Of a DNA stretch of 64,000 bases, positions 1 to 64,000 are shown piece by piece. Numbering within the stretch: the first letter of the stretch is position 1; every line of letters starts with the position of its first letter. A program made the position numbers and the translations under genes. The notes under the pieces are model-generated. The model was not told the DNA's origin. It did not search any database and saw only the letters and a program-made list of their open reading frames with translations. This stretch comes from Chitinophagaceae bacterium. Lineage in GTDB: Bacteria; Bacteroidota; Bacteroidia; Chitinophagales; Chitinophagaceae. The DNA is taken from positions 1 to 64,000 of the forward strand of contig CAHJWK010000008.1 of assembly GCA_903642275.1 (NCBI GenBank), given 5' to 3'.

Positions 1-1
1 T

Positions 2-554
2 TATTGGTACTATGTGTGTAATCCTTTTGGGGTCTATGCGCCGAACTGGGTTAAATGATGGTTTACATGTTTATATAACATGTTGTTCCATTCTGTTTTG
101 GTTAATATGCCAAAGGAATGAGACGCTGTATTGTCAAAATTGGTTTCGCCCAACTCCTGCGTTTTTTTTATGGCTGATGATATTCGCTGCGGCTTTTATT
201 GCATTTGGGTTTATTACGCGACCAATAGCAGGCATTTCAAAAGATCATGATACGCCGGCATGGGTTGGCATCTGTATCGGCATAAGCATACTTGTATTTT
301 TTTTATTGATTTTTATAGCTGATATAAACGGTAAAGCGAAGTGGTTTAATATCATAAGGCCTGCCGGCACAAGCACGCTTACCTGTTATTTAATTCCTTA
401 CTTACTGTATTCAATTATGTACCTGTTTAGATTTAATTACCCGGAAATTTTTAATCAGGGCATTGGTGGCATCATCCGTTCTTTGGCTGTTTCGTTTATC
501 GTGATTTTTATAGCAAGGTTTTTAGAAAAAAAATACCTAAGGCTTAAAATATAA
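2..554 (+). CDS. DUF5009-type membrane acyltransferase-like protein, C-terminal part
   Basis: This is the 3' part of a polytopic membrane protein cut by the window edge. Several hydrophobic helices are visible, and the segment with GISKDH followed by PAGTSTLTCYLIPYLLY resembles the C-terminus of DUF5009/COG4299 proteins (heparan-alpha-glucosaminide N-acetyltransferase-like). The reading frame from position 3 is open to the stop at 552-554. However, bases 2-55 read in the neighbouring frame give NPFGVYAPNWV, which fits the family pattern better than the in-frame translation. A frameshift near 52-58 is therefore possible. Substrate unknown. It converges on the esterase gene, with a shared terminator between them. 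Confidence 0.55.
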   Translation, partial: IGTMCVILLGSMRRTGLNDGLHVYITCCSILFWLICQRNETLYCQNWFRPTPAFFLWLMIFAAAFIAFGFITRPIAGISKDHDTPAWVGICIGISILVFFLLIFIADINGKAKWFNIIRPAGTSTLTCYLIPYLLYSIMYLFRFNYPEIFNQGIGGIIRSLAVSFIVIFIARFLEKKYLRLKI

Positions 555-615
555 TTGCTGAATCCTTCAACGTTTTACATCAACTAAAAAGGCTTAAGCG
601 TTAACATATAAAATA

Positions 616-647
616 AAACAGGCTTACTATTGTTGGTAAGCCTGTTT
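616..647. terminator. Bidirectional intrinsic terminator
   Basis: A perfect 12-bp stem (AAACAGGCTTAC / GTAAGCCTGTTT) encloses an 8-nt loop between two convergent genes. The A-run on one side and T-run on the other suit termination in both directions. Confidence 0.8.
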
Positions 648-667
648 AACATAAGAATATTAAGTTC

Positions 668-1519
668 CTATTTTTTCTTTTTATTATTAGAAAGCATCCA
701 CTGGTAAATATTCATTCCATTCTCAGTATAATTAGGGTCGCTTGCTTTGGTCCAGCAATCATGACCGTCGGTTGACCATAAAGTAAGCTTTGCAGGAATA
801 TATGGGTCATAATTATTAATGTATTGTACATAATCAATGCTGTACCATGACGGTACTGTACCATCATCATTATTATGAAATGCCCACACTGCAACAGAGT
901 CTTGTGCAATGGCTTGAGCTTTTTGTGTTGTAGGATATGACGCACCAGCCATAGGAACAATAGCGGTAATGCGCTTTCCATAATTCCAGGCATAATCCCA
1001 AACACCACCGCCGCCCATGCTTAAACCAACTACATACAGCTTTTCATAATTAAGCCTGTACTTGTTTATGGCGTAGTTAAGCATGTCGTTAATATCAGAA
1101 GGTTGCGGCCATCCCTTAAACTGGGGTGATAAAACGATAAACTGGTAAGTAAGACCGTTAACCACAAAATTTTCCGGAAACTGGCTTGTGGCAATTAAAT
1201 GCGGAATTGAATTGTCTGCTACAATTGGCAAGCTTAATTGAGAACCATCACCGAGCTCACCCTGACCATGCAAAAATATTATTAAAGGAAATTTTTGTGT
1301 TGGATGCGCTGCGTAATGCGCAGGCAAAGCTTCAAGAAAACCTCCGATGTTCGCATCTATATTACGCGTAATAGCAGTTTGTATGGGAAGGCTGGTTTCA
1401 GTGTAAGAGTTTTCAATACCTGAAGCACTTACAGGAAGTGAAGTCAGGTCTTCTTTTTTACAGGAAGCGATTAATATGATCCAAAAAAAAGCAACAGCAG
1501 TTAGTACTTTGTTCTTCAT
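668..1519 (-). CDS. Secreted/lipoprotein alpha/beta-hydrolase (predicted esterase or peptidase)
   Basis: The protein has 283 residues and a lipoprotein signal ending in IASC, with lipidated Cys20, so it is probably anchored at the cell envelope. The alpha/beta-hydrolase fold is indicated by the oxyanion segment IIFLHGQGE (about 80-88), the nucleophile elbow GLSMGG (Ser167), an acidic residue in NNDDGTVP (Asp218/219) and the catalytic His253 in DGHDCW. This layout matches the COG4099/dienelactone-hydrolase group of PHB-depolymerase-like esterases. Substrate is not predictable; family members cleave carbohydrate esters or other ester bonds. It is monocistronic, ending at the shared terminator. 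Confidence 0.75.
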   Translation of the reverse strand: MKNKVLTAVAFFWIILIASCKKEDLTSLPVSASGIENSYTETSLPIQTAITRNIDANIGGFLEALPAHYAAHPTQKFPLIIFLHGQGELGDGSQLSLPIVADNSIPHLIATSQFPENFVVNGLTYQFIVLSPQFKGWPQPSDINDMLNYAINKYRLNYEKLYVVGLSMGGGGVWDYAWNYGKRITAIVPMAGASYPTTQKAQAIAQDSVAVWAFHNNDDGTVPSWYSIDYVQYINNYDPYIPAKLTLWSTDGHDCWTKASDPNYTENGMNIYQWMLSNNKKKK

Positions 1520-1705
1520 AAATAAGAGGAGTTTATTTAAATTTTAGAAAGCCGAGCATTTGCAAAAACCGCGCTAAGAATTTTTTGGGATATATAAATG
1601 ACAATATTATTAGAAAATAATGCTGTGATTATAATTTTTATAGCTGCGGGTGGTACTATAGAACTAATTCAAAAATTTTTTAAATTATTTTAAACAACCC
1701 CGGCA

Positions 1706-2149
1706 TTATTTTATCCTGTAAAAATTCATAGTCTTTCCAAATAACCTGATTATATAGAATCCTCTTACACTTAAATTTTGAGCATCATTTAGCCATACGG
1801 TTGCGTCCCATGTTCTACCTGAACTTGCATCATAAATTTTTCCGTTTACCCATTTATCTTGCCGGGAATTATACACAAGACCAGATAATATATCAGCCCC
1901 AACTATCTTTCTGTTACGTAAATCTTTATCAGGATTATTCATATCAAGTCTTTGTTCAACCGGAGTTATAGTATCATAATCATCATGAAACCATAACACT
2001 TTTGCTTTAAACAAATTATTTTGTTTATACACTTCAACAATTAAATTTTTTTCTTCTGATTCCCATTTGCCTAAAACTGCGTCTGGAATATTTTGGGCAT
2101 GTACAATTACATTAAATAAAAAACAGCAGGTCAACAACACAAATTTCAT
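1706..2149 (-). CDS. DUF2147 domain secreted protein
   Basis: A Bacteroidota-type DUF2147 protein of about 147 residues: LGKWESEEKN near the start of the mature protein, then conserved segments around GADILSGLVY, IYDASSGRTWDA and the C-terminal VRGFYIIRLFGKTMNFYRI. I start it at the ATG at 2149, because that start gives a clean signal peptide (MKFVLLTCCFLF...VHAQ). The upstream in-frame Met at 2239 would add 30 residues with no family resemblance. Mature protein is probably periplasmic or outer-membrane associated; molecular function of the family is unknown. Confidence 0.75.
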   Translation of the reverse strand: MKFVLLTCCFLFNVIVHAQNIPDAVLGKWESEEKNLIVEVYKQNNLFKAKVLWFHDDYDTITPVEQRLDMNNPDKDLRNRKIVGADILSGLVYNSRQDKWVNGKIYDASSGRTWDATVWLNDAQNLSVRGFYIIRLFGKTMNFYRIK

Positions 2150-2369
2150 AATCACTATGCCAGAAAGTTTACTTAAATAGTTTTGATGATAGTATGCAAA
2201 GCTTAAACCATGGATTAAATGCAGGCAAGATAAATTCAATCTGCAATAGTATTACATAAGATTTATTCTGATTGTTACTAAACATTTAAAGATAATCAGC
2301 GATTAACCGCAGGTTAATTTGTTTGTAATTTGCTTTTGGTAATATTGATCATTATTCATTAATTAAACT

Positions 2370-2650
2370 ATAGGAATCAATGGTCATGAGCCTGATTTAA
2401 AAAATGCACAGTATGAAGCTGACCAGATTAATAAAGCAACTACAGCATTATTAAAAATTGCACCGGGTGCAGGGTCTTATATTTCTGAAAGCAATTATTT
2501 TGAACCTGACTGGCAGCAATAATTCTGGGGTTCTAATTATAAAAATTGTTGCAGGTAAAAAAGAAATATGATCCTGATGGTTTATTCTTTGTACATCATG
2601 GCGTGGGCAGTGAAAAATGGAGTGCTGATGACTTTACAAAACTTGCTTAG
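2370..2650 (+). pseudogene. Remnant of FAD-linked oxidase C-terminus (BBE/berberine-bridge domain)
   Basis: Two short reading frames together rebuild the C-terminal BBE domain of a berberine-bridge-like FAD oxidase. From 2373 one frame reads GINGHEPDL, then KIAPGAGSYISESNYFEPDW, and hits an in-frame TAA at 2520-2522 directly before FWGSNY. After a one-base shift near 2545 another frame reads KKKYDPDGLFFVHHGVGSE to a TAG at 2648-2650. These are the typical conserved blocks of the family. The FAD-binding N-terminal part is absent upstream. The cupin gene starts 3 bases later. Confidence 0.8.
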
Positions 2651-2653
2651 TAT

Positions 2654-3151
2654 ATGAAAAATGCTGCATTTTACATAAACCATTTACAATTACAGCCGCA
2701 TCCTGAAGGTGGCTATTATAAAGAAACGTATCGCTCAACACAAAATATTCCTGCTGCTGCATTATATAATTTTGATGGTGAACGATGTTATTCTACAGTT
2801 ATTTATTATTTACTTGAACAAACAGATTTTTCTGCATTTCACAAAATTAAAAGCGATGAGTGCTGGCATTATTACGCAGGCGATGTTTTATTGATTCATG
2901 TTTTATATAATGATGAAAACTATAAATGCATTAAGTTAGGTTCAGCGATTGATAAAGATGAAATGCTCCAATTCGTTGTTCCTGCAAACACATGGTTTGC
3001 CGCTGAATGCGCTGAAGAAAGTTTATTTGTTTTAACTGGTTGTACAGTTGCTCCGGGTTTTGATTTTGCTGATTTTGAAATGGCAGATAAAAAAAACTTG
3101 CTGCAGGTATTTCCGCAACATAAATTCATTATTGAAAGAATGTGCCGCTAA
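2654..3151 (+). CDS. Cupin_5 (DUF985) family protein
   Basis: A 165-residue single-domain protein with the DUF985 cupin signature: LQPHPEGGYYKETYRS at the N-terminus, CYSTVIYYLL, SDECWHYYAGD in the beta-barrel core, and the closing FVLTGCTVAPGFDFADFE. Cupin_5 proteins are small soluble beta-barrels of mostly unknown role, some suspected of sugar-nucleotide or small-molecule binding. The start lies 3 bases downstream of the dead oxidase remnant and has no obvious ribosome binding site. A TfoX-like gene follows 25 bases downstream, so the two may be co-transcribed. Confidence 0.85.
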   Translation: MKNAAFYINHLQLQPHPEGGYYKETYRSTQNIPAAALYNFDGERCYSTVIYYLLEQTDFSAFHKIKSDECWHYYAGDVLLIHVLYNDENYKCIKLGSAIDKDEMLQFVVPANTWFAAECAEESLFVLTGCTVAPGFDFADFEMADKKNLLQVFPQHKFIIERMCR

Positions 3152-3176
3152 AATTGTCATTTTTTAAGTTCATTAT

Positions 3177-3557
3177 ATGATTAATGAAAACCTTACCAAT
3201 CGCGTTCGTGAATTGTTAGCTGATGTTAATAAAGTGGAAGAAAAGAAAATGTTCAGCGGCATCGCCTTTATGGTTGATAATAAAATGTGTGTTGCAGTTG
3301 GTAATAACAGAATTTTATGCCGCATTGATCCTGGATTACACAATGAATTGGTTGAGAAACCAGGTTGTATTTCAATGATGATGAAAGGAAAAGATTTGCA
3401 AGGTTATGTTTATGTAACAGAAGACAATCTGAAGACAAAAAAGATCTCGAATATTGGGTGGGGCTTTGCATTAGATTATAATCCAAGAGCACAAGCATCA
3501 AAGAAAAAACAAGCGGGCAAAAAGAAAGCCGTTGCAAAAATTAAACAAGGTAAATGA
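3177..3557 (+). CDS. TfoX/Sxy N-terminal domain protein
   Basis: A 126-residue protein with the TfoX_N fold: an N-terminal helix, KKMFSGIAFMVDNKMCVAV, LCRIDP, then MMMKGKDLQGYVYV. The C-terminus is a lysine-rich tail (KKKQAGKKKAVAKIKQGK) that could contact nucleic acid. TfoX in gamma-proteobacteria activates competence genes, but stand-alone TfoX_N proteins in Bacteroidota are uncharacterised, so a competence role should not be assumed. It overlaps the terminator that separates it from the convergent peptidase gene. Confidence 0.8.
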   Translation: MINENLTNRVRELLADVNKVEEKKMFSGIAFMVDNKMCVAVGNNRILCRIDPGLHNELVEKPGCISMMMKGKDLQGYVYVTEDNLKTKKISNIGWGFALDYNPRAQASKKKQAGKKKAVAKIKQGK

Positions 3558-3574
3558 ATTCATTTGCCTTTTTT
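3547..3574. terminator. Intrinsic terminator between convergent genes
   Basis: AAGGTAAATGAA / TTCATTTGCCTT form a nearly perfect stem (one G-T pair) followed by a T-run. It includes the stop codon of the TfoX-like gene and precedes the 3' end of the convergent M3 peptidase. Confidence 0.65.
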
Positions 3575-3594
3575 AATTCAATATTTATTGTTGA

Positions 3595-5313
3595 TTATAA
3601 TCTATCCATCTCTTCCTTCACAAACTCCATTAATGTTTTTATATGCTCCGGCGATAAATCAAACTTTAAACCTGCAGCTGAATATAATTCAGGAAGTGTT
3701 TTTGTACCACCCAAACTCAATGCCTTGATATAGTTATCCAATGCCTGTTTTGGGTTCTTTTTATATTGCATCCATAAACCGACAGCGCCCAATTGAGCAA
3801 TACCATATTCAATATAATAAAAAGGAACTTCAAATAAATGCAGTTGCCTTTGCCAGCTTATTTCCCTGTATTCTTCAAATCCACTATAATCAACAGTATT
3901 AGTTGAAAATTCATTTAAGATATTTACCCATGCTTCAGTTCTTTCGTTAACATTATGTTGTGGATGTTCATATACCCAATGCTGAAATTTATCAATCGTT
4001 GCAATCCATGGAAAAATAGTTATTACTCTTTCAAGCTGATGTTCTTTTGCGCGTTTCAAATCTTCAGCATTATCAAAAAAAGTATTCCACTTATCCATTG
4101 TTAAAAGCTCCATACCCATGCTTGCTACTTCCGCAATCTCCATGGGATATTCTTTGAATGCACTTAGCTCCAATGGATGCGCAAGAAAAGAATGTACAGC
4201 ATGGCCGCCTTCATGCACCATAGTTGTTACATCATCCATTTGCCCTGCTGCATTCATAAAAATAAATGGCGCACCACTTTCCGCTAACGGACAATTATAA
4301 CCACCCGGCGCTTTGCCTTTGCGGCTTTCTAAATCTAAATGCCCAAGCTCATGCATCTTTTTTAAACAATCAGCAAAAAATGGATTTAGTTCTTCAAAAC
4401 ATTGTTCAGATTTTTCAAGTAATTCTTTACCTGTATTAAAAGGATGCAACGGCTCAATGTTTTCAGGCTCGGCTTCTGTATCCCATGGTCTCAAAACATC
4501 AAGCCCTAATTTTTCTTTTTTATGTTGATTGATTGTTGAAACCAATGGCAGCACATGCAGCTTCACGGCTTCATGAAACTGGAAGCAATCTTCCTTAGTA
4601 TAATCAAAGCGCCCCATTTCAACAAACTTATAATCACGATAATTTTCAAAGCCTGCATTTCTTGCAACCTGGTCACGTTTTGTAACCAGCGTTGTATACA
4701 ACTCATTCAAAGCATCTTTATCCTTTTTTCTGCGTTCCTGAATTTTGCGCCATACTTCTTCACGCAAATTTCTGTCGTGTTCCTGTAAAAATTTTGATGC
4801 CTGCTGCAATGTGTATTCTTTATCTTTTACTTCAACCGTCATTGCGCCGGTTATAACACCATATTGTTGCTGCATTACACTTAGCTCTGCCTGCAGCGGA
4901 ATGTTTGCTTCCCGAAACAATTCGATATTCTTTTTTACACTACGCAGGTATGTAAAATATTTTTGCTTATCCAGTTCATTTGTAGATGGTGAGTTGATAA
5001 GTTTCTTGTTCAGCAAGTCTGCATACGGCTGAATCTTCGGCTGAATATCCATGCAGAAAAAAGTAAATGCTTCTTCTAAAGATTTATCAGTAGTATCACA
5101 TGTCATTTTAATTTGTCGCCAGCATGCGTCTTCACTTACTACAGATTCAAGCTCACTCATATCTTTCAGCCATTGCTCAAAATTTTCTTTTGAATCAATA
5201 TCCCTGTCTAATAAATTTTTAAAGAAAGGTTCTAAACTATCCCATGTTGTTACTTTAAAATCTTCAGAAACAAAATGGCGTTTTGTTTTTTGTATATCAG
5301 CTGTCAATTGCAT
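3595..5313 (-). CDS. M3 family oligoendopeptidase (PepF-like)
   Basis: A cytoplasmic zinc metallopeptidase of 572 residues, within the usual PepF/oligoendopeptidase F range. The zinc motif HEGGH is at His367-Glu368-His371, and the third ligand is likely Glu395 in MEIAEVAS. Upstream, APGGYNCP and FIFMN match the M3 active-site vestibule, and a C-terminal YYIEYGIAQLGAV helix is characteristic. No signal peptide. The expected role is cleavage of short peptides during intracellular peptide turnover. The next minus-strand gene upstream starts 81 bases away. Confidence 0.92.
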   Translation of the reverse strand: MQLTADIQKTKRHFVSEDFKVTTWDSLEPFFKNLLDRDIDSKENFEQWLKDMSELESVVSEDACWRQIKMTCDTTDKSLEEAFTFFCMDIQPKIQPYADLLNKKLINSPSTNELDKQKYFTYLRSVKKNIELFREANIPLQAELSVMQQQYGVITGAMTVEVKDKEYTLQQASKFLQEHDRNLREEVWRKIQERRKKDKDALNELYTTLVTKRDQVARNAGFENYRDYKFVEMGRFDYTKEDCFQFHEAVKLHVLPLVSTINQHKKEKLGLDVLRPWDTEAEPENIEPLHPFNTGKELLEKSEQCFEELNPFFADCLKKMHELGHLDLESRKGKAPGGYNCPLAESGAPFIFMNAAGQMDDVTTMVHEGGHAVHSFLAHPLELSAFKEYPMEIAEVASMGMELLTMDKWNTFFDNAEDLKRAKEHQLERVITIFPWIATIDKFQHWVYEHPQHNVNERTEAWVNILNEFSTNTVDYSGFEEYREISWQRQLHLFEVPFYYIEYGIAQLGAVGLWMQYKKNPKQALDNYIKALSLGGTKTLPELYSAAGLKFDLSPEHIKTLMEFVKEEMDRL

Positions 5314-5394
5314 AATTCAATTAAAAATTTAAAAGTCAAAATTTAAAATAGTGAGACTTTGAATGTTAATTATTCATTGTTCAGCATTCACTAT

Positions 5395-6027
5395 TCATTT
5401 CTTCAGGTTTTTTTTCTTAGCAGCTTGGGGTTCGCTGTCTGTTATTTTATCTTCAGTTTCCGGAACAGGTTCAGCTTTTTTTGCTCTTGCAGCTTTCGTT
5501 TTTTTTGATTCTGCTCCCGTTACAGCAGGCTTTCCTATTGGCTCTTCAACAGCAGGTTTACTTTCAGGTTGTTTATTCGGGTCATGTTTCTTATCTTCCT
5601 GTTTATCTGTGGTATCATTTTCATCATCTTCATCAGCAGGTTCTTCACTCAGTTTGATTTCAATATCATTTTTTTTCAACACATCAAACCATTTAATCAT
5701 CTTCTTCATATCACTTGCATACACTCTTTCAAAATCCATGTTTGGATACACTTTTTCAAAGTAAAATTTTACAGCCTTTGCATCTTTTTCACCAGGCAAA
5801 GCATCGCTGTTATTTTGCATGGCATGAAATACATCAACGAGATTTACATTATCACTTTCTGTATAAACTTCAATGCTTTCAAGATGCGAAAAATTATGTA
5901 CGCGTGAAGAAACAAAGCGTGTATTTTTATCATCTAACGAACGTACAATAGCACCATCAGCTTTGCTTGCAATCAATTCAAACAATCCCGGTAAACCTGT
6001 AACAGAAACAAGTTTGCTGTATTCCAT
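5395..6027 (-). CDS. DUF5606 domain protein
   Basis: A 210-residue Bacteroidota-specific protein. The N-terminal 100 or so residues carry the DUF5606 pattern (LVSVTGLPGLFELIASK, VRSLDD, the block around ESIEVYTESD and LVDVFHAMQ). A predicted short helical part around VYPNMDFERVYASDMKKMIKWF follows. From about residue 127 the protein is low-complexity, first acidic (PADEDDEND), then Pro/Ala/Lys-rich, ending KKKNLKK, so the C-terminal third is probably disordered. Function unknown. The spacer towards the peptidase gene is made of A/T-rich repeated words. Confidence 0.8.
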   Translation of the reverse strand: MEYSKLVSVTGLPGLFELIASKADGAIVRSLDDKNTRFVSSRVHNFSHLESIEVYTESDNVNLVDVFHAMQNNSDALPGEKDAKAVKFYFEKVYPNMDFERVYASDMKKMIKWFDVLKKNDIEIKLSEEPADEDDENDTTDKQEDKKHDPNKQPESKPAVEEPIGKPAVTGAESKKTKAARAKKAEPVPETEDKITDSEPQAAKKKNLKK

Positions 6028-6108
6028 AAATTTTTTTTGAGGGCTGCAAGATAAAATAATTGAAGTTATTGAACACTTAAACTATAACGTTTTAAATATT
6101 CCCAACCT

Positions 6109-6116
6109 TATCTTTG
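6109..6116 (+). promoter_or_regulatory. Bacteroidota -7 element (TATCTTTG) before comB
   Basis: The octamer fits TAnnTTTG and ends only 5 bases before the comB ATG, so initiation about 7 bases downstream would give a leaderless or nearly leaderless transcript. No convincing -33 element is visible. Confidence 0.35.
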
Positions 6117-6121
6117 ACAAC

Positions 6122-6844
6122 ATGCCGCAAAAGCCTTTTTTGCACACATTACTTTCTCCGCGCCTGCTGGATTTATATGATGTAAAAGATAGTATTGTTG
6201 TTATTATTGATGTGTTTCGCGCCACATCTACTATTGCAACAGCTTTATATAATGGTGCCAAAAAGGTGGTGCCGGTATCTGGTGTTGAAGATTGTATCGC
6301 CATCGGTAAAAAATTAGAAGCCATTACTGCGGGCGAACGTGATGGAAAAATAATTGAAGGTTTGCAACATGGCAATTCACCAGCTGAATATCACCGCAGT
6401 TTTATTGAAGGCAAGACATTGGTGCTTACAACAACCAACGGCACAAAGCTTTTACATATGGCACTTGAAAGAGATGCTGAAAAAGTTATTACCGGTTCTT
6501 TCCCCAATCTATCTGCTGTTTGTCACCATCTCGCTTCATCTAATAAAAATGTTATACTCGGTTGTTCGGCATGGAAAGACAGGTTTAATCTTGAGGACAC
6601 GTTATTTGCCGGTGCCGTTATCAGCCAGGTAAAAAAATACTTTACCATACATTGTGATAGCAGTTTAATGGCAGAAGATATGTATCAACTGCATTGCAAA
6701 AACATTTACTCATTCATAAAAAAAACTACACACTGGCACCGGCTCGCTGGTTACGGATTAGAGAAAGACCTTGAATATTGTGTTACAGAAAATGTAGCTG
6801 ATATACTGCCGGTTTACAAAGACGGCGCTTTAATAATACATTAA
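6122..6844 (+). CDS. comB: 2-phosphosulfolactate phosphatase family protein (ComB)
   Basis: A 240-residue member of the ComB family, which dephosphorylates 2-phosphosulfolactate to sulfolactate in coenzyme M-type sulfonate synthesis. Visible signatures are VIIDVFRATST near residue 27, ITAGERDG, GNSP, VLTTTNGTK and GCSAWKDRF followed by LEDTLFAGA. The family is common in Bacteroidota that do not make coenzyme M. No comA, comC or sulfonate genes lie nearby, so the physiological substrate here is uncertain. It is divergent from the DUF5606 gene. Confidence 0.85.
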   Translation: MPQKPFLHTLLSPRLLDLYDVKDSIVVIIDVFRATSTIATALYNGAKKVVPVSGVEDCIAIGKKLEAITAGERDGKIIEGLQHGNSPAEYHRSFIEGKTLVLTTTNGTKLLHMALERDAEKVITGSFPNLSAVCHHLASSNKNVILGCSAWKDRFNLEDTLFAGAVISQVKKYFTIHCDSSLMAEDMYQLHCKNIYSFIKKTTHWHRLAGYGLEKDLEYCVTENVADILPVYKDGALIIH

Positions 6845-6887
6845 TTTTTAACGTTTTAACAAACTTCTTTTACTCGCTGCTTTGATT

Positions 6888-6895
6888 TATTTTTG
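6888..6895 (+). promoter_or_regulatory. Candidate -7 element (TATTTTTG) before the SNF2 gene
   Basis: The octamer matches TAnnTTTG and lies 68 bases upstream of the proposed TTG start of the helicase. No clear -33 TTG at standard spacing. Confidence 0.35.
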
Positions 6896-6962
6896 CAGCT
6901 TGCTTTTTTCAGAACGCTGCTGTGCAAAAATCTGAAATTGTAAACATAAAATCTGAAATTGA

Positions 6963-9900
6963 TTGGCTTTACCACATTTAATTAAATACATATACAATAA
7001 CGGAACGGATGAAGTTATCCGTCGTGGAAAAAAAATTTTCGCATCAGGTTATACTGAAATGATAGAGCATGATGTGCTGCTTGGCTCAATTACGTTTCGT
7101 GTACGGGATGATGCCTATAACACTTATTATAAAGTGTATATAAACCGTTATAATAATGTTCAGACTTTGTCACTACGCTGCAGTTGCCCGTATAATTTAG
7201 GCGATATATGCAGGCATGAAGCGGCAGCGTTGTTCCGTTTGCAGGAGATGGTTGATAATAACCAGTTAGGCGAAGAGCAAAGCGATTACAACCAGCAGCA
7301 CACGGTTGTAAAAATGAAGCAGCTTGAAATTCGCACACTGCGTTTACTTTCTGCGCCGGATGCCATACCAGAAGCTGAAAATTATTTGCGTGGCAGTAAG
7401 GCCAATATTCTTGAAGCGGCGAATGATGTTGTAAAAGCGGATTTAAATTTTGATAATAAAAATTATTCGTTGCTGATACGACGTAACGAGGAAAGAAATT
7501 TTGATACAAGCTGCAATTGCAACAGCGAAACAAAGCACCCGCTATGCATTCATAAAACAATTTTATTACTGCAGTTGCTAAACAGTTATGGCCCGGGATA
7601 TTTTGAAACTATCAGCAATAAAGACCGCGATAAAAACAAGTTGCTTGCATTGTATGGTTATTCAATGAATGATAATATTGAAGGCAAGTTTGAATTTACA
7701 TACCGCGATGGAAAGCCCTTTTTGCGTGTACTTGATCCCACCATAAAACGCGTTACTGCGCCTGCGGCTGAGACCAAAAAGCCTTTTTACATGCCGCAAC
7801 CACAAAAAGAAATTGTGGTTGAAGATAAAGCAGAAGAAGTATTAACCTATCAAAAGCTTGGTGTTGTTTTAAGATATGATGCGCAGCAATATCCATACGT
7901 TCAATGCGATGTTATAAAAGGTGAAGCTGATGAAGCTGCAAAACAATTCATTGAAAAAACAGAGCGGCTTGATTTAACCAAGTTTGTAAATACAGAAGAT
8001 GTTTCTGAAGATGATAAAATGCTGGTTCAAAACCTGCGCAAAGTATTGCCATCAGAAGTTACGAGATATCTTAACCGAAATTCGCCCTTTAGCGGCATTT
8101 GGGAGAACATTATTCAACAACATAATGAGGAATTGCATGAAGAAACACGACATCTTATCATTGAATATCTTCTTCCGAAATATAAAAAAATTTTTGCTGA
8201 TATAAGTGAAAGCAATTTTGCGTTTACACTGCCGGAAAAGAAAAGTTTCATAACGTCTAATCTGCGGCCTGCTGTTTTATCCAATCAATATATACAACCT
8301 CAATTTGCTATTGCTTTTAATGATGGCAGATATGAGGTAAGCTGCTTTGCAAAATTGCTGGATGCTGTTGTGCCGGTTGAAAAAAACAGTATTGCATCGC
8401 CACTGATTTTTAAATATGAAAATACTTTTTATCTGTGGCAAAACACGGAAGAAGTTTTGCTTGCAGAACGATTTTTAAAACGTGATAAAATTGTTGTGGA
8501 TGAAGATGATTGGAACAAACAACTGGTTGAATTTATTCTTCCGCTTACCAAAAAATATGATGTACAATTTAGCGGAATACAGAAAGAAGAATTGCGTAAT
8601 ATAAAGCCGGAAATGAAACTCATCATCAAAGAAAAAGGCGATTATCTTTTGTTTCAGCCTTTCTTTGATTATAATGGTTATGCCGTTAAGCAGGAAGATA
8701 AAGAACGCATTATGGTGCCAAGTGCAGGCAAGCTGGTTATCATTCACCGCAATGCAGAAGCGGAAAGAGTTTTAATTAAAAAGATTGAAAATTTACATTC
8801 ATCATTTATACATACAGATAGCGAAACACTTGCATTAAAAGGTAATGATGTTTTAAAGAACAACTGGTTCTTTTTATTTGCTGATGCAGTTAAGGAAATG
8901 AATGTGCCGGTGTATGGCTTTGATGCTTTAAAAAAGTTTCGCTTTAACACTGCAAAGCCATCAACAAAAATATACATAAGCAGCAACACAGATTGGTTTG
9001 ATGCAAAGATTGATATTCATTTTGGCGACCAGAAGATATCGGTTGATGATGTAAAAAAAGCATTGGCAAACAAGCAACAATTTGTGCCGTTGCAGGATGG
9101 AACACTTGGTATTTTACCAGAAGACTGGATTAGACGTTATTCAATGTTATTTGCTGTTGGAGAAAATAAAGCTGGCAACATTAAGCTTAGCAAATATCAT
9201 TTTGGTGTTATTGAAGAGTTGTATGCGCAGCGTAATGAAGAAGAACTATTTTTTAAACTGGAAGAAAAATATGAACGCTTAAAAGAACATCATACTGTAA
9301 AACAAATTGAGCCGCCACAACATCTGCAAAGTATATTGCGGCCTTACCAGGCTTCAGGTTTTCAATGGCTGAATTATTTAAGCGAAGTAAGCTGGGGTGG
9401 CATTCTTGCAGATGATATGGGTTTAGGCAAAACGGTTCAGGCATTATCGTTCCTGCATCATTTTAAGGCTACGTATAATAAATTAAGAGCGCTGGTTGTA
9501 TGTCCGACTACATTAATGTTTAACTGGGAAAATGAAATAAAAAAATTTACGCCTTCCCTAAAATGGTACATACATCACGGCAGCGGAAGAATGCAGCAAA
9601 TGGAATTGTATGCAAACACAGAAATAATTATTACTACATACGGAACGCTTCGCAGCGATATACAATTGTTTACAGCATCTGCATTTGATTATGTTATTTT
9701 AGATGAAAGCCAGGCAATAAAAAATCCGCAAAGCAAAGTAACCAAAGCCGCAAGTTTACTGGATGCAAAAAACCGTTTGTGCATGAGCGGAACACCATTA
9801 CAGAACAATACATTTGATATGTATGCGCAAATGAATTTTTTGAATCCGGGCATGTTGGGCAGCATGGAATTTTTTCGCCAGGAATTTGCTATACCAATTG

Positions 9901-10724
9901 ATAAATTTGGTGAAAAAGATCAGAAGGAACATCTGCGAAAGCTTTTATATCCGTTCATTTTGCGACGAACAAAAGAACAGGTTGCGAAAGACCTTCCCGA
10001 AAAAAGTGAGATGATTCTGTTCTGTGAACTGGGTGATGAGCAACGTAAAATTTATGATGCTTATCGCAATGATTACCGCGATAAGATTTTAGGTGTGGTG
10101 GAAGATAAAGGTGTAAACAAATCGCAGCTAACCATCTTACAAGGCTTAATGAAATTGAGGCAGATTTGTGATAGTCCGGCTATTGTAAATGATGAAGAAA
10201 AATACCCTAACGTTTCTGTTAAGCTTGAAGAATTAGGCCGTGAAATTTCTGAGAATATTGGCAATCATAAAGCGCTTGTGTTTTCACAGTTTTTAGGCAT
10301 GCTGGCGTTGATAAAAGAAAAGATGAAAGAGCTTGAAGTTGACTATGAATATTTTGATGGCAGTACATCTGTTATTGATCGTGAGAAAGCCATTCAGCGT
10401 TTCCAGAATGATGAAAACTGTCGTGTGTTTCTCATCTCCTTAAAAGCCGGTGGTGTCGGGTTAAACTTAACAGCTGCTGATTATGTTTATATTGTTGATC
10501 CATGGTGGAACCCTGCCGTTGAACAACAGGCAATTGACAGAACGCATCGTATCGGTCAAACTAAGAACATATTTGCTTATCGCATGATTTGCAAAGACAC
10601 CGTAGAAGATAAAATAATTAAACTTCAGGAACGTAAACGCGCTCTTGCCGCTGCTTTAATTACCGATGATACATCGTTTGTAAAAGCCCTTACCAAAGAA
10701 GATGTGGAGTATTTGTTTAGTTAG
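6963..10724 (+). CDS. SNF2/Rad54-family helicase with two SWIM zinc-binding motifs
   Basis: A 1253-residue double-stranded-DNA translocase. The N-terminal region carries a SWIM motif (Cys73-x-Cys75...Cys83-x-His85). A second CxC...CxH (Cys184, Cys186, Cys195, His197) looks like another SWIM motif. A long middle region without recognisable motifs follows. The SNF2 ATPase core starts near residue 790: Walker A ADDMGLGKT around 816, DESQ box near 912, SGTPLQN, FILRR, and helicase C with VGLNLTAADYV and the arginine finger DRTHRIGQ near 1190. Start is TTG immediately after an in-frame stop; the next ATG (residue 33) would cut into a plausible domain. Likely acts in DNA repair or transcription; exact role unknown. 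Confidence 0.9.
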   Translation: MALPHLIKYIYNNGTDEVIRRGKKIFASGYTEMIEHDVLLGSITFRVRDDAYNTYYKVYINRYNNVQTLSLRCSCPYNLGDICRHEAAALFRLQEMVDNNQLGEEQSDYNQQHTVVKMKQLEIRTLRLLSAPDAIPEAENYLRGSKANILEAANDVVKADLNFDNKNYSLLIRRNEERNFDTSCNCNSETKHPLCIHKTILLLQLLNSYGPGYFETISNKDRDKNKLLALYGYSMNDNIEGKFEFTYRDGKPFLRVLDPTIKRVTAPAAETKKPFYMPQPQKEIVVEDKAEEVLTYQKLGVVLRYDAQQYPYVQCDVIKGEADEAAKQFIEKTERLDLTKFVNTEDVSEDDKMLVQNLRKVLPSEVTRYLNRNSPFSGIWENIIQQHNEELHEETRHLIIEYLLPKYKKIFADISESNFAFTLPEKKSFITSNLRPAVLSNQYIQPQFAIAFNDGRYEVSCFAKLLDAVVPVEKNSIASPLIFKYENTFYLWQNTEEVLLAERFLKRDKIVVDEDDWNKQLVEFILPLTKKYDVQFSGIQKEELRNIKPEMKLIIKEKGDYLLFQPFFDYNGYAVKQEDKERIMVPSAGKLVIIHRNAEAERVLIKKIENLHSSFIHTDSETLALKGNDVLKNNWFFLFADAVKEMNVPVYGFDALKKFRFNTAKPSTKIYISSNTDWFDAKIDIHFGDQKISVDDVKKALANKQQFVPLQDGTLGILPEDWIRRYSMLFAVGENKAGNIKLSKYHFGVIEELYAQRNEEELFFKLEEKYERLKEHHTVKQIEPPQHLQSILRPYQASGFQWLNYLSEVSWGGILADDMGLGKTVQALSFLHHFKATYNKLRALVVCPTTLMFNWENEIKKFTPSLKWYIHHGSGRMQQMELYANTEIIITTYGTLRSDIQLFTASAFDYVILDESQAIKNPQSKVTKAASLLDAKNRLCMSGTPLQNNTFDMYAQMNFLNPGMLGSMEFFRQEFAIPIDKFGEKDQKEHLRKLLYPFILRRTKEQVAKDLPEKSEMILFCELGDEQRKIYDAYRNDYRDKILGVVEDKGVNKSQLTILQGLMKLRQICDSPAIVNDEEKYPNVSVKLEELGREISENIGNHKALVFSQFLGMLALIKEKMKELEVDYEYFDGSTSVIDREKAIQRFQNDENCRVFLISLKAGGVGLNLTAADYVYIVDPWWNPAVEQQAIDRTHRIGQTKNIFAYRMICKDTVEDKIIKLQERKRALAAALITDDTSFVKALTKEDVEYLFS

Positions 10725-10769
10725 TTTAAGATCAATCAATGTTATATTCAGAAAAATATTTGCTCAATT

Positions 10770-10805
10770 ACACGTTTAAAATTTAACGTGTTTATATTTT
10801 AAACA
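10770..10805 (+). terminator. Hairpin downstream of the SNF2 gene
   Basis: ACACGTT / AACGTGT form a perfect 7-bp stem around TAAAATTT, followed by an overlapping GTTTA...TAAAC inverted repeat in a T-rich stretch. It lies 46 bases after the helicase stop and is a reasonable terminator. The rest of the 337-base gap to the arginine operon holds only the inverted repeats listed next and no convincing gene. Confidence 0.45.
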
Positions 10806-10989
10806 TCATTAATTTTACATCTTTAAAAAATTATTGATTCACTATTTTATATTGAGCTGAAATTGAAACAGAGCACAACACATAACAATTTAACTGTTCC
10901 TCATCAAACTTTGATAAGTGTTGTTACATTGCCAAATCCATTTTGTTTCCGACCGGCACGACGACCGAGAATTTAATCTTCGCAAACAA

Positions 10990-11025
10990 TGCATGCTCAT
11001 GCAAAACGTGTAACAAAGATGTTAC
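10990..11025 (+). promoter_or_regulatory. Two adjacent inverted repeats in the arginine operon leader
   Basis: TGCATG-ct-CATGCA (10990-11003) and GTAACA-aaga-TGTTAC (11010-11025) are perfect 6-bp-arm palindromes lying 36-72 bases upstream of the first gene of the arg operon. They are candidate operator sites for an arginine-responsive regulator, or they could form small RNA hairpins. No similarity to the Escherichia coli ARG box is apparent. This is inferred from position only. Confidence 0.35.
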
Positions 11026-11061
11026 GCTAAAACAATCATCTAATATCATCAAGTAAACAAA

Positions 11062-11775
11062 GTGGAACAAAATATCATAGTACGCATAGCCAATAGTGGC
11101 GATAGTGATTACGCCGAAACAATCACAAAAGAAATGGAGGAAAGTGCAAAAGCCCGTGGCACCGGTATTGCTAAACGCAGCATCGCATACATTATTGAAA
11201 AAATGATTGAAGACAAAGCTGTAATTGCTTTAACTAATGATGGGGCATGGGTTGGTTTCTGTTATATTGAAGAATGGAGCCATGGAGAATTTGTTGCCAA
11301 CAGCGGCCTGATTGTATCTCCTGCATTTAGAAAAAGCGGCGTAGCAAAAGAAATAAAACAAAAGGTGTTTAAGCTTTCAAGAAATAAATATCCCAATTCA
11401 AAAATCTTTGGATTAACAACCGGTTTAGCTGTAATGAAAATTAACAGCGACCTTGGTTACGAACCAGTAACATACAGCGAGCTTACACAGGATGAAACAT
11501 TTTGGACAGGATGCAAAAGCTGTGTAAACTATGATATTCTGACCATGAAAGAACGTAAAAACTGTTTGTGTACAGCTATGTTATACGATCCTGCTGATCA
11601 TTACGAATCTACTGAAACAAAAGAGCATTTTGATAAGAAGAGTAAGGTGTATGAACGTATGCTGCGTATTAAACAAGGTGGCAAAATCTTTCAGAGAAAA
11701 GATAAACAGAAAATAGAAGCACGCCGGGAAAGAAAACGTTCATTGGTTACAATGCTCTCGCTGGTATTTTCCTGA
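11062..11775 (+). CDS. GNAT-family acyltransferase heading the arginine operon
   Basis: A 237-residue GNAT acyltransferase with a GTG start. The acyl-CoA binding loop is recognisable as SPAFRKSGVAKEI (about 86-98), after a beta-strand with FVANSGLIV. A C-terminal extension contains CKSC (151-154) and CLC (168-170), a CxxC-x13-CxC cluster that could bind zinc, then a basic tail (KDKQKIEARRERKR). It is the first gene of the arginine operon, 55 bases before argG, and no argA or argJ is present. I infer that it may perform the first step, N-acylation of glutamate; the acyl donor could be acetyl- or succinyl-CoA. This is unproven. Confidence 0.7.
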   Translation: MEQNIIVRIANSGDSDYAETITKEMEESAKARGTGIAKRSIAYIIEKMIEDKAVIALTNDGAWVGFCYIEEWSHGEFVANSGLIVSPAFRKSGVAKEIKQKVFKLSRNKYPNSKIFGLTTGLAVMKINSDLGYEPVTYSELTQDETFWTGCKSCVNYDILTMKERKNCLCTAMLYDPADHYESTETKEHFDKKSKVYERMLRIKQGGKIFQRKDKQKIEARRERKRSLVTMLSLVFS

Positions 11776-11830
11776 GTCAAAATCAAAATTTTAATTCCAA
11801 AGTTTTTGATATTAATTTTTAATTTATGAA

Positions 11831-13021
11831 ATGAAGAAGATTGTATTAGGTTTTTCCGGCGGCCTTGACACTTCTTTTTGTGTAAAGTATTTTACCAATG
11901 ATAAAGGTTGTGAAGTACACAGTATAATTGTTAATACAGGCGGTTTTACCAAAGAAGAATTAAAAAAGATTGAAGAGCATGCTTACAAATTAGGTGTAAA
12001 AACACATACTACTGTTGATGCAGTTAAAGGTTATTATGACCGTATTATAAAATATCTTGTGTTCGGAAATGTGTTGAAAAATAATACTTATCCTTTAAGT
12101 GTAAGTGCAGAAAGATTGGTGCAGGCATTGCATATTGCTGATCATGTAAAAACTTTAAATGCAGATGCTGTAGCCCATGGCAGCACTGGTGCCGGTAACG
12201 ACCAGGTTCGTTTTGATATGGTGTTTCATATCATGATCCCTAACGTTGAGATTATAACGCCAATACGCGATTTAAAATTAAGCCGTGAACAGGAAATTGC
12301 ATATTTGAAAGAAAAAGGTGTTGATATGAATTTTGAGAAGGCCGCATATTCGATCAATAAAGGTTTATGGGGAACGAGTGTTGGCGGCAGAGAAACATTA
12401 AACAGTAAAGGCATTTTACCTGAAGAAGCGTGGCCAACACAAATTACCGCAATTGAAAATAAAGAAGTTAAATTAAGTTTTAATAAAGGTGAATTAACTG
12501 GGATTGATGATAAAGAATTTTCTAATCCAACAGAAACTATTCAATATTTACAAAGCATTGCCGGTGCTTATGGAATTGGCAGAGATATTCATGTTGGTGA
12601 TACCATCATCGGTATAAAAGGCCGTGTTGGTTTTGAAGCGGCAGCGCCGATGGTTATTATTAAAGCACATCATGCATTGGAAAAACATGTGCTTACAAAA
12701 TGGCAATCAAGCTGGAAAGATAACATTGCCAATTTCTACGGTAACTGGTTGCATGAAGGCCAGATTCTTGACCCGGTTATGCGTGATATTGAAGCATTCT
12801 TACAAAGCTCACAACAGAATGTAACCGGCGATGTTTTTGTTCAATTGATGCCATATCGTTTTCAAATAATCGGTATAGAAAGTGAACATGATTTGATGGA
12901 TAGCAGGTTTGGAAAATATGGTGAAATGTATACCGGTTTTACCGGTGAAGATGTTCGTGGCTTTAGCAAAATATTCGGTAATCAAATAGCAATGTATCAT
13001 TTTTTGAATAGTAATGATTAA
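11831..13021 (+). CDS. argG: Argininosuccinate synthase
   Basis: A 396-residue ATP-dependent ligase joining citrulline and aspartate. The ATP pyrophosphatase P-loop FSGGLDTSFC is at residues 8-17. Further signatures are AHGSTGAGNDQVRFD, AYSINKGLWGTSVGGRE and the C-terminal HDLMDSRFGKYGE. Length is typical. The gene overlaps argC by 8 bases, indicating translational coupling. The upstream spacer consists of TCAAAAT-type words and has no Shine-Dalgarno sequence, which is usual for the phylum. Confidence 0.95.
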   Translation: MKKIVLGFSGGLDTSFCVKYFTNDKGCEVHSIIVNTGGFTKEELKKIEEHAYKLGVKTHTTVDAVKGYYDRIIKYLVFGNVLKNNTYPLSVSAERLVQALHIADHVKTLNADAVAHGSTGAGNDQVRFDMVFHIMIPNVEIITPIRDLKLSREQEIAYLKEKGVDMNFEKAAYSINKGLWGTSVGGRETLNSKGILPEEAWPTQITAIENKEVKLSFNKGELTGIDDKEFSNPTETIQYLQSIAGAYGIGRDIHVGDTIIGIKGRVGFEAAAPMVIIKAHHALEKHVLTKWQSSWKDNIANFYGNWLHEGQILDPVMRDIEAFLQSSQQNVTGDVFVQLMPYRFQIIGIESEHDLMDSRFGKYGEMYTGFTGEDVRGFSKIFGNQIAMYHFLNSND

Positions 13022-14012
13022 AGTTGGGATCATAGGCGGCGCAGGCTATACAGGCGGTGAATTAATTCGCTTACTAATTAATCACCCTGAAACTGAGATT
13101 GTATTTGTTCATAGCAAAAGCAATGCAGATAATCTTATATCAACTGTACATCAGGATTTAATCGGTGAAACCAACCTTAAATTTTCTAATTCTTTAAGCA
13201 ACGACATTAATGTTTTGTTTTTATGTCTTGGTCATGGTGATTCAAAAAAGTTTTTATCAGAAAACTTAATTCCATCAACCATAAAAATTATTGATTTCAC
13301 CAATGATTTTCGTTTGAATAAAGATGCTACGTTTCAATCAACCGGAAATCAGCAACCAGCAACAAGAAACTTTATTTATGGTTTGCCTGAATTAAATAAA
13401 GAACAAATTATATCAGCACAAAACATTGCTAACCCCGGTTGCTTTGCAACAGCTATACAATTAGGGTTACTGCCGTTAGCACAAGCAGGATTGTTAGATG
13501 AAATTTATACAACAGGCATCACCGGTTCAACCGGCGCCGGGCAATCATTAAGTACAACATCGCATTTCAGTTGGCGTTCAAATAATATACAGGCGTATAA
13601 AACATTAACGCATCAGCATTTGGGTGAAATAGTTCAATCATTAATGCAGCTTCACACCAAAAATAATATTGAGTTGTCATTTGTTCCGTGGCGTGGAGAT
13701 TTTACACGTGGCATATTCGTCAGCTCAACTCTTCATTGTGAAAAAAATATTGCTGAAATAAAAACCATATACAAAGACTTTTATAAAGATTCACTCTTCA
13801 CATTCATAAGCCCTGATGCCATCTTTCTAAAACAAGTTGTAAATACTAATAAATGTATAATTCAATTAGAAAAAGTTGGCAGCAAATTAGTAGTGCATAC
13901 AGCGCTTGATAATTTATTAAAAGGTGCATCAGGGCAAGCCGTTCAAAATATGAACTTGATGTTTGGGCTTGATGAAACAACTGGATTAAAACTTAAATCA
14001 ACATATTTTTAA
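13014..14012 (+). CDS. argC: N-acyl-gamma-glutamyl-phosphate reductase
   Basis: A 332-residue NADPH-dependent reductase. The Rossmann motif GIIGGAGYTGGELIRLL is at the N-terminus, and the catalytic cysteine is Cys143 in NPGCFATA. The block GITGSTGAGQS, a histidine-rich segment (LTHQHLGEI), and the C-terminal DNLLKGASGQAVQNMNLMFG complete the family pattern. Residues around 112-120 (GNQQPATRN) are encoded by two copies of CAGCAAC and look like a short in-frame insertion in a loop. The enzyme reduces N-acyl-glutamyl phosphate to the semialdehyde. It overlaps the argG 3' end. Confidence 0.95.
   Translation: MIKVGIIGGAGYTGGELIRLLINHPETEIVFVHSKSNADNLISTVHQDLIGETNLKFSNSLSNDINVLFLCLGHGDSKKFLSENLIPSTIKIIDFTNDFRLNKDATFQSTGNQQPATRNFIYGLPELNKEQIISAQNIANPGCFATAIQLGLLPLAQAGLLDEIYTTGITGSTGAGQSLSTTSHFSWRSNNIQAYKTLTHQHLGEIVQSLMQLHTKNNIELSFVPWRGDFTRGIFVSSTLHCEKNIAEIKTIYKDFYKDSLFTFISPDAIFLKQVVNTNKCIIQLEKVGSKLVVHTALDNLLKGASGQAVQNMNLMFGLDETTGLKLKSTYF
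13350..13363 (+). repeat. In-frame 7-bp direct repeat inside argC (CAGCAAC x2)
   Basis: Two exact copies of CAGCAAC lie back to back within the argC reading frame, encoding a polar loop segment. Similar short-word repeats appear in three other genes in this window. Confidence 0.6.
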
Positions 14013-14023
14013 AATAAACAATA

Positions 14024-15202
14024 ATGAAATTATTCGATGTATATCCGTTAAACGATATCACAATTACTAAAGCAAGCGGTTCTTATGTATGGGATGAAAA
14101 CGGTGTGCAGTATCTGGATTTATATGGTGGCCATGCAGTGATAAGCATTGGCCATACACATCCGCATTGGGTGCAAAGAATAGAAGAGCAAATACAAAAA
14201 ATTTCTTTCTATTCAAACTCTGTTCACATTCCTTTACAAAAGGAATTAGCTGATAAACTGGGTAAGCTTAGCGGCAAAGAAGATTATCAATTATTTCTTG
14301 TAAACAGCGGTGCTGAAGCTAATGAGAACGCATTAAAACTTGCTTCGTTTCATACCAACAAAAAGAAAATTGTTGCATTCAATAAAGCTTTTCATGGAAG
14401 AACATCATTGGCTCTTGCAGCAACTGATAATGCAACTATTATTGCTCCGGTTAATGAAACAGCTAACATAGATTTTCTTCCTTTTAATGATGAGGCTGCG
14501 TTAAAAGAATATTTTCAAAACAATGGTCATACTGTCGCAGCAGTTATAGTTGAAGCCATTCAGGGTGTTGGCGGCATTAATGTAGCAACAGAAAGTTTTT
14601 TAAAATTGGTAAGAATTTTATGTGATGAACACAATGCATTATTTATTGCTGATGAAGTACAGTGCGGTTATGGCAGAAGCGGAAAGTTTTTTGCATTAGA
14701 TTATGCAGGTGTAAATGCTGATATCTATACAATGGCAAAAGGCATGGGTAATGGTTTTCCTATAGGTGGCATTTTGATTGCACCTTATATAAAAGCTAAG
14801 CATGGAATGTTAGGCACAACATTCGGTGGCAATCATTTGGCCTGTGCCGCTGCGTTGGCAGTATTGGAAATTATTGAAAGAGATAATTTAATTGAAATGA
14901 GCAAGCAACGTGGCATGTATCTTATCAACAAATTAAAAAGCATTGATGGTATTGACAAAGTGCGTGGCAAAGGTTTGATGATTGGTTTTAATGTGCCTGA
15001 AGATATTAAAGACCTGCGCAAAAAATTGTTGAATGATTATTTCATTTTCACAGGTGAAGCAAAGCCAAATATAATTCGATTATTACCGGCTTTAAATATT
15101 ACACGCAAGCAGGTGGATGAATTTCTTGATACATTGGCTGAAGCAATTGAAGAAATGAAAACTCCCGTTTCTAAAGGAGTTGAGGAAAATGTATTTCAAT
15201 AA
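14024..15202 (+). CDS. argD: Acyl-ornithine aminotransferase
   Basis: A class-III PLP aminotransferase of 392 residues. The phosphate-binding NSGAEANENALKLA is at about 94-107, the cofactor-contacting Asp210 lies in IADEVQCGYGRSG, and the Schiff-base lysine is Lys239 in TMAKGMGNGFPIGG. GTTFGGNHLACAAALA follows. It converts N-acylglutamate semialdehyde to N-acylornithine. Specificity for the acetyl or succinyl form cannot be read directly, but the neighbouring carbamoyltransferase suggests succinyl. It starts 11 bases after argC. Confidence 0.93.
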   Translation: MKLFDVYPLNDITITKASGSYVWDENGVQYLDLYGGHAVISIGHTHPHWVQRIEEQIQKISFYSNSVHIPLQKELADKLGKLSGKEDYQLFLVNSGAEANENALKLASFHTNKKKIVAFNKAFHGRTSLALAATDNATIIAPVNETANIDFLPFNDEAALKEYFQNNGHTVAAVIVEAIQGVGGINVATESFLKLVRILCDEHNALFIADEVQCGYGRSGKFFALDYAGVNADIYTMAKGMGNGFPIGGILIAPYIKAKHGMLGTTFGGNHLACAAALAVLEIIERDNLIEMSKQRGMYLINKLKSIDGIDKVRGKGLMIGFNVPEDIKDLRKKLLNDYFIFTGEAKPNIIRLLPALNITRKQVDEFLDTLAEAIEEMKTPVSKGVEENVFQ

Positions 15203-15234
15203 TTTTAAAAATACTTTTTTCAGGATTAGGGCGA

Positions 15235-16194
15235 ATGAAACAATTTATCTCCGTTCAGGATGCAGGCAACATAAATACTTTAGTTGAACAAGCATTGATT
15301 TATAAAGCCAATCCCTTAAAGGATAAAGCTTTGGGCGCCGGCAAGCGAATTGGATTGTTGTTTTTAAATCCAAGTTTGCGCACACGACTAAGTACACAGG
15401 TTGCGGCTGCCAATCTTGGAATGGATGCAATTGTTTTTAATATTGATAAAGAAGGTTGGGCACTTGAATTTGAAGAAGGTGCTATCATGAGTGGTAGTAC
15501 GGTTGAACACATAAAAGATGCTGCGCCGGTGTTGGGAAGTTATTTTGATATTCTTTGTATCAGAACATTTCCATCATTAAAGAACCGTGAAGATGATTAC
15601 AGTGAATTATATATCACACAGTTTATAAAATATTGCGGTGTACCGGTTATAAGTTTAGAAAGCGCAACATTGCATCCATTGCAATCTTTAACTGATGTTA
15701 TTACCATTACTGAATGCCAAAGACTTAAAGCTAAAAGTCAAAAGCCAAAAATTGTTCTTACCTGGGCGCCACATGTTAAGCCGTTGCCACAATGTGTTGC
15801 CAATAGTTTTTCGCAATGGATTAATACATGGGATAAAGCGGATTTTGTAATAACACATCCTGAAGATTATGAATTGAAGGAAGAATTTATAAAGGGTGCA
15901 ACGATAACATACAATCAGGATGAAGCGCTGAAAAATGCGGACTTTGTATATGTAAAAAACTGGAGTACATATAAAGATTATGGTAAGATTTATGAAAATG
16001 ATCCGCGCTGGATGTTGACAGAAGATAAACTTGTATTAACCAACAATGCAAAGGTGATGCATTGCTTACCGGTTAGAAGAAACGTTGAATTAAGTGATGA
16101 GGTTTTAGATAGTGCAAACAGCATTGTTACACAGCAGGCTGCGAACCGTGTATGGGCTGCGCAAGCTGTGATAAGTGAAATTCTTAAGTCTTGA
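15235..16194 (+). CDS. argF': N-succinylornithine (or N-acetylornithine) carbamoyltransferase
   Basis: A 319-residue transcarbamoylase of the acyl-ornithine branch. The carbamoyl-phosphate loop SLRTRLSTQ is at 47-55, HPLQSLTD and HCLPVRRN are conserved, and the acyl-ornithine signature spans about 74-96. Position 90 is Val in the segment GSTVEH. In Bacteroides fragilis succinylornithine carbamoyltransferase this residue is Pro90. In the Xanthomonas acetylornithine enzyme it is Glu92, and published Glu92 substitutions including Val convert that enzyme to succinyl specificity. I therefore favour N-succinylornithine as substrate. A short in-frame repeat encodes KAKSQKPK. The next start codon is one base after this stop. 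Confidence 0.9.
   Translation: MKQFISVQDAGNINTLVEQALIYKANPLKDKALGAGKRIGLLFLNPSLRTRLSTQVAAANLGMDAIVFNIDKEGWALEFEEGAIMSGSTVEHIKDAAPVLGSYFDILCIRTFPSLKNREDDYSELYITQFIKYCGVPVISLESATLHPLQSLTDVITITECQRLKAKSQKPKIVLTWAPHVKPLPQCVANSFSQWINTWDKADFVITHPEDYELKEEFIKGATITYNQDEALKNADFVYVKNWSTYKDYGKIYENDPRWMLTEDKLVLTNNAKVMHCLPVRRNVELSDEVLDSANSIVTQQAANRVWAAQAVISEILKS
15731..15751 (+). repeat. In-frame degenerate 7-bp repeat inside argF'
   Basis: Three degenerate heptamers (AAAAGTC, AAAAGCC, AAAAATT) encode a lysine-rich loop. They are the same word family as the repeat in argB and in nearby intergenic spacers. Confidence 0.5.
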
Positions 16195-16195
16195 C

Positions 16196-16987
16196 ATGGA
16201 TAAACTTTTCGTTATAAAAGTTGGCGGAAATATTATTGATGATAAAGAAAAACTATCTTCTTTTCTTCAACTATTCTCATCCATACAATCACCCAAAATC
16301 CTTGTACATGGTGGTGGAAAAATTGCAACTTCTATAGGAGATAAGTTAGGTATAAAATCAAAATATATCAACGGCAGAAGAATTACAGATGATGCAACAA
16401 TAGATTTGGTAACGATGGTTTATGGTGGATTGATTAATAAAAAAATTGTTGCACAATTGCAAGCTTTAAACAATAATGCTATTGGTTTAACCGGTGCTGA
16501 TGGAAATATTATTCCTGCAAAAAAACGTGCTGTAAAAGATACTGATTTTGGCTGGGTTGGTGATATTGATAAGTCAAAAGTCAAAAGTCAAAAGTTAAAA
16601 GCTTTACTTGATTCAGGCTTTACGCCTGCCTTTGCTCCACTTACGCATGATGAACAAGGTAATATTTTAAATACAAATGCTGATACGGTTGCATCGTCGT
16701 TGGCAATTGCACTTTCAAAATTTTACAATGTCCGCCTGATATATTGTTTTGAAAAGAAAGGTGTATTGGAAAATACAGATGATGATAGTTCAGCAATAAC
16801 TTTTATCAATAAAGAAAAATATAAGCAGTTGCTTAAAGAACAAAAATTGTTTGCAGGAATTTTACCAAAAATTGATAATGCATTTGCAGCAATAGATGCA
16901 GGCGTGCATGAAGTTTTGATTGGTGCGGCTGATGATCTTATTCAAAACACAACAAACAAAGCAACAGGCACGCTGATTACACAATAA
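16196..16987 (+). CDS. argB: Acyl-glutamate kinase
   Basis: An amino-acid-kinase-fold enzyme that phosphorylates the gamma-carboxylate of N-acylglutamate. Motifs: VIKVGGNIIDD at the N-terminus, ILVHGGGK, the arginine/substrate region around YINGRRITDD, IGLTGADGN, and a C-terminal GILPKIDNAFAAIDAGVHEVLIG. I start at the ATG at 16196, one base after the argF' stop and directly before the first beta-strand; an in-frame GTG at 16175 lies inside argF' and adds only 7 residues. The product is about 263 residues. A four-copy heptamer repeat encodes a lysine-rich loop near residue 130. Confidence 0.93.
   Translation: MDKLFVIKVGGNIIDDKEKLSSFLQLFSSIQSPKILVHGGGKIATSIGDKLGIKSKYINGRRITDDATIDLVTMVYGGLINKKIVAQLQALNNNAIGLTGADGNIIPAKKRAVKDTDFGWVGDIDKSKVKSQKLKALLDSGFTPAFAPLTHDEQGNILNTNADTVASSLAIALSKFYNVRLIYCFEKKGVLENTDDDSSAITFINKEKYKQLLKEQKLFAGILPKIDNAFAAIDAGVHEVLIGAADDLIQNTTNKATGTLITQ
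16573..16600 (+). repeat. In-frame heptamer repeat inside argB (GTCAAAA x3 + GTTAAAA)
   Basis: Four consecutive 7-bp units, the last with one change, lie in the argB reading frame and encode KSKVKSQKLK. The period of 7 is not a multiple of 3, yet the total length keeps the frame. Confidence 0.75.
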
Positions 16988-18051
16988 TGAATATTGAAAA
17001 ACTATACATTGATGCTTTAAATCTATTACAACAATTAATTTCTATTCCCGCATTTTCAAACGAAGAAAATAAAACGGCCGATGCGATTGAGAAATTTCTT
17101 CAATCAAAAAATATAACAACAAACAGGTTGCTGAATAATGTTTGGTGCGTCAATAAATATTTTGATTCACTCAAGCCAACAATTCTTTTAAACTCGCATC
17201 ACGATACAGTTAAACCAAATAAACAATACACCAGAGATCCTTTTAAAGCGGGTATTGAAGACGGAAAATTATTTGGCTTAGGCAGCAACGACGCCGGCGG
17301 TTGTTTGGTTGCATTAATCTCTACATTTATTAATTATTACAATCAACAAAATTTACAATACAATCTTGTTTTAGCAGCCACTGGGGAAGAAGAAATCAGT
17401 GGTAAAAATGGTATTGAAGTATTGTTGCCACAACTACCAAATATAAATTGTGCAATCGTTGGCGAACCAACATTAATGAACCTCGCTGTTGCTGAAAAAG
17501 GCTTACTGGTATTGGATTGTACAGCTTATGGCAAAGCAGGCCATGCAGCAAGAGAAGAAGGTGATAATGCCATTTTTAAAGCTATGAAAGATATTGAATG
17601 GTATCGAACATTTAAGTTTGATAAAGTATCTGAATTACTTGGTCCAAACAAGATGAGCGTTACCATCATAAATGCAGGTTCGCAACACAATGTGGTTCCG
17701 GTTGAATGCAGTTATACAGTTGATATTCGCATAAATGAATTGTATGATTTTGATGAAGTGATCCATATTATTAAACAAAATATTCAATCTGAAATTGTTC
17801 CTAGAAGCCTTCGGTTAAATTCAACCAATATTAAATTAGATCATCCTTTAGTTAAAGCAGGAATAGATTTAAAGAGAACTTATTATGGTTCACCAACAAC
17901 AAGTGATAAAGCATTAATGCCATTTCCTGCATTGAAGATAGGGCCGGGTGATAGTGCACGGAGTCATAGCGCAGATGAGTTTATTTATATTGATGACATA
18001 AGGGAGGGAATTGAATTGTACATTCAGTTGTTGAACAAAGTAATTTTATAG
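16987..18051 (+). CDS. argE: Acyl-ornithine/acyl-citrulline deacylase (M20 family)
   Basis: An M20 metallohydrolase of 354 residues with a dinuclear zinc site: His72 and Asp73-Thr-Val in NSHHDTVKP, Asp102 in GSNDAGG, and Glu134/Glu135 in TGEEEISG, followed by the dimerisation domain and a C-terminal histidine in ARSHSADEF. In the acyl-ornithine carbamoyltransferase pathway this enzyme removes the acyl group from N-acylcitrulline, giving citrulline for ArgG. The ATG shares one base with the argB stop (TAATG), so translation is coupled. Confidence 0.9.
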   Translation: MNIEKLYIDALNLLQQLISIPAFSNEENKTADAIEKFLQSKNITTNRLLNNVWCVNKYFDSLKPTILLNSHHDTVKPNKQYTRDPFKAGIEDGKLFGLGSNDAGGCLVALISTFINYYNQQNLQYNLVLAATGEEEISGKNGIEVLLPQLPNINCAIVGEPTLMNLAVAEKGLLVLDCTAYGKAGHAAREEGDNAIFKAMKDIEWYRTFKFDKVSELLGPNKMSVTIINAGSQHNVVPVECSYTVDIRINELYDFDEVIHIIKQNIQSEIVPRSLRLNSTNIKLDHPLVKAGIDLKRTYYGSPTTSDKALMPFPALKIGPGDSARSHSADEFIYIDDIREGIELYIQLLNKVIL

Positions 18052-18052
18052 A

Positions 18053-19390
18053 ATGAAGCTTTGGCAAAAAAATAATACTAATGTAAGCAAACAAGTTGAA
18101 CAATTCACTGTTGGCAATGATCATGAATTTGATTTACAGCTTGCACCATTTGACTTGCTTGGAAATATAGCCCATGCAAAGATGTTAGAGACTGTTGATT
18201 TACTTACGAAAGATGAAGCAGAAGTACTTATCAAAGAACTTAAGTCAATCTATAATTCTATTCAAAATTCACAGTTCAAGATTAACGAAGACATTGAAGA
18301 CGTTCATTCACAAATAGAATTTCTATTAACCAAAAAGCTGGGCAATGTTGGCAAGAAAATTCATTCTGCAAGAAGCAGGAATGACCAGGTTTTGGTTGAT
18401 ATAAAATTATTTCTTCGACATGAAATTGAACAACTCGTTTTAACTGTTCAATCTTTTTTTGAGTTGCTGATTGAACAAAGTGAGAAACATAAAGATGATT
18501 TACTGCCCGGCTATACGCATTTGCAGTTAGCCATGCCTTCATCATTTGGTTTATGGTTTGGCGCTTATGCAGAAAGTTTGATTGATGATTTAGTTGTATT
18601 GAAATCTGCTTACGAAATCGTTAATAAAAATCCTTTGGGTTCTGCAGCAGGTTATGGTTCATCATTCGCAATCAACCGCACTTTAACAACAGCATTATTA
18701 GGTTTTGATGATATGCATTATAATGTTGTGTATGCGCAAATGAGCCGTGGTAAAACGGAACGGATTGTTGCATCTGCAGTAGCAAACATTGCAGATACTT
18801 TAGCAAAGCTTTCAATGGATGTTTGCCTGTACGTAAATCAAAATTTTGGCTTTATTTCATTTCCCGCAGAATTTACAACAGGCAGCAGCATAATGCCTCA
18901 TAAAAAAAATCCTGATGTATTTGAGTTGATACGTTCACATTGCAACCAGATAAAATCATTACCAAATGAAATCATGCTGATGACAACCAATTTGCCTTCC
19001 GGCTATCATCGTGATTTACAGTTACTAAAACAAAATTTATTTCCTGCATTTACAATGCTAAAAGACTGCGTCAATGTTGCTTCATTAATGTTAAGTAATG
19101 TTGAAATAAAAAAAGATATTCTTCAGGATGAAAAATATAAATATCTCTTTAGTGTAGAAGAAGTTAACAAACTTGTTTTACAAGGCTTGCCTTTTCGTGA
19201 TGCTTATAAAAAAATTGGATTGAATATTGAAGCAAATAACTTCAGTTACTCAACAGCATTAGAGCATACGCATGAAGGCAGCATAGGAAATTTAATGAAT
19301 GATAAGATTGCTATTAACATGCAATCTGTAATTGATAGCTTTCAATTCTTTAAATATCATAAAGCAATAGAAGCGTTATTGAATGAATGA
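18053..19390 (+). CDS. argH: Argininosuccinate lyase
   Basis: A 445-residue fumarase/aspartase superfamily enzyme that splits argininosuccinate to arginine and fumarate. Visible motifs are NDHEFDLQLAPFD, EDVHSQIE, KIHSARSRNDQV, the helix with LPGYTHLQLAMPSSFG, and the signature loop GSSIMPHKKNPD near residues 277-288, which holds the catalytic serine. The gene starts one base after argE and closes the arginine operon; a 57-base gap follows. Length is near the family norm. Confidence 0.95.
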   Translation: MKLWQKNNTNVSKQVEQFTVGNDHEFDLQLAPFDLLGNIAHAKMLETVDLLTKDEAEVLIKELKSIYNSIQNSQFKINEDIEDVHSQIEFLLTKKLGNVGKKIHSARSRNDQVLVDIKLFLRHEIEQLVLTVQSFFELLIEQSEKHKDDLLPGYTHLQLAMPSSFGLWFGAYAESLIDDLVVLKSAYEIVNKNPLGSAAGYGSSFAINRTLTTALLGFDDMHYNVVYAQMSRGKTERIVASAVANIADTLAKLSMDVCLYVNQNFGFISFPAEFTTGSSIMPHKKNPDVFELIRSHCNQIKSLPNEIMLMTTNLPSGYHRDLQLLKQNLFPAFTMLKDCVNVASLMLSNVEIKKDILQDEKYKYLFSVEEVNKLVLQGLPFRDAYKKIGLNIEANNFSYSTALEHTHEGSIGNLMNDKIAINMQSVIDSFQFFKYHKAIEALLNE

Positions 19391-19447
19391 TCGTTTTAAA
19401 ATTCCTTAAAGGAGTAATTAATTTTTTAAACGTTTATACTTCAATGT

Positions 19448-20206
19448 ATGGTAAAAGATTATCCGGGTGAAAGATGGAAAGAAGTAAAATTTAATTTTGA
19501 TTTTACTAACGATTACAAACTTGAAACCTCAAATTTTGGACGACTGAAATCTTTTAATAAAGTCTCTGACGGTGCTATCATAAATGGTACAATGATTAAT
19601 GGCTACCGTATTATAAGGTTAAAATTTTTTAAACCCAGAGAAGAAAAAACGCAATCAAAAATTTTCCGTTTACAAAAGCAGTTTAATAATCATACAAAAG
19701 AAATAGCTGAGCATACAAAACAAAAGACTTCTAAAAAGTTTATTGTAGAGAAAGAAGAAGAACTTAAGATAATCCGTAAACAACTAAATAAGGTTTTTAA
19801 AGAAGACAGGAAATACAGAACAATGAACTATCATAGTCTTATACACAGATTAGTGGCTGAGTACTTTCTACCTAAACCCAAACCTGGTGAAACCAAAGTT
19901 GCGCATCTTGATTACAACAAGCTAAATAACAAGGTTGATAATTTAAAATGGATGGCGCCGGAAGAAAATTTTAAGCATCAGCAAAAAAGCCCGCATGTTA
20001 TTAATGAAAAACATTTGCGTAGAACAGGCGTAAAACCAAACACAAATGTTGCAAAGCTCACAGTTACAAAAGTGATGTTATTAAAGAAGCTCCTCAATCA
20101 AAACAAACCTATAAAGCAATTAATAAAACAGTTTAAAATTACTGACACACAAATATTACGTATAAAGCGCGGTGAAAACTGGAAGCACATTCCTGCAGCA
20201 AACTAG
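19448..20206 (+). CDS. NUMOD4/HNH endonuclease-like protein
   Basis: A 252-residue protein. The N-terminus (GERWKEV...YKLETSNFGRLKSF, up to INGYRIIRL) fits NUMOD4, a DNA-binding module of homing endonucleases. A highly charged helical segment at about 65-120 follows. An HNH_3-like core then reads HSLIHRLVAEYFL...VAHLDYNKLNNKVDNLKWM, with the usual histidines and asparagines. The C-terminus (AKLTVTKVMLLKKLL...ITDTQILRIKRGENW) looks like a helix-turn-helix of the NUMOD/IENR type. It is free-standing, not inside an intron or intein. Whether it cuts DNA is unknown. It follows argH by 57 bases on the same strand. Confidence 0.8.
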   Translation: MVKDYPGERWKEVKFNFDFTNDYKLETSNFGRLKSFNKVSDGAIINGTMINGYRIIRLKFFKPREEKTQSKIFRLQKQFNNHTKEIAEHTKQKTSKKFIVEKEEELKIIRKQLNKVFKEDRKYRTMNYHSLIHRLVAEYFLPKPKPGETKVAHLDYNKLNNKVDNLKWMAPEENFKHQQKSPHVINEKHLRRTGVKPNTNVAKLTVTKVMLLKKLLNQNKPIKQLIKQFKITDTQILRIKRGENWKHIPAAN

Positions 20207-20209
20207 CAA

Positions 20210-20809
20210 TTAAAATTTTACGCCTGCTTCAATTTTTATTGGTAATGTATTTTCTGCAGGTGGTATCGGGCAATTATAACCATCTGTATAAGCACAATAT
20301 GGGTTATACGCTTTATTAAAGTTGATTACTATGTGGTCGCTTTGCGGTATGTTTAAGTCAATATAACGGCCGCCTTCATATGTTTCGTTGCCGCTGGTTG
20401 CATCAGTAAAAGGAATGAATAAATAATCTTTATACTCAGATGATTTTATTAATTCCAGCGACTGATATATGTTCAGTTTATAGCTTTTATTATCAAGCAT
20501 AAAAATAACTTCTGCATACTTTACATAAGTTTTACGCATGCCGCTTGATGTGCTCATTTGAAAAGATTTTTCATTAGGTGTTCTTATAAATTTTGCATTA
20601 ACGGCATACTTTGCATCAACCGGATAAAAATGAATACCCTTAAAATTTTTCTTTGCTTTCGGGCTTAATGGTGACGTTGAAGGATTATCATATTCAGCTT
20701 TTAACTCGCTTTCAAATCTTTTTGTATCATTCACAAAAGCGGTATCGCTTTGAGAAAAAGATTTCAGTTGTATAAGTGCAATTGTCAGTATAAATAAAAC
20801 TTGCTTCAT
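20210..20809 (-). CDS. DUF1684 family secreted protein
   Basis: A 199-residue protein with a signal peptide (MKQVLFILTIALIQLKSFSQ). The DUF1684 hallmark is clear in the C-terminal half: FIPFTDATSGNETYEGGRYID, then INFNKAYNPYCAYTDGYNCP and PPAENTLPIKIEAG. The FKGIHFYPVD segment starts the domain. The biochemical function of this widespread family is unknown; export suggests a periplasmic or surface role. It ends 4 bases from the convergent HNH gene. Confidence 0.88.
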   Translation of the reverse strand: MKQVLFILTIALIQLKSFSQSDTAFVNDTKRFESELKAEYDNPSTSPLSPKAKKNFKGIHFYPVDAKYAVNAKFIRTPNEKSFQMSTSSGMRKTYVKYAEVIFMLDNKSYKLNIYQSLELIKSSEYKDYLFIPFTDATSGNETYEGGRYIDLNIPQSDHIVINFNKAYNPYCAYTDGYNCPIPPAENTLPIKIEAGVKF

Positions 20810-20880
20810 AGAAAATAAAAGCTAAATTAACTGCATTATTATAAGCATTGTTTCATCTCGCATTTTTTTAAATAATTTAT

Positions 20881-21363
20881 ATGAGTAACAAAAAACAGAA
20901 GAAAGGCCCAGGCAAAATATTTGACAGCTTTTCAACTGCAGTCACTAAAATAACGGGCAAACCAATATCTTTTATAATTGCTTTTGTAGTTATAATTGTG
21001 TGGGCAATTTCTGGGCCTTTTTTTCATTTTTCAGATACCTGGCAACTGGTTATAAATACAGGTACAACTATTATAACTTTTTTAATGGTGTTTGTAATTC
21101 AGCAATCGCAAAACAAAGACACAATAGCTGTTCACCTTAAATTAAATGAATTGATTGCCGCTACAAAAGGCGCCAGTAACAGGCTGATTGATGTAGAAGA
21201 TTTAACGCCAACAGAATTAGATACACTTAAAAAATTTTATGTAACGCTATCCAAGCTTGCAGAAAAAGAGAACGACATCAGTTGCACGCATACTATTGAA
21301 GAAGCAGAAGATTTACATCATGAAAAAATACAAACAACAAGGCCTAAGGGCAATAAAAAATAG
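20881..21363 (+). CDS. Low-affinity iron permease family membrane protein
   Basis: A 160-residue inner-membrane protein matching the PF04120 pattern: a short cytoplasmic N-terminus with FDSFSTAVTKITGKP, two transmembrane helices (about 29-48 and 59-78), and the very conserved FLMVFVIQQSQNKDTIAVHLKLNELI. The acidic C-terminal tail carries DVEDLTPTELDTL. The family is named after a yeast iron permease, but iron transport by the bacterial members is not established. Confidence 0.85.
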   Translation: MSNKKQKKGPGKIFDSFSTAVTKITGKPISFIIAFVVIIVWAISGPFFHFSDTWQLVINTGTTIITFLMVFVIQQSQNKDTIAVHLKLNELIAATKGASNRLIDVEDLTPTELDTLKKFYVTLSKLAEKENDISCTHTIEEAEDLHHEKIQTTRPKGNKK

Positions 21364-21366
21364 CTT

Positions 21367-21903
21367 TTAAAAGCTATTCTTCCACATCATGCTTTCAATT
21401 GGCTTATCCGGCTGCGCATTATATTTTGCGTTTTTCTTTTGATTGTATTTTACTTCAATCTCGCCATCTACCGGAAAATAAATCAGTTGCCCAATCGGCA
21501 TATTTTTATACACTTTCACCGGTTGCTTCACAGAAATTTCCAGCGTCCAGTTGCCGCAAAAACCAACATCACCTTTGCCTGCTGTTGCATGTATATCAAT
21601 ACCCAATCGCCCTGTAGAACTCTTTCCTTCCAAAAACGGAACATGCGCATGTGTCTCTGTATATTCAGCCGTTGTGCCCAGATAAAATATGTGCGGATAC
21701 AACACAAAACCTTCTTCCGGAATTTCAAAATATTCAATTTCGTTATGCTTCTTCGCATCTAAAATGTGCTCCCGATACGTTGCCAGCCACTTGCCTAAAT
21801 GCACATCATAACTGTTGCTGCCAAGGCTTTCACGGTCGTAAGGCACTATCTTAATTGTGCCTTTGCTTATCTCTTCAAGTATGCGTGTATCAGAAAGAAT
21901 CAT
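21367..21903 (-). CDS. dcd: dCTP deaminase
   Basis: A 178-residue homotrimeric dUTPase-fold enzyme that deaminates dCTP to dUTP for thymidylate synthesis. Recognisable blocks are MILSDTRILEEI, SLGSNSYDVHLG, FLEGKSSTGRLGIDIHATAG with the catalytic serine/arginine region, GFCGNWTLEIS with the Glu general base, and MPIGQLIYF. The C-terminal AKYNAQPDKPIESMMW is the nucleotide-covering arm. It converges on the membrane protein gene with a 3-base gap. Confidence 0.93.
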   Translation of the reverse strand: MILSDTRILEEISKGTIKIVPYDRESLGSNSYDVHLGKWLATYREHILDAKKHNEIEYFEIPEEGFVLYPHIFYLGTTAEYTETHAHVPFLEGKSSTGRLGIDIHATAGKGDVGFCGNWTLEISVKQPVKVYKNMPIGQLIYFPVDGEIEVKYNQKKNAKYNAQPDKPIESMMWKNSF

Positions 21904-22028
21904 TTTAGTTTATAGTTTTCAGTTTGTGGTTTATAGTTGTATTTCCGATGTTATTTAGTACTTCGTATATCTTAATTCATTCGTTGTTGTTTTGGGGCTC
22001 TCTTCGTTAATCTGTAGTTCAACTTTTG

Positions 22029-22113
22029 CTCGGGCTTTACGTTACAAGTCCGGCACAAAGCCTGAACACAAATCTTCACCGTGCTTTTCACTCCAATCCC
22101 GCAGCCGCTCATC
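22029..22113. repeat. G+C-richer island resembling a dispersed intergenic repeat
   Basis: In the 304-base gap between dcd and the transferase gene, this stretch stands out as G+C-richer than its surroundings. GGCTTT (22033-22038) pairs with AAAGCC (22057-22062), followed by CACTCCAATCCCGCAGCC. The layout recalls dispersed intergenic elements I associate with related Bacteroidota, but this is from memory and unverified. The flanks consist of short repeated words (TTTATAGTTTTCAG-type at 21906-21941; ATCGTAAATCT-type at 22170-22206). No gene is apparent. Confidence 0.35.
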
Positions 22114-22207
22114 CTTACTAACTTTATTCAGCAATTTAAAACACGTTAAGTTTTAAGCCACATACAAATAAATCGTAAATCTGCAATCTAAAATCGTAAA
22201 TCTAAAG

Positions 22208-22867
22208 TTGTCTTTATTTTATCAACATACAATCAACCAAACCACAAAACTTGGCATCTGGAAAATTGAAGAAGATGAAAATTTCTTCCTGCAAAAAGTT
22301 CCTTTACAACAAACTATTACACATCCGCATAAACGCTTACAACACTTAGCCGGCCGCTATTTATTACAATATTTATTTTCTGATTTTCCTTATACAGAAA
22401 TTTTAATTGCCGATACACGCAAGCCTTATCTTCAAAATGAGCAATATCATTTTTCTATTTCTCACTGTAGCAACTATGCTGCGGCAATTGTAAGTTCAAC
22501 ACGTCGTGTTGGTATTGATATAGAAATTTCATCAATAAAAGTTGAACGCATTGCGCACAAGTTCATTCATCAGTCAGAATTAAAATATCTCGAAGATTAT
22601 CCAATTAATAATTCAAAATTAGTAATTCAAAATCCTGCTATTGATTATCAACTATTAACTGTTCTATGGTCTTCAAAAGAAGCCATTTTTAAATGGTACA
22701 GTTTGGGTGGTGTTGATTTTAAAGAACACATGCAGCTTGCAGGCATTATACAAAAGCAAAACGACAGCTTGCAGCTGCCGTTTATATTTAAAAAAGAAAT
22801 CCCAATTCAGTTAAACATTACTGCAAAAATTTTCGATGCACTTGTGTTAAGCTGGCTTGCTGATTAA
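22208..22867 (+). CDS. 4'-phosphopantetheinyl transferase superfamily protein
   Basis: A 219-residue Sfp-type transferase, expected to move phosphopantetheine from CoA to a carrier protein. The magnesium/CoA motif is GIDIE in RRVGIDIEISS, preceded by FSISHCSNYAAAIVS and followed by WSSKEAIFKWY, the second catalytic signature. TTG at 22208 is the first usable start; no ATG gives a full N-terminus. An in-frame TAATTCAAAAT repeat lies between the two motifs. Most likely it activates the fatty-acid acyl carrier protein or a secondary-metabolism carrier; which one cannot be told. Confidence 0.88.
   Translation: MSLFYQHTINQTTKLGIWKIEEDENFFLQKVPLQQTITHPHKRLQHLAGRYLLQYLFSDFPYTEILIADTRKPYLQNEQYHFSISHCSNYAAAIVSSTRRVGIDIEISSIKVERIAHKFIHQSELKYLEDYPINNSKLVIQNPAIDYQLLTVLWSSKEAIFKWYSLGGVDFKEHMQLAGIIQKQNDSLQLPFIFKKEIPIQLNITAKIFDALVLSWLAD
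22609..22633 (+). repeat. In-frame direct repeat in the phosphopantetheinyl transferase (TAATTCAAAAT x2)
   Basis: Two exact 11-bp copies 14 bp apart encode the loop segment NNSKLVIQNP between the catalytic motifs. The same word family fills nearby intergenic DNA. Confidence 0.6.
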
Positions 22868-22869
22868 TG

Positions 22870-23355
22870 TTATATATTTTTATCCGCTGCATCTTCCAAT
22901 GCCTGTATATTAAACTTTTTCATTTGCATCATTGCACCCATAACGCGGTCACGTTGTGCTGCGTCTTTTGTATCAATTAATTCAAAAAAACGTTTGGGTA
23001 CAATCTGCCAGCTTAAACCAAACCTATCTTTCAGCCAGCCGCATTCAACTTCTTTACCACCTTCTGTAAGCTTGCTCCAGTAGTAATCTACTTCATTCTG
23101 GTCGTCGCAATTCACAACAAAAGAAATGGCTTCATTAAATTTAAAAACAGGCCCGGCATTTAATGCTGTAAACACTTGTCCATCTACCGTAAAACCGATT
23201 GTCATTACCAAACCTTTTGGCATCGGGCCGGTATCGCCATAATGTGTTACAACATCAATGGAAGAATTTTTAAAAACGGAAACATAAAAGTTTGCAGCTT
23301 CTTCTGCATTGGTATCAAACCAGAGAAACGGGGTTATTTTTTTTTCAATTGACAT
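22870..23355 (-). CDS. VOC/PhnB-like superfamily protein
   Basis: A 161-residue protein of the PhnB-like (3-demethylubiquinone methyltransferase-like) VOC branch. Blocks: ITPFLWFDTNAEEAANFYVSVF, VMTIGFTVDGQVFTALNAGP, FNEAISFVVNCDDQNEVDYYW, CGWLKDRFGLSWQIVP, and a C-terminal AMMQMKKFNIQALEDA helix. These proteins have paired beta-alpha-beta-beta-beta units, but the metal site is often incomplete, and the reaction is unknown for most members. Convergent with the transferase gene. Confidence 0.88.
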   Translation of the reverse strand: MSIEKKITPFLWFDTNAEEAANFYVSVFKNSSIDVVTHYGDTGPMPKGLVMTIGFTVDGQVFTALNAGPVFKFNEAISFVVNCDDQNEVDYYWSKLTEGGKEVECGWLKDRFGLSWQIVPKRFFELIDTKDAAQRDRVMGAMMQMKKFNIQALEDAADKNI

Positions 23356-23380
23356 AGCGTTTTGTTTTATGATTAGGACA

Positions 23381-23409
23381 CAAATTTACTTGCATTCATC
23401 AAAAGCAAA
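23381..23409 (-). promoter_or_regulatory. Bacteroidota promoter for the VOC gene (TTTG-N17-TAAATTTG)
   Basis: On the minus strand, TTTG (23406-23409) is followed after 17 bases by TAAATTTG (23381-23388), fitting the -33/-7 consensus of the primary sigma factor in this phylum. The ATG lies 25 bases downstream. Confidence 0.55.
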
Positions 23410-23499
23410 TATGCCTGCAGTGACATATAAAGGGTTGTTTGCGAAAACTTTTAAATACTTAAAAATGTACAGCTAACAGGTTTATGAAAACAACCGCAT

Positions 23500-23507
23500 T
23501 AAGTTTG
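23500..23507 (+). promoter_or_regulatory. Candidate -7 element (TAAGTTTG) for the alpha-glucosidase gene
   Basis: Matches TAnnTTTG and sits 24 bases before the TTG start of the GH13 gene. A -33 element is not obvious. Confidence 0.4.
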
Positions 23508-23531
23508 CCATTCACTTAAATTTAAAAAAAA

Positions 23532-25196
23532 TTGAAAAAAGCCTGGTGGAAAGAAGCTATTGTTTACCAGATATATCCCCGAAGTTTTAAAGATAGTAAT
23601 GGTGATGGCATTGGCGATTTACAAGGCATCATATCCAAACTCGATTATATAAAAAGTTTAGGCATTGATGTAATTTGGCTTAACCCAATCTATTCATCAC
23701 CCAATGATGATATGGGTTATGATATTTCTGATTACAGCAATATTATGCATGAGTTTGGAACGATGGAAGATTTTGATGCATTGCTGAAAGGTTTGCATGA
23801 ACGTGACATAAAGCTCATTATGGATTTGGTGGTAAACCACAGCAGCGACGAACACAAATGGTTTGTTGAATCAAGAAAATCAAGAGACAATTATTACCGT
23901 GATTATTACCACTGGTGGCCCGCAGAAAAAGGGAAGCCTGCGCCACGATGGAGTTTTTTTGATAAAGATGGTGATGCCTGGAAATATGATGAAACAACTA
24001 ATGCTTACTACCTGCATTATTTTTCAGTAAAACAACCGGATTTAAACTGGGAAAATCCAAAACTGCGCAAAGAGATTTATGACATGATGCACTTCTGGTT
24101 TAAGAAAGGTATTGATGGTTTTCGCATGGACGTGATTACATTTATTTCGAAGGATACTTCCTTTCCGCCCATACCTGGAAAATACAAAGGCAAGATGTGG
24201 GATTATTTTTACGGGAACGGCCCGCACCTGCATGAATATTTACAGGAGATGAACCGCGAAGTGTTAAGTCAATATGATTGCTTAACAGTTGCTGAAGGTC
24301 CCGGAACATCAATTGAAAACGTACATGATTTGGTTGATGAAGACCGGCATGAATTGCAAATGAGTTATCACTTTGACCATACTTACATGGGATTTCTACC
24401 AAGAAAAATGATAACAGAGGCATCTAAAAATTTGATTGAGTTTAAAAAGATTTTTAGCCGTTGGGATGCTGCTTTTGATGAAAAAGGTTGGGGCACTGTT
24501 TACCTCGGTAACCACGACCAGCCACGCATGGTAACACGCTGGGGAAATGATAGCGAGGAATGGCGGGAGCTATCTTCTAAAATGCTTACTACGTTTATCT
24601 TATCAATGAAGGGAACGCCTTATTATTATATGGGTGATGAGATTGGAATGACCAATATAAAGTTTGATAATATAGAAGATTACAGAGACCTTGAAACAAT
24701 TGGCTGGCATGGATTAGTAAAGCGTGAAGGTGGTAATCTTGTTGAATTTATTGAATCGCATAAGATAACAGGCCGTGATAACGGTCGTACTCCCATGCAA
24801 TGGAATGATGCAACAAACAGTGGTTTTACAACCGGTAATTCCTGGCTGAAAATCAACCCAAATTATACAATGGTAAATGTTGATGCTGCGGAAAAAAATG
24901 AAGATAGCTGCCTATATTATTTCAGGAAGATGGTACAACTGCGCAAAGAAAATCATGTATTGGTTTATGGAAAATACACATTGCTGAATGAAGATAATCC
25001 GCAGGTGTATGCTTATACAAGAGAACTGGATAATAAAAAGTTTTTGGTGTTGCTAAACTTTTCTCCAAATGATGCCACAGCAGAAACAGGAATCGATATA
25101 AGCAACGCAAAACCTATGATTTGCAATTATTCAAACCGTACAATGGGTAATCAGTTGCGGCCTTATGAAGCTGTGATTTATAAACTATATGTATGA
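23532..25196 (+). CDS. GH13 alpha-glucosidase (oligo-1,6-glucosidase type)
   Basis: A cytoplasmic GH13 exo-glucosidase of 554 residues. The start WWKEAIVYQIYPRSF and NGDGIGDLQGI are typical of oligo-1,6-glucosidase/trehalose-phosphate hydrolase relatives. Catalytic residues: nucleophile Asp200 in GFRMDVI, acid/base Glu255 in VAEGPG, and Asp329 in LGNHDQPR. TTG at 23532 is chosen because the family N-terminus begins right there; no ATG is available. No signal peptide. It would release glucose from short alpha-glucosides. A GH97 enzyme and an alpha-amylase lie elsewhere in the window. Confidence 0.92.
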   Translation: MKKAWWKEAIVYQIYPRSFKDSNGDGIGDLQGIISKLDYIKSLGIDVIWLNPIYSSPNDDMGYDISDYSNIMHEFGTMEDFDALLKGLHERDIKLIMDLVVNHSSDEHKWFVESRKSRDNYYRDYYHWWPAEKGKPAPRWSFFDKDGDAWKYDETTNAYYLHYFSVKQPDLNWENPKLRKEIYDMMHFWFKKGIDGFRMDVITFISKDTSFPPIPGKYKGKMWDYFYGNGPHLHEYLQEMNREVLSQYDCLTVAEGPGTSIENVHDLVDEDRHELQMSYHFDHTYMGFLPRKMITEASKNLIEFKKIFSRWDAAFDEKGWGTVYLGNHDQPRMVTRWGNDSEEWRELSSKMLTTFILSMKGTPYYYMGDEIGMTNIKFDNIEDYRDLETIGWHGLVKREGGNLVEFIESHKITGRDNGRTPMQWNDATNSGFTTGNSWLKINPNYTMVNVDAAEKNEDSCLYYFRKMVQLRKENHVLVYGKYTLLNEDNPQVYAYTRELDNKKFLVLLNFSPNDATAETGIDISNAKPMICNYSNRTMGNQLRPYEAVIYKLYV

Positions 25197-25362
25197 TATG
25201 TATTATTTTTTGCACTGAATAAGATAAGTCTAAACCTCCACTTTCACTATACATTTACATTTTTACAATAATAAACCTGCATGATAGTTGTTATATCACC
25301 TTAAGAAAAAAATTTGCTATACAAAATTCTACACGTACAACCTTACTGCTAAATTAAAGTGT

Positions 25363-26118
25363 ATGAATGCTTATCTAAAAATTTTAATTGCAATCGTATT
25401 CGTGTTTGTTTTTTTATGTACTATAAATACAGTGCAGGCGCAGATTTCAAAAAATTATTTTGAGGTTGGTTTAGGTTTGGGTACTACTATTTACCAGGGC
25501 GATATTGAGGTGACCTCAGCGGGAAATTATAAAAGATTACGCCCGGCTTTAAGTATTTATGGCGGCAAATGGCTAAGCAAATATTTTTTAGTACAAGGCA
25601 GTTTTACGCATGGTGCAATAACGGCGTATGATGCAGATTGGAAAACACCGGCTTACAAACAATTAAGAAATTTAAACTTTCATACGTCAATAAATGAGGT
25701 AGATGCTCGCATTGTATTTAGCCCGTTTGGTAATGCTGCTTACACGCCGGATAAGCGCTGGTATCCTTATTTATTTGCGGGTGCAGGCATTGTATTCACA
25801 CATGTTAAGCGCAACTATAGTGGTATTGATTCTTCTTTTTTAACGGCTAAGAATATGGATAATCTTGCGCTTGATTCTGCGCATAAATTACCATCTGTTA
25901 TTCATTCTGTTCCGTTTGGTGCCGGTGTGCGTTATGTAGTGTCACCACATATTTCTTTGTTTGCAGAATTTGCTTATCACCTTCCTGTTACAGATTACCT
26001 GGATGGCTTTAGTTATATAGCCAATCCCCGGCAAAAAGATAATTATTACAATTACAGCATTGGTGTAAACTATACTTTTTTTAATAATGCCAGTAAGTGC
26101 CCGAAGGTGAAGCGATAA
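25363..26118 (+). CDS. DUF6089-like outer-membrane beta-barrel protein
   Basis: About 251 residues. I start at the ATG at 25363, which gives a clear signal peptide (NAYLKILIAIVFVFVF...VQAQ); the upstream in-frame start adds 25 basic residues without resemblance. The mature part opens with YFEVGLGLGTTIYQGDI, typical of DUF6089 barrels, continues with alternating hydrophobic strands (PYLFAGAGIVFTHV, PFGAGVRYVVSPHISLFAEFAY) and ends close to the terminal strand YYNYSIGVNYTFF. The family is Bacteroidota-specific with no established function. Confidence 0.8.
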   Translation: MNAYLKILIAIVFVFVFLCTINTVQAQISKNYFEVGLGLGTTIYQGDIEVTSAGNYKRLRPALSIYGGKWLSKYFLVQGSFTHGAITAYDADWKTPAYKQLRNLNFHTSINEVDARIVFSPFGNAAYTPDKRWYPYLFAGAGIVFTHVKRNYSGIDSSFLTAKNMDNLALDSAHKLPSVIHSVPFGAGVRYVVSPHISLFAEFAYHLPVTDYLDGFSYIANPRQKDNYYNYSIGVNYTFFNNASKCPKVKR

Positions 26119-26139
26119 AGCATTAGAGTAATACACAAA

Positions 26140-26796
26140 TCAAAACCGCGTGCTTAACGAGAGAAAAATTGTATTCCTGTTTACGTTATTTACAACTGTT
26201 TGTCTTTTTATACTATTAAATGGAGTAATCTCCCATGAAAATTTATCAAACTGAAGTTCGTAGGCAAGTTTTAATAATAAAGAATTGCTTTTATTTTTTT
26301 TACAATTAAGCACTATTGCAAATGAGCTTACCGAGCCGCCTTTTTCAGTATAATACGAAGCAAGATTTTGCTTTTTAAAATCAAATCCTGTCTTTATTTC
26401 TGACTCAATAAAATGATTGCTGTTGATTTTAAACAGCTGAATGTTTATGCCAGCCTGTAAAGGCACTGTTACCTCCGTAAAATTTTCGCCGCCAAAACCT
26501 TGTTCGAGGTAATGAATGTTTATGCCTGATGAAATGCCTGCTTTAATTTTTTCTGATACCTGCCTCCATGCACCGGCACGAATTGCTATAACCGGCAGCC
26601 TGTATCTTTTGGCTTTAAATTCATCAACAACAAATCCCGGATTAATGGTTGAGTAATAATATTTAAAACTCGTTGGCCCGATTGAATTTCCAATTCCTCC
26701 ACCTATATCAAATTGATACTTGTTGCTTTGTGCAGCACTGGCATAATAAATTATTATGCATGAAATAAATATTGATATTCTGTAAAATGTTTGCAC
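26140..26796 (-). CDS. Outer-membrane beta-barrel protein, unknown family
   Basis: A 218-residue protein with a likely signal peptide (FYRISIFISCIIIYYASAAQ) and a start codon GTG at 26796. The mature part shows alternating amphipathic strands (KYQFDIGGGIGNSIG, VIAIRAGAWRQVS, AGISSGINIHYLEQGFGG) and ends in NTIFLSLSTRF, a terminal aromatic that is a barrel-insertion signal. It could be a PorT-like barrel, but I do not recognise a specific family. It is convergent with the preceding barrel gene and divergent from the FN3-like gene, with the 21-bp array in between. Confidence 0.65.
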   Translation of the reverse strand: MQTFYRISIFISCIIIYYASAAQSNKYQFDIGGGIGNSIGPTSFKYYYSTINPGFVVDEFKAKRYRLPVIAIRAGAWRQVSEKIKAGISSGINIHYLEQGFGGENFTEVTVPLQAGINIQLFKINSNHFIESEIKTGFDFKKQNLASYYTEKGGSVSSFAIVLNCKKNKSNSLLLKLAYELQFDKFSWEITPFNSIKRQTVVNNVNRNTIFLSLSTRF

Positions 26797-26890
26797 TGCT
26801 TACTCTCAAATATACACAACTCAATCACCCGAATTTTCCAACTACAAACCGCACTGGTAACCTCAACCCACAACTTAGCAAACTTCTAAT

Positions 26891-27058
26891 CCATGTTAAC
26901 AAACATGGCGGTGATGTTTACTATCTTTTGTTTCATGTTTACAAACATGGCACTCATGTTTACTAACTCAATGCTCATGTTTGCTATCATGGCGCTCATG
27001 TTTGCTAACTAAACTTCCATGTTTACTAACATGAGGCCCATGTTTACTAAATCAACCC
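26891..27058. repeat. Tandem array of eight 21-bp degenerate units (CATGTTTACnAACATGG type)
   Basis: Eight units of exactly 21 bp start at 26891, 26912, 26933, 26954, 26975, 26996, 27017 and 27038 with no gaps. Each begins with a near-invariant CATGTTT-like block; units 1, 3 and 7 continue into AACATG and so are palindromic (for example CATGTTT-AC-AAACATG). The other halves vary. The array fills about half of the 351-base gap between a beta-barrel gene and the FN3-like gene. The remaining gap (27059-27147) is AT-rich. Not a CRISPR: there are no spacers. Confidence 0.9.
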
Positions 27059-27147
27059 AAAAACAGGTATTTTTTAAAAATTTTGTGAAATATGTTAAAA
27101 TAATTAACTTTAACTGTCAATCAATTTTTTAATAAAATCTAATAACT

Positions 27148-27813
27148 ATGGCAAAGCTAATTGTAGTTCTTATGAACTGGATAAGGATGTCGCCCCTTCA
27201 AATGGCGGCGTTTGCGCACAACATTGCGGCAAAAATGTCTCCTCCTAATGTAAAAATTCCTGACTCTCCAACGCCGCCATTTACGCCTGCACAAATGGAT
27301 GATGCTTCCGACCGGCTGGAGCTGGCCTATGCTAACCGCATGAACGGCGCAGAAGCAAAAACAGAATTCGAGAATGCGGATACGGCACTGGACGGAATGC
27401 TGCATGATGATGCCGGGTATGTAAATACGGTGGCTGCCGGTAACAAAGTAATTATTGAAGCTTTTGGCTTTACGGCTACCAGCAACAGCCGCAATAAAGC
27501 AGTGGTGCCGGCGGTGCCTGTTGCGCCGGTTATAAGCGGTAACGCTTCGGCGGTGCATTTGCAAATACCTTCAGTGCCCGGTGCCGACAGTTATTGCTGG
27601 GTTATTTTTACCGGCGATGCAACCGTTGCCACTGTTGCCGAAACGCACATTGTGCTTTCGGGTGCAGCCATTGTAATACCAGACGGCACCACGCGGGAAG
27701 TTTTAAGAAACATTATACCGGCTGGCACAAAAATAAGCGTGCAGGTGCTGGCACAAAATACTGCAGGTAAAAGCGGCTTTAGCCCGCTGATTAGTTTTAC
27801 AGTGGGCAGTTAA
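27148..27813 (+). CDS. Fibronectin-III-like protein of unusual base composition
   Basis: A 221-residue protein without a classic signal peptide. An N-terminal helical part (SPLQMAAFAHNIAAKM...SPTPPFTPAQMDDASDRLE to GYVNTVAAGN) is followed by a C-terminal beta domain (VHLQIPSVPGADSYCWVIF...ISVQVLAQNTAGKSGFSPLIS) shaped like a fibronectin type III module. I recall similar two-part proteins in other Bacteroidota; their function is unknown. The gene is clearly richer in G+C than its neighbours: bases 27481-27540 contain 36 G+C of 60. This, and its position just after a 21-bp array, suggest different ancestry. Confidence 0.6.
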   Translation: MAKLIVVLMNWIRMSPLQMAAFAHNIAAKMSPPNVKIPDSPTPPFTPAQMDDASDRLELAYANRMNGAEAKTEFENADTALDGMLHDDAGYVNTVAAGNKVIIEAFGFTATSNSRNKAVVPAVPVAPVISGNASAVHLQIPSVPGADSYCWVIFTGDATVATVAETHIVLSGAAIVIPDGTTREVLRNIIPAGTKISVQVLAQNTAGKSGFSPLISFTVGS

Positions 27814-27832
27814 GTTACCTTTTTACAAACAG

Positions 27833-27860
27833 AAACACCTTTGCAGTTGCAAAGGTGTTT
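27833..27860. terminator. Bidirectional intrinsic terminator
   Basis: AAACACCTTTGCA / TGCAAAGGTGTTT make a 13-bp stem with a minimal loop followed by T-rich DNA, between the FN3-like gene and the convergent S9 peptidase. Confidence 0.8.
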
Positions 27861-27881
27861 TTGTTTATACGATGAAGCTGT

Positions 27882-30035
27882 CTATTTCTTTGGCTGAAAA
27901 TCAGGATGGCCGCATTGCCACAACACAAATGAAAACATATTGGCAAAGTTGGCGAAGGTTACGCTTTTATCTTCTGTAAAATGGCCATTATCATAATTGA
28001 TTTTCATTAAAACCGGCTTGCCTGATGTGGATGCATTTTGCAAGGCTGCACAAAACTTACCCGGCTCCCAGGCTACCACACGGGGATCGTTCCATCCACC
28101 AACACAAATTACCGCAGGATATTTTGTACCACTCTTTACATGCTGCATTCCATCCATTTCGTACAAAGCTTTGCATTCAACACTATCCTGTACAGTACCA
28201 AATTCAGGAATGTTTACCGGCCCGTTTGAACCGAATTCAAGGCGCATAGCATTGGCGCATCCCACATTACAAATAGCGGCTGCAAATAAATCAGGCCGTT
28301 CTGTTACGGCGCGGCTTATTAAAACGCCACCGGCGCTGGTGCCCATGCCTGCCAGTTTTTGCGGCGAAGTATAACCTTTGCTCACCATGTATTCGCCACA
28401 GCTTATAAAATCTTTCCAGGTGTTTGGCTTGCTGGTTTTATAACCAGCTTTATACCATGCCTCACCTTTCTCGCTGCCGCCACGCACATGCGGCACAGCC
28501 ACTACCACACCTCTTACAACAAGTGCATTATAGCGTGTACTGAAATACGGCGTCATGCTTATGCCATAAGCGCCGTAAGCATCCATAAAACAAACATTGC
28601 TGCCATCCATCTTAATGCCTTTTTTATGAATGATAGATAAAGGAATCATGGCGCCGTCTTCACCTTTTGCCTGCACTTCTTCTACTACTATATCCTGGTA
28701 AGGCACCGGATAAACAACAGGCTTATTGAAGTTGCTGGGCGAAAACGCATCTGTTTCTGCATTGTAATTAAACTCTGTAGTAGGTTTGTTCCAGGATGTA
28801 ATGTCAACAAGGCAATTGTTTGATTTGGTATCAATACAATTAACGCCTGCAGTGCCTGAAAAAGGCAGTTTTACTTCCGTTGTTTTTTTTGTACCGAAAT
28901 TATATTTAGAAATGAAATTGTTTATGCCATCACTGTATGTAATGAACATATAGTCTTTACAATAAGCGATGCTTTCAATTGTTTGGTCTGCTTTTTCAGC
29001 AGCAACGGTTGTGGCATTGCTCCAGTCAGGATGTTTTAAACTGCTGTAAACCACTTTATAATTTTTGGCACCGTTATAAGTAATCGCGTACATGTCATCA
29101 TTTTTAATAACTAATCCACGTACCAACTTATCTGCGGGTGTGCACAATACCTGCCATTGTATTTTTGATGCATTGAGTTGATCAATTGGCGCATAGAACA
29201 TAGTCATTTCATTCTGCACACTTCCTTCGCCGGCAAATATGTAATTCTTTGAATCTTCATCTAAAAATGTGTAAGGATACACGCTTGGGTCAATATGCAG
29301 GTCAGGATAACTGGCATTACTGAAATAATCAACATCGTTGTTTATATCACCACCCAATGCATGCATTTTTGTTTTTGAACTTAGCCTTGAAGTTGGGTCT
29401 TTACTGTCAGCAGATTTTATCCATTGGTACATGAATGATTTATTATCAAACGTCCAGCCGCCAAAACCTGCTGATGGGGGAATTGAATCCTGTGAGAATT
29501 GTTTTGTATCAACGTCAAGGATTTTTATGATGGATACTTCTGCACCTTGATTTGCATAAGCAATGGCTAATTTCTTTCCATCAAAACTTGGTGCAATGCT
29601 TTGTACAGAAAGTGTTTTGCCGGGTATATAAGATGTAGGATCGAATAACAGTTGTTCCTGCCCGTTCATGCCTTCTCTGTAAAAAACTTTTCCAACATTC
29701 TCACCGGCTAAAGTTTTACGGTAAAATAATCTTCCGCCTTCCCATGCAAATGATCCTATAACTGACGGGCGCAGTTTGTCAAGGCTTTTCCATTCTGCCA
29801 TAAGCGAATCCCTTCCGTTCAGATTATTTAAAATTGAATCGGTATAAATTGCCTGTTGCTTAAACCATGTTTCTACTACCGGCGTTTCAATATGTTCAAG
29901 CCAGCGGTAAGGATCATGATAGGTTATACCAAAATAAGTGTTTGTACTGTCTTCCATTTTTGTGGATGGATAATGATATTGTGCTGATGCAGTTAATAAA
30001 ATAACTGTACAGCAAAGAGTAAGCAGCGTTTTCAT
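27882..30035 (-). CDS. Prolyl oligopeptidase family serine peptidase (S9)
   Basis: A 717-residue protein with a signal peptide (MKTLLTLCCTVILLTASAQ), so it is probably periplasmic. The start of the mature chain (DPYRWLEHIETPVVETWF) and the size match S9A prolyl oligopeptidases: an N-terminal beta-propeller and a C-terminal alpha/beta-hydrolase domain. Catalytic triad: Ser567 in GTSAGG, Asp in GGWNDPRV, His in YDNGHF. The segment VRGGSEKGEAWYKAG also fits. It likely cleaves proline-containing peptides. Monocistronic. Confidence 0.92.
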   Translation of the reverse strand: MKTLLTLCCTVILLTASAQYHYPSTKMEDSTNTYFGITYHDPYRWLEHIETPVVETWFKQQAIYTDSILNNLNGRDSLMAEWKSLDKLRPSVIGSFAWEGGRLFYRKTLAGENVGKVFYREGMNGQEQLLFDPTSYIPGKTLSVQSIAPSFDGKKLAIAYANQGAEVSIIKILDVDTKQFSQDSIPPSAGFGGWTFDNKSFMYQWIKSADSKDPTSRLSSKTKMHALGGDINNDVDYFSNASYPDLHIDPSVYPYTFLDEDSKNYIFAGEGSVQNEMTMFYAPIDQLNASKIQWQVLCTPADKLVRGLVIKNDDMYAITYNGAKNYKVVYSSLKHPDWSNATTVAAEKADQTIESIAYCKDYMFITYSDGINNFISKYNFGTKKTTEVKLPFSGTAGVNCIDTKSNNCLVDITSWNKPTTEFNYNAETDAFSPSNFNKPVVYPVPYQDIVVEEVQAKGEDGAMIPLSIIHKKGIKMDGSNVCFMDAYGAYGISMTPYFSTRYNALVVRGVVVAVPHVRGGSEKGEAWYKAGYKTSKPNTWKDFISCGEYMVSKGYTSPQKLAGMGTSAGGVLISRAVTERPDLFAAAICNVGCANAMRLEFGSNGPVNIPEFGTVQDSVECKALYEMDGMQHVKSGTKYPAVICVGGWNDPRVVAWEPGKFCAALQNASTSGKPVLMKINYDNGHFTEDKSVTFANFANMFSFVLWQCGHPDFQPKK

Positions 30036-30106
30036 TATAATAATTTTAAGTGAACCAATTAAGTAGTTGGTAAATATAGAAAATAAGCAATTTAATATTG
30101 CGCAAT

Positions 30107-30724
30107 TTATTTAGACGGTTTAACTGGTGCATTATCCTTCCACGTCCAGCAATATAAACATGCATACGTTCTGTATGGCAACCATTTTGCGGAGAGCTTC
30201 AACATCTTTTCGCGCTGTTGTTTTTTATTAAGCTTATGCAGTTTATATATATTGATGATGGCTTGTTGAACGCCGAAATCATCAATAGAAAAAACATCTT
30301 CACGGCCAAGCGCAAACATTAAAAGCATTTCAACCGTCCACTTGCCAACACCTTTAATTTGCGTAAGCAATTCTATTATTGCTTCATTGGTCATGGCATG
30401 TAATTTCTTATCGGTTATCTTATGTTCATCACAAAATGCTGCAACATTTTTTACATAAGATGCCTTTGCGTTTGATAAGCCAATACTGCGTAAAGTTTCT
30501 GTTGATGTATCAGCAATTTGTTTTGCCGTTGGATTTTTTTTATGATATAAAGCAAGGAAGCGCTGGTAAATTATCCGGGCAACTTTTACATTTAGCTGCT
30601 GGCTCATGATGCTGCTAATTAACTGCAGCATAATATTTTTATGCGGCTTGATGCGCTCATGCACAGGGTCAGTAACTAAAGCTGAAAATTTTTTATCTTG
30701 TTTCAGATGATGCATGTATTCCAT
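30107..30724 (-). CDS. DNA-3-methyladenine glycosylase II (AlkA-like)
   Basis: A 205-residue HhH-GPD base-excision glycosylase. The domain starts at LISSIMSQQLNVKVA; the helix-hairpin-helix is LTQIKGVGKWTVEM (about 120-133), and the catalytic Asp is Asp149 (or Asp148) in VFSIDDFGVQQA. WLPYRTYACLYCWTW closes the fold. There is no AlkA N-terminal domain and no iron-sulphur cysteine loop. It removes alkylated purines from DNA. Monocistronic between the S9 peptidase and GH97 genes. Confidence 0.9.
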   Translation of the reverse strand: MEYMHHLKQDKKFSALVTDPVHERIKPHKNIMLQLISSIMSQQLNVKVARIIYQRFLALYHKKNPTAKQIADTSTETLRSIGLSNAKASYVKNVAAFCDEHKITDKKLHAMTNEAIIELLTQIKGVGKWTVEMLLMFALGREDVFSIDDFGVQQAIINIYKLHKLNKKQQREKMLKLSAKWLPYRTYACLYCWTWKDNAPVKPSK

Positions 30725-30817
30725 AAAATCAAAAGTAAAAATTCAAAAGGCGAATGCAATATGTTGTTTAAATTTATGATTGCATTTTAATCTAATATTT
30801 TACTCAATATTTGCCGT

Positions 30818-32791
30818 ATGATTAAAAACTTCATTCCTGCCCTTATAAGCATACTCATTATTGCAGTGAATGTATCAGCGCAAAATAAGATGAGCGTTTC
30901 GTCGCCCAACGGGCAAATAACTTACCTGTTTAACATTAATAAGGGCATGCCGGAGTATGCAGTTAAGTTTAAAAATAAAATACTTGTTGAATACAGCACA
31001 CTTGGTTTAAATTTTATAAGTGATTCTTTCAGCAATTATATTAAAGCAGGTAAAATAACTGTAACCAATGGCATGGATGATTATACGCTGCCGGAAGGAA
31101 AAACAAGTGCTGTACACGATGCGTATAAAGAAGCATTGGTACCTATGCAGCAAACAGGCAGCAACAGGATGATTAATTTACGCGTAAGAATTTTTAATGA
31201 TGGCATTGGTTTCAGATACGAGTTTCCTCAGCAGCAAAATGATACATCTGTAACAATCACTAATGAGAACAGCACATTTAATTTAGCCGGAAACCCAACA
31301 GCAAGAGTAGCTTTTTTAGAAGATTATTTTACCTCACATGAACATCGTTATAATGTGTTGCCTTTGAACAATATTAAAAATGATACGCTGATGGATATGC
31401 CTGCGTTATTCCAGTTTACAGGTAATACATTTATGGCAATTACAGAGGCCAATTTGTTAGATTATGCCGGCATGAGTTTAATAAAACGCAATGGCATACT
31501 TACCAGCCAGCTTACACCATTGCCAGACCAGGATTTAATAAAAGTAAAAGCAACGTTGCCGCATCACAGTCCGTGGAGAGTAATGATAATAAGCGACAGG
31601 ATTGGTGCGTTGATTGAATCAAATATTCTTACTAATCTTAGTGACCCGTCTAAAATACAGGATGTATCATGGCTGAAACCGGGCAAGGCGAGTTTCCATT
31701 GGTGGAATGGTGATATATCACCGGACACAACCTGGGAGCCGGGTGTTGACAATGACTTCAACAAATACTACATTGATTTTTGTGCAAGAAACAACATTCA
31801 ATATCATACAATAATTGGTTACAGAAAAGTAGCCTGGTATCAGAATGACGGCCAGGATTATGAACCCGGGCCTAATACAAATGTATTGATACCAAGACCG
31901 GGATTGGATATACAGGCACTGAGCGATTATGCAAAAAGCAAAGGTGTACGATTGCGTTTTTGGGTTCACTGGCATGCATTATATCCAAAGCTTGATAGCG
32001 CATTTACCCAGTTTGAAAAATGGGGTATTGAAGGAATGATGGTTGATTTTTTAAACCGGGATGACCAGGAAATGGTAAAAATCCAGGAAGAGATTTTGCA
32101 AAAAGCTGCGGAACATCATCTTGAAATACAATTTCACGGAGCTTATAAACCAACCGGTTTAAACCGAACCTATCCAAACGAATCTACACGTGAAGGAACA
32201 TTGAACTATGAGAATGATAAGTGGGGCAATCTTATCACGCCGGATGATGATATCAATATTCCTTTTACAAGAGGTCTTGCCGGCCCAACAGATTATCATC
32301 TTGGCGGATTTAGGGCAATGCCGCAATCGAGCTTTATAGTGCAGGCAACACGGCCGCATATACTAGCTACGCGCTGCCACATGCTGGCCATGTATGTTGT
32401 TTTAGAAAATCACATGGCAATGGTTTGTGATGAACCGCAGGCTTATGAAGGCCAGCCCGGTTTTGAATTTATTAAAGAAGTGCCTACTGTTTGGGATGAA
32501 ACTATTGTACCGAATGCAGAAGTTGGTGAATGGGTTTCTATTGCACGCAGAAAAGGAACAGATTGGTATATAGGAACAATTAATAACAGTAAAGCAAAAA
32601 CGGTAACTATTCCGTTAAAGTTTTTACCGGTAGGAAATTATCATGCAACAATTTATAAAGATTCTGCTAATGCGGTAAATTATCCTAATCAACTTATTAA
32701 AGAAGAGAAGACAATAACTTCAGCAGATAACATCACTATTGATCTGCCTTCCGGTGGTGGTGTTGCTATGCGATTACAGTTAAGTAAATAA
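30818..32791 (+). CDS. GH97 glycoside hydrolase (probable retaining alpha-galactosidase subgroup)
   Basis: A 657-residue GH97 protein with a signal peptide ending VSAQ. The N-terminal beta-sandwich starts with VSSPNGQITYLF, then comes the (beta/alpha)8 barrel (WHALYPKLD..., GMMVDFLNRDDQEMV) and a C-terminal beta domain. Asp410 in MMVDF sits where the retaining GH97 enzymes have their nucleophile; inverting SusB-type enzymes lack it. I infer alpha-galactosidase-like retention rather than alpha-glucosidase activity. Residues around QFHGAYKPTGLNRTYPN also match. No SusCD pair adjoins it. Confidence 0.88.
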   Translation: MIKNFIPALISILIIAVNVSAQNKMSVSSPNGQITYLFNINKGMPEYAVKFKNKILVEYSTLGLNFISDSFSNYIKAGKITVTNGMDDYTLPEGKTSAVHDAYKEALVPMQQTGSNRMINLRVRIFNDGIGFRYEFPQQQNDTSVTITNENSTFNLAGNPTARVAFLEDYFTSHEHRYNVLPLNNIKNDTLMDMPALFQFTGNTFMAITEANLLDYAGMSLIKRNGILTSQLTPLPDQDLIKVKATLPHHSPWRVMIISDRIGALIESNILTNLSDPSKIQDVSWLKPGKASFHWWNGDISPDTTWEPGVDNDFNKYYIDFCARNNIQYHTIIGYRKVAWYQNDGQDYEPGPNTNVLIPRPGLDIQALSDYAKSKGVRLRFWVHWHALYPKLDSAFTQFEKWGIEGMMVDFLNRDDQEMVKIQEEILQKAAEHHLEIQFHGAYKPTGLNRTYPNESTREGTLNYENDKWGNLITPDDDINIPFTRGLAGPTDYHLGGFRAMPQSSFIVQATRPHILATRCHMLAMYVVLENHMAMVCDEPQAYEGQPGFEFIKEVPTVWDETIVPNAEVGEWVSIARRKGTDWYIGTINNSKAKTVTIPLKFLPVGNYHATIYKDSANAVNYPNQLIKEEKTITSADNITIDLPSGGGVAMRLQLSK

Positions 32792-32898
32792 TTTCTGTTA
32801 GCTCCTTAACTCTGTGCTCAAAAAATTATCGCATTGAGTTAACAGAGCGCACAGAGATTTTATGATAAACTTGTATAAGACTTATTTAAATATGCGAA

Positions 32899-33678
32899 TT
32901 AATGCACCAATAAGTTTTGAAAGCTGGTTGTATCACCGCTGAACACGTTAAAATCAACCCTTGTTTTTATACCATTAACCCTGCCTGCAGCATTGTGTTG
33001 CCAAAAGCTCCAGCCATTCTTTATTCCCGGGTCTTTCTGCACAAAATAATGCGCTACCCAAAGCGGGTAATCATCAAAATCATCACCCAAAAAATTATTA
33101 TAAAAACTGATGTTGGTATAAATAATCGGCTTTATATGATATGCCTGTTCAACAATTTGCAACCAGAGTAAAATACGATGCCGCATACTGTCAACGTTCA
33201 CACCATACAACTCTTCAATGTCAAGCACCGGCGGCAAATCACCAAGTTCTATTTTAACTGTTTTTATAAAATTCTGTGCCTGCAGTCTTCCGCTTTTTGT
33301 GGCAAGAAAAAAATGATAAGCCCCTCTTGTAACATTTGCGTCTTTTGCGTGTTGCCAGTTATTGGCAAACTGCTTATCAACACTGATTAAGCCTTCCGTC
33401 GCTTTTATAAATGCAAAGCGGATGTTTATATCCTGGTCGTGCACAGCAGCAACAGCAGGCCAGTAAATATTTCCTTGGTAATTGCTTACATCAATACCAT
33501 GTATTTTAAAACCTAAAGGAAGCTGAATAGCAAAATCAGGATATAAAGCAAACCTTGCTTCTTCTTTTTTTTGATTGTGTTTGTAAGCAACATAAATATA
33601 TAAGCCAAGCGCAGTTACAATTGCTGAAACAATGATGAAAATCCGGTTGTTATTTTTTTTCCTGCTTCGCTTAGCCAT
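32899..33678 (-). CDS. GH25 lysozyme-like muramidase, membrane anchored
   Basis: A 259-residue protein. A basic start (MAKRSRKKNN) and one transmembrane helix (about 13-31) place the domain in the periplasm. GH25 motifs: GIDVSNYQG with Asp63, AFIKATEG, GAYHFF, and the catalytic pair Asp153/Glu155 in PVLDIEE, ending with WQHNAAGRVNG...VDFNVFSG. It should cleave the N-acetylmuramic acid to N-acetylglucosamine bond of peptidoglycan. The 107-base gap to GH97 has a CTCTGTGC / GCACAGAG inverted repeat (32810-32856). Confidence 0.9.
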   Translation of the reverse strand: MAKRSRKKNNNRIFIIVSAIVTALGLYIYVAYKHNQKKEEARFALYPDFAIQLPLGFKIHGIDVSNYQGNIYWPAVAAVHDQDINIRFAFIKATEGLISVDKQFANNWQHAKDANVTRGAYHFFLATKSGRLQAQNFIKTVKIELGDLPPVLDIEELYGVNVDSMRHRILLWLQIVEQAYHIKPIIYTNISFYNNFLGDDFDDYPLWVAHYFVQKDPGIKNGWSFWQHNAAGRVNGIKTRVDFNVFSGDTTSFQNLLVH

Positions 33679-33847
33679 CAGCCCGCAACTTACAATGCTG
33701 TATTATCAACGTAAAATTTATTGCATGATTATAATCAATCAACCACACTCCTGTTGAATATATATGATGATATTAAAATTTTTGTCTGAAAAGTGTCATC
33801 ATTTCTGCAGGTAAACATCTTTAAAATGATAGTTGTATTTTTACATC

Positions 33848-34876
33848 ATGTATTTTAACTGGAATGATAGTGCAAACCTGTTTTCAAAACTAACTTTTAA
33901 AAGAGGTTTTAATGCTGCCAAGGTTATGGCAAGCTACCAGCTAAGTAAGCTTTTTAAAAAACCGGTGCAGTGGGGTTATCCAATGTCAATTTCATTTGAA
34001 CCAACAACATCCTGCAATTTACGCTGCCCTGAATGCCCGAGTGGTTTAAGAGAATTTACGCGGCCAACCGGTATGCTGAAGAAAGATTTTTTTAAAAGTA
34101 CGATTGATGATATTTATAAAGAGCTGATGTATCTCATTTTTTATTTCCAGGGTGAACCTTTTTTAAATCCTGATTTTTTAGAAATGGTAAAGTATGCGCA
34201 TGATAAAGGCATCTACACAGCTACATCAACCAATGCACATTATTTAAATGATGATAAAGCAAAGCGTACTGTGGAAAGCGGGCTTGACCGTTTGATAATT
34301 TCTATTGATGGCACCACGCAGGATGTTTATAAACAATATCGTGTTGGTGGTAATCTTGATAAGGTTTTACAAGGTGCCCGAAATATTATTAAATGGAAGA
34401 AAGAATTAAACAGTAAAACACCGTTTGTATTTTTTCAATTCTTAGTTGTAAAGCCAAATGAACATCAAATAGAAGATATAAAAAAACTGGCAAAAGAAAT
34501 TGGTGTTGACCAGGTACGTTTTAAAACAGCGCAGGTATATGACTATGAAAATGACCCAAATAATCTTATACCAACTATTGATAAATACAGCCGTTACCGC
34601 AGAAATAAAAATGGCGTGATGAAGAGTAAAAGCGGTATGAAAAATCATTGCTGGAAATTGCAGCAGGGCAATGTAATAACATGGGATGGAATGGTGGTGC
34701 CTTGTTGTTTTGATAAAGATGCCATGCACCGGCTTGGTAACCTGAATATGCAATCATTTAAAGAAATCTGGCACAATAATAATTACAAACAATTCAGAGG
34801 TGAGTTAATGAAAGGCAGGGAAAACATTGATATATGTGCAAACTGCAGTGAAGGCCTCACCGTATGGGAAGACTAA
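33848..34876 (+). CDS. Radical SAM/SPASM domain protein
   Basis: About 342 residues. ATG at 33848 is preferred to an in-frame TTG 15 bases upstream. The radical SAM cluster motif CNLRCPEC gives Cys56, Cys60 and Cys63 for the 4Fe-4S cluster. YFQGEPFLNPDF, TNAHYL and LDRLIISIDG are the SAM-binding core. A SPASM-type C-terminus follows with CWK, VPCCFDKD and ICANC cysteines for auxiliary clusters. Such proteins modify peptides or small molecules; no precursor peptide gene is seen next to it. The following PAP2 gene is 18 bases downstream. Confidence 0.88.
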   Translation: MYFNWNDSANLFSKLTFKRGFNAAKVMASYQLSKLFKKPVQWGYPMSISFEPTTSCNLRCPECPSGLREFTRPTGMLKKDFFKSTIDDIYKELMYLIFYFQGEPFLNPDFLEMVKYAHDKGIYTATSTNAHYLNDDKAKRTVESGLDRLIISIDGTTQDVYKQYRVGGNLDKVLQGARNIIKWKKELNSKTPFVFFQFLVVKPNEHQIEDIKKLAKEIGVDQVRFKTAQVYDYENDPNNLIPTIDKYSRYRRNKNGVMKSKSGMKNHCWKLQQGNVITWDGMVVPCCFDKDAMHRLGNLNMQSFKEIWHNNNYKQFRGELMKGRENIDICANCSEGLTVWED

Positions 34877-34894
34877 TTTAATTATTAATTTTTT

Positions 34895-35731
34895 ATGAAA
34901 CCTGTAATTAATAGCTGTATTGCTGTATTGTTATTTTCAAACCTTTCTTTCGCACAGCAAAATGCATTATCTTCTTTTGATGCTAAAAATGTATATAAAA
35001 TTAGTTGGAAAGCAGACGCGCCTATAACAGGCGCAGGTTTAGGCTTAAGCGTATTAGGCCTTCATTTCATTCAAAATTTAGATTCCATTTCTAGTGCAGA
35101 AGCTTTATCAAAAATGAAAAGTGATGTTCCTGGATTTGACAGGGGTAATGTTGGTTATTACTCGCAAAAAGATAACAACGCAAGCTATATACCATTCTTT
35201 ACAGGCTTTGCTACACCTGTTGCAGTATTGTTATTAAATAAAAATGAACGGCAGCAGGCAGGTACAATTTTAGTTATGTACACAGAAGCACTTTCAATTA
35301 CAGCAGCACTTTATACAATGAGTGCAGGCAACATAAAACGCAGTCGCCCGCTTGTGTATGGAACCAACACACCTTTATCTAAAAGAACAAGCAAAAATTC
35401 CCAGCGCTCTTTTTATGCAGGCCACACCGCCGCAACAGCAACGGGAAGTTTTTTTGCGGCAAAAGTATTTAGTGATTTAAATCCTGATTCTAAACTTAAA
35501 CCATACATGTGGGCTTTTGCAGTTATTCTTCCGGCAGTAACCGGCTATTACAGGTATAAAGCCGGTGAGCATTTTTTAAGTGATAATATTTTAGGTTATG
35601 TGCTTGGTGCAGGTTGTGGCATTCTAGTTCCGCAGTTTCATAAAACACATAAAATATCCGAAAGAGTTAGTTTTTCGCCGGCTTTTGGTGAAGGTTTTAA
35701 AGGCGTTAATATCGCTTATAATTTTAAGTAA
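34895..35731 (+). CDS. PAP2 superfamily phosphatase
   Basis: A 278-residue protein with a signal peptide (NSCIAVLLFSNLSFAQ). The PAP2 triad of motifs is present: NIKRSRPLVYG, SFYAGHTA (catalytic His region) and RYKAGEHFLSDNILG. Hydrophobic segments around 45-60 and 100-130 suggest a membrane-embedded phosphatase acting on lipid phosphates such as undecaprenyl pyrophosphate or lipid A phosphates. The C-terminus (VSFSPAF...GVNIAYNFK) ends in a barrel-like strand, so outer-membrane association is also possible. Probably co-transcribed with the radical SAM gene. Confidence 0.85.
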   Translation: MKPVINSCIAVLLFSNLSFAQQNALSSFDAKNVYKISWKADAPITGAGLGLSVLGLHFIQNLDSISSAEALSKMKSDVPGFDRGNVGYYSQKDNNASYIPFFTGFATPVAVLLLNKNERQQAGTILVMYTEALSITAALYTMSAGNIKRSRPLVYGTNTPLSKRTSKNSQRSFYAGHTAATATGSFFAAKVFSDLNPDSKLKPYMWAFAVILPAVTGYYRYKAGEHFLSDNILGYVLGAGCGILVPQFHKTHKISERVSFSPAFGEGFKGVNIAYNFK

Positions 35732-35749
35732 AACTTAAATGAAAATATG

Positions 35750-35813
35750 AGTTATAAATGATGAGTTGCTTTTATATACCTAACATCATAACTTATCACT
35801 CATATTTATAACT
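35750..35813. terminator. Possible bidirectional hairpin between convergent genes
   Basis: AGTTATAAAT (35750-35759) and ATTTATAACT (35804-35813) pair perfectly over 10 bp, with nested ATGATG/CATCAT inside. It overlaps the OsmC stop. The loop is long, so terminator function is tentative. Confidence 0.4.
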
Positions 35814-36214
35814 TACCAATTAAAGGTTGCTTCTACTTCAATATCAGGATGAATACTTTTTGCAACGGGACAAGTATGTGCAGCATTTTCCAATATCTTT
35901 TTTTGCTTATCATCAAGATTAAGCGATGGAAAATTAAAATCAATCTTCACTTTTGAAACACGCCTCGGGTCAGGCTTCATAAACTTATAGACACTTAATT
36001 TGGCATCACTTAAATCAATATTCATGTCTCTTGCTTTAATACCCATAATGGTTAACATGCAACTGCCCAGCGAAGTAGCCAGCAAATCTGAAGGCGAAAA
36101 ACGTTCACCTTTTCCCTGATTATCTATGGGTGCATCGGTTTCAATAACTATATTACTTTGCATATGCTTTGCTTCTGTTCTTAACTCACCTTTATATATT
36201 ATTTCTGAAGTCAT
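35813..36214 (-). CDS. OsmC family protein
   Basis: A 133-residue OsmC/Ohr-fold protein. One reactive cysteine is in SLGSCMLTIMGIKARD (near residue 53) and the second in AHTCPVAKSIHPD (near 115), the arrangement of peroxide-reducing thiol proteins. FSPSDLLATSLG is conserved. Likely reduces organic hydroperoxides in the cytoplasm. Divergent from the following barrel gene. Confidence 0.9.
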   Translation of the reverse strand: MTSEIIYKGELRTEAKHMQSNIVIETDAPIDNQGKGERFSPSDLLATSLGSCMLTIMGIKARDMNIDLSDAKLSVYKFMKPDPRRVSKVKIDFNFPSLNLDDKQKKILENAAHTCPVAKSIHPDIEVEATFNW

Positions 36215-36256
36215 TACACGAATTTTGTTATAAATTTACGACTATCAAATTATAAC

Positions 36257-37078
36257 ATGCGCAGTAAGATTTATTTGTTTTTATTCTGCTCGGCTTTGTT
36301 TATTTCAGCTTTTGCTCAAACGCCACAAAAAACATTAAGTGAGAAAGATCAAAAGAGAGACGCCCGTAAACAACACATCGCAGAACTTATAAAAAAAGAA
36401 GAAGACGGCACTTTAATTTATAATAAACAATTCTTGTTTGGGTTTAAATTAAACACAGATGGGTGGACTGGCTTGTATGAACATGGCAAATCAAAAAATA
36501 TTACTACTACCAACACCTGGTTCATGGAAATAGGAGAACGCAAAAGCCATAAAGAAGAAAAGCTTACTTCGATTGGGCCTGATGGGTTTCCAAGTGGTAA
36601 CCCTCTTATTTATGGTAAACAGAATGTTTTTTATAACGTAAATATCGGCATTGGGCAACAAAAATTAATTGGAGGCAAAGGACCAAAAAATGGAGTTGCT
36701 GTATCGGCAATCTATGGCGGCGGTTTTTCTGCAGGTCTCTTAAAACCTTACTATGTAACTGTATTAGACAGTAGCGGTAACGGAGCTGTTGATGTAAAAT
36801 ACCAGGGTACTGGTGATAGTGTTTTTCTTGATCCAACACGCTTAATTTCAAGTGCAGGGTTTACGAAAGGATTCAATCAAATTAAAGTTACACCGGGTGT
36901 TATAGCACACGCTGGTTTAAGATTTGATTATGGCAGGTATAACGAATTATTATCTGCTATAGAAGTAGGTATAAGTGCAGAATATTACATTAAAGATATG
37001 CCTATCATGATTTATACAACGCCCAAAAAATTCTTTTACAACACTTATGTAGCTATAGAATTTGGCAAACGTAATTAA
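36257..37078 (+). CDS. Conserved outer-membrane barrel-like protein upstream of lipA
   Basis: A 273-residue protein with a signal peptide (KIYLFLFCSALFISAFAQ). A charged helical linker (EKDQKRDARKQHIAELIKKEEDG) is followed by beta-strand-rich sequence (FLFGFKLNTDGWTGLYEHG, NVFYNVNIGIGQQKLIGGKGPKNG, GVIAHAGLRFDYGRYNELLSAIEVGISAEYYI) ending FYNTYVAIEFGKRN. This looks like a Bacteroidota outer-membrane barrel with no named family that I can give. lipA follows 44 bases downstream on the same strand. Confidence 0.65.
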   Translation: MRSKIYLFLFCSALFISAFAQTPQKTLSEKDQKRDARKQHIAELIKKEEDGTLIYNKQFLFGFKLNTDGWTGLYEHGKSKNITTTNTWFMEIGERKSHKEEKLTSIGPDGFPSGNPLIYGKQNVFYNVNIGIGQQKLIGGKGPKNGVAVSAIYGGGFSAGLLKPYYVTVLDSSGNGAVDVKYQGTGDSVFLDPTRLISSAGFTKGFNQIKVTPGVIAHAGLRFDYGRYNELLSAIEVGISAEYYIKDMPIMIYTTPKKFFYNTYVAIEFGKRN

Positions 37079-37122
37079 CAATTTTATGGCCTTTAATAAT
37101 CAATAATTAGCTTAACCTATTA

Positions 37123-38070
37123 ATGGAAGATACAGGTGTTATATGTGCAAATAATGTTCAGTTAAACATGACTGATGGAAGGCAAGGCAAAACAAAAAAA
37201 CCGGATTGGCTGAGGGTTAAATTACCTATTGGAGAAAGCTATAAGCACGTACGCAACCTTGTTGATACGCATAAACTGCATACAATATGCGAAAGCGGTA
37301 ATTGCCCGAATATGGGTGAATGCTGGGGCGCAGGAACAGCAACATTTATGATATTAGGCAACACATGCACACGAAGCTGTGGCTTTTGTGCTGTAGCAAC
37401 TGGAAGACCGGATGCCATTGATTGGAATGAACCGCAGCGTGTAGCTGAAGCTATTTATTTAATGAAAGTTAAACATGCCGTTATTACAAGTGTTGATAGG
37501 GATGAATTAAAAGACAGCGGGTCAACAATCTGGTATAACACAATTAAAGCAGTAAAAGCATTAAACCCTGAAACAACGCTTGAAACACTGATACCTGATT
37601 TTAAAGGCCAGCCTGCAAATATTCAACCCATTATAGATGCAGCGCCTGAAGTTGTAAGTCATAATATGGAAACAGTTGAACGCTTGACAAAACAGGTGCG
37701 CATACAGGCAAAGTACAGGCGCAGCCTTGAAGTATTACGTATTTTAAAAGAAGGCGGCATGCGCACTAAAACCGGCATCATGCTTGGCTTGGGCGAAACC
37801 AAAGAAGAGCTTATTCAAACCATGCATGATCTTGCTGCTGTTAATGTAGATGTGCTTACACTTGGTCAATATCTTCAGCCAACAACCAAACATCTTTTTG
37901 TGCAGCGTTTTGTGCATCCAGATGAATTTGCAGAATTAAGGGAAATTGGTTATTCACTCGGCTTTGATTATGTAGAAAGCGGTCCGCTGGTTCGTTCATC
38001 TTATCATAGTGAAAAACATGTTATAAACGGTTATGGCAAAAATCAATGGCTGATTGAAAAAATAAAATAA
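37123..38070 (+). CDS. lipA: Lipoyl synthase
   Basis: A 315-residue radical SAM enzyme that inserts two sulphurs into protein-bound octanoyl groups. The auxiliary cluster cysteines are Cys56, Cys61 and Cys67 in [13 protein letters not shown]; the SAM cluster is Cys82, Cys86 and Cys89 in CTRSCGFC. The conserved ending [12 protein letters not shown] is present, including the serine that ligates the auxiliary cluster. Length is typical. LipB is not in the window. Confidence 0.97.
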
Positions 38071-38084
38071 ATTTTTTATGTTTG
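38054..38084 (+). promoter_or_regulatory. Promoter TTG-N20-TATGTTTG for the barrel gene
   Basis: TTG (38054-38056) and TATGTTTG (38077-38084) are spaced like Bacteroidota -33/-7 elements and overlap the end of lipA. The ATG at 38122 lies 37 bases downstream. Confidence 0.5.
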
Positions 38085-38121
38085 TCCCCGTTAAAAAACA
38101 CTCAAACTAAACAAAAACATT

Positions 38122-38629
38122 ATGAGAAAAATTTTCATGTTGTTCTTATTAACAACAATTATTATGATTTCAGCAAAAGCACAAGACGATAAAATGTCTG
38201 CTTCAAGTGCAGGTTTTCACTTTTTAGGTGGCATTAATTTAGCTTTGCCTGTGGGCGACCTTAGTGATGGTTCTTCTTTTGGCTTAGGGGCTGAAATAAT
38301 GCCCGAGTACAATATATCAAGCGAAGCTTCATTTTTAGCAACAACCGGTTACACACATTTTTTTAGTAAGGATGGTGGAGATGGTGTTGGTTTTATTCCA
38401 GTGCTGGTTGGAGCAAGATTTTATCCTACCCCCATCATTTTTTGTAGGAGGTAAATTAGGTTTAGGCATATTTACCGGTAGCGGAAGTAGTGAATCCGCA
38501 TTCGATTATCAGCCGCAGATAGGCTATAACGCCACTAAAGTTCAGGTTGAGTTAGGTTATAATGGATGGTCTAAAGACGGAATTACATTTTCGAACATAT
38601 CACTTACTTTGATGTATAAGTTTAAGTAA
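38122..38629 (+). pseudogene. Outer-membrane beta-barrel gene with a frameshift at a C5 run
   Basis: A signal peptide (KIFMLFLLTTIIMISAKAQ) and barrel strands (GGINLALPVGDLSDGSSFGLGAEI, VGARFYPTP) run in the first frame to a TAA at 38452-38454. The second half (FFVGGKLGLGIFTGSG, VQVELGYNGWSKDGITFSN, ending SLTLMYKFK) is in the next frame to 38629. Removing one C from the CCCCC run at 38429-38433 joins them as ARFYPTPSFFVGGKLG, a complete barrel of about 168 residues. The shift may be a sequencing error, a real mutation or phase variation. Promoter and terminator are intact. Confidence 0.8.
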
Positions 38630-38651
38630 CCATCATAGTATTTATTTAATT

Positions 38652-38681
38652 GAAGCTTCCGAAAAAACGGAAGCTTCTTTA
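38652..38681 (+). terminator. Intrinsic terminator
   Basis: GAAGCTTCCG / CGGAAGCTTC, a perfect 10-bp stem with an A6 loop and a T-rich tail, 22 bases after the barrel gene stop and before the tRNA promoter. Confidence 0.8.
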
Positions 38682-38697
38682 TTTATAACCATTTACT

Positions 38698-38705
38698 TAT
38701 TTTTG
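38698..38705 (+). promoter_or_regulatory. -7 element (TATTTTTG) for tRNA-Leu and trigger factor
   Basis: Matches TAnnTTTG and ends 10 bases before the tRNA 5' end, the expected place for a tRNA promoter. It lies between a strong terminator and the tRNA, so it probably also drives tig. Confidence 0.55.
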
Positions 38706-38715
38706 CGCCCCGTTT

Positions 38716-38797
38716 GCGGATGTGGCGAAACTGGCAGACGCACCAGACTTAGGATCTGGCGCCGCAAGGCATGTAGGTTCGATTCCTATCATCCGCA
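38716..38797 (+). tRNA. tRNA-Leu (anticodon TAG)
   Basis: A complete cloverleaf of 82 nt: acceptor GCGGATG pairs with CATCCGC followed by discriminator A; the D-arm contains GGC...GGCAGAC; the anticodon stem CCAGA/TCTGG surrounds the loop CTTAGGA with anticodon TAG at 38750-38752; a long variable arm (class II) and the T-arm GGTTCGATTCC follow. CCA is not encoded. It reads CUA (and possibly other CUN) codons. The trigger factor ATG is 16 bases after its 3' end. Confidence 0.97.
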
Positions 38798-38813
38798 CTA
38801 TTTAACTTCGAGC

Positions 38814-40175
38814 ATGGCAACAATTACACGTGAGAACATCGGAACGCTGAATGATAAGCTAACAGTTAATCTTGAAAGAAATGATTACCTGCCTTCATTT
38901 GAAAAAAGCCTAAAAACGTATGCAAAAAAGGCAAATATTCCAGGCTTTAGAAAAGGTATGGTTCCATCGGGCCTAATAAAAAAAATGTATGGGCAATCTG
39001 TTTTTACGGAAGAAATTTTACGTACAGTAGAAAAAGAGCTGAACAATTATTTAGGTAATGAGCAGCTTGAAATTTTTGCGCAACCATTGCCACTTGAAGT
39101 CGATTCACGCATGTTGGATATAAACAATCCAAGCGATTATGCTTTTGCTTTTGAGATTGGTTTAAAGCCTGATATTGATATAAAGACAGATAATCTGAAT
39201 GTTACTTTTTATAAAGTAGAAGTAACGGAAGAAATGGTGAATGAAGAAATAAACCGCATGCGTACCAAATATGGTAAAATGACTGAACCTGAAGAAATAA
39301 ATAATGAAGAGCAGGTTTTAAATTTTCATTTTACTGAAGCCGATGAACAAGGCAATGCAGTTGAAAATGGAATTGAAAAAGATGATTCATTGATTTTAAA
39401 ATATTTTACCAAAGAAGTAAAGGAACAATTAACTGGTAAAAAAAAGAATGATGTTGTATCAATTCAGCTAAATAAAGCATTTGAAGAAAAAGAACGTGAG
39501 TGGGTTTTACAGGATTTAGGTCTTGATAAAAATAATCCTGAAGACGCAAATAAATTTTTCAATCTTACGATAGCAAAAATTGGCTTTGTTGAAAAAGCGG
39601 ATCTTGATGAAAAATTTTTTAGCAGTGTTTATCCCGAAAGCAGCATTACCAACGAAGAAGAGTTACGTAATGCAGTTAAAGTAGAGATTGAAAATTACTA
39701 TAATATTCAAAGTCGTAACCAGCTTCATGACCAGATATATTATTTTCTTATTGATCATGTTCAGATATCTTTTCCTGAAAACTTTTTAAAACGCTGGTTG
39801 CAGGAAGGTGGTGAAAAAGCAAAATCGTCAGAAGATGCTGAAAAAGAATTACCGGTTTTTTTAGACCAGTTAAAGTGGACATTAATAAACACAAAGGTTG
39901 TTAATGAAAACAAGATTACAGTTGAACAGCATGAAATAAAAGATGCAGCTGTTAAACAAATAACAGGTTATTTACGCAATCAAAATGTAAATGATGCACC
40001 CTGGCTTGAAGAATATGCCAACCGCATGTTGCAGGATAAAAAATTTGTAGATGAAACGTATATGCGACTGCAATCAGAAAAGCTTTTTAATTTTTTAGAA
40101 AGCAAAGCAACTATTATTGAAGAACCAGTAAGCGCAGAAGTATTACAACAAAAAATGCATCACCACCATCATTAA
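38814..40175 (+). CDS. tig: Trigger factor
   Basis: A ribosome-associated chaperone of 453 residues. The start is ATG 38814; a longer open frame upstream runs through the tRNA and is not coding. The ribosome-docking loop is GFRKGMVPSGLIKKMYG (about 45-61). A PPIase-like middle domain contains EEQVLNFHFTEADEQGN, and helical C-terminal arms follow. The protein ends in five histidines (MHHHHH), unusual for this family. Its stop codon overlaps the convergent ABC gene stop by 3 bases. It is probably co-transcribed with tRNA-Leu. Confidence 0.93.
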   Translation: MATITRENIGTLNDKLTVNLERNDYLPSFEKSLKTYAKKANIPGFRKGMVPSGLIKKMYGQSVFTEEILRTVEKELNNYLGNEQLEIFAQPLPLEVDSRMLDINNPSDYAFAFEIGLKPDIDIKTDNLNVTFYKVEVTEEMVNEEINRMRTKYGKMTEPEEINNEEQVLNFHFTEADEQGNAVENGIEKDDSLILKYFTKEVKEQLTGKKKNDVVSIQLNKAFEEKEREWVLQDLGLDKNNPEDANKFFNLTIAKIGFVEKADLDEKFFSSVYPESSITNEEELRNAVKVEIENYYNIQSRNQLHDQIYYFLIDHVQISFPENFLKRWLQEGGEKAKSSEDAEKELPVFLDQLKWTLINTKVVNENKITVEQHEIKDAAVKQITGYLRNQNVNDAPWLEEYANRMLQDKKFVDETYMRLQSEKLFNFLESKATIIEEPVSAEVLQQKMHHHHH

Positions 40176-40798
40176 AATGTTTTGAGTTTAAAACTTTGCA
40201 TGTTTAATTTCTCTTTGCAAAATTTATATTCATTTATATCATTGCTTGCAACAATCAGCAACCTGTTTTTGCAAAACATTTCAATCCAGTTATAATACAG
40301 GTTATATCCATTCTCATCAAGATTGGTACAAGGCTCATCAAGTAAAATAAACTGTACATCAGAAAATATTGCCTGTGCCAGTTTTAATCTTTGTTTCATA
40401 CCGCTGCTATAATAGCGTATTTGCTTATCCGCAGATGCCGTTAATTCAGCTTTACTTAAAATATCTTCAACAGAAAGTTTATTAATAAATTTTTTAAATT
40501 TTGAGTGAAAAAAAAGTAATTCTTTTCCGGTCATTTCTTCAACCAATTCAAAATAAGGTGCTGCAAAAGACATATGCTGGTGAACAGTTTCAGGTTTAAG
40601 CTTGTCATCAATTTGCCATTCTGCAGTTCCTTCATTTAAAATTACAGAAGAAGACAAAGCCTGCACCAAAGTGCTTTTACCACTTCCGTTTGCACCAATA
40701 ATAGCATAAGATTTTTTAGAATTGAATTCATAAGTAAGGTTACGAAAAATCCATTCACGGCTAAACCGTTTGCCGGCATTAGTAAGAGTTATTTTCAT
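40172..40798 (-). CDS. ABC transporter ATP-binding protein
   Basis: A 208-residue single nucleotide-binding domain. Walker A is GANGSGKST (about 35-43), the signature is YSSGMKQRLKLAQA, and Walker B is FILLDEPCTNLDENG. The compact size and the SSGMKQRL signature are like CcmA-type or small export ATPases. No permease gene is adjacent, so its transporter partner is elsewhere. It is the last gene of the minus-strand lipid A block, 29 bases after lpxA. Confidence 0.85.
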   Translation of the reverse strand: MKITLTNAGKRFSREWIFRNLTYEFNSKKSYAIIGANGSGKSTLVQALSSSVILNEGTAEWQIDDKLKPETVHQHMSFAAPYFELVEEMTGKELLFFHSKFKKFINKLSVEDILSKAELTASADKQIRYYSSGMKQRLKLAQAIFSDVQFILLDEPCTNLDENGYNLYYNWIEMFCKNRLLIVASNDINEYKFCKEKLNMQSFKLKTF

Positions 40799-40827
40799 AT
40801 TGATGGAAGTAACAAGCTGATGTGCGG

Positions 40828-41625
40828 TTAATCATCATCTTCATCCGTTTTTGTATAACGTTTAATGATGCCGCGTTCACTTTCGCGTACAAAACTGAGA
40901 ATCTCTTCCCGCTCATCACTGGCAGCCATTTCTTCTTCTATAAATTCAAGTGCCTTCGAAGTATTAAGCCCTTTATTATAAATGATGCGATACATATCAA
41001 GTATCTGGTTAATCTTTTCAAGTGAGAATCCTCTGCGCTTTAAACCCACACTGTTTACGCCTCCATAACTTAAAGGATTGCGCACCGCTTTTATATAAGG
41101 CGGCACATCTTTACGCACCAGGCTTCCGCCTGCAATAAACGCGCTTTGGCCAATTTTTACAAACTGGTGAATAGCTGTAAAACCTGCCACCCATGCATAA
41201 TCAGCCATTACTACATGGCCTGCCATCTGGCTGTTATTACTCATAATACAATTATTGCCAACAGCACAATCATGCGCAATATGACTATAAGCCATAATGA
41301 GGCAATTATTACCAACAGAAGTTTTCCATCTGTCTCTTGTTCCGCGATGAATAGTAACAAATTCCCTGATGGTTGTATTATCACCAATTTCAACCGTGGT
41401 TTGTTCACCTTTAAACTTTAAATCCTGTGGCACTGCACCTAAAACTGCACCTGGAAAAATACGGCAATTTTTACCAATGCGCACACCTTCCATTATTGTT
41501 ACATTGCTGCCTACCCATGTGCCTTCGCCAATTGTTACGTTTTGATGAATTACTGTGAAAGGATCAATTTTTACATTTTCAGCAAGCTTGGTATCGGGAT
41601 GGATATACGTATGCGGATGGATCAT
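40828..41625 (-). CDS. lpxA: UDP-N-acetylglucosamine acyltransferase
   Basis: A 265-residue left-handed beta-helix enzyme for the first step of lipid A synthesis. Hexapeptide repeats run from about residue 10 to 190 (KLAENVKIDPFTVIHQNVTI, IMEGVRIGKNCRIFPGAVLG). The catalytic histidine lies in IMAYSHIAHDCAVGNN. The C-terminal helical domain (AVRNPLSYGGVNSVGLKRRG) is typical. The tail (KTDEDDD) is acidic. It acts with LpxC-FabZ and LpxD encoded just upstream. Confidence 0.95.
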   Translation of the reverse strand: MIHPHTYIHPDTKLAENVKIDPFTVIHQNVTIGEGTWVGSNVTIMEGVRIGKNCRIFPGAVLGAVPQDLKFKGEQTTVEIGDNTTIREFVTIHRGTRDRWKTSVGNNCLIMAYSHIAHDCAVGNNCIMSNNSQMAGHVVMADYAWVAGFTAIHQFVKIGQSAFIAGGSLVRKDVPPYIKAVRNPLSYGGVNSVGLKRRGFSLEKINQILDMYRIIYNKGLNTSKALEFIEEEMAASDEREEILSFVRESERGIIKRYTKTDEDDD

Positions 41626-41666
41626 TCTTATACTTAAGCTTTTTGCTGATTTTTAAGTTTAACGCG

Positions 41667-41674
41667 CAAAGTTA
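41667..41674 (-). promoter_or_regulatory. Candidate -7 element (TAACTTTG) before lpxA
   Basis: On the minus strand this matches TAnnTTTG, 41 bases upstream of the lpxA ATG, in the spacer after lpxC-fabZ. Confidence 0.35.
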
Positions 41675-41707
41675 AATGTTCAGATTTAAAGTAACGCTAA
41701 ATTGGTA

Positions 41708-43114
41708 TCAGCCAACTTTCACAAGCTGAGCAACAAGGTCAGCTTCAGTCGCAACTTTTCCACCAACGTAAACTGTACCTTTCATCTCGCAGATGCCTCT
41801 GCGTATTGGAGCGGTTAGTTCCATCTTCAAAATCATAGTGTCACCGGGCACTACTTTTTGTTTGAATTTGCAATTGTTGATCTTTAAAAAGTAAGTATCA
41901 TACTTTCCTTCAGGCATAGCATTTATACATAAAATACCTCCTGTTTGCGCCAGTGCTTCAACCTGTAATACGCCCGGCATTACAGGATTTGAGGGGAAAT
42001 GCCCTGCAAAAAACCATTCATTAAAAGTTATATTTTTTATGCCAACTATTCGTGTGCCCGTTAACTCGATAATTTTATCAACCATTAAAAAAGGATAACG
42101 GTGCGGTAACGTTTTTTCAATGTAATCAAATGCATAAACCGGTGGTTGTGCGGGATCATATATAGGAACATCTTTTACCTGTTTGTTTCTTTTTATATAA
42201 TGTTTAATTTTTTTTGCGAATTCAACGTTAGAACTATGACCGGGCCGGTTAGCAATGATACGTGCTTTAATAGGGTAGCCAATCAAAGCAAGGTCTCCAA
42301 TAACATCTAATAATTTATGTCTGGCAGGCTCATTTGGAAAACGTAATTCAAGATTATTTAAATAGCCTTCGCTTTTAACTTCAATCTTATCTTTTTTAAA
42401 AACTTTTTTTAAGCGCTTTAATTCGTCGCCGTCAACTTTTTTATCAACTATAACAATTGCGTTATTAATATCACCGCCTTTAATCAGATTATTATCAAGC
42501 AGCATTTCAAGCTCATGTAAAAAACAAAATGTTCTGCAGGGAGCAATTTCAATTTTGAAATCTTTTATATTTTTTAAACCCGCATGTTGCGTTCCTAAAA
42601 CAGGGCTGTTAAAATCAATCAGCGTGGTTATCTGGTAATTGGTCGAAGGCAGCGCAGTCATCTCTACGCGCTTCTCTTCATCATAATGATAAATGTTTTC
42701 TTCAAGGCTATACCAGGCTTTTGCAGCTTCCTGTTCTGTAACGCCTGCACTCTCAATCATTTCAGTAAATGGTTGCGAACTTCCATCACCAATTGGTATT
42801 TCAGGGCCATTGATTTCTATTAAAGCATTATCTACTGCCATGCCTGCAAGTGCTGCAAGTATATGTTCTACCGTGCTCACTTTTGCATCATTATATTGCA
42901 ATGTGGTGCCCCGGCTTGTATCAGTAACCAAATCGCAATCTGCTTTTATCATTGGTGAACCGGATAAGTCTATCCGCTGAAATTGTATGCCAAAACCGGG
43001 ATGCGCAGGTGTAATTTTCATATCAACCAATGCCCCTGTATGCAAGCCTGTGCCGCTTATATCAGCAGCTTTTGAAAGGGTATGCTGTTTATCTGGATTA
43101 AAAATATTATCCAT
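41708..43114 (-). CDS. lpxC-fabZ: Bifunctional LpxC deacetylase / FabZ dehydratase
   Basis: A fusion of 468 residues, the usual Bacteroidota arrangement. Residues 1 to about 300 are LpxC, a zinc deacetylase: HTLSKAADISGTGLHTG, the zinc ligand His84 in STVEHILAALA, the KLLDVIGDLALIG ligands, and the RPGHSSN histidine. Residues about 325-468 are FabZ, a hot-dog (3R)-hydroxyacyl-ACP dehydratase: LPHRYPFLMVDKI, then FFAGHFPSNPVMPGVLQVEALAQ with the catalytic His and Glu. The fusion couples lipid A commitment to the hydroxyacyl-ACP pool. Confidence 0.96.
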   Translation of the reverse strand: MDNIFNPDKQHTLSKAADISGTGLHTGALVDMKITPAHPGFGIQFQRIDLSGSPMIKADCDLVTDTSRGTTLQYNDAKVSTVEHILAALAGMAVDNALIEINGPEIPIGDGSSQPFTEMIESAGVTEQEAAKAWYSLEENIYHYDEEKRVEMTALPSTNYQITTLIDFNSPVLGTQHAGLKNIKDFKIEIAPCRTFCFLHELEMLLDNNLIKGGDINNAIVIVDKKVDGDELKRLKKVFKKDKIEVKSEGYLNNLELRFPNEPARHKLLDVIGDLALIGYPIKARIIANRPGHSSNVEFAKKIKHYIKRNKQVKDVPIYDPAQPPVYAFDYIEKTLPHRYPFLMVDKIIELTGTRIVGIKNITFNEWFFAGHFPSNPVMPGVLQVEALAQTGGILCINAMPEGKYDTYFLKINNCKFKQKVVPGDTMILKMELTAPIRRGICEMKGTVYVGGKVATEADLVAQLVKVG

Positions 43115-43181
43115 TAATAATTATTTAGCCGGATGAATACTTGAATTGTATAGATGGCACACTGAATAATTTTCCGGATTG

Positions 43182-43189
43182 CAAAAATA
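43182..43189 (-). promoter_or_regulatory. Candidate -7 element (TATTTTTG) before lpxC-fabZ
   Basis: Minus-strand TAnnTTTG match 67 bases upstream of the ATG, in the 132-base spacer to lpxD. Confidence 0.35.
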
Positions 43190-43246
43190 AGATATAAAAA
43201 CTACGGAAGGGTATTGCTAAAAACCCATAATGGTTAGCTGGAATAT

Positions 43247-44302
43247 TTAAGAGAAACTTATTTTTTCCTGCAGTAATTGCTGTACTAATTTTTCAAGCTC
43301 TGCTATTCTTTTTTCTAATTGCGGAAGGTTGCGTGATAATGCCTGGCTTCTTAACGCGCTTGTATAATCATGTGCCGGTGAACCGGTAACGGCAGTATTT
43401 TTTTGTTTGATAGTTTTGGTAACACCGCTTTGTGCATTTACTTTAGTACCATCTGCTAACTGCAAATGACCAACAATACCAGCCTGGCCACCGATCATAA
43501 TGTTGCTGCCAAGTTTAGTACTGCCGCTTATACCAGCCTGTGCTGCAATAACAGTATTATTACCAACTTCTACGTTATGCGCTATTTGCACAAGGTTATC
43601 AAGCTTGGTACCCGAATGTATAATTGTTGAGCCAACAGTTGCACGGTCAATAGTTGTATTGCTGCCTATTTCAACATTATTTTCAATTATAACGTTACCA
43701 ATCTGCGGAACTTTTTTATACATACCATCATTCTGTGGTGCAAAACCAAAACCATCACTTCCAATTACAGTTCCGCCGTGTATGGTTACTGATTTACCAA
43801 CTGCACAACCAAAATAAATTTTTACGCCAGGATGAAGAATACTGTTATCACCAATACTTACATCATTACCGATATAAACGCCCGGGTATAATTTGACATT
43901 TTCACCGATAACTGCATTTTCACCAATGTAAGTAAATGCGCCAACAAAAATATTTTTACCAAGTGTTGCACTTGTATCAATATAACTTGGTTGCTGAATG
44001 CCGCGTAATTGTTCCTGCATCATCTCCTGGTACTTTTGCAACAAAGATGCAAAAGCAAGATACGCATCCACAACGCGGATTAATGTTGCAGTTACAGGTT
44101 GTTTTAATTCCTGTGTTTCGTTGATAATTATTATTGAAGCATTGGTGGTATATAAATAATCTTCGTATTTAGGATTGGCAAGAAATGCAAGCTGACCTTG
44201 TTTAGCTTCTTCAATTTTACCAAAAGAGCTAACCTCAGTTTTACCATCGCCATCAACTGCGCCGTTGATTAATAAAGCAATGCGCTCTGCATTTATCTTC
44301 AT
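43247..44302 (-). CDS. lpxD: UDP-3-O-acyl-glucosamine N-acyltransferase
   Basis: A 351-residue protein. The N-terminal uridine-binding domain ([13 protein letters not shown]...[22 protein letters not shown]) is followed by a left-handed beta-helix with many hexapeptides ([20 protein letters not shown]). The catalytic His is in [11 protein letters not shown] and [12 protein letters not shown] is conserved. A C-terminal helix ([19 protein letters not shown]) promotes trimerisation. It catalyses the third acylation step in lipid A synthesis. Confidence 0.95.
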
Positions 44303-44350
44303 GTTGATTATTTCTGATGTAACGCAACCAATTTTAAATTATGTGCAGCA

Positions 44351-45562
44351 TTACGTTAATTGACAAATGTAAAATTTTTTAACCGGCATTGAAAGTGTTT
44401 TATGTATAAGCGGATCGGCAACTTCAGAAATATCACGATACGTCCCATCTTTTGATAAAATATTTATGCGTTCATCCTGCAATTGATAGGTTGTGTTCAT
44501 TGCCTGACCGGTGAAAATAAAATAAGCCGCATCTTTAACTGAAATGTTGAATTTATTAGCTATGATTTTCTTTGTGTTTAAAATTTCATCTTCGTCAAAA
44601 GGTTCAGTTTGCAATTTACTTTTGTATAGTTTTCTGTCAAGAAGATTTTTACAAAGTGTTGATAGAATTGTATCAGCATGATTACTCCATTGCTTTATAG
44701 CAAACATGATATCAACATCATCCAGCAAACAAAATTTTGCAAGCGCTTCATTATTCATTATTGTAAAATTTTCAAAGAAATAATCTAATGTTGAATTAAG
44801 TTTCAAAGCAGTGTTTGATGAAGGATAAATTTCTCTTACACGTTCAATAATTTTTACGATCATTTTTTCAGCTGCTAAAACTGTCTTATGCAAATAAACC
44901 TGCCAGTACATAAACCTGCGCGCCACTAAAAATTTTTCAATACTATATAAGCCTTTTGATTCAACCATTAATTGTCCTTCATACACGGTAAGCATTTTAA
45001 GAATGCGATCATAACCAATGACACCTTCGCTTACACCTGTATAAAAACTATCACGCGTTAAATAATCCATGCGGTCAACATCAAGCTGCCCGCTGATAAG
45101 CTGATGCAAAAATTGTTTATGATAAGTATTTGTAAAGATGGAAATAGCTGTTGTTAATGCACCATCACTTTGCCTGTTGAATTCATTCATGATTTGCAAT
45201 CCTAACGTTTCATGATGCACAACTTTTATCAACATATTTTCCAATGCATGAGAGAAAGGACCATGACCAACATCATGCAATAAAATGGCACATTTTGTAG
45301 CAAGTTCTTCTTCAGCAGAAATATCAATGCCCTTATTTTTTAATTCATTTAAAGCAAGACATATTAAATGATAAGCACCCAATGAATGATGCAGCCTTGT
45401 ATGCACAGCGCCGGGATAAACCAACTGTGCCAGCGCCATTTGATAAATGCGCCGCAACCGTTGATACCACGGATGATCAATAATAAAAAACAGTAAAGGA
45501 TCATCAATAGTTATGAATCCATAAATAGGATCATTAATAATTTTTCGTCTTATTTTTTGCAC
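44351..45562 (-). CDS. HD-domain phosphohydrolase
   Basis: A 403-residue metal-dependent phosphohydrolase of the dGTPase-like HD group. The HD motif is spread as HSLGAYHL (first His, about residue 58), AILLHDVGHGPFSHA (His-Asp, about 91-105) and a downstream SGQLDVDRMDYLTRD (Asp). Substrate unknown; dNTP or nucleotide hydrolysis is possible. It precedes lpxD on the same strand and this order with lipid A genes is common in Bacteroidota. It is divergent from porX. Confidence 0.85.
   Translation of the reverse strand: MQKIRRKIINDPIYGFITIDDPLLFFIIDHPWYQRLRRIYQMALAQLVYPGAVHTRLHHSLGAYHLICLALNELKNKGIDISAEEELATKCAILLHDVGHGPFSHALENMLIKVVHHETLGLQIMNEFNRQSDGALTTAISIFTNTYHKQFLHQLISGQLDVDRMDYLTRDSFYTGVSEGVIGYDRILKMLTVYEGQLMVESKGLYSIEKFLVARRFMYWQVYLHKTVLAAEKMIVKIIERVREIYPSSNTALKLNSTLDYFFENFTIMNNEALAKFCLLDDVDIMFAIKQWSNHADTILSTLCKNLLDRKLYKSKLQTEPFDEDEILNTKKIIANKFNISVKDAAYFIFTGQAMNTTYQLQDERINILSKDGTYRDISEVADPLIHKTLSMPVKKFYICQLT
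44364..44371 (-). promoter_or_regulatory. Candidate -7 element (TACATTTG) for lpxD
   Basis: Minus-strand TAnnTTTG match 61 bases upstream of the lpxD ATG, inside the last codons of the HD gene. Confidence 0.35.
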
Positions 45563-45678
45563 TGTTTAGGCTTTGTTAAATGAGTTTTTAATAACAAATG
45601 ATATGCAGCTTATCAATTTAAAAAAAATAGTTTTACGTACTGTTTACAAAGATTAGAAAATAAACATCACAATTAAAT

Positions 45679-47229
45679 ATGTCTGTAGCAACTATACTTT
45701 GGGTGGATGATGAAATAGAAAATCTTCAGTCTCAAAAATTATTTCTTGAAAATAAAGGCTATGAAGTGCATACCCGCGCCAATGGTTTTGATGCCATTGA
45801 TTTTGTAAAAGATAATTTGCTTGACGTTGTGTTGCTTGACGAAACAATGCCTGGAATTACAGGTTTGGAAACGCTGCAAAAAATAAAAGAAGTAAGTAAC
45901 ATTCCGGTTGTAATGATAACCAAAAATGAAACGGAAAATTTAATGGATGATGCTATCGGCAGCCAGATAACTGATTATCTTATTAAGCCGGTAAATCCAA
46001 ACCAGGTGTTGCTCTGCCTTAAAAAAATTATAGATAATAAAAGGCTGGTTGGCGAGAAAACAACGTCGGCTTACCAGCAGCAGTTTCGCAATTTATTTAT
46101 GGCATTGAACAGCAATCCTGATTATAATGAATGGATGGAAATTTATAAAAAGCTGGTGTATTGGGAACTTGAAATGGAGAAAAGTAACAGCCCTGAAATG
46201 CAGGAAGTTTTTCAAACACAAAAGCAGGAAGCCAACACTGAATTTTTTAAGTTCATCAGCAGGAATTATGCAGGCTGGATAGGCAATAAAGCCAAAGCAC
46301 CTGTGATGAGCCATAATTTATTTGAAAAGAAAATTTTACCACAGGTTGAAAGAGGCATACCCACTTTTTTTATTTTGATTGATAACCTCCGCTTTGATCA
46401 ATGGAAATCTATACAACCCATTTTTGCTGAAAGTTTTCGTGTAACTGAAGAAGACAGTTTTTACAGCATATTGCCAACAGCAACGCAATATTGCCGCAAT
46501 GCAATTTTTGCAGGTATGTTACCGGTTGATATTGAAAAGAATTTTCCGAACAAATGGAAAAACGATGATGAAGAAGGCAGCAAAAATTCATATGAAGAAG
46601 AATTTTTTAAGGCGCAGTTAAAGCGCTTAAAAAGAGAAGATTTAAAATATAGTTATACGAAAGTGCTTCATCATAACGATGGTCAGCAGTTGCTGAACAA
46701 TATTCACAACCTGATGAATAATGATCTGAATATTATTGTATACAATTTTGTTGATATGATGAGCCATGCCCGTACAGAAATGGAAGTGCTTAAAGAATTG
46801 GCAGCTGATGAAATAAGTTACCGAAGCCTTACTAAAAGCTGGTTTGAATACAGCCCGTTACACCAGGCATTAAAAAAGATTGCTGATAAAAAAATAAATA
46901 TCGTGCTGGCAACTGATCATGGCAGTGTACGCGTGAATACACCTTGTAAGGTTATTGGCGATAAACAAACAACTGCAAACCTGCGTTACAAACATGGCCG
47001 TAATCTAAATTACGAACAAAAAGAAGTGCTTGCTTTTCGTGATCCGAAACAAGCTGGCCTGCCGGTGCCTAATATAAACTCATCTTATATTTTTGCTAAG
47101 GAAGATGGCTACTTATGTTATCCGAATAATTACAATTATTATGTAAATTATTATCGCAACACATTTCAGCATGGCGGCATCAGCATGGAAGAAATGATTG
47201 TGCCTGTGATAAAAATGACAAGTAAGTAA
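45679..47229 (+). CDS. porX: PorX, response regulator with PglZ-type phosphatase domain
   Basis: A 516-residue regulator of type IX secretion. The N-terminal CheY-like receiver has Asp10/Asp11, the phospho-acceptor Asp54 in VVLLDETMPG, and the Lys of YLIKPVNP. A helical linker follows, then an alkaline-phosphatase-superfamily PglZ domain: FFILIDNLRFDQW, ILPTATQYCRNA with the catalytic Thr, and LATDHGSVRV with metal ligands. PorX acts with sensor kinase PorY and sigma factor SigP, which are not in the window. Its presence implies that the organism has type IX secretion, typically used for gliding and secreted hydrolases. Confidence 0.93.
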   Translation: MSVATILWVDDEIENLQSQKLFLENKGYEVHTRANGFDAIDFVKDNLLDVVLLDETMPGITGLETLQKIKEVSNIPVVMITKNETENLMDDAIGSQITDYLIKPVNPNQVLLCLKKIIDNKRLVGEKTTSAYQQQFRNLFMALNSNPDYNEWMEIYKKLVYWELEMEKSNSPEMQEVFQTQKQEANTEFFKFISRNYAGWIGNKAKAPVMSHNLFEKKILPQVERGIPTFFILIDNLRFDQWKSIQPIFAESFRVTEEDSFYSILPTATQYCRNAIFAGMLPVDIEKNFPNKWKNDDEEGSKNSYEEEFFKAQLKRLKREDLKYSYTKVLHHNDGQQLLNNIHNLMNNDLNIIVYNFVDMMSHARTEMEVLKELAADEISYRSLTKSWFEYSPLHQALKKIADKKINIVLATDHGSVRVNTPCKVIGDKQTTANLRYKHGRNLNYEQKEVLAFRDPKQAGLPVPNINSSYIFAKEDGYLCYPNNYNYYVNYYRNTFQHGGISMEEMIVPVIKMTSK

Positions 47230-47300
47230 TAAGTGTGAGATGTGAACTAGAAAGTTTATAATTTTTACTTTGTATTTCGTACATCATACCTCGCACTTAT
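47229..47300. repeat. Long-loop inverted repeat between convergent genes
   Basis: ATAAGTGTGAG (47229-47239) pairs with CTCGCACTTAT (47290-47300) with one G-T pair. The loop of 50 bases is too long for a standard terminator, but the position after porX suits one. Confidence 0.4.
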
Positions 47301-47304
47301 TTCT

Positions 47305-47583
47305 TTATTCTTCATCTTCTTCTTCATAAAACGCATCTTCATTTTTGTAGTAGGCCTTATTCCAATCTTTAACCACATCATCGCTTATCAATTCAATTAT
47401 ATCAAAAATTGCGTCTGTTTTGAGTTTCCATTCCTGCAACACGGCATCGGTATATTTTTCAACATACATGCAATGATCGCTAATCACTTTTACCTGCACT
47501 AAACTAAGCGCATCATTTTCTTTTTCCTGTATCAGGTAATAACATCCCGGTTCTAACAATGCATACGAATACATACTCATCAA
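47305..47583 (-). CDS. Small acidic conserved protein, unknown
   Basis: A 92-residue cytoplasmic protein without signal or membrane segment. It opens with SYALLEPGCYYLIQEKEND and shows a strand-helix pattern (ALSLVQVKVISDHCMYVEKY, EWKLKTDAIFDIIELISDD), ending in an acidic tail (EDAFYEEEDEE). I recognise no family; the pattern resembles conserved small Bacteroidota proteins. The 138-base spacer upstream shows nothing. Confidence 0.55.
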   Translation of the reverse strand: MMSMYSYALLEPGCYYLIQEKENDALSLVQVKVISDHCMYVEKYTDAVLQEWKLKTDAIFDIIELISDDVVKDWNKAYYKNEDAFYEEEDEE

Positions 47584-47721
47584 ATTGAATAATTAATCAA
47601 AAATTTTAAGAGAGAATTAAATGTGGTTAGCGAGTAAGGGTTACGAGGTGCAATAAATTATGTACAACGTAATATGCAAATATATTAATTAATACTGATT
47701 GAGCTTTAAGTAATTGCACAA

Positions 47722-48522
47722 TCAGGCTTGCTCAACTGAAGCAGAGCGTTTTTTAGGAATTGATTCTTCAAGCCGCATGCGCTGATGGTAATTATTAAAC
47801 CAGCTTTTAAATTGAATCTCCAGCACTCCGAATACACCTTCTTTTAATATGCGGCCGCTCATTTTGCTTGTTCCAACCTTACGGTCTTCGAAAGCAATTG
47901 GCACTTCTGTAATTTTAAAACCAAGTTTCCAGGCAGTGAACTTCATTTCAATCTGGAAAGCATAACCTACAAATTTTATTTCCTCTAAATTAATGGATTC
48001 GAGCACTTTTCTTTTATAACAGATAAACCTGGCTGTAGGATCTTTAACCGGCATGAAAGTGATAAGCCTTGTATATAGAGCGCCGCCTTTTGAATAGATG
48101 TGCCTATCCAAAGGCCAGTTAACAATACTGCCACCTTTCACATACCTGCTGCCGATAGCAACATCATAGTTATTTTCTTTGCAGGCATTATACAAGCTTT
48201 CAAGGTCTGAAGGCTTATGCGAAAAATCAGCATCCATTTCAAAAATATAATCATATTCGTTTCCTATTGCCCATTTAAAACCAGCTATGTATGCTGTGCC
48301 AAGCCCAAGTTTACCTTTTCTTTCTTTTATAAAAAGTTGCCCTTGATAAGCTTCATCATTTATCATCTGTTTAACTGCATCTGCAGTGCCATCGGGCGAC
48401 TGGTCATCAATAACCAGCACATGATAATTTTGCTTTAAAGAAAATATTGCTTTGAGAATTACTTGTATATTCTCAATTTCGTTGTATGTAGGTATGATAA
48501 TTAATTTTTCCAAGCAACTCAT
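47722..48522 (-). CDS. Polyprenyl-phosphate mannosyltransferase-like GT2
   Basis: A family 2 glycosyltransferase. I start at the ATG at 48522 (about 266 residues), just before LEKLIIIPTYNEIENI; the longer frame adds 15 residues without resemblance. GT-A motifs: VLVIDDQSPDGTAD, KLGLGTAYIAGFKWA, the DXD EMDADFSHKP, GSRYVKGGSIVNWP and the acceptor loop EVPIAFEDRKVGTSKMS. It matches dolichyl/undecaprenyl-phosphate mannose synthases without a C-terminal membrane domain. It likely makes a lipid-linked sugar donor. Confidence 0.9.
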   Translation of the reverse strand: MSCLEKLIIIPTYNEIENIQVILKAIFSLKQNYHVLVIDDQSPDGTADAVKQMINDEAYQGQLFIKERKGKLGLGTAYIAGFKWAIGNEYDYIFEMDADFSHKPSDLESLYNACKENNYDVAIGSRYVKGGSIVNWPLDRHIYSKGGALYTRLITFMPVKDPTARFICYKRKVLESINLEEIKFVGYAFQIEMKFTAWKLGFKITEVPIAFEDRKVGTSKMSGRILKEGVFGVLEIQFKSWFNNYHQRMRLEESIPKKRSASVEQA

Positions 48523-48577
48523 TGGGATTAACTGAAAATACAATTTCAGATTTAATGTAATAAACAAAAAGCTAAAT

Positions 48578-49354
48578 TTATGAAGTAATTTTTTTTATAA
48601 GTGTGCGGTTCAATATTTCTGTAAGTTTTTGTTTGGTATTGAGTGGAAAATCGCCTTTCATTATCCAGTCATAATATTGTGGTTCTGTTCTTAAAACTTC
48701 GGTAACACTTTTGCCTTTATGCTTACCAAAATTAAAAATCTCAATGCCATCTGCTATAATCATACGCCTTGCAAAATCAACACAATCTTCTTCGCCGATA
48801 CAATTTAAAATACTTTCTATGGTTGCGCCAATTTCAGGATAGCGAACTACCTGCGCATGTAAAATTTCGAGCGTTGCTGTTGCATCTGCTTCCGCACTAT
48901 GTGCATTGATTAATGCTTTATTACAGTAAAATTTATAAGCGGCGGATAAAGTTCGCTGCTCCATCTGGTGAAATATTTTTTGTACATCAACCAGCTTTCT
49001 TCCATCCATAGAAAAATCTAGCCCAGCCCTGAGAAATTCTTCAATAAGCATCGGAATATCAAACCGGTTACTATTGTATCCGCCTAAATCACAATTATCA
49101 AGAAACTGCTTTATTTCATTTGCAACCTGTTTGAATGTAGGTGCATCTTTTACCATTTCATTGGTTATGCCATGTACATCACTCGAACATTTTGGAATAG
49201 CTGTCTGCGGATTTATAAGTTTCCTTTTTTTTAAGGTACTGCCGTTAGGCATTAATTTTACTATAGCTATCTCGATAATTTTATCTACAGCTACATTTAT
49301 ACCGGTTGTTTCTAAATCAATTATGGCTAAAGGACGGGAAACTTGGAGACTCAT
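48578..49354 (-). CDS. DnaQ-like 3'-5' exonuclease
   Basis: A 258-residue DEDDh exonuclease: Exo I AIIDLETTGIN (Asp14, Glu16), Exo II GYNSNRFDIPMLIEEF, and Exo III NAHSAEADATATLEIL with the histidine. A C-terminal extension of about 60 residues (FNFGKHKGKSVTEVLRTEPQYYDWIMKGDF) is a recurring module in Bacteroidota and is seen with other nucleases. It could be the polymerase III epsilon subunit or a repair exonuclease; no polymerase gene adjoins it. Confidence 0.88.
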   Translation of the reverse strand: MSLQVSRPLAIIDLETTGINVAVDKIIEIAIVKLMPNGSTLKKRKLINPQTAIPKCSSDVHGITNEMVKDAPTFKQVANEIKQFLDNCDLGGYNSNRFDIPMLIEEFLRAGLDFSMDGRKLVDVQKIFHQMEQRTLSAAYKFYCNKALINAHSAEADATATLEILHAQVVRYPEIGATIESILNCIGEEDCVDFARRMIIADGIEIFNFGKHKGKSVTEVLRTEPQYYDWIMKGDFPLNTKQKLTEILNRTLIKKITS

Positions 49355-49466
49355 TTAAGAATAATTGGGGAACGAAAATAAGGCAGTTTTTTATCTTAGC
49401 CCTGATACGAATATACTTTTATATCTTTATTTTCGTTTAAGTTCTTCATTTAACTGAAACTGTTTT

Positions 49467-49592
49467 ATGCGTAGATTACTTGTTGTTTTTACGGCGATTG
49501 CATTTTGCACGATGTTATTTACATCATGCGTGGAGAGCAGAAGTTCTGCCTGCCCTTCTCATGACCCGAATTATTTTTCCAAGAAAAGATAG
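49467..49592 (+). CDS. Tiny predicted lipoprotein (41 residues)
   Basis: ATG at 49467 opens a 41-codon frame to the TAG at 49590-49592: MRRLLVVFTAIAFCTMLFTS then Cys21 (lipobox FTSC), followed by VESRSSACPSHDPNYFSKKR. A hydrophobic signal with a lipid-accepting cysteine, a second cysteine and a basic end form a convincing small lipoprotein. The frame stops immediately before the stop codon of the convergent acyl-CoA dehydrogenase. Role unknown. Confidence 0.65.
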   Translation: MRRLLVVFTAIAFCTMLFTSCVESRSSACPSHDPNYFSKKR

Positions 49593-50747
49593 TTATTTAA
49601 TTAACGAGCGCCCGATTACAATGCGCTGCACTTCGCTGGTGCCTTCATATATCTGTGTAATTTTTGCGTCACGCATCATTCGCTCAACATGATATTCTTT
49701 TACGTAACCATATCCGCCGTGTATTTGTACTGCTTCAGTAGTTACCCACATTGCCGTTTCAGCAGCGTATAATTTTGCCATAGCAGCGCTTAATGTGTAA
49801 TCCTTTTTATCGTCTTTGTCTGATGATGCTTTATACACCAGCAGCCGCGCCGCTTCAATGTGTGTAGCCATATCGGCAAGTTTAAATTGTATAGCCTGGT
49901 GCTCAATAAGTTCTTTGCCAAATGATTTTCGTTGCTTGGCATATTGCAGAGAACGTTCATAAGCGCCTGCAGCAATCCCCAATGCCTGTGCAGCAATTCC
50001 AATGCGCCCTCCGTTTAAAGTTTGCATAGCGAAATTAAAACCAAAACCTTCTTTACCAATCCTGTTTTCTTTTGGAACTTTTACATCTGCAAACTGAATA
50101 GAATGCGTGTCGCTTCCACGAATACCCATTTTATTTTCTTTAGCACCAACAACAACACCGGGCAAACTCTTCTCAACAATTAATGTATTAATTCCTCTGA
50201 AACCTTTTGATTTATCTGTTTGCGCCATTACCAAATAAACGCTGGCAGATGAACCATTTGTAATCCAGTTTTTGGTTCCATTAAGCAAATAATAATCGCC
50301 TTTGTCTTCTGCTGTTGTCTGCTGAGATGTTGCATCACTACCAGCTTCCGGTTCGCTTAATAAAAAAGCGCCAATATAGAGTTCTCCATCTTTTTTGCCT
50401 TGTGCTAAAGGAGTAAGATATTTTTGCTTTTGTTCTTCTGTTCCGAATGCTTCAAGCCCCCAGCAAACCAAACTGTTATTTACACTCATGCAAACAGAAG
50501 TGCTGGCATCAACTTTTGAAATTTCTTCCATCGCAATAACATAACTGATGGTATCCAAACCAGCCCCACCATAGTCAGGCGAAACCATCATGCCCATAAA
50601 ACCCAAATCAGCAAGCTTTAAAATTTGTTCTTTAGGAAATTTCATGTGCTCATCACGCTCAATTACACCGGGTAAACATTCAGTGTTGGCAAAATTTTTT
50701 GCAGCTTCTTTAATCATTAGCTGCTCTTCATTCAAACTAAAATCCAT
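49593..50747 (-). CDS. Short-chain acyl-CoA dehydrogenase
   Basis: A 384-residue flavoprotein. LTPLAQGKKDGELYIGAFLLSEPEAGSDAT and GTKNWITNGSSASVYLVMAQTD are FAD-binding blocks, and the catalytic Glu lies in the C-terminal QIYEGTSEVQRIVIGR segment. The N-terminal helices (FSLNEEQLMIKEAAKNFA) are typical. Expected to oxidise acyl-CoA in beta-oxidation or branched-chain catabolism; the sequence resembles butyryl-CoA dehydrogenases. A -7-like element precedes it. Confidence 0.93.
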   Translation of the reverse strand: MDFSLNEEQLMIKEAAKNFANTECLPGVIERDEHMKFPKEQILKLADLGFMGMMVSPDYGGAGLDTISYVIAMEEISKVDASTSVCMSVNNSLVCWGLEAFGTEEQKQKYLTPLAQGKKDGELYIGAFLLSEPEAGSDATSQQTTAEDKGDYYLLNGTKNWITNGSSASVYLVMAQTDKSKGFRGINTLIVEKSLPGVVVGAKENKMGIRGSDTHSIQFADVKVPKENRIGKEGFGFNFAMQTLNGGRIGIAAQALGIAAGAYERSLQYAKQRKSFGKELIEHQAIQFKLADMATHIEAARLLVYKASSDKDDKKDYTLSAAMAKLYAAETAMWVTTEAVQIHGGYGYVKEYHVERMMRDAKITQIYEGTSEVQRIVIGRSLIK

Positions 50748-50764
50748 TAAGAAAAATTTGACTG

Positions 50765-50772
50765 CAAAACTA
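50765..50772 (-). promoter_or_regulatory. Candidate -7 element (TAGTTTTG) for the acyl-CoA dehydrogenase
   Basis: Minus-strand TAnnTTTG match 17 bases upstream of the ATG, between the ligase and dehydrogenase genes. Confidence 0.35.
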
Positions 50773-50798
50773 CGCTAACGATTGTAAGTATGTGCTAA

Positions 50799-52472
50799 TC
50801 ATTTGCCGTAGGCAGAAAGCATGCTTTTCAAATCGTCCAGCGTATTTATCTCATCTGCTTTTTTATCTTTTCTCCAGCGTTTAATACGCGGAAAGCGAAG
50901 CGCCACGCCGCTTTTATGCCGGTTGCTTGCAGCAATGCCTTCAAATGCAATCTCAAAAACAAGTTCTGGTTTTACGGTTCGCACAGGACCAAATTTTTCA
51001 AGCGAATTTCTTTTTACAAATGAATCAACCTGTGCAAATTCTTTATCTGTTAATCCTGAATAAGCTTTGGTAAAAGGCACAAGTCTTTCTTCATCTTTAA
51101 CGGCAAAAGTATAATCAGTATATAATGTGCTTCTTCTGCCGCTGCCCTTTTGCGCATATATCATAACGGCATCAATCGTAAGCGGGTCAATCTTCCACTT
51201 CCACCAGTCACCCACTTTTCTGCCGACCTGGTAAACAGATGCTTTGCGTTTCAGCATAACACCTTCTGCATTTAAAGCACGGCTTGTTGCCCGTAACGCA
51301 GCCAGTTCATCCCAGTTATTAAAATTGATTACCGGCGATAAACGCAATACAGGTTCATTAGCATCAGCCACAATCTTTTCCAGCAAACTTCTTCTTTCTT
51401 CCAAAGTCCTGTTACGATAATCCTCGCCCTCAAACTCTAATAAATCATACGCCACAAAACCAACCGGAGATTCTTTTAATTGTTTAGATGTGATATTCTT
51501 TCTGCCGATGCGTGTTTGCAGCAATGCAAAAGGTAAAATAGTAAATGTGTTGGTTTGAACATTCGCATCAGTTAATGAAATTATCTCGCCATCAAGCACA
51601 ATACCTTCAGGTAGTTTTTGTTGCAGCATGGCATATTCAGGATACTTGTCGGTAACTAATTCTTCACCACGGCTCCAGACAAATAACTGGTTATTGCGCT
51701 TGATAATTTCGCCGCGAATGCCATCCCATTTCCATTCAGCCTGCCAGTCTTTTTCATCACCCAATGTTTCCGGGTTTTCTTCCAGCGCATACGCTAAATA
51801 AAACGGATAAGGCTTTGAGTAATCAATGCTTGTTGCATGTTCGCTTAGCAACTCATCATACAAAGTTGTCATCGGGTCCCAGTTGCCACTTATGCGATGC
51901 GCAATAACAGATGGCTCAAGCTTAACCGTTTTTGCCAGCGCATTTACCATTTGCTTTTGCGAAATGCCGATGCGAAAATTGCCTGTCAATAATTTATTAA
52001 ATACGAAGCGCTCATCTTTATTCATTGTGCGCCAGCAACCGGTTATAAAATCTTTTTTTATAAATTCATTTTGCTTTTCAAGCGACGCTAATTTTTCTAT
52101 ATAAAATGATAAAGAGGAAATTGCTTTTTCCTCGGTTGGGTCGGGCAGCAACAGGGCAATGGTTTCCGCCATATCGCCAACAGAACCATAACATTCGCTG
52201 AATATCCAGCCGGGAATATTTTTTATTTCGATGCACCATTGCGGCAGTAAAGATGAGTTGACCAAACGCCTTGGTCTGCGACCGCTAAACAAAGCAATCA
52301 CCCAAACTTTATCTTTATCATCAGCCAAAGAAAAGTAGTTAATAAGTGCATCCTGTTTTTCTAATGTTTTGGTTGATGAGCCAAGCAGTGTTACCAGCTC
52401 TGAAAACATAGCCATTCCGCCAGGATTTGTTATATGTGATGCCTCTTCCGGTATTATTTGTACCTCATCCAT
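50799..52472 (-). CDS. ATP-dependent DNA ligase (exonuclease-associated type)
   Basis: A 557-residue ligase. The nucleotidyl-lysine is Lys248 in EWKWDGIRGE (motif I), followed by LFVWSRGEELVTDKYPE (motif Ia), VLDGEI (III), FVAYDLLEFEGED (IIIa), EGVMLKRKASVY (IV) and WWKWKIDP (V). An N-terminal domain and a C-terminal OB-fold flank the core. This type accompanies an MBL-fold exonuclease, an Lhr-like helicase and a phosphoesterase in many bacteria. Here only the exonuclease is next to it, 284 bases upstream, with the repeat array in the gap. Confidence 0.92.
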   Translation of the reverse strand: MDEVQIIPEEASHITNPGGMAMFSELVTLLGSSTKTLEKQDALINYFSLADDKDKVWVIALFSGRRPRRLVNSSLLPQWCIEIKNIPGWIFSECYGSVGDMAETIALLLPDPTEEKAISSLSFYIEKLASLEKQNEFIKKDFITGCWRTMNKDERFVFNKLLTGNFRIGISQKQMVNALAKTVKLEPSVIAHRISGNWDPMTTLYDELLSEHATSIDYSKPYPFYLAYALEENPETLGDEKDWQAEWKWDGIRGEIIKRNNQLFVWSRGEELVTDKYPEYAMLQQKLPEGIVLDGEIISLTDANVQTNTFTILPFALLQTRIGRKNITSKQLKESPVGFVAYDLLEFEGEDYRNRTLEERRSLLEKIVADANEPVLRLSPVINFNNWDELAALRATSRALNAEGVMLKRKASVYQVGRKVGDWWKWKIDPLTIDAVMIYAQKGSGRRSTLYTDYTFAVKDEERLVPFTKAYSGLTDKEFAQVDSFVKRNSLEKFGPVRTVKPELVFEIAFEGIAASNRHKSGVALRFPRIKRWRKDKKADEINTLDDLKSMLSAYGK

Positions 52473-52527
52473 ACCTGATTTGTTCTAAAAACTACAATTT
52501 TTTGAATCTTTTTATTATTTCTTTACA

Positions 52528-52731
52528 ATATTGCCATGTTGTGACGCTACATTACAATATGTGGCGATTACATTGCCATGTTGTACCCACATATTGCAAT
52601 ATCCGGCGATTACATTACAATATCCGGCAACAACATTGCCATGTTCCGGCTCAACATTGCCATATGTGGCGACTACATTGCCATGTTCTGCTGCAATATT
52701 GCAATATGCGGCGGCTACATTGCCATGTAGT
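52528..52731. repeat. Tandem array of nine to ten 21-bp degenerate units (AYATTGCCATGTT type)
   Basis: Nine full 21-bp units start at 52528, 52549, 52570, 52591, 52612, 52633, 52654, 52675 and 52696, plus a partial tenth at 52717. Every unit begins AYATTRC, followed by CATGTT, AATATG or AATATC-like variants, then a G+C-richer tail (for example CCGGCGATT). Units 4 and 9 contain the perfect palindrome ATATTGCAATAT. The array fills most of the gap between exonuclease and ligase genes. No spacers, so not a CRISPR. Confidence 0.93.
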
Positions 52732-52756
52732 TAATTTTGCTGTGATTAAACCGTTT

Positions 52757-53860
52757 TTAAGACAATTCTTCACTTTCCACTTCTTTTTTCTCTTCTGATG
52801 TTTCGGCTGTTACTTCCTCATCTTCCGTTCCGTATTCCGTTTTTACTTCTGCACTCCACGTTCCCTGCTCATTTAAATAACGGCTGAACACAGATTGATA
52901 ACCATGCGTTACATACACTTTTTCAGCTCCTGTTGCTTTGATAGCTTGTAACAACCCGTCCCAATCCGCATGGTCGCTTAAAGCAAAAGCGCCATCCACA
53001 TTTTTACGGCGCATGTTGCCACGCACCTGCATCCAGCCGCTGCAAACACCCACAGCCATTGGCGAAAATTTACGCTGCCATGTGCTGCCTTCTGCACCCG
53101 GCGGCGCCAAGACAATACATGCTTTTAATTTTTCTTTTGGCGTTTCCGGCGTTACACGTTCCGCATTAATTTTTGGCAACGGTATGTTCGCATTTGTTAT
53201 AGCCTGGTGCATGTTATATGTTGCGCCATGCATGTAAATCGTTTCATCAAAATGTTCGAGTGCTTTTAAAACACGCTGCGTTTTGCCCAAAGTATAAGCG
53301 ATGATAACGCTTGATTTATTTAATGCTTTATTGGCAAGAATCCAGTTGCGCATATTTTCAAATATCACGTCCTGGTCTTTCCATGTATATATCGGCAAAC
53401 CAAACGTTGATTCTGTAATAAAGGCATTGCACTTTACCGGCTCGAATGCACCGCTTAAACCATCATCAGCAACTTTATAATCGCCGCTGGCAACCCACAC
53501 TTCATTATTATATTCAACACGTATTTGCGAAGAGCCGATTATATGCCCTGCGGGATGCAAGGAAACTTTTACGCCATTAATTGTTTTGCTTTCATTCCAT
53601 TCGAGTGTTTCATAAACATTATCACCAAGCCGTGCCTGAAGCAGAGGTTTGGTAAATGTGTGACACAAATAATTTTTACATCCGGACTTTGAATGGTCGC
53701 TGTGTGCATGTGTAATGATGGCATAATCAACCGGCTTCCAGGGGTCAATATAAAAATTACCGGCACGGCAAAACAATCCTTTATCTGTAAACTCGATTAG
53801 CTGCATCGTGCATGAATGTAAACAAAAATATAACCTATGTTGTTTTAATTGAATTATCAT
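52757..53860 (-). CDS. Ligase-associated MBL-fold DNA exonuclease
   Basis: A 367-residue metallo-beta-lactamase/beta-CASP protein. The metal motif HAHSDHSK (HxHxDH), then SLHPAGHIIGSSQIRVEY, WVASGDYKVADD, an ESTFGLP box and the C-terminal FALSDHADWDGL and VTHG histidine motifs fit the ligase-associated exonuclease family. It likely trims DNA ends before the partner ligase seals them. The first residues (MIIQLKQHRLYF...) are uncertain; translation may start at Met19 (MQLIEFTDKGLFC). The C-terminus is acidic. Confidence 0.88.
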   Translation of the reverse strand: MIIQLKQHRLYFCLHSCTMQLIEFTDKGLFCRAGNFYIDPWKPVDYAIITHAHSDHSKSGCKNYLCHTFTKPLLQARLGDNVYETLEWNESKTINGVKVSLHPAGHIIGSSQIRVEYNNEVWVASGDYKVADDGLSGAFEPVKCNAFITESTFGLPIYTWKDQDVIFENMRNWILANKALNKSSVIIAYTLGKTQRVLKALEHFDETIYMHGATYNMHQAITNANIPLPKINAERVTPETPKEKLKACIVLAPPGAEGSTWQRKFSPMAVGVCSGWMQVRGNMRRKNVDGAFALSDHADWDGLLQAIKATGAEKVYVTHGYQSVFSRYLNEQGTWSAEVKTEYGTEDEEVTAETSEEKKEVESEELS

Positions 53861-53877
53861 TATTTATTCAAGAGTTA

Positions 53878-53885
53878 TAAGTTTG
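53878..53885 (+). promoter_or_regulatory. Candidate -7 element (TAAGTTTG) for katG
   Basis: Matches TAnnTTTG, 53 bases before the katG ATG, in the 78-base divergent region shared with the exonuclease gene. A TTG lies at 53849-53851 at rather long spacing. Confidence 0.4.
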
Positions 53886-53929
53886 TCTTTTTTAAGATTT
53901 AATCTCAGTAACATCATTTTAATAAATAA

Positions 53930-56209
<2,280 letters not shown>

Positions 56210-56230
56210 TTGCTCTATGTTAAACAAACG

Positions 56231-56263
56231 AAAGGCAGCCAATGTTGACGGCTGCCTTTTTTT
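56231..56263 (+). terminator. Intrinsic terminator after katG
   Basis: AAAGGCAGCC / GGCTGCCTTT stem with a 9-nt loop and T7 tail, 21 bases after the katG stop, also serving the convergent purB. Confidence 0.9.
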
Positions 56264-56289
56264 ATATAAATCTGCAACTGATTTTGAGT

Positions 56290-57621
56290 TTAAATACCTG
56301 TATAATTTTGTGGCGTAATTGCTTTCAATTCATTTTTAATATCAACATTTACATCAAGTTCATCAATAAATTTATGCATTGATTCTTTATTAATTGTTGT
56401 GTTGCCACGCGTTAATGCTTTTAATGCTTCATAAGGATTGGGATAATTTTCTCTGCGCAAAATAGTTTGAATAGCTTCTGCCACAATAGACCAGTTATCT
56501 TCTAAATCCTTATTCAACTTTGCTTCATTCAATACTAATTTGCTTAAGCCTTTTTCGATTGAAAGGATTGAAATAAATGTATGAGCTACAGGTACGCCTA
56601 AATTGCGTAACACCGTTGAATCAGTTAAATCTCTTTGTAATCTTGATACAGGAAGTTTCGCTGAAAAGTGTTCAAACAATGCGTTGGCAACACCAAGATT
56701 GCCTTCTGCATTTTCAAAATCTATCGGGTTCACTTTATGCGGCATGGCCGATGAACCTACTTCACCTTCTTTTATTTTTTGTTTAAAATAATCCATACTG
56801 ATATACATCCACATATCACGGCATAAATCAATCAAAATATTATTGATGCGTTTGATAGCATCAAAATGCGCAGCGAGATAATCGTAATGTTCAATTTGGG
56901 TTGTGTATTGTAAACGTTGCAGGCCAAGGCTTTCAATAAATTCATCTCCTAATTGCTTCCAGTCTTTTTTTGGAAATGCAATATGATGTGCATTGAAATT
57001 TCCTGTTGCGCCACCAAATTTTGCTGCATAAGGAATTTGATTAAACAACTTAATTTGATTGTCTAACCGTTCTACAAAAACCATTATTTCTTTACCAAGT
57101 TTTGTAGGCGTTGCCGGCTGGCCGTGTGTGTGTGCAAGCATCGGCACGTCTTTCCATGCATCAGCCAATGAATTTAATTTTTTTTGAAGGTTAATAACTG
57201 CAGGCAGGTATTCATTTTGCAAATAATCTTTCCAGCTTAAAGGAATGGCTGTGTTATTTATGTCCTGAGACGTCAACCCAAAATGTATCCATTCTTTTTG
57301 TGATGATGCTTCGGTTTTTTCAAGCTGTTGTTTTAAAAAATACTCAACAGCTTTTACATCGTGATTTGTTGTTGCTTCAATTTGTTTAATCTGTTCAGCA
57401 TCATTCAAATTAAAATTTTCTGCAACGCTGTTTAAGTTTTGTATTGTTTTGGATGATAATTTAAAAAACTTTTTATCAGCCAGAAAAATAAAATAAGCAA
57501 CTTCAACCTTAATCCTATATTTTATCAAAGCGTACTCAGAAAAATATGCAGCAAGATGCGCAACTTGTTTACGATAGCGGCCATCAACCGGAGATATTGC
57601 AGTAAGATTATCTAATTCCAT
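56290..57621 (-). CDS. purB: Adenylosuccinate lyase
   Basis: A 443-residue fumarase-superfamily lyase acting twice in purine synthesis (SAICAR to AICAR, adenylosuccinate to AMP). ISPVDGRYRKQV opens the protein; TNHDVKAVEYFLK, HFGLTSQDINNTAIP and THGQPATPTKLGKE are conserved; the mobile signature loop is GSSAMPHKVNPIDFEN with the catalytic serine. Length fits the longer PurB group. It is divergent from mqnA, with a 24-base or longer gap. Confidence 0.96.
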   Translation of the reverse strand: MELDNLTAISPVDGRYRKQVAHLAAYFSEYALIKYRIKVEVAYFIFLADKKFFKLSSKTIQNLNSVAENFNLNDAEQIKQIEATTNHDVKAVEYFLKQQLEKTEASSQKEWIHFGLTSQDINNTAIPLSWKDYLQNEYLPAVINLQKKLNSLADAWKDVPMLAHTHGQPATPTKLGKEIMVFVERLDNQIKLFNQIPYAAKFGGATGNFNAHHIAFPKKDWKQLGDEFIESLGLQRLQYTTQIEHYDYLAAHFDAIKRINNILIDLCRDMWMYISMDYFKQKIKEGEVGSSAMPHKVNPIDFENAEGNLGVANALFEHFSAKLPVSRLQRDLTDSTVLRNLGVPVAHTFISILSIEKGLSKLVLNEAKLNKDLEDNWSIVAEAIQTILRRENYPNPYEALKALTRGNTTINKESMHKFIDELDVNVDIKNELKAITPQNYTGI

Positions 57622-57708
57622 GTCTTATTATGTACAGTCAACTTAGTGCTCCATAAAGATTTGTCTGTTGACTATTTCATTTCTTTGCAAGCAAATTTAA
57701 TTAAACAA

Positions 57709-58452
57709 TTGAAGAAGATTAAAGTTGGTGCTGTTAGTTATCTCAATACAAAACCTTTATTATATGGCATTGAACGTTCTAAAGAATTAATGGAGGAAGT
57801 TGAATTGATTAAAGATTATCCGTCTAAAATAGCAAAGCAATTGATTGATGATGAGATTGATGTTGGGCTGATTCCAGTTGCTGCAGTTCTTCAGTTAAAA
57901 GAATATTTTATTGTTTCTGATTATTGCATTGGTGCAAACGGTGATGTAGCTTCTGTATGCTTGTTCAGCGAAGTTGAATTGAACAGGGTTGATAAAATTT
58001 TGCTCGATTATCAAAGTAAAACATCTGTTGCTTTATGCAAAGTGTTATTAAAAAATTACTGGAAAAAAGATATTGTTTTAGAAGAAGAAACTCCTGATTT
58101 CATCAATCAAATTAAAGGAACAACGGCAGCCGTTTTAATTGGAGACAGGGCTTTGAAACAAAGACAACATTCAAAATATATTTATGACTTAGCAGGAGAA
58201 TGGAAAACATTTACAGGCCTTCCTTTTGTATTTGCTGCATGGATATCGAACAAAGAATTACCTGCTAATTTTACTGAATTATTCAATCAAAAAAATGCAG
58301 TTGGTGTAAATGCTATTGATGAGGTTTTAAAAAATGTGCGGTGTGATTTTTATGATTTGAAAACTTATTACACCAAAAATATTTCTTACCGGCTAACAGA
58401 TGATAAGCGCAAAGGCATGCAACTCTTTCTGCAATTATTACAACAATTATAA
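57709..58452 (+). CDS. mqnA: Chorismate dehydratase (MqnA)
   Basis: First enzyme of the futalosine pathway to menaquinone. KKIKVGAVSYLNTKPLLYG is the family N-terminus, so I start at TTG 57709 rather than the in-frame GTG at 57646, whose extra 21 residues lack family features. LIPVAAVLQ, VCLFSEVELNRVDKILLDYQSKTSVAL and the block AAVLIGDRAL...LAGEWKTFTGLPFVFAAW are typical. Predicted size is about 247 residues. Use of the futalosine route implies menaquinone-based respiration; other mqn genes are not in the window. Confidence 0.9.
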   Translation: MKKIKVGAVSYLNTKPLLYGIERSKELMEEVELIKDYPSKIAKQLIDDEIDVGLIPVAAVLQLKEYFIVSDYCIGANGDVASVCLFSEVELNRVDKILLDYQSKTSVALCKVLLKNYWKKDIVLEEETPDFINQIKGTTAAVLIGDRALKQRQHSKYIYDLAGEWKTFTGLPFVFAAWISNKELPANFTELFNQKNAVGVNAIDEVLKNVRCDFYDLKTYYTKNISYRLTDDKRKGMQLFLQLLQQL

Positions 58453-58461
58453 AGCGCTTAT

Positions 58462-58469
58462 TATTTTTG
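58462..58469 (+). promoter_or_regulatory. Candidate -7 element (TATTTTTG) before the lipid A deacylase gene
   Basis: Matches TAnnTTTG and lies 10 bases before the ATG at 58480, which would give a leader of only a few bases. Confidence 0.35.
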
Positions 58470-58479
58470 ATGCTGACTA

Positions 58480-59607
58480 ATGCTATCAAAAAAACTAATA
58501 CTGCTTTTCAGTTTATTGGGATGTATAAAATCGTACAGTCAAAAACCTGATAGTTTGCACCAGCTTGTTTTATCAGCACGCTGCCACGATGGTTTTATTT
58601 TCGCACATAATATACATGTACAAAGTACCAAGGGTACATATCCGGATGGCTTTGAGTTTGAAGTATCGCACATGCACAGCGATTCTGCAACGGTTACAAA
58701 ATTCAAAAGCTTTCCGCGTACCGGTGTAAGTTTTACTTATGTTGATTTTAATAAAACGTTACTTGGAAAATCGTATTCTGTAAATTATTTTATCGAACCA
58801 AACTATAAACTTGCCGGTAACCTAACCCTGGATTTACGTTTCTCAGCAGGCTTTTCATGGCTTACCAATCCACATGATGATATTAAAAATCCAGCTAATC
58901 AAAGCTATAGCGGCCACATCAATAATTTTCTGCAGGTTGATGCAGGGCTGTCTTACCCATTAAGCAAACACATCGAATTGTATGCTATGGAAAATTTCTT
59001 TCATAATTCAAATGGTGGCTTAAAGGAGCCAAATGCCGGCGTTAATTATGTAAACACATCAATAGGCATTCATTACTTTCAATATTCAACGCACCTGCCG
59101 CAATATAAACGGATAAAAGATACATCATGGAGACATAAATCACCGCATCTTGAAGTATCCGTTTTTTATTCGCCTAAAGAAGGATATAACAAATCTGACA
59201 CTGCAAAACAGCAAAGAAAATTTGTATTGGGAACTTCTTTGCAGGTGGCTAAACAGGTAAGTAACATTGATGCTGTTACAATGGCTGCAGAGGTTTATTA
59301 CGATGATGCGCTTAGAAGCATTAAAGACATTTATGTAAAAGATAAATCGTCTGCAACACTTGCCGGTGTTTTAATTGGACATCAATTTTTATTAAACCGT
59401 TTTACGTTCACACAGCAATTAGGCATTTATATTTTTAAACAAACAAAGGTTTATAATAATAATTACCAGGATTTATTTCATACGCTTTATGAACGATGGG
59501 GATTGAATTACCAGATAAGCAATCATTGGTTTGCAGGCATAAATTTACTTGCCCACAAACAGATTGCTGATTACATTGATGGAAGAATTATTTACAGGAT
59601 TAGATGA
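58480..59607 (+). CDS. PagL-like lipid A deacylase / acyloxyacyl hydrolase family protein
   Basis: A 375-residue outer-membrane protein with a signal peptide (KLILLFSLLGCIKSYSQ). The N-terminal half forms barrel strands. The PagL signature is visible as ENFFHNSNGGLKEPNAGVNYVNTSIGI, with the His-Ser pair and the Asn-Gly segment. The C-terminal half has further barrel strands and ends in DYIDGRIIYRIR. It is longer than classical PagL, which has about 170 residues. Expected to remove 3-linked acyl chains from lipid A. The family call rests on this motif. Confidence 0.75.
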   Translation: MLSKKLILLFSLLGCIKSYSQKPDSLHQLVLSARCHDGFIFAHNIHVQSTKGTYPDGFEFEVSHMHSDSATVTKFKSFPRTGVSFTYVDFNKTLLGKSYSVNYFIEPNYKLAGNLTLDLRFSAGFSWLTNPHDDIKNPANQSYSGHINNFLQVDAGLSYPLSKHIELYAMENFFHNSNGGLKEPNAGVNYVNTSIGIHYFQYSTHLPQYKRIKDTSWRHKSPHLEVSVFYSPKEGYNKSDTAKQQRKFVLGTSLQVAKQVSNIDAVTMAAEVYYDDALRSIKDIYVKDKSSATLAGVLIGHQFLLNRFTFTQQLGIYIFKQTKVYNNNYQDLFHTLYERWGLNYQISNHWFAGINLLAHKQIADYIDGRIIYRIR

Positions 59608-60591
59608 TTATATTTTTTGCTCCGGATAAACAATGTTTAATTGTCTCCGCACTTCGTCCATAATTTTTATAACACTCATACTTGCATGGTGGGGGACTGT
59701 TTCGCTTTCAATTTTGTTTTGCTGTAAGCATTTAATTACTTCTTCCACTTCATATTGAAAACCACGGCCCTGCCAGGAAGGAATATTTTTGAAAGATGAT
59801 TCGTTGTTGATAATAACTTCAATTTTTTCAGGTTGCTCCGTCCATGGTTTTTTTATACGTATCGTTCCTTCGGTTCCATAAATCCAGGCACTGCCTTCTG
59901 TTTGCGTGATGATTGAAGATTCAAGCATTGCATATTTACCATCCTTATATTTTAAAGTGATGCCGCATGTTTCATCTATGTGAGATTCATTTATTTTACC
60001 GCAGGCAAAAACAGTTTCAGGATTTCCTAATAAAAAATAAGAAAGATAGATTGGATAAATGCCAACATCCAGCAAAGAGCCACCACCTAATTCAGGATTA
60101 AAAAAACGATTGCTTTTATCTTTTTCTGCAATAAAACTCATGTCGGCATGTATGTTTAATACATCACCAATTGTACCTGCATTTAAAGTGCTGAAGAGAA
60201 ACCTGAAGCTTGGTAAGAAGCGTGTCCACATACCTTCCATTAAAAAAGTATTGTTGTTCTTTGAAGCTATTATAATTTCAGTAACTTGTTTTTCATTTAT
60301 AGCAAGCGGCTTTTCGCATAACACGGGTATTTTATTTTCAAGACAAATTATTGCCTGTTTATAATGTAAAGGATGTGGTGTAGCGATATAAACAATATCT
60401 AGCTTTGCTTTTATAAACTCATTAATACTTTGTGTTGCTATGGCACCATCAAGTTTTTCTATAAACTTTTCTGCCTGTGATTTTTCTTTGCCGAGTACAG
60501 CAGCAACAATACATTTTTCAGACTCAACATATTTTAAGTCTTCAGCAAATTCTTTTGCAATATTGCCCGGTCCGATTATTCCCCATTTCAT
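59608..60591 (-). CDS. Gfo/Idh/MocA family oxidoreductase
   Basis: A 327-residue NAD(P)-dependent sugar oxidoreductase. The Rossmann motif is WGIIGPGNIAKEFAEDL, and VYIATPHPLHYKQAI and CEKPLAINEKQ (Lys of the EKP motif) follow. The substrate domain contains GGGSLLDVGIYPIYLSYFLLG with the conserved Asp. It probably oxidises a sugar or inositol derivative. The ORF ends one base after the preceding gene's stop. Located 4 bases from the amylase gene on the same strand, so likely co-transcribed with it. Confidence 0.9.
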   Translation of the reverse strand: MKWGIIGPGNIAKEFAEDLKYVESEKCIVAAVLGKEKSQAEKFIEKLDGAIATQSINEFIKAKLDIVYIATPHPLHYKQAIICLENKIPVLCEKPLAINEKQVTEIIIASKNNNTFLMEGMWTRFLPSFRFLFSTLNAGTIGDVLNIHADMSFIAEKDKSNRFFNPELGGGSLLDVGIYPIYLSYFLLGNPETVFACGKINESHIDETCGITLKYKDGKYAMLESSIITQTEGSAWIYGTEGTIRIKKPWTEQPEKIEVIINNESSFKNIPSWQGRGFQYEVEEVIKCLQQNKIESETVPHHASMSVIKIMDEVRRQLNIVYPEQKI

Positions 60592-60595
60592 ATAA

Positions 60596-62080
60596 CTATT
60601 TTATTTGCTCCAAAGCTGCTTCCTTCATCCATATACTTATGTTTCTGCCTTTCACAGTAAAGAGGGCAGTGCCTTCATCATTAGTGGTTATTTTATCCTG
60701 AACATTGTTTGTTATATCAACAAAAGTCTTTGCACCATTATGATTACCCAAATGCATTTCTTTAAATCCATCTTCATTATTTGAAAGTACAACGCCAAAA
60801 CCAGATGCTTCATTTTCACCTGAACCTTTATTACACCAGCCAATTACATTAGGATGGTCAAAATAATCGTTCTGCTCACCATCTAAATATTGCTGCCTTA
60901 TCTTAAGCATTTTATATAAATTAGGAACGGGAGCAAGCTCAATAGTATTTTCACCAACCGTGTAAGAACCGCCGTAATAATCAGTGTAAAATACAACAGG
61001 TATGCCTTGCTGACGTAAAAGAATTAACGCATTTGCATGTGGCTTGAACCAAAAATCAACAAATGATTCCAATGCTTGCGTTGGCTGCGTATCATGATTA
61101 TCAACAAATGTTATGGCTGATTGAGGACGCGATTGCAGCAACGTATCTTTAAATATATCAGGTAGCTTGTAATCTTTCCCCTGCTTTGATGCTTCAAAAA
61201 AGTTATGATGCAACGGCACATCAAATAACTGAACACGACCTTGCATCACATCAAGATATTCGTGCAGATATTTTATATCCTGGCTCCAGTACTCAGCAAC
61301 AGTAAAAAACTTTTTCTTAAATACCCGGTTAAGACAATCAAGCCATTCTTTATAAAATTTTGCAGAGATATGTTTAACCGCATCTAAACGAAAGCTTTCA
61401 ATGCCAGCTGTTTCAACATACCATTTACCCCAATATTCTAACTCTGCTGTAACAGCCGGATTGCGAAACTCTATATCTGCGCCAAGCAAATAATCAAAGT
61501 TTCCAAACTCATCTCCAACTACATCATCCCATAAATCACCATAATCATTTACTATTTTATAGATGCATTTTTCATTGCTTTCAGCGCAGGCATCAACACC
61601 GGTAAATGTTTTATAATCCCATACAAAATCAGAATATTTTTTATTACGTCCCGGAAAATAGTATTTAGTTGAAATCTGTTTATCCTCCGGTTTAGAAATT
61701 ACTTTATTGCGATCATTTGTGTCAACCTGTATTACCTTAACAGTTTCAAATTCATCAGCACCATTTTTATGATTTAGAACGATGTCTGCCATAACACTAA
61801 TATTATGCTCGTGCAATTTTGTAACAGCGTTCAGGTATTCATCTTTTGTTCCATATTTAGTTCTCACAGTTCCTTTCTGATCAAACTCGCCTAAATCAAA
61901 AAGATCATACACATCATAACCAACACCATTATCACCGGCTGAAGATTTATAAGCAGGCGGTAACCACACATGAGATATTCCGGTAAATTGTAAATGCTCC
62001 GCCTGTGCTGCAGCTTCATTCCATAAATTCTTTTCTTTAGGAAAATACCAGTGAAAAAACTGGAAAATAGTTAGTGGCAT
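60596..62080 (-). CDS. Cytoplasmic GH13 alpha-amylase
   Basis: A 494-residue GH13 enzyme, probably the GH13_5 type, lacking a signal peptide. QFFHWYFP at the start and GYDVYDLFDLGEFDQKGTVRTKYG (region I) are typical. Catalytic residues: nucleophile Asp233 in FRLDAVKHI, acid/base Glu263 in TVAEYWS, and Asp330 in TFVDNHDTQP. A C-terminal beta domain ends TVKGRNISIWM. It would hydrolyse internal alpha-1,4 bonds of glycogen-like polymers inside the cell. The Gfo/Idh/MocA gene follows at 4 bases. Confidence 0.92.
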   Translation of the reverse strand: MPLTIFQFFHWYFPKEKNLWNEAAAQAEHLQFTGISHVWLPPAYKSSAGDNGVGYDVYDLFDLGEFDQKGTVRTKYGTKDEYLNAVTKLHEHNISVMADIVLNHKNGADEFETVKVIQVDTNDRNKVISKPEDKQISTKYYFPGRNKKYSDFVWDYKTFTGVDACAESNEKCIYKIVNDYGDLWDDVVGDEFGNFDYLLGADIEFRNPAVTAELEYWGKWYVETAGIESFRLDAVKHISAKFYKEWLDCLNRVFKKKFFTVAEYWSQDIKYLHEYLDVMQGRVQLFDVPLHHNFFEASKQGKDYKLPDIFKDTLLQSRPQSAITFVDNHDTQPTQALESFVDFWFKPHANALILLRQQGIPVVFYTDYYGGSYTVGENTIELAPVPNLYKMLKIRQQYLDGEQNDYFDHPNVIGWCNKGSGENEASGFGVVLSNNEDGFKEMHLGNHNGAKTFVDITNNVQDKITTNDEGTALFTVKGRNISIWMKEAALEQIK

Positions 62081-62261
62081 TATTAATATTTATCAGTTAG
62101 AGTTTGATATACTTGTTTACTAAAATTGTACCATGCAAAATATTTACTCTATAATAAAGTTTATTTATAAAAACGAAGTCTTATTTATTTAATTGGTGAT
62201 GCAGTTCTACATAATTTCATCTGCGGCATAATATTTTCTCTTAAAATATAAACTATTACTT

Positions 62262-63035
62262 ATGCGATCTCTCTGGACCGGTTCAATAAGTTTTGGGCTT
62301 GTAAACATTCCTATCAAATTATATAGTGCAACACAAACAAGCAACCTTGATCTTGATATGCTTGATAAAAGAGATCTTTCCAACATTCATTTTAAGAGAG
62401 TAAATGAAAAAACCGGTAAAGAAGTGCCATGGGAAAACATTGTAAAAGGGTATAAAGTTGATAGTGATTATGTGGTGCTTACGGATGAAGACTTTAAGAA
62501 AGCCAGCCCTGAACAAACAAAAACAATTGACATAGCTGAATTTGTTGAAACAGAAGATGTGCCGCCCATTCACTTTGAAACATCTTATTATATAGAACCT
62601 GAAAAAAATGGTAGTAAAGCATATGTGTTGTTGCGTGATTCACTAATTAAAGCAAAGAAAGCTGCTTTAGGAACTTTTGTGTTACGCAGTAAAGAAAACC
62701 TTTGCCTGATTGCACCTTCAGATAAAATTCTGGTGCTGCATAAAATTCGTTATGCGCAGGAAATAAGAAGCACAGAAGATATTAAAGTACCGGAAGCAAA
62801 AATCAGCAATGCAGAAATTCAAATGGCAACAAAGCTTATAGACCAGTTGACTGATAAGTTTGATATATCAAAATATAAAGACACTTATACTGATACTTTA
62901 TTAAAGTTCATTCAATCAAAAGCAAAAGGAAAAAAATATACTGCGCCTAAACTACATATTGCACATTCAAGTACAAAAGATCTTATGCAGGAATTAAAAG
63001 CAAGTCTTTCACATGTCAAAAAGAAAGCATCTTAA
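62262..63035 (+). CDS. ku: Non-homologous end-joining protein Ku
   Basis: A 257-residue bacterial Ku. The start RSLWTGSISFGLVNIPIKLYSAT is a strong family signature, followed by IHFKRVNEKTGKEVPWENIVKGYKV, YYIEPEKNGSKAYVLLRDSL and LGTFVLRSKENLCLIAP. The C-terminal arm DKFDISKYKDTYTDTLLKFIQSK ends in a basic tail (HVKKKAS). Ku binds double-strand DNA ends and recruits ligase D; no ligD is in this window. Nothing of note is seen in the 181 bases upstream. Confidence 0.96.
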   Translation: MRSLWTGSISFGLVNIPIKLYSATQTSNLDLDMLDKRDLSNIHFKRVNEKTGKEVPWENIVKGYKVDSDYVVLTDEDFKKASPEQTKTIDIAEFVETEDVPPIHFETSYYIEPEKNGSKAYVLLRDSLIKAKKAALGTFVLRSKENLCLIAPSDKILVLHKIRYAQEIRSTEDIKVPEAKISNAEIQMATKLIDQLTDKFDISKYKDTYTDTLLKFIQSKAKGKKYTAPKLHIAHSSTKDLMQELKASLSHVKKKAS

Positions 63036-63044
63036 CACACAAGT

Positions 63045-64000
63045 TTATTGTTTCTTTTCGAACGTTTTAATAAGCTCATCTTTGGTTACTACTTTTATTT
63101 TGTCACCATTTTTCATTGTTTTACTTATAACATCATAAGGGCCGGTTATAACTTCGTCACCTGATTTTATACCATTGATAACTTCAATATTTGTGATGTC
63201 TTGTATGGAAGTTTTAACAGGCAACAACTTTACTTTTTTATCAGCTTGTATTACAAACACAGCTTCAACAACATCGCTGTCGCTATTATTACTGTTATTA
63301 CTTGCTAAAAATGCAACTGCTTTTGCACTATCTGCCTTCTTCACATCGCTAAAACTGCGCGTTGTTACTGCATTAAGCGGCACTGATAAAACATTGCTAT
63401 GTGTTTGCGTTTGTATATCTGCGCTGGCGGTCATCTCAGGCCTAAAAGGAAATGGCTGACCTTTTACAATAAGATCCTGATAGCCTGAAGGAAATAAGCG
63501 TATATGCACTTCATAATTTGTAACTGATGTTGAAGATGATGATGAACTCGAACTTGATAGCAACGATGATTCAGGATTGGCAATTTTAAATACCATGCCT
63601 TTAAATTTCCTATTATTAAAAGCATCAATCTGGATGTTTGCCGTATCACCCAGCTTAACTTTCGGTATATCATTTTCGCCAACATCAACCTGCACTTCAA
63701 TGCTGCTAAGATCTGCTACCCGCATAATTTCCGTACCTACATTAAAACTATTGCCTGCCACACGTTCGCCTTTCTTTACACTTAATAAACTTACCACACC
63801 ATCCATGGGAGCAACAATAGTTGCCCTGCCAACATCCTTATTTGCAGTTGAAAGGCCAGCCATGGCATTTTGAACACTTGCCTGGTTTGCTTTAATACCG
63901 CTTTGAGCTGCTGAATAATTTGCTTTTGAAGATTGAAATGCCTGCTGTGCTGCTTCAAATTCTGCCTGGGATATAACCTTTTGATCAAGTAAAGTTTTTT
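63045..64000 (-). CDS. RND efflux periplasmic adaptor (HlyD/MacA family), truncated
   Basis: The frame is open to the window end, so the N-terminus and lipoyl half are cut off. The last upstream residues (QKVISQAEFEAAQQAF...NQASVQNAMAGLSTANKD) are the coiled-coil hairpin. Then the lipoyl return half TIVAPMDGVVSLLSVKKGERV, the beta-barrel region (IEVQVDVGENDIPKVKLGDTANIQID) and the C-terminal membrane-proximal domain (VIQADKKVKLLPVKTS, GDEVITGPYDVI). A polyserine stretch (LLSSSSSSSSSTS) sits between. It links an inner-membrane pump or MacB-like ABC transporter to an outer-membrane channel; partners are outside the window. Convergent with ku. Confidence 0.9.
   Translation of the reverse strand, partial: KTLLDQKVISQAEFEAAQQAFQSSKANYSAAQSGIKANQASVQNAMAGLSTANKDVGRATIVAPMDGVVSLLSVKKGERVAGNSFNVGTEIMRVADLSSIEVQVDVGENDIPKVKLGDTANIQIDAFNNRKFKGMVFKIANPESSLLSSSSSSSSSTSVTNYEVHIRLFPSGYQDLIVKGQPFPFRPEMTASADIQTQTHSNVLSVPLNAVTTRSFSDVKKADSAKAVAFLASNNSNNSDSDVVEAVFVIQADKKVKLLPVKTSIQDITNIEVINGIKSGDEVITGPYDVISKTMKNGDKIKVVTKDELIKTFEKKQ

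Follow-up and report, generated by a model that had tools for sequence, protein, structure and literature searches.

Tandem arrays with a conserved 20–22-bp-series period and replaceable sequence recur upstream of FN3-like genes in Bacteroidota

The window, by which we mean the whole 64,000-nucleotide stretch of Chitinophagaceae DNA analysed here, contains two tandem arrays of the same period and of unrelated sequence (table 1). Run on the window, TRF reports the first of these, the focal array, at 26892–27050 with a period of 21, 7.6 copies, 65% matches, 0% indels and a score of 101; at period 42 the score is 169. The identity of the array with itself is 0.63 at lag 21 and 0.75 at lag 42, and 0.23–0.26 at neighbouring lags. 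At these two lags the array scores 43 and 66; in 30 windows of 64 kb generated by a first-order Markov model the top score was 14. An earlier, sequence-only reading of this DNA had recognised the eight gapless units, but started them one base early (26891–27058). It had also set the array between a barrel gene and the FN3-like gene, which is right on the FN3-like side; on the other side the 218-aa gene intervenes. Among the genes flanking the array no Pfam match to a replication or partition gene was found, and Rfam matched nothing in the window apart from one tRNA.

Table 1. Features of the two array loci in the window.
Feature	Position	Strand	Basis and remarks
Barrel-type gene, behind the 218-aa gene	25288–26118		OMP_b-brl and DUF6089 matches
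218-aa gene, adjoining the focal array	26140–26796	−	no Pfam match
Focal array, eight gapless 21-bp units	26892–27059	.	TRF, rows of 21, lag identities
Spacer between focal array and FN3-like gene	27060–27147	+	candidate promoter TTTG-N19-TAACTTTA
FN3-like partner gene, 221 aa, no named family	27148–27813	+	helical bundle (~10–105) and C-terminal FN3 fold
Second array, same period, unrelated sequence	52525–52728	.	TRF, rows

How is the focal array built? The motif CATGTTT opens six of the eight units exactly. Units 1, 3 and 7 had been called palindromic, which is roughly right: with two arms of seven bases, unit 3 is a perfect palindrome (7/7), units 1 and 7 pair at 6/7 and unit 5 at 5/7, and the even units pair at 2–3/7. 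The fuller pattern is an alternation of 42 bp, in which near-palindromic odd units such as CATGTTTACTAACATG take turns with non-palindromic even ones. A wedge model predicts strong curvature (0.69 versus 0.88 for permuted columns). The sequence family of this array has two members, one in the window and one in contig C114, and the CATGTTT core was found in the genome only in this array and one other copy.

The second array of the window, which the earlier reading did not mention, has periods of 21, 42 and 105 bp, its unit resembling ACATTGCCATGT or ATATTGCAATAT with a GC-rich half added, and is predicted to be straight by the same wedge model. It sits upstream of a ligase gene, between it and a 367-aa gene that we take to be of the exonuclease/mRNA 3′-end-processing type. 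In the gap between these two genes, arrays are found in G000, G004 and G006. The two genes overlap or nearly abut in G001, G002 and G007, with no array; G003 has a different neighbour and no array, and G005 gave no ligase match. The arrays of G004 and G006, both purine-rich, bear a weak mutual resemblance (41 bits); that of G000 resembles neither.

Is this period a property of the genome at large? A lag scan of 464 kb gave seven segments each at lags 21 and 42, further segments at multiples of 21, and single segments elsewhere. Extended to 1.647 Mb (38% of the genome), the scan gave 26 segments at lag 21, 30 at 42, 23 at 63, 28 at 84, 15 at 105 and 14 at 126, other lags giving at most six each. 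Merging left 62 segments (two loci from outside the 1.647-Mb sample included), 44 of them in the 20–22-bp series and 18 not; 41 of the 44 were kept after the removal of three short or low-complexity segments, L006 and L112 lying outside the sample. The sample thus holds about 39 series arrays, which extrapolates to some 100 genome-wide if it is typical; its C28, C38 and C40 stretches include previously known FN3-like genes. Markov regeneration of 284 kb produced no arrays. The samples from relatives were poorer, with no array in G005 (49 kb) or G011 (100 kb) and one, of period 41, in G026 (32 kb), and array density therefore differs between species.

In comparisons among themselves at 36 bits or more, where the reversed control reached 26.5 at most, the arrays fall into nine small families and many singletons. 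Members of a family are about 67–87% identical and lie at unlike places and in both orientations. Iterons would share one common unit sequence; here, of 42 copies compared, 19 lack any relative at 36 bits, and the rest are the nine families. Nor did inspection by eye find a replication or partition gene beside any of the 41 arrays. The suggestion that the focal array is iteron-like is thus not supported, given the many sequence-unrelated arrays and the lack of a recognisable replication gene nearby. Array units are contiguous, rather than split by unique spacers as CRISPR repeats are.

Arrays that have no partner gene are not concentrated at promoters. By simple ORF-based gene calls, six lie in convergent, 14 in tandem and five in divergent gaps, and one is at the end of a stretch; the background counts of such gaps are 92, 411 and 189. 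Some follow closely on a stop codon, as at L040 (8 bp behind it) and L175 (overlapping by 10 bp). Their presence varies between species. The gap at tsf carries an array in the window's own genome and none in G007, the closest relative (92% Tsf identity), which has a terminator-like hairpin at that place; G004 keeps a hairpin behind tsf and adds an array of another sequence. In G141 no further array of similar sequence was found.

What is the partner gene of the focal array? The AF2 model of its 221-aa product has a mean pLDDT of 87.6 and a pTM of 0.53. The best 50 PDB matches listed are all FN3 domains; Pfam, NCBIfam and PHROGs gave weak or no matches, and no DNA-binding domain was recognised among the family and PDB matches. 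Homologues were matched in six of 59 genomes, its own included, and a profile search of 195 genomes of the same taxonomic family gave matches in 25. A second profile matched 107 of 296 genomes of the phylum, mostly via the FN3 part of large proteins. Among named genomes the closest relatives of the gene are in Bacteroidetes MAGs of BWOrgHeat isolates (JABDFS01, JABDGW01), whose name suggests that they come from soil.

To locate arrays beside these genes we scored the 700 bp upstream (array score at least 24; at least 400 bp of upstream sequence required). The set held 46 loci, less L139 and L141 with under 400 bp upstream; L017, L019, L023, L024, L029 and L031, shorter duplicates of the same genes, had been replaced, and L027, L135 and the phylum matches made mainly via the FN3 part of large proteins were left out. 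An array stands upstream in 39 of 44 loci (32 genomes), and all 39 have lags of the 20–22-bp series, which comprises 24 of the 119 lags scanned. The median distance from array to start codon is 132 bp (27–427), mostly 27–200 bp. Downstream of the same genes arrays occur in two of 43 loci, one of them in series, and at tsf, taken as a control, in none of 29 upstream and two of 29 downstream. In five FN3-like loci (L123–L127) the 700 bp show no clear array. The members of the set are not independent of one another, since nine come from the window's own genome and three (the window gene, L045 and L160) were first noticed by their arrays; omitting these three leaves 36 of 41. Loci outside the order include L195, of the same class, and L193, L194 and L197, of other Bacteroidota classes, the array of L193 being weak and 427 bp away. 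The array–gene units occupy unlike places in different genomes.

Three observations on these genes may be recorded here. L078 and L080 (contigs C38 and C40 of the own genome) are FN3-like genes that look broken, with a truncated frame or internal stop, upstream of which arrays of one family persist. Beyond the 3′ end of the FN3-like gene of L016 (G001) lies a different tandem repeat (900–1391), of 95 and 148 bp and high identity. G106, a genome of the taxonomic family, holds unusually many copies, with 12 matches of the FN3-like family and 22 of the second partner family described below.

That second family, picked as a query because its member L240 (for which there is an AF2 model) has an array, consists of helical proteins, mostly with a carboxypeptidase-regulatory-like domain; PF13620 scored above cut-off in both proteins tried. 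Eighteen of 30 loci were used, the other 12 matching the C-terminal domain only. A series array lies upstream in 10 of the 18, or 11 once the ORF of L269 is corrected (array some 80 bp upstream), and downstream in two, or three counting any period. A different association is seen in L044 (18724–19515, own genome), a winged-helix-like gene with an array of 42-bp period inside its coding sequence (14-aa repeats), and in L153 (~8350–8640, own genome), a broken-looking relative of L044 that also overlaps an array. The L044 protein was considered as a general binder of arrays and dropped, because its matches among the 59 genomes are confined to its own.

If the arrays precede homologous genes, are they themselves homologous? 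We compared 48 gene-linked arrays with their proteins. The protein pairs L113/L138 (86% identical, same genome), L119/L121 (74%) and L240/L261 (73%, same genome) have arrays whose similarity is nil or at noise level. In L113/L138 an alignment of 801 bp at 84% takes in gene and spacer and breaks off no more than about 20 bp from the edge of the array. L241/L262 (70% protein identity) retains some similarity, at 50 bits; scores of 38–60 bits, with no reversed control for this set, also occur between a few arrays whose genes are less closely related and come from different genomes, L122/L160 highest. Although a quarter to a third of the positions vary among the units of an array, breaks of phase are few. 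Fitted by a ring model, 33 of 38 own-genome arrays (L044, L069 and L153 left out) and 42 of 48 gene-linked arrays are free of indels, at 1.2 and 0.8 indels per kb. In simulated arrays the rate is 4.6 per kb at an indel/substitution ratio of 0.05 and 11.2 per kb at 0.1, with 13 and 6 of 30 indel-free; the model penalises indels in real and simulated arrays alike and fits 41- and 43-bp arrays poorly. We conclude that conservation concerns the period (20–22 bp, usually 21 or 42, which is two turns of the helix or four) and the position rather than the sequence, and that the position is best conserved immediately before genes for small helical proteins, mostly with a beta-sandwich domain. Periods of this series with few phase breaks are what the helix register of a phased protein-binding array calls for. 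The earlier emphasis on spacing is supported, in that spacing rather than the rest is conserved: arrays of this period with other sequences recur through the genome and before homologues in other genera and classes, and indels are rarer than simulated. Its claim that the CATGTTT core is what survives in an old, drifting array is not supported: orthologues and paralogues have other units, and replacement of the entire sequence is the better fit.

The arrays have symmetry as well as period. Folded against column-permuted versions, 27 arrays gave mean z values of −1.90 on one strand and −1.73 on the other for 21 columns, and of −2.85 and −2.45 for 42. Excess self-complementarity is thus present in most arrays, as in palindromic intergenic repeats of the REP type. 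Seven (L032, L051, L072, L074, L022, L044 and L069) show little or none; L069, being intergenic, counts against the result. Covariation is weak (pooled z 1.6), and together with self-complementarity on both strands this suggests a unit consensus that is dyad-symmetric in the manner of DNA sites. Predicted curvature is heterogeneous, many arrays being straight: in the wedge model, 33 arrays (L044, L069, L153 and arrays under 126 bp excluded) have a mean end-to-end/contour ratio of 0.841 versus 0.884 permuted (mean z −0.72, s.e. 0.26). In the spacer of the window the candidate Bacteroidota promoter lies some 43 bp before the start codon of the FN3-like gene; the same motif occurs in the homologue L016, and a poorer version in the G002 homologue. 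Over the spacers of 44 loci, a scan with the promoter consensus did not rise above shuffles (z −0.8).

Why should a period be conserved when letters are free? Twenty-one bases are the shortest whole-base step that brings the helix back to the same face (two turns of 10.5). Any unit repeated at 21 bp therefore presents 8–20 like sites on one face, and its small bends add up whatever the letters; because repetition alone gives one-face sites and a coherent bend, the period can be kept and the sequence left free. That 21 bp is two turns, with cores on one side, was already part of the sequence-only reading and is the natural reading of our results too; the phased operator that it also named is a possibility. 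We favour, at somewhat less than even confidence, a helically phased element acting as DNA, as a same-face protein platform, a coherent bend or both, with a putative regulatory role. The array would work as double-stranded DNA, coated by a DNA-binding or -bending protein that reads symmetry, shape or phase more than sequence, and the coated platform or curve could control or insulate a promoter between array and gene. Gene-less copies might do their neighbours the same service, or be idle dispersed copies. A wider proposal we make more tentatively still: that the hundred or so arrays with replaceable letters may constitute a phase-defined class of DNA, regulatory or architectural in the chromosome, in which two-turn periodicity and local symmetry are what is read, and behind which helical-plus-beta-sandwich genes would regularly stand across Bacteroidota.

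Might slippage, conversion or a repair habit simply make neutral 21-bp repeats in gaps, the period reflecting the enzyme? Unrelated sequences, presence and absence between close species, and gaps of every orientation would follow from such an origin, but the place before particular gene families across genera and classes would not, nor would the dyad symmetry; the rarity of indels in such divergent units would need constant remaking. We judge it unlikely, though a serious contender. The helical-plus-beta-sandwich proteins suggest another possibility, that each binds its own upstream array and has gene-less arrays of the same sequence as further targets, as a regulator with its sites or in a RAYT/REP-like arrangement. 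Such cognate gene–array families looked attractive: families exist within the genome, in six of nine a member lies immediately before a partner gene, dyad symmetry of the units would suit a dimer, and a prediction for family F5 held, the L261 array matching at 118–119 bits. But chance alone yields as many as six (mean 5.8, P 0.60; for families with exactly one, 5 versus 3.9, P 0.35), and a test search for family F8 found no gene-linked member, which together tell against them. With unrelated arrays before 86%-identical proteins, and no DNA-binding domain recognised in the partner, cognate binding seems distinctly unlikely.

A role as RNA, in which transcribed arrays act as chains of hairpins (5′ leader control, 3′ protection or termination), would account for the self-complementarity, for the several gene-less arrays right behind stop codons and for the own-genome tsf array at the position of the G007 hairpin. 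It is improbable, given that self-complementarity is found on both strands with little covariation, that G004 keeps its hairpin alongside the array, that the distance to the start codon mostly leaves room for a promoter, and that the window gave no Rfam match except the tRNA. Dispersal of the arrays as mobile elements, alone or with a gene, is a little less probable again: recent paralogues keep gene and spacer in common but not the array, the opposite of joint movement; no transposase-like partner was recognised; and plasmid, phage and viral collections held no full-length copy of L121, the one FN3-like protein tried, partial matches covering 32% and 68%. What speaks for movement is that family members, and array–gene units in different genomes, lie at unlike places, the former in both orientations. 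That the arrays encode heptapeptide repeats (7 × 3 = 21) is very improbable indeed. In a set of 39 from which L044 and L153 were omitted, 21 have at least one stop-free frame and 18 have none in six, and variability is uneven by codon position (p < 0.05) in one, by a test that is weak, since L044, whose array lies inside an open gene, does not pass it (p 0.32); moreover, periods of 41, 43 and 44 are not multiples of three.

How do phased arrays read as DNA compare with known systems? Plasmid iteron and centromere arrays are repeated sites for Rep, ParR and TubR. They too are tandem, helix-phased sites upstream of a gene, but combine one site sequence with one protein, whereas here many unrelated arrays share a chromosome and no Rep or partition protein was recognised. 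Phased A-tracts and curved DNA occur upstream of promoters, and there also helical phase counts and sequence is flexible; our arrays differ in their two-turn period, the repetition of whole, often dyad-symmetric units not based on A-tracts, and heterogeneous predicted curvature. REP/BIME elements with RAYT resemble them as intergenic palindromic repeats in small families per genome with one gene partner, but here there is no RAYT-like (Y1 transposase-like) protein, the partner is helical with an FN3 or carboxypeptidase-regulatory-like domain, and the 21-bp period is strict. The arrays lack at least one defining feature of each of the iteron, REP/RAYT and CRISPR classes. Intergenic minisatellites and VNTRs are likewise tandem repeats in gaps, present or absent between species, but their periods are many, where these arrays keep to a single helical period, however unrelated their sequences, and have fixed gene partners. 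Among open-licence papers, a scope outside which most subscription papers fall, we found no description of such arrays. Helical A-tract periodicity is the topic of PMC3940949; passages of PMC12306157 describe no such arrays, and passages of PMC4210602 count 54 short tandem repeats for one Methylacidiphilum genome against few for a relative, giving no periods.

Cis elements are normally found through conserved letters. Here even paralogues of 86% identity have had the sequence exchanged, with period and position kept, and alignment would therefore miss the element. If the arrays act, one could study in them how DNA of a bacterial chromosome is recognised through its phase or shape, and use them to approach the unnamed gene families that follow them. 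Unnamed genes stand directly behind arrays at L050, L169 and L269; that of L050 (15332–16087, contig C20 of the own genome) encodes a 251-aa protein starting MPKQKGLIKIEG and is preceded by a short 14/21-bp array and a further short repeat.
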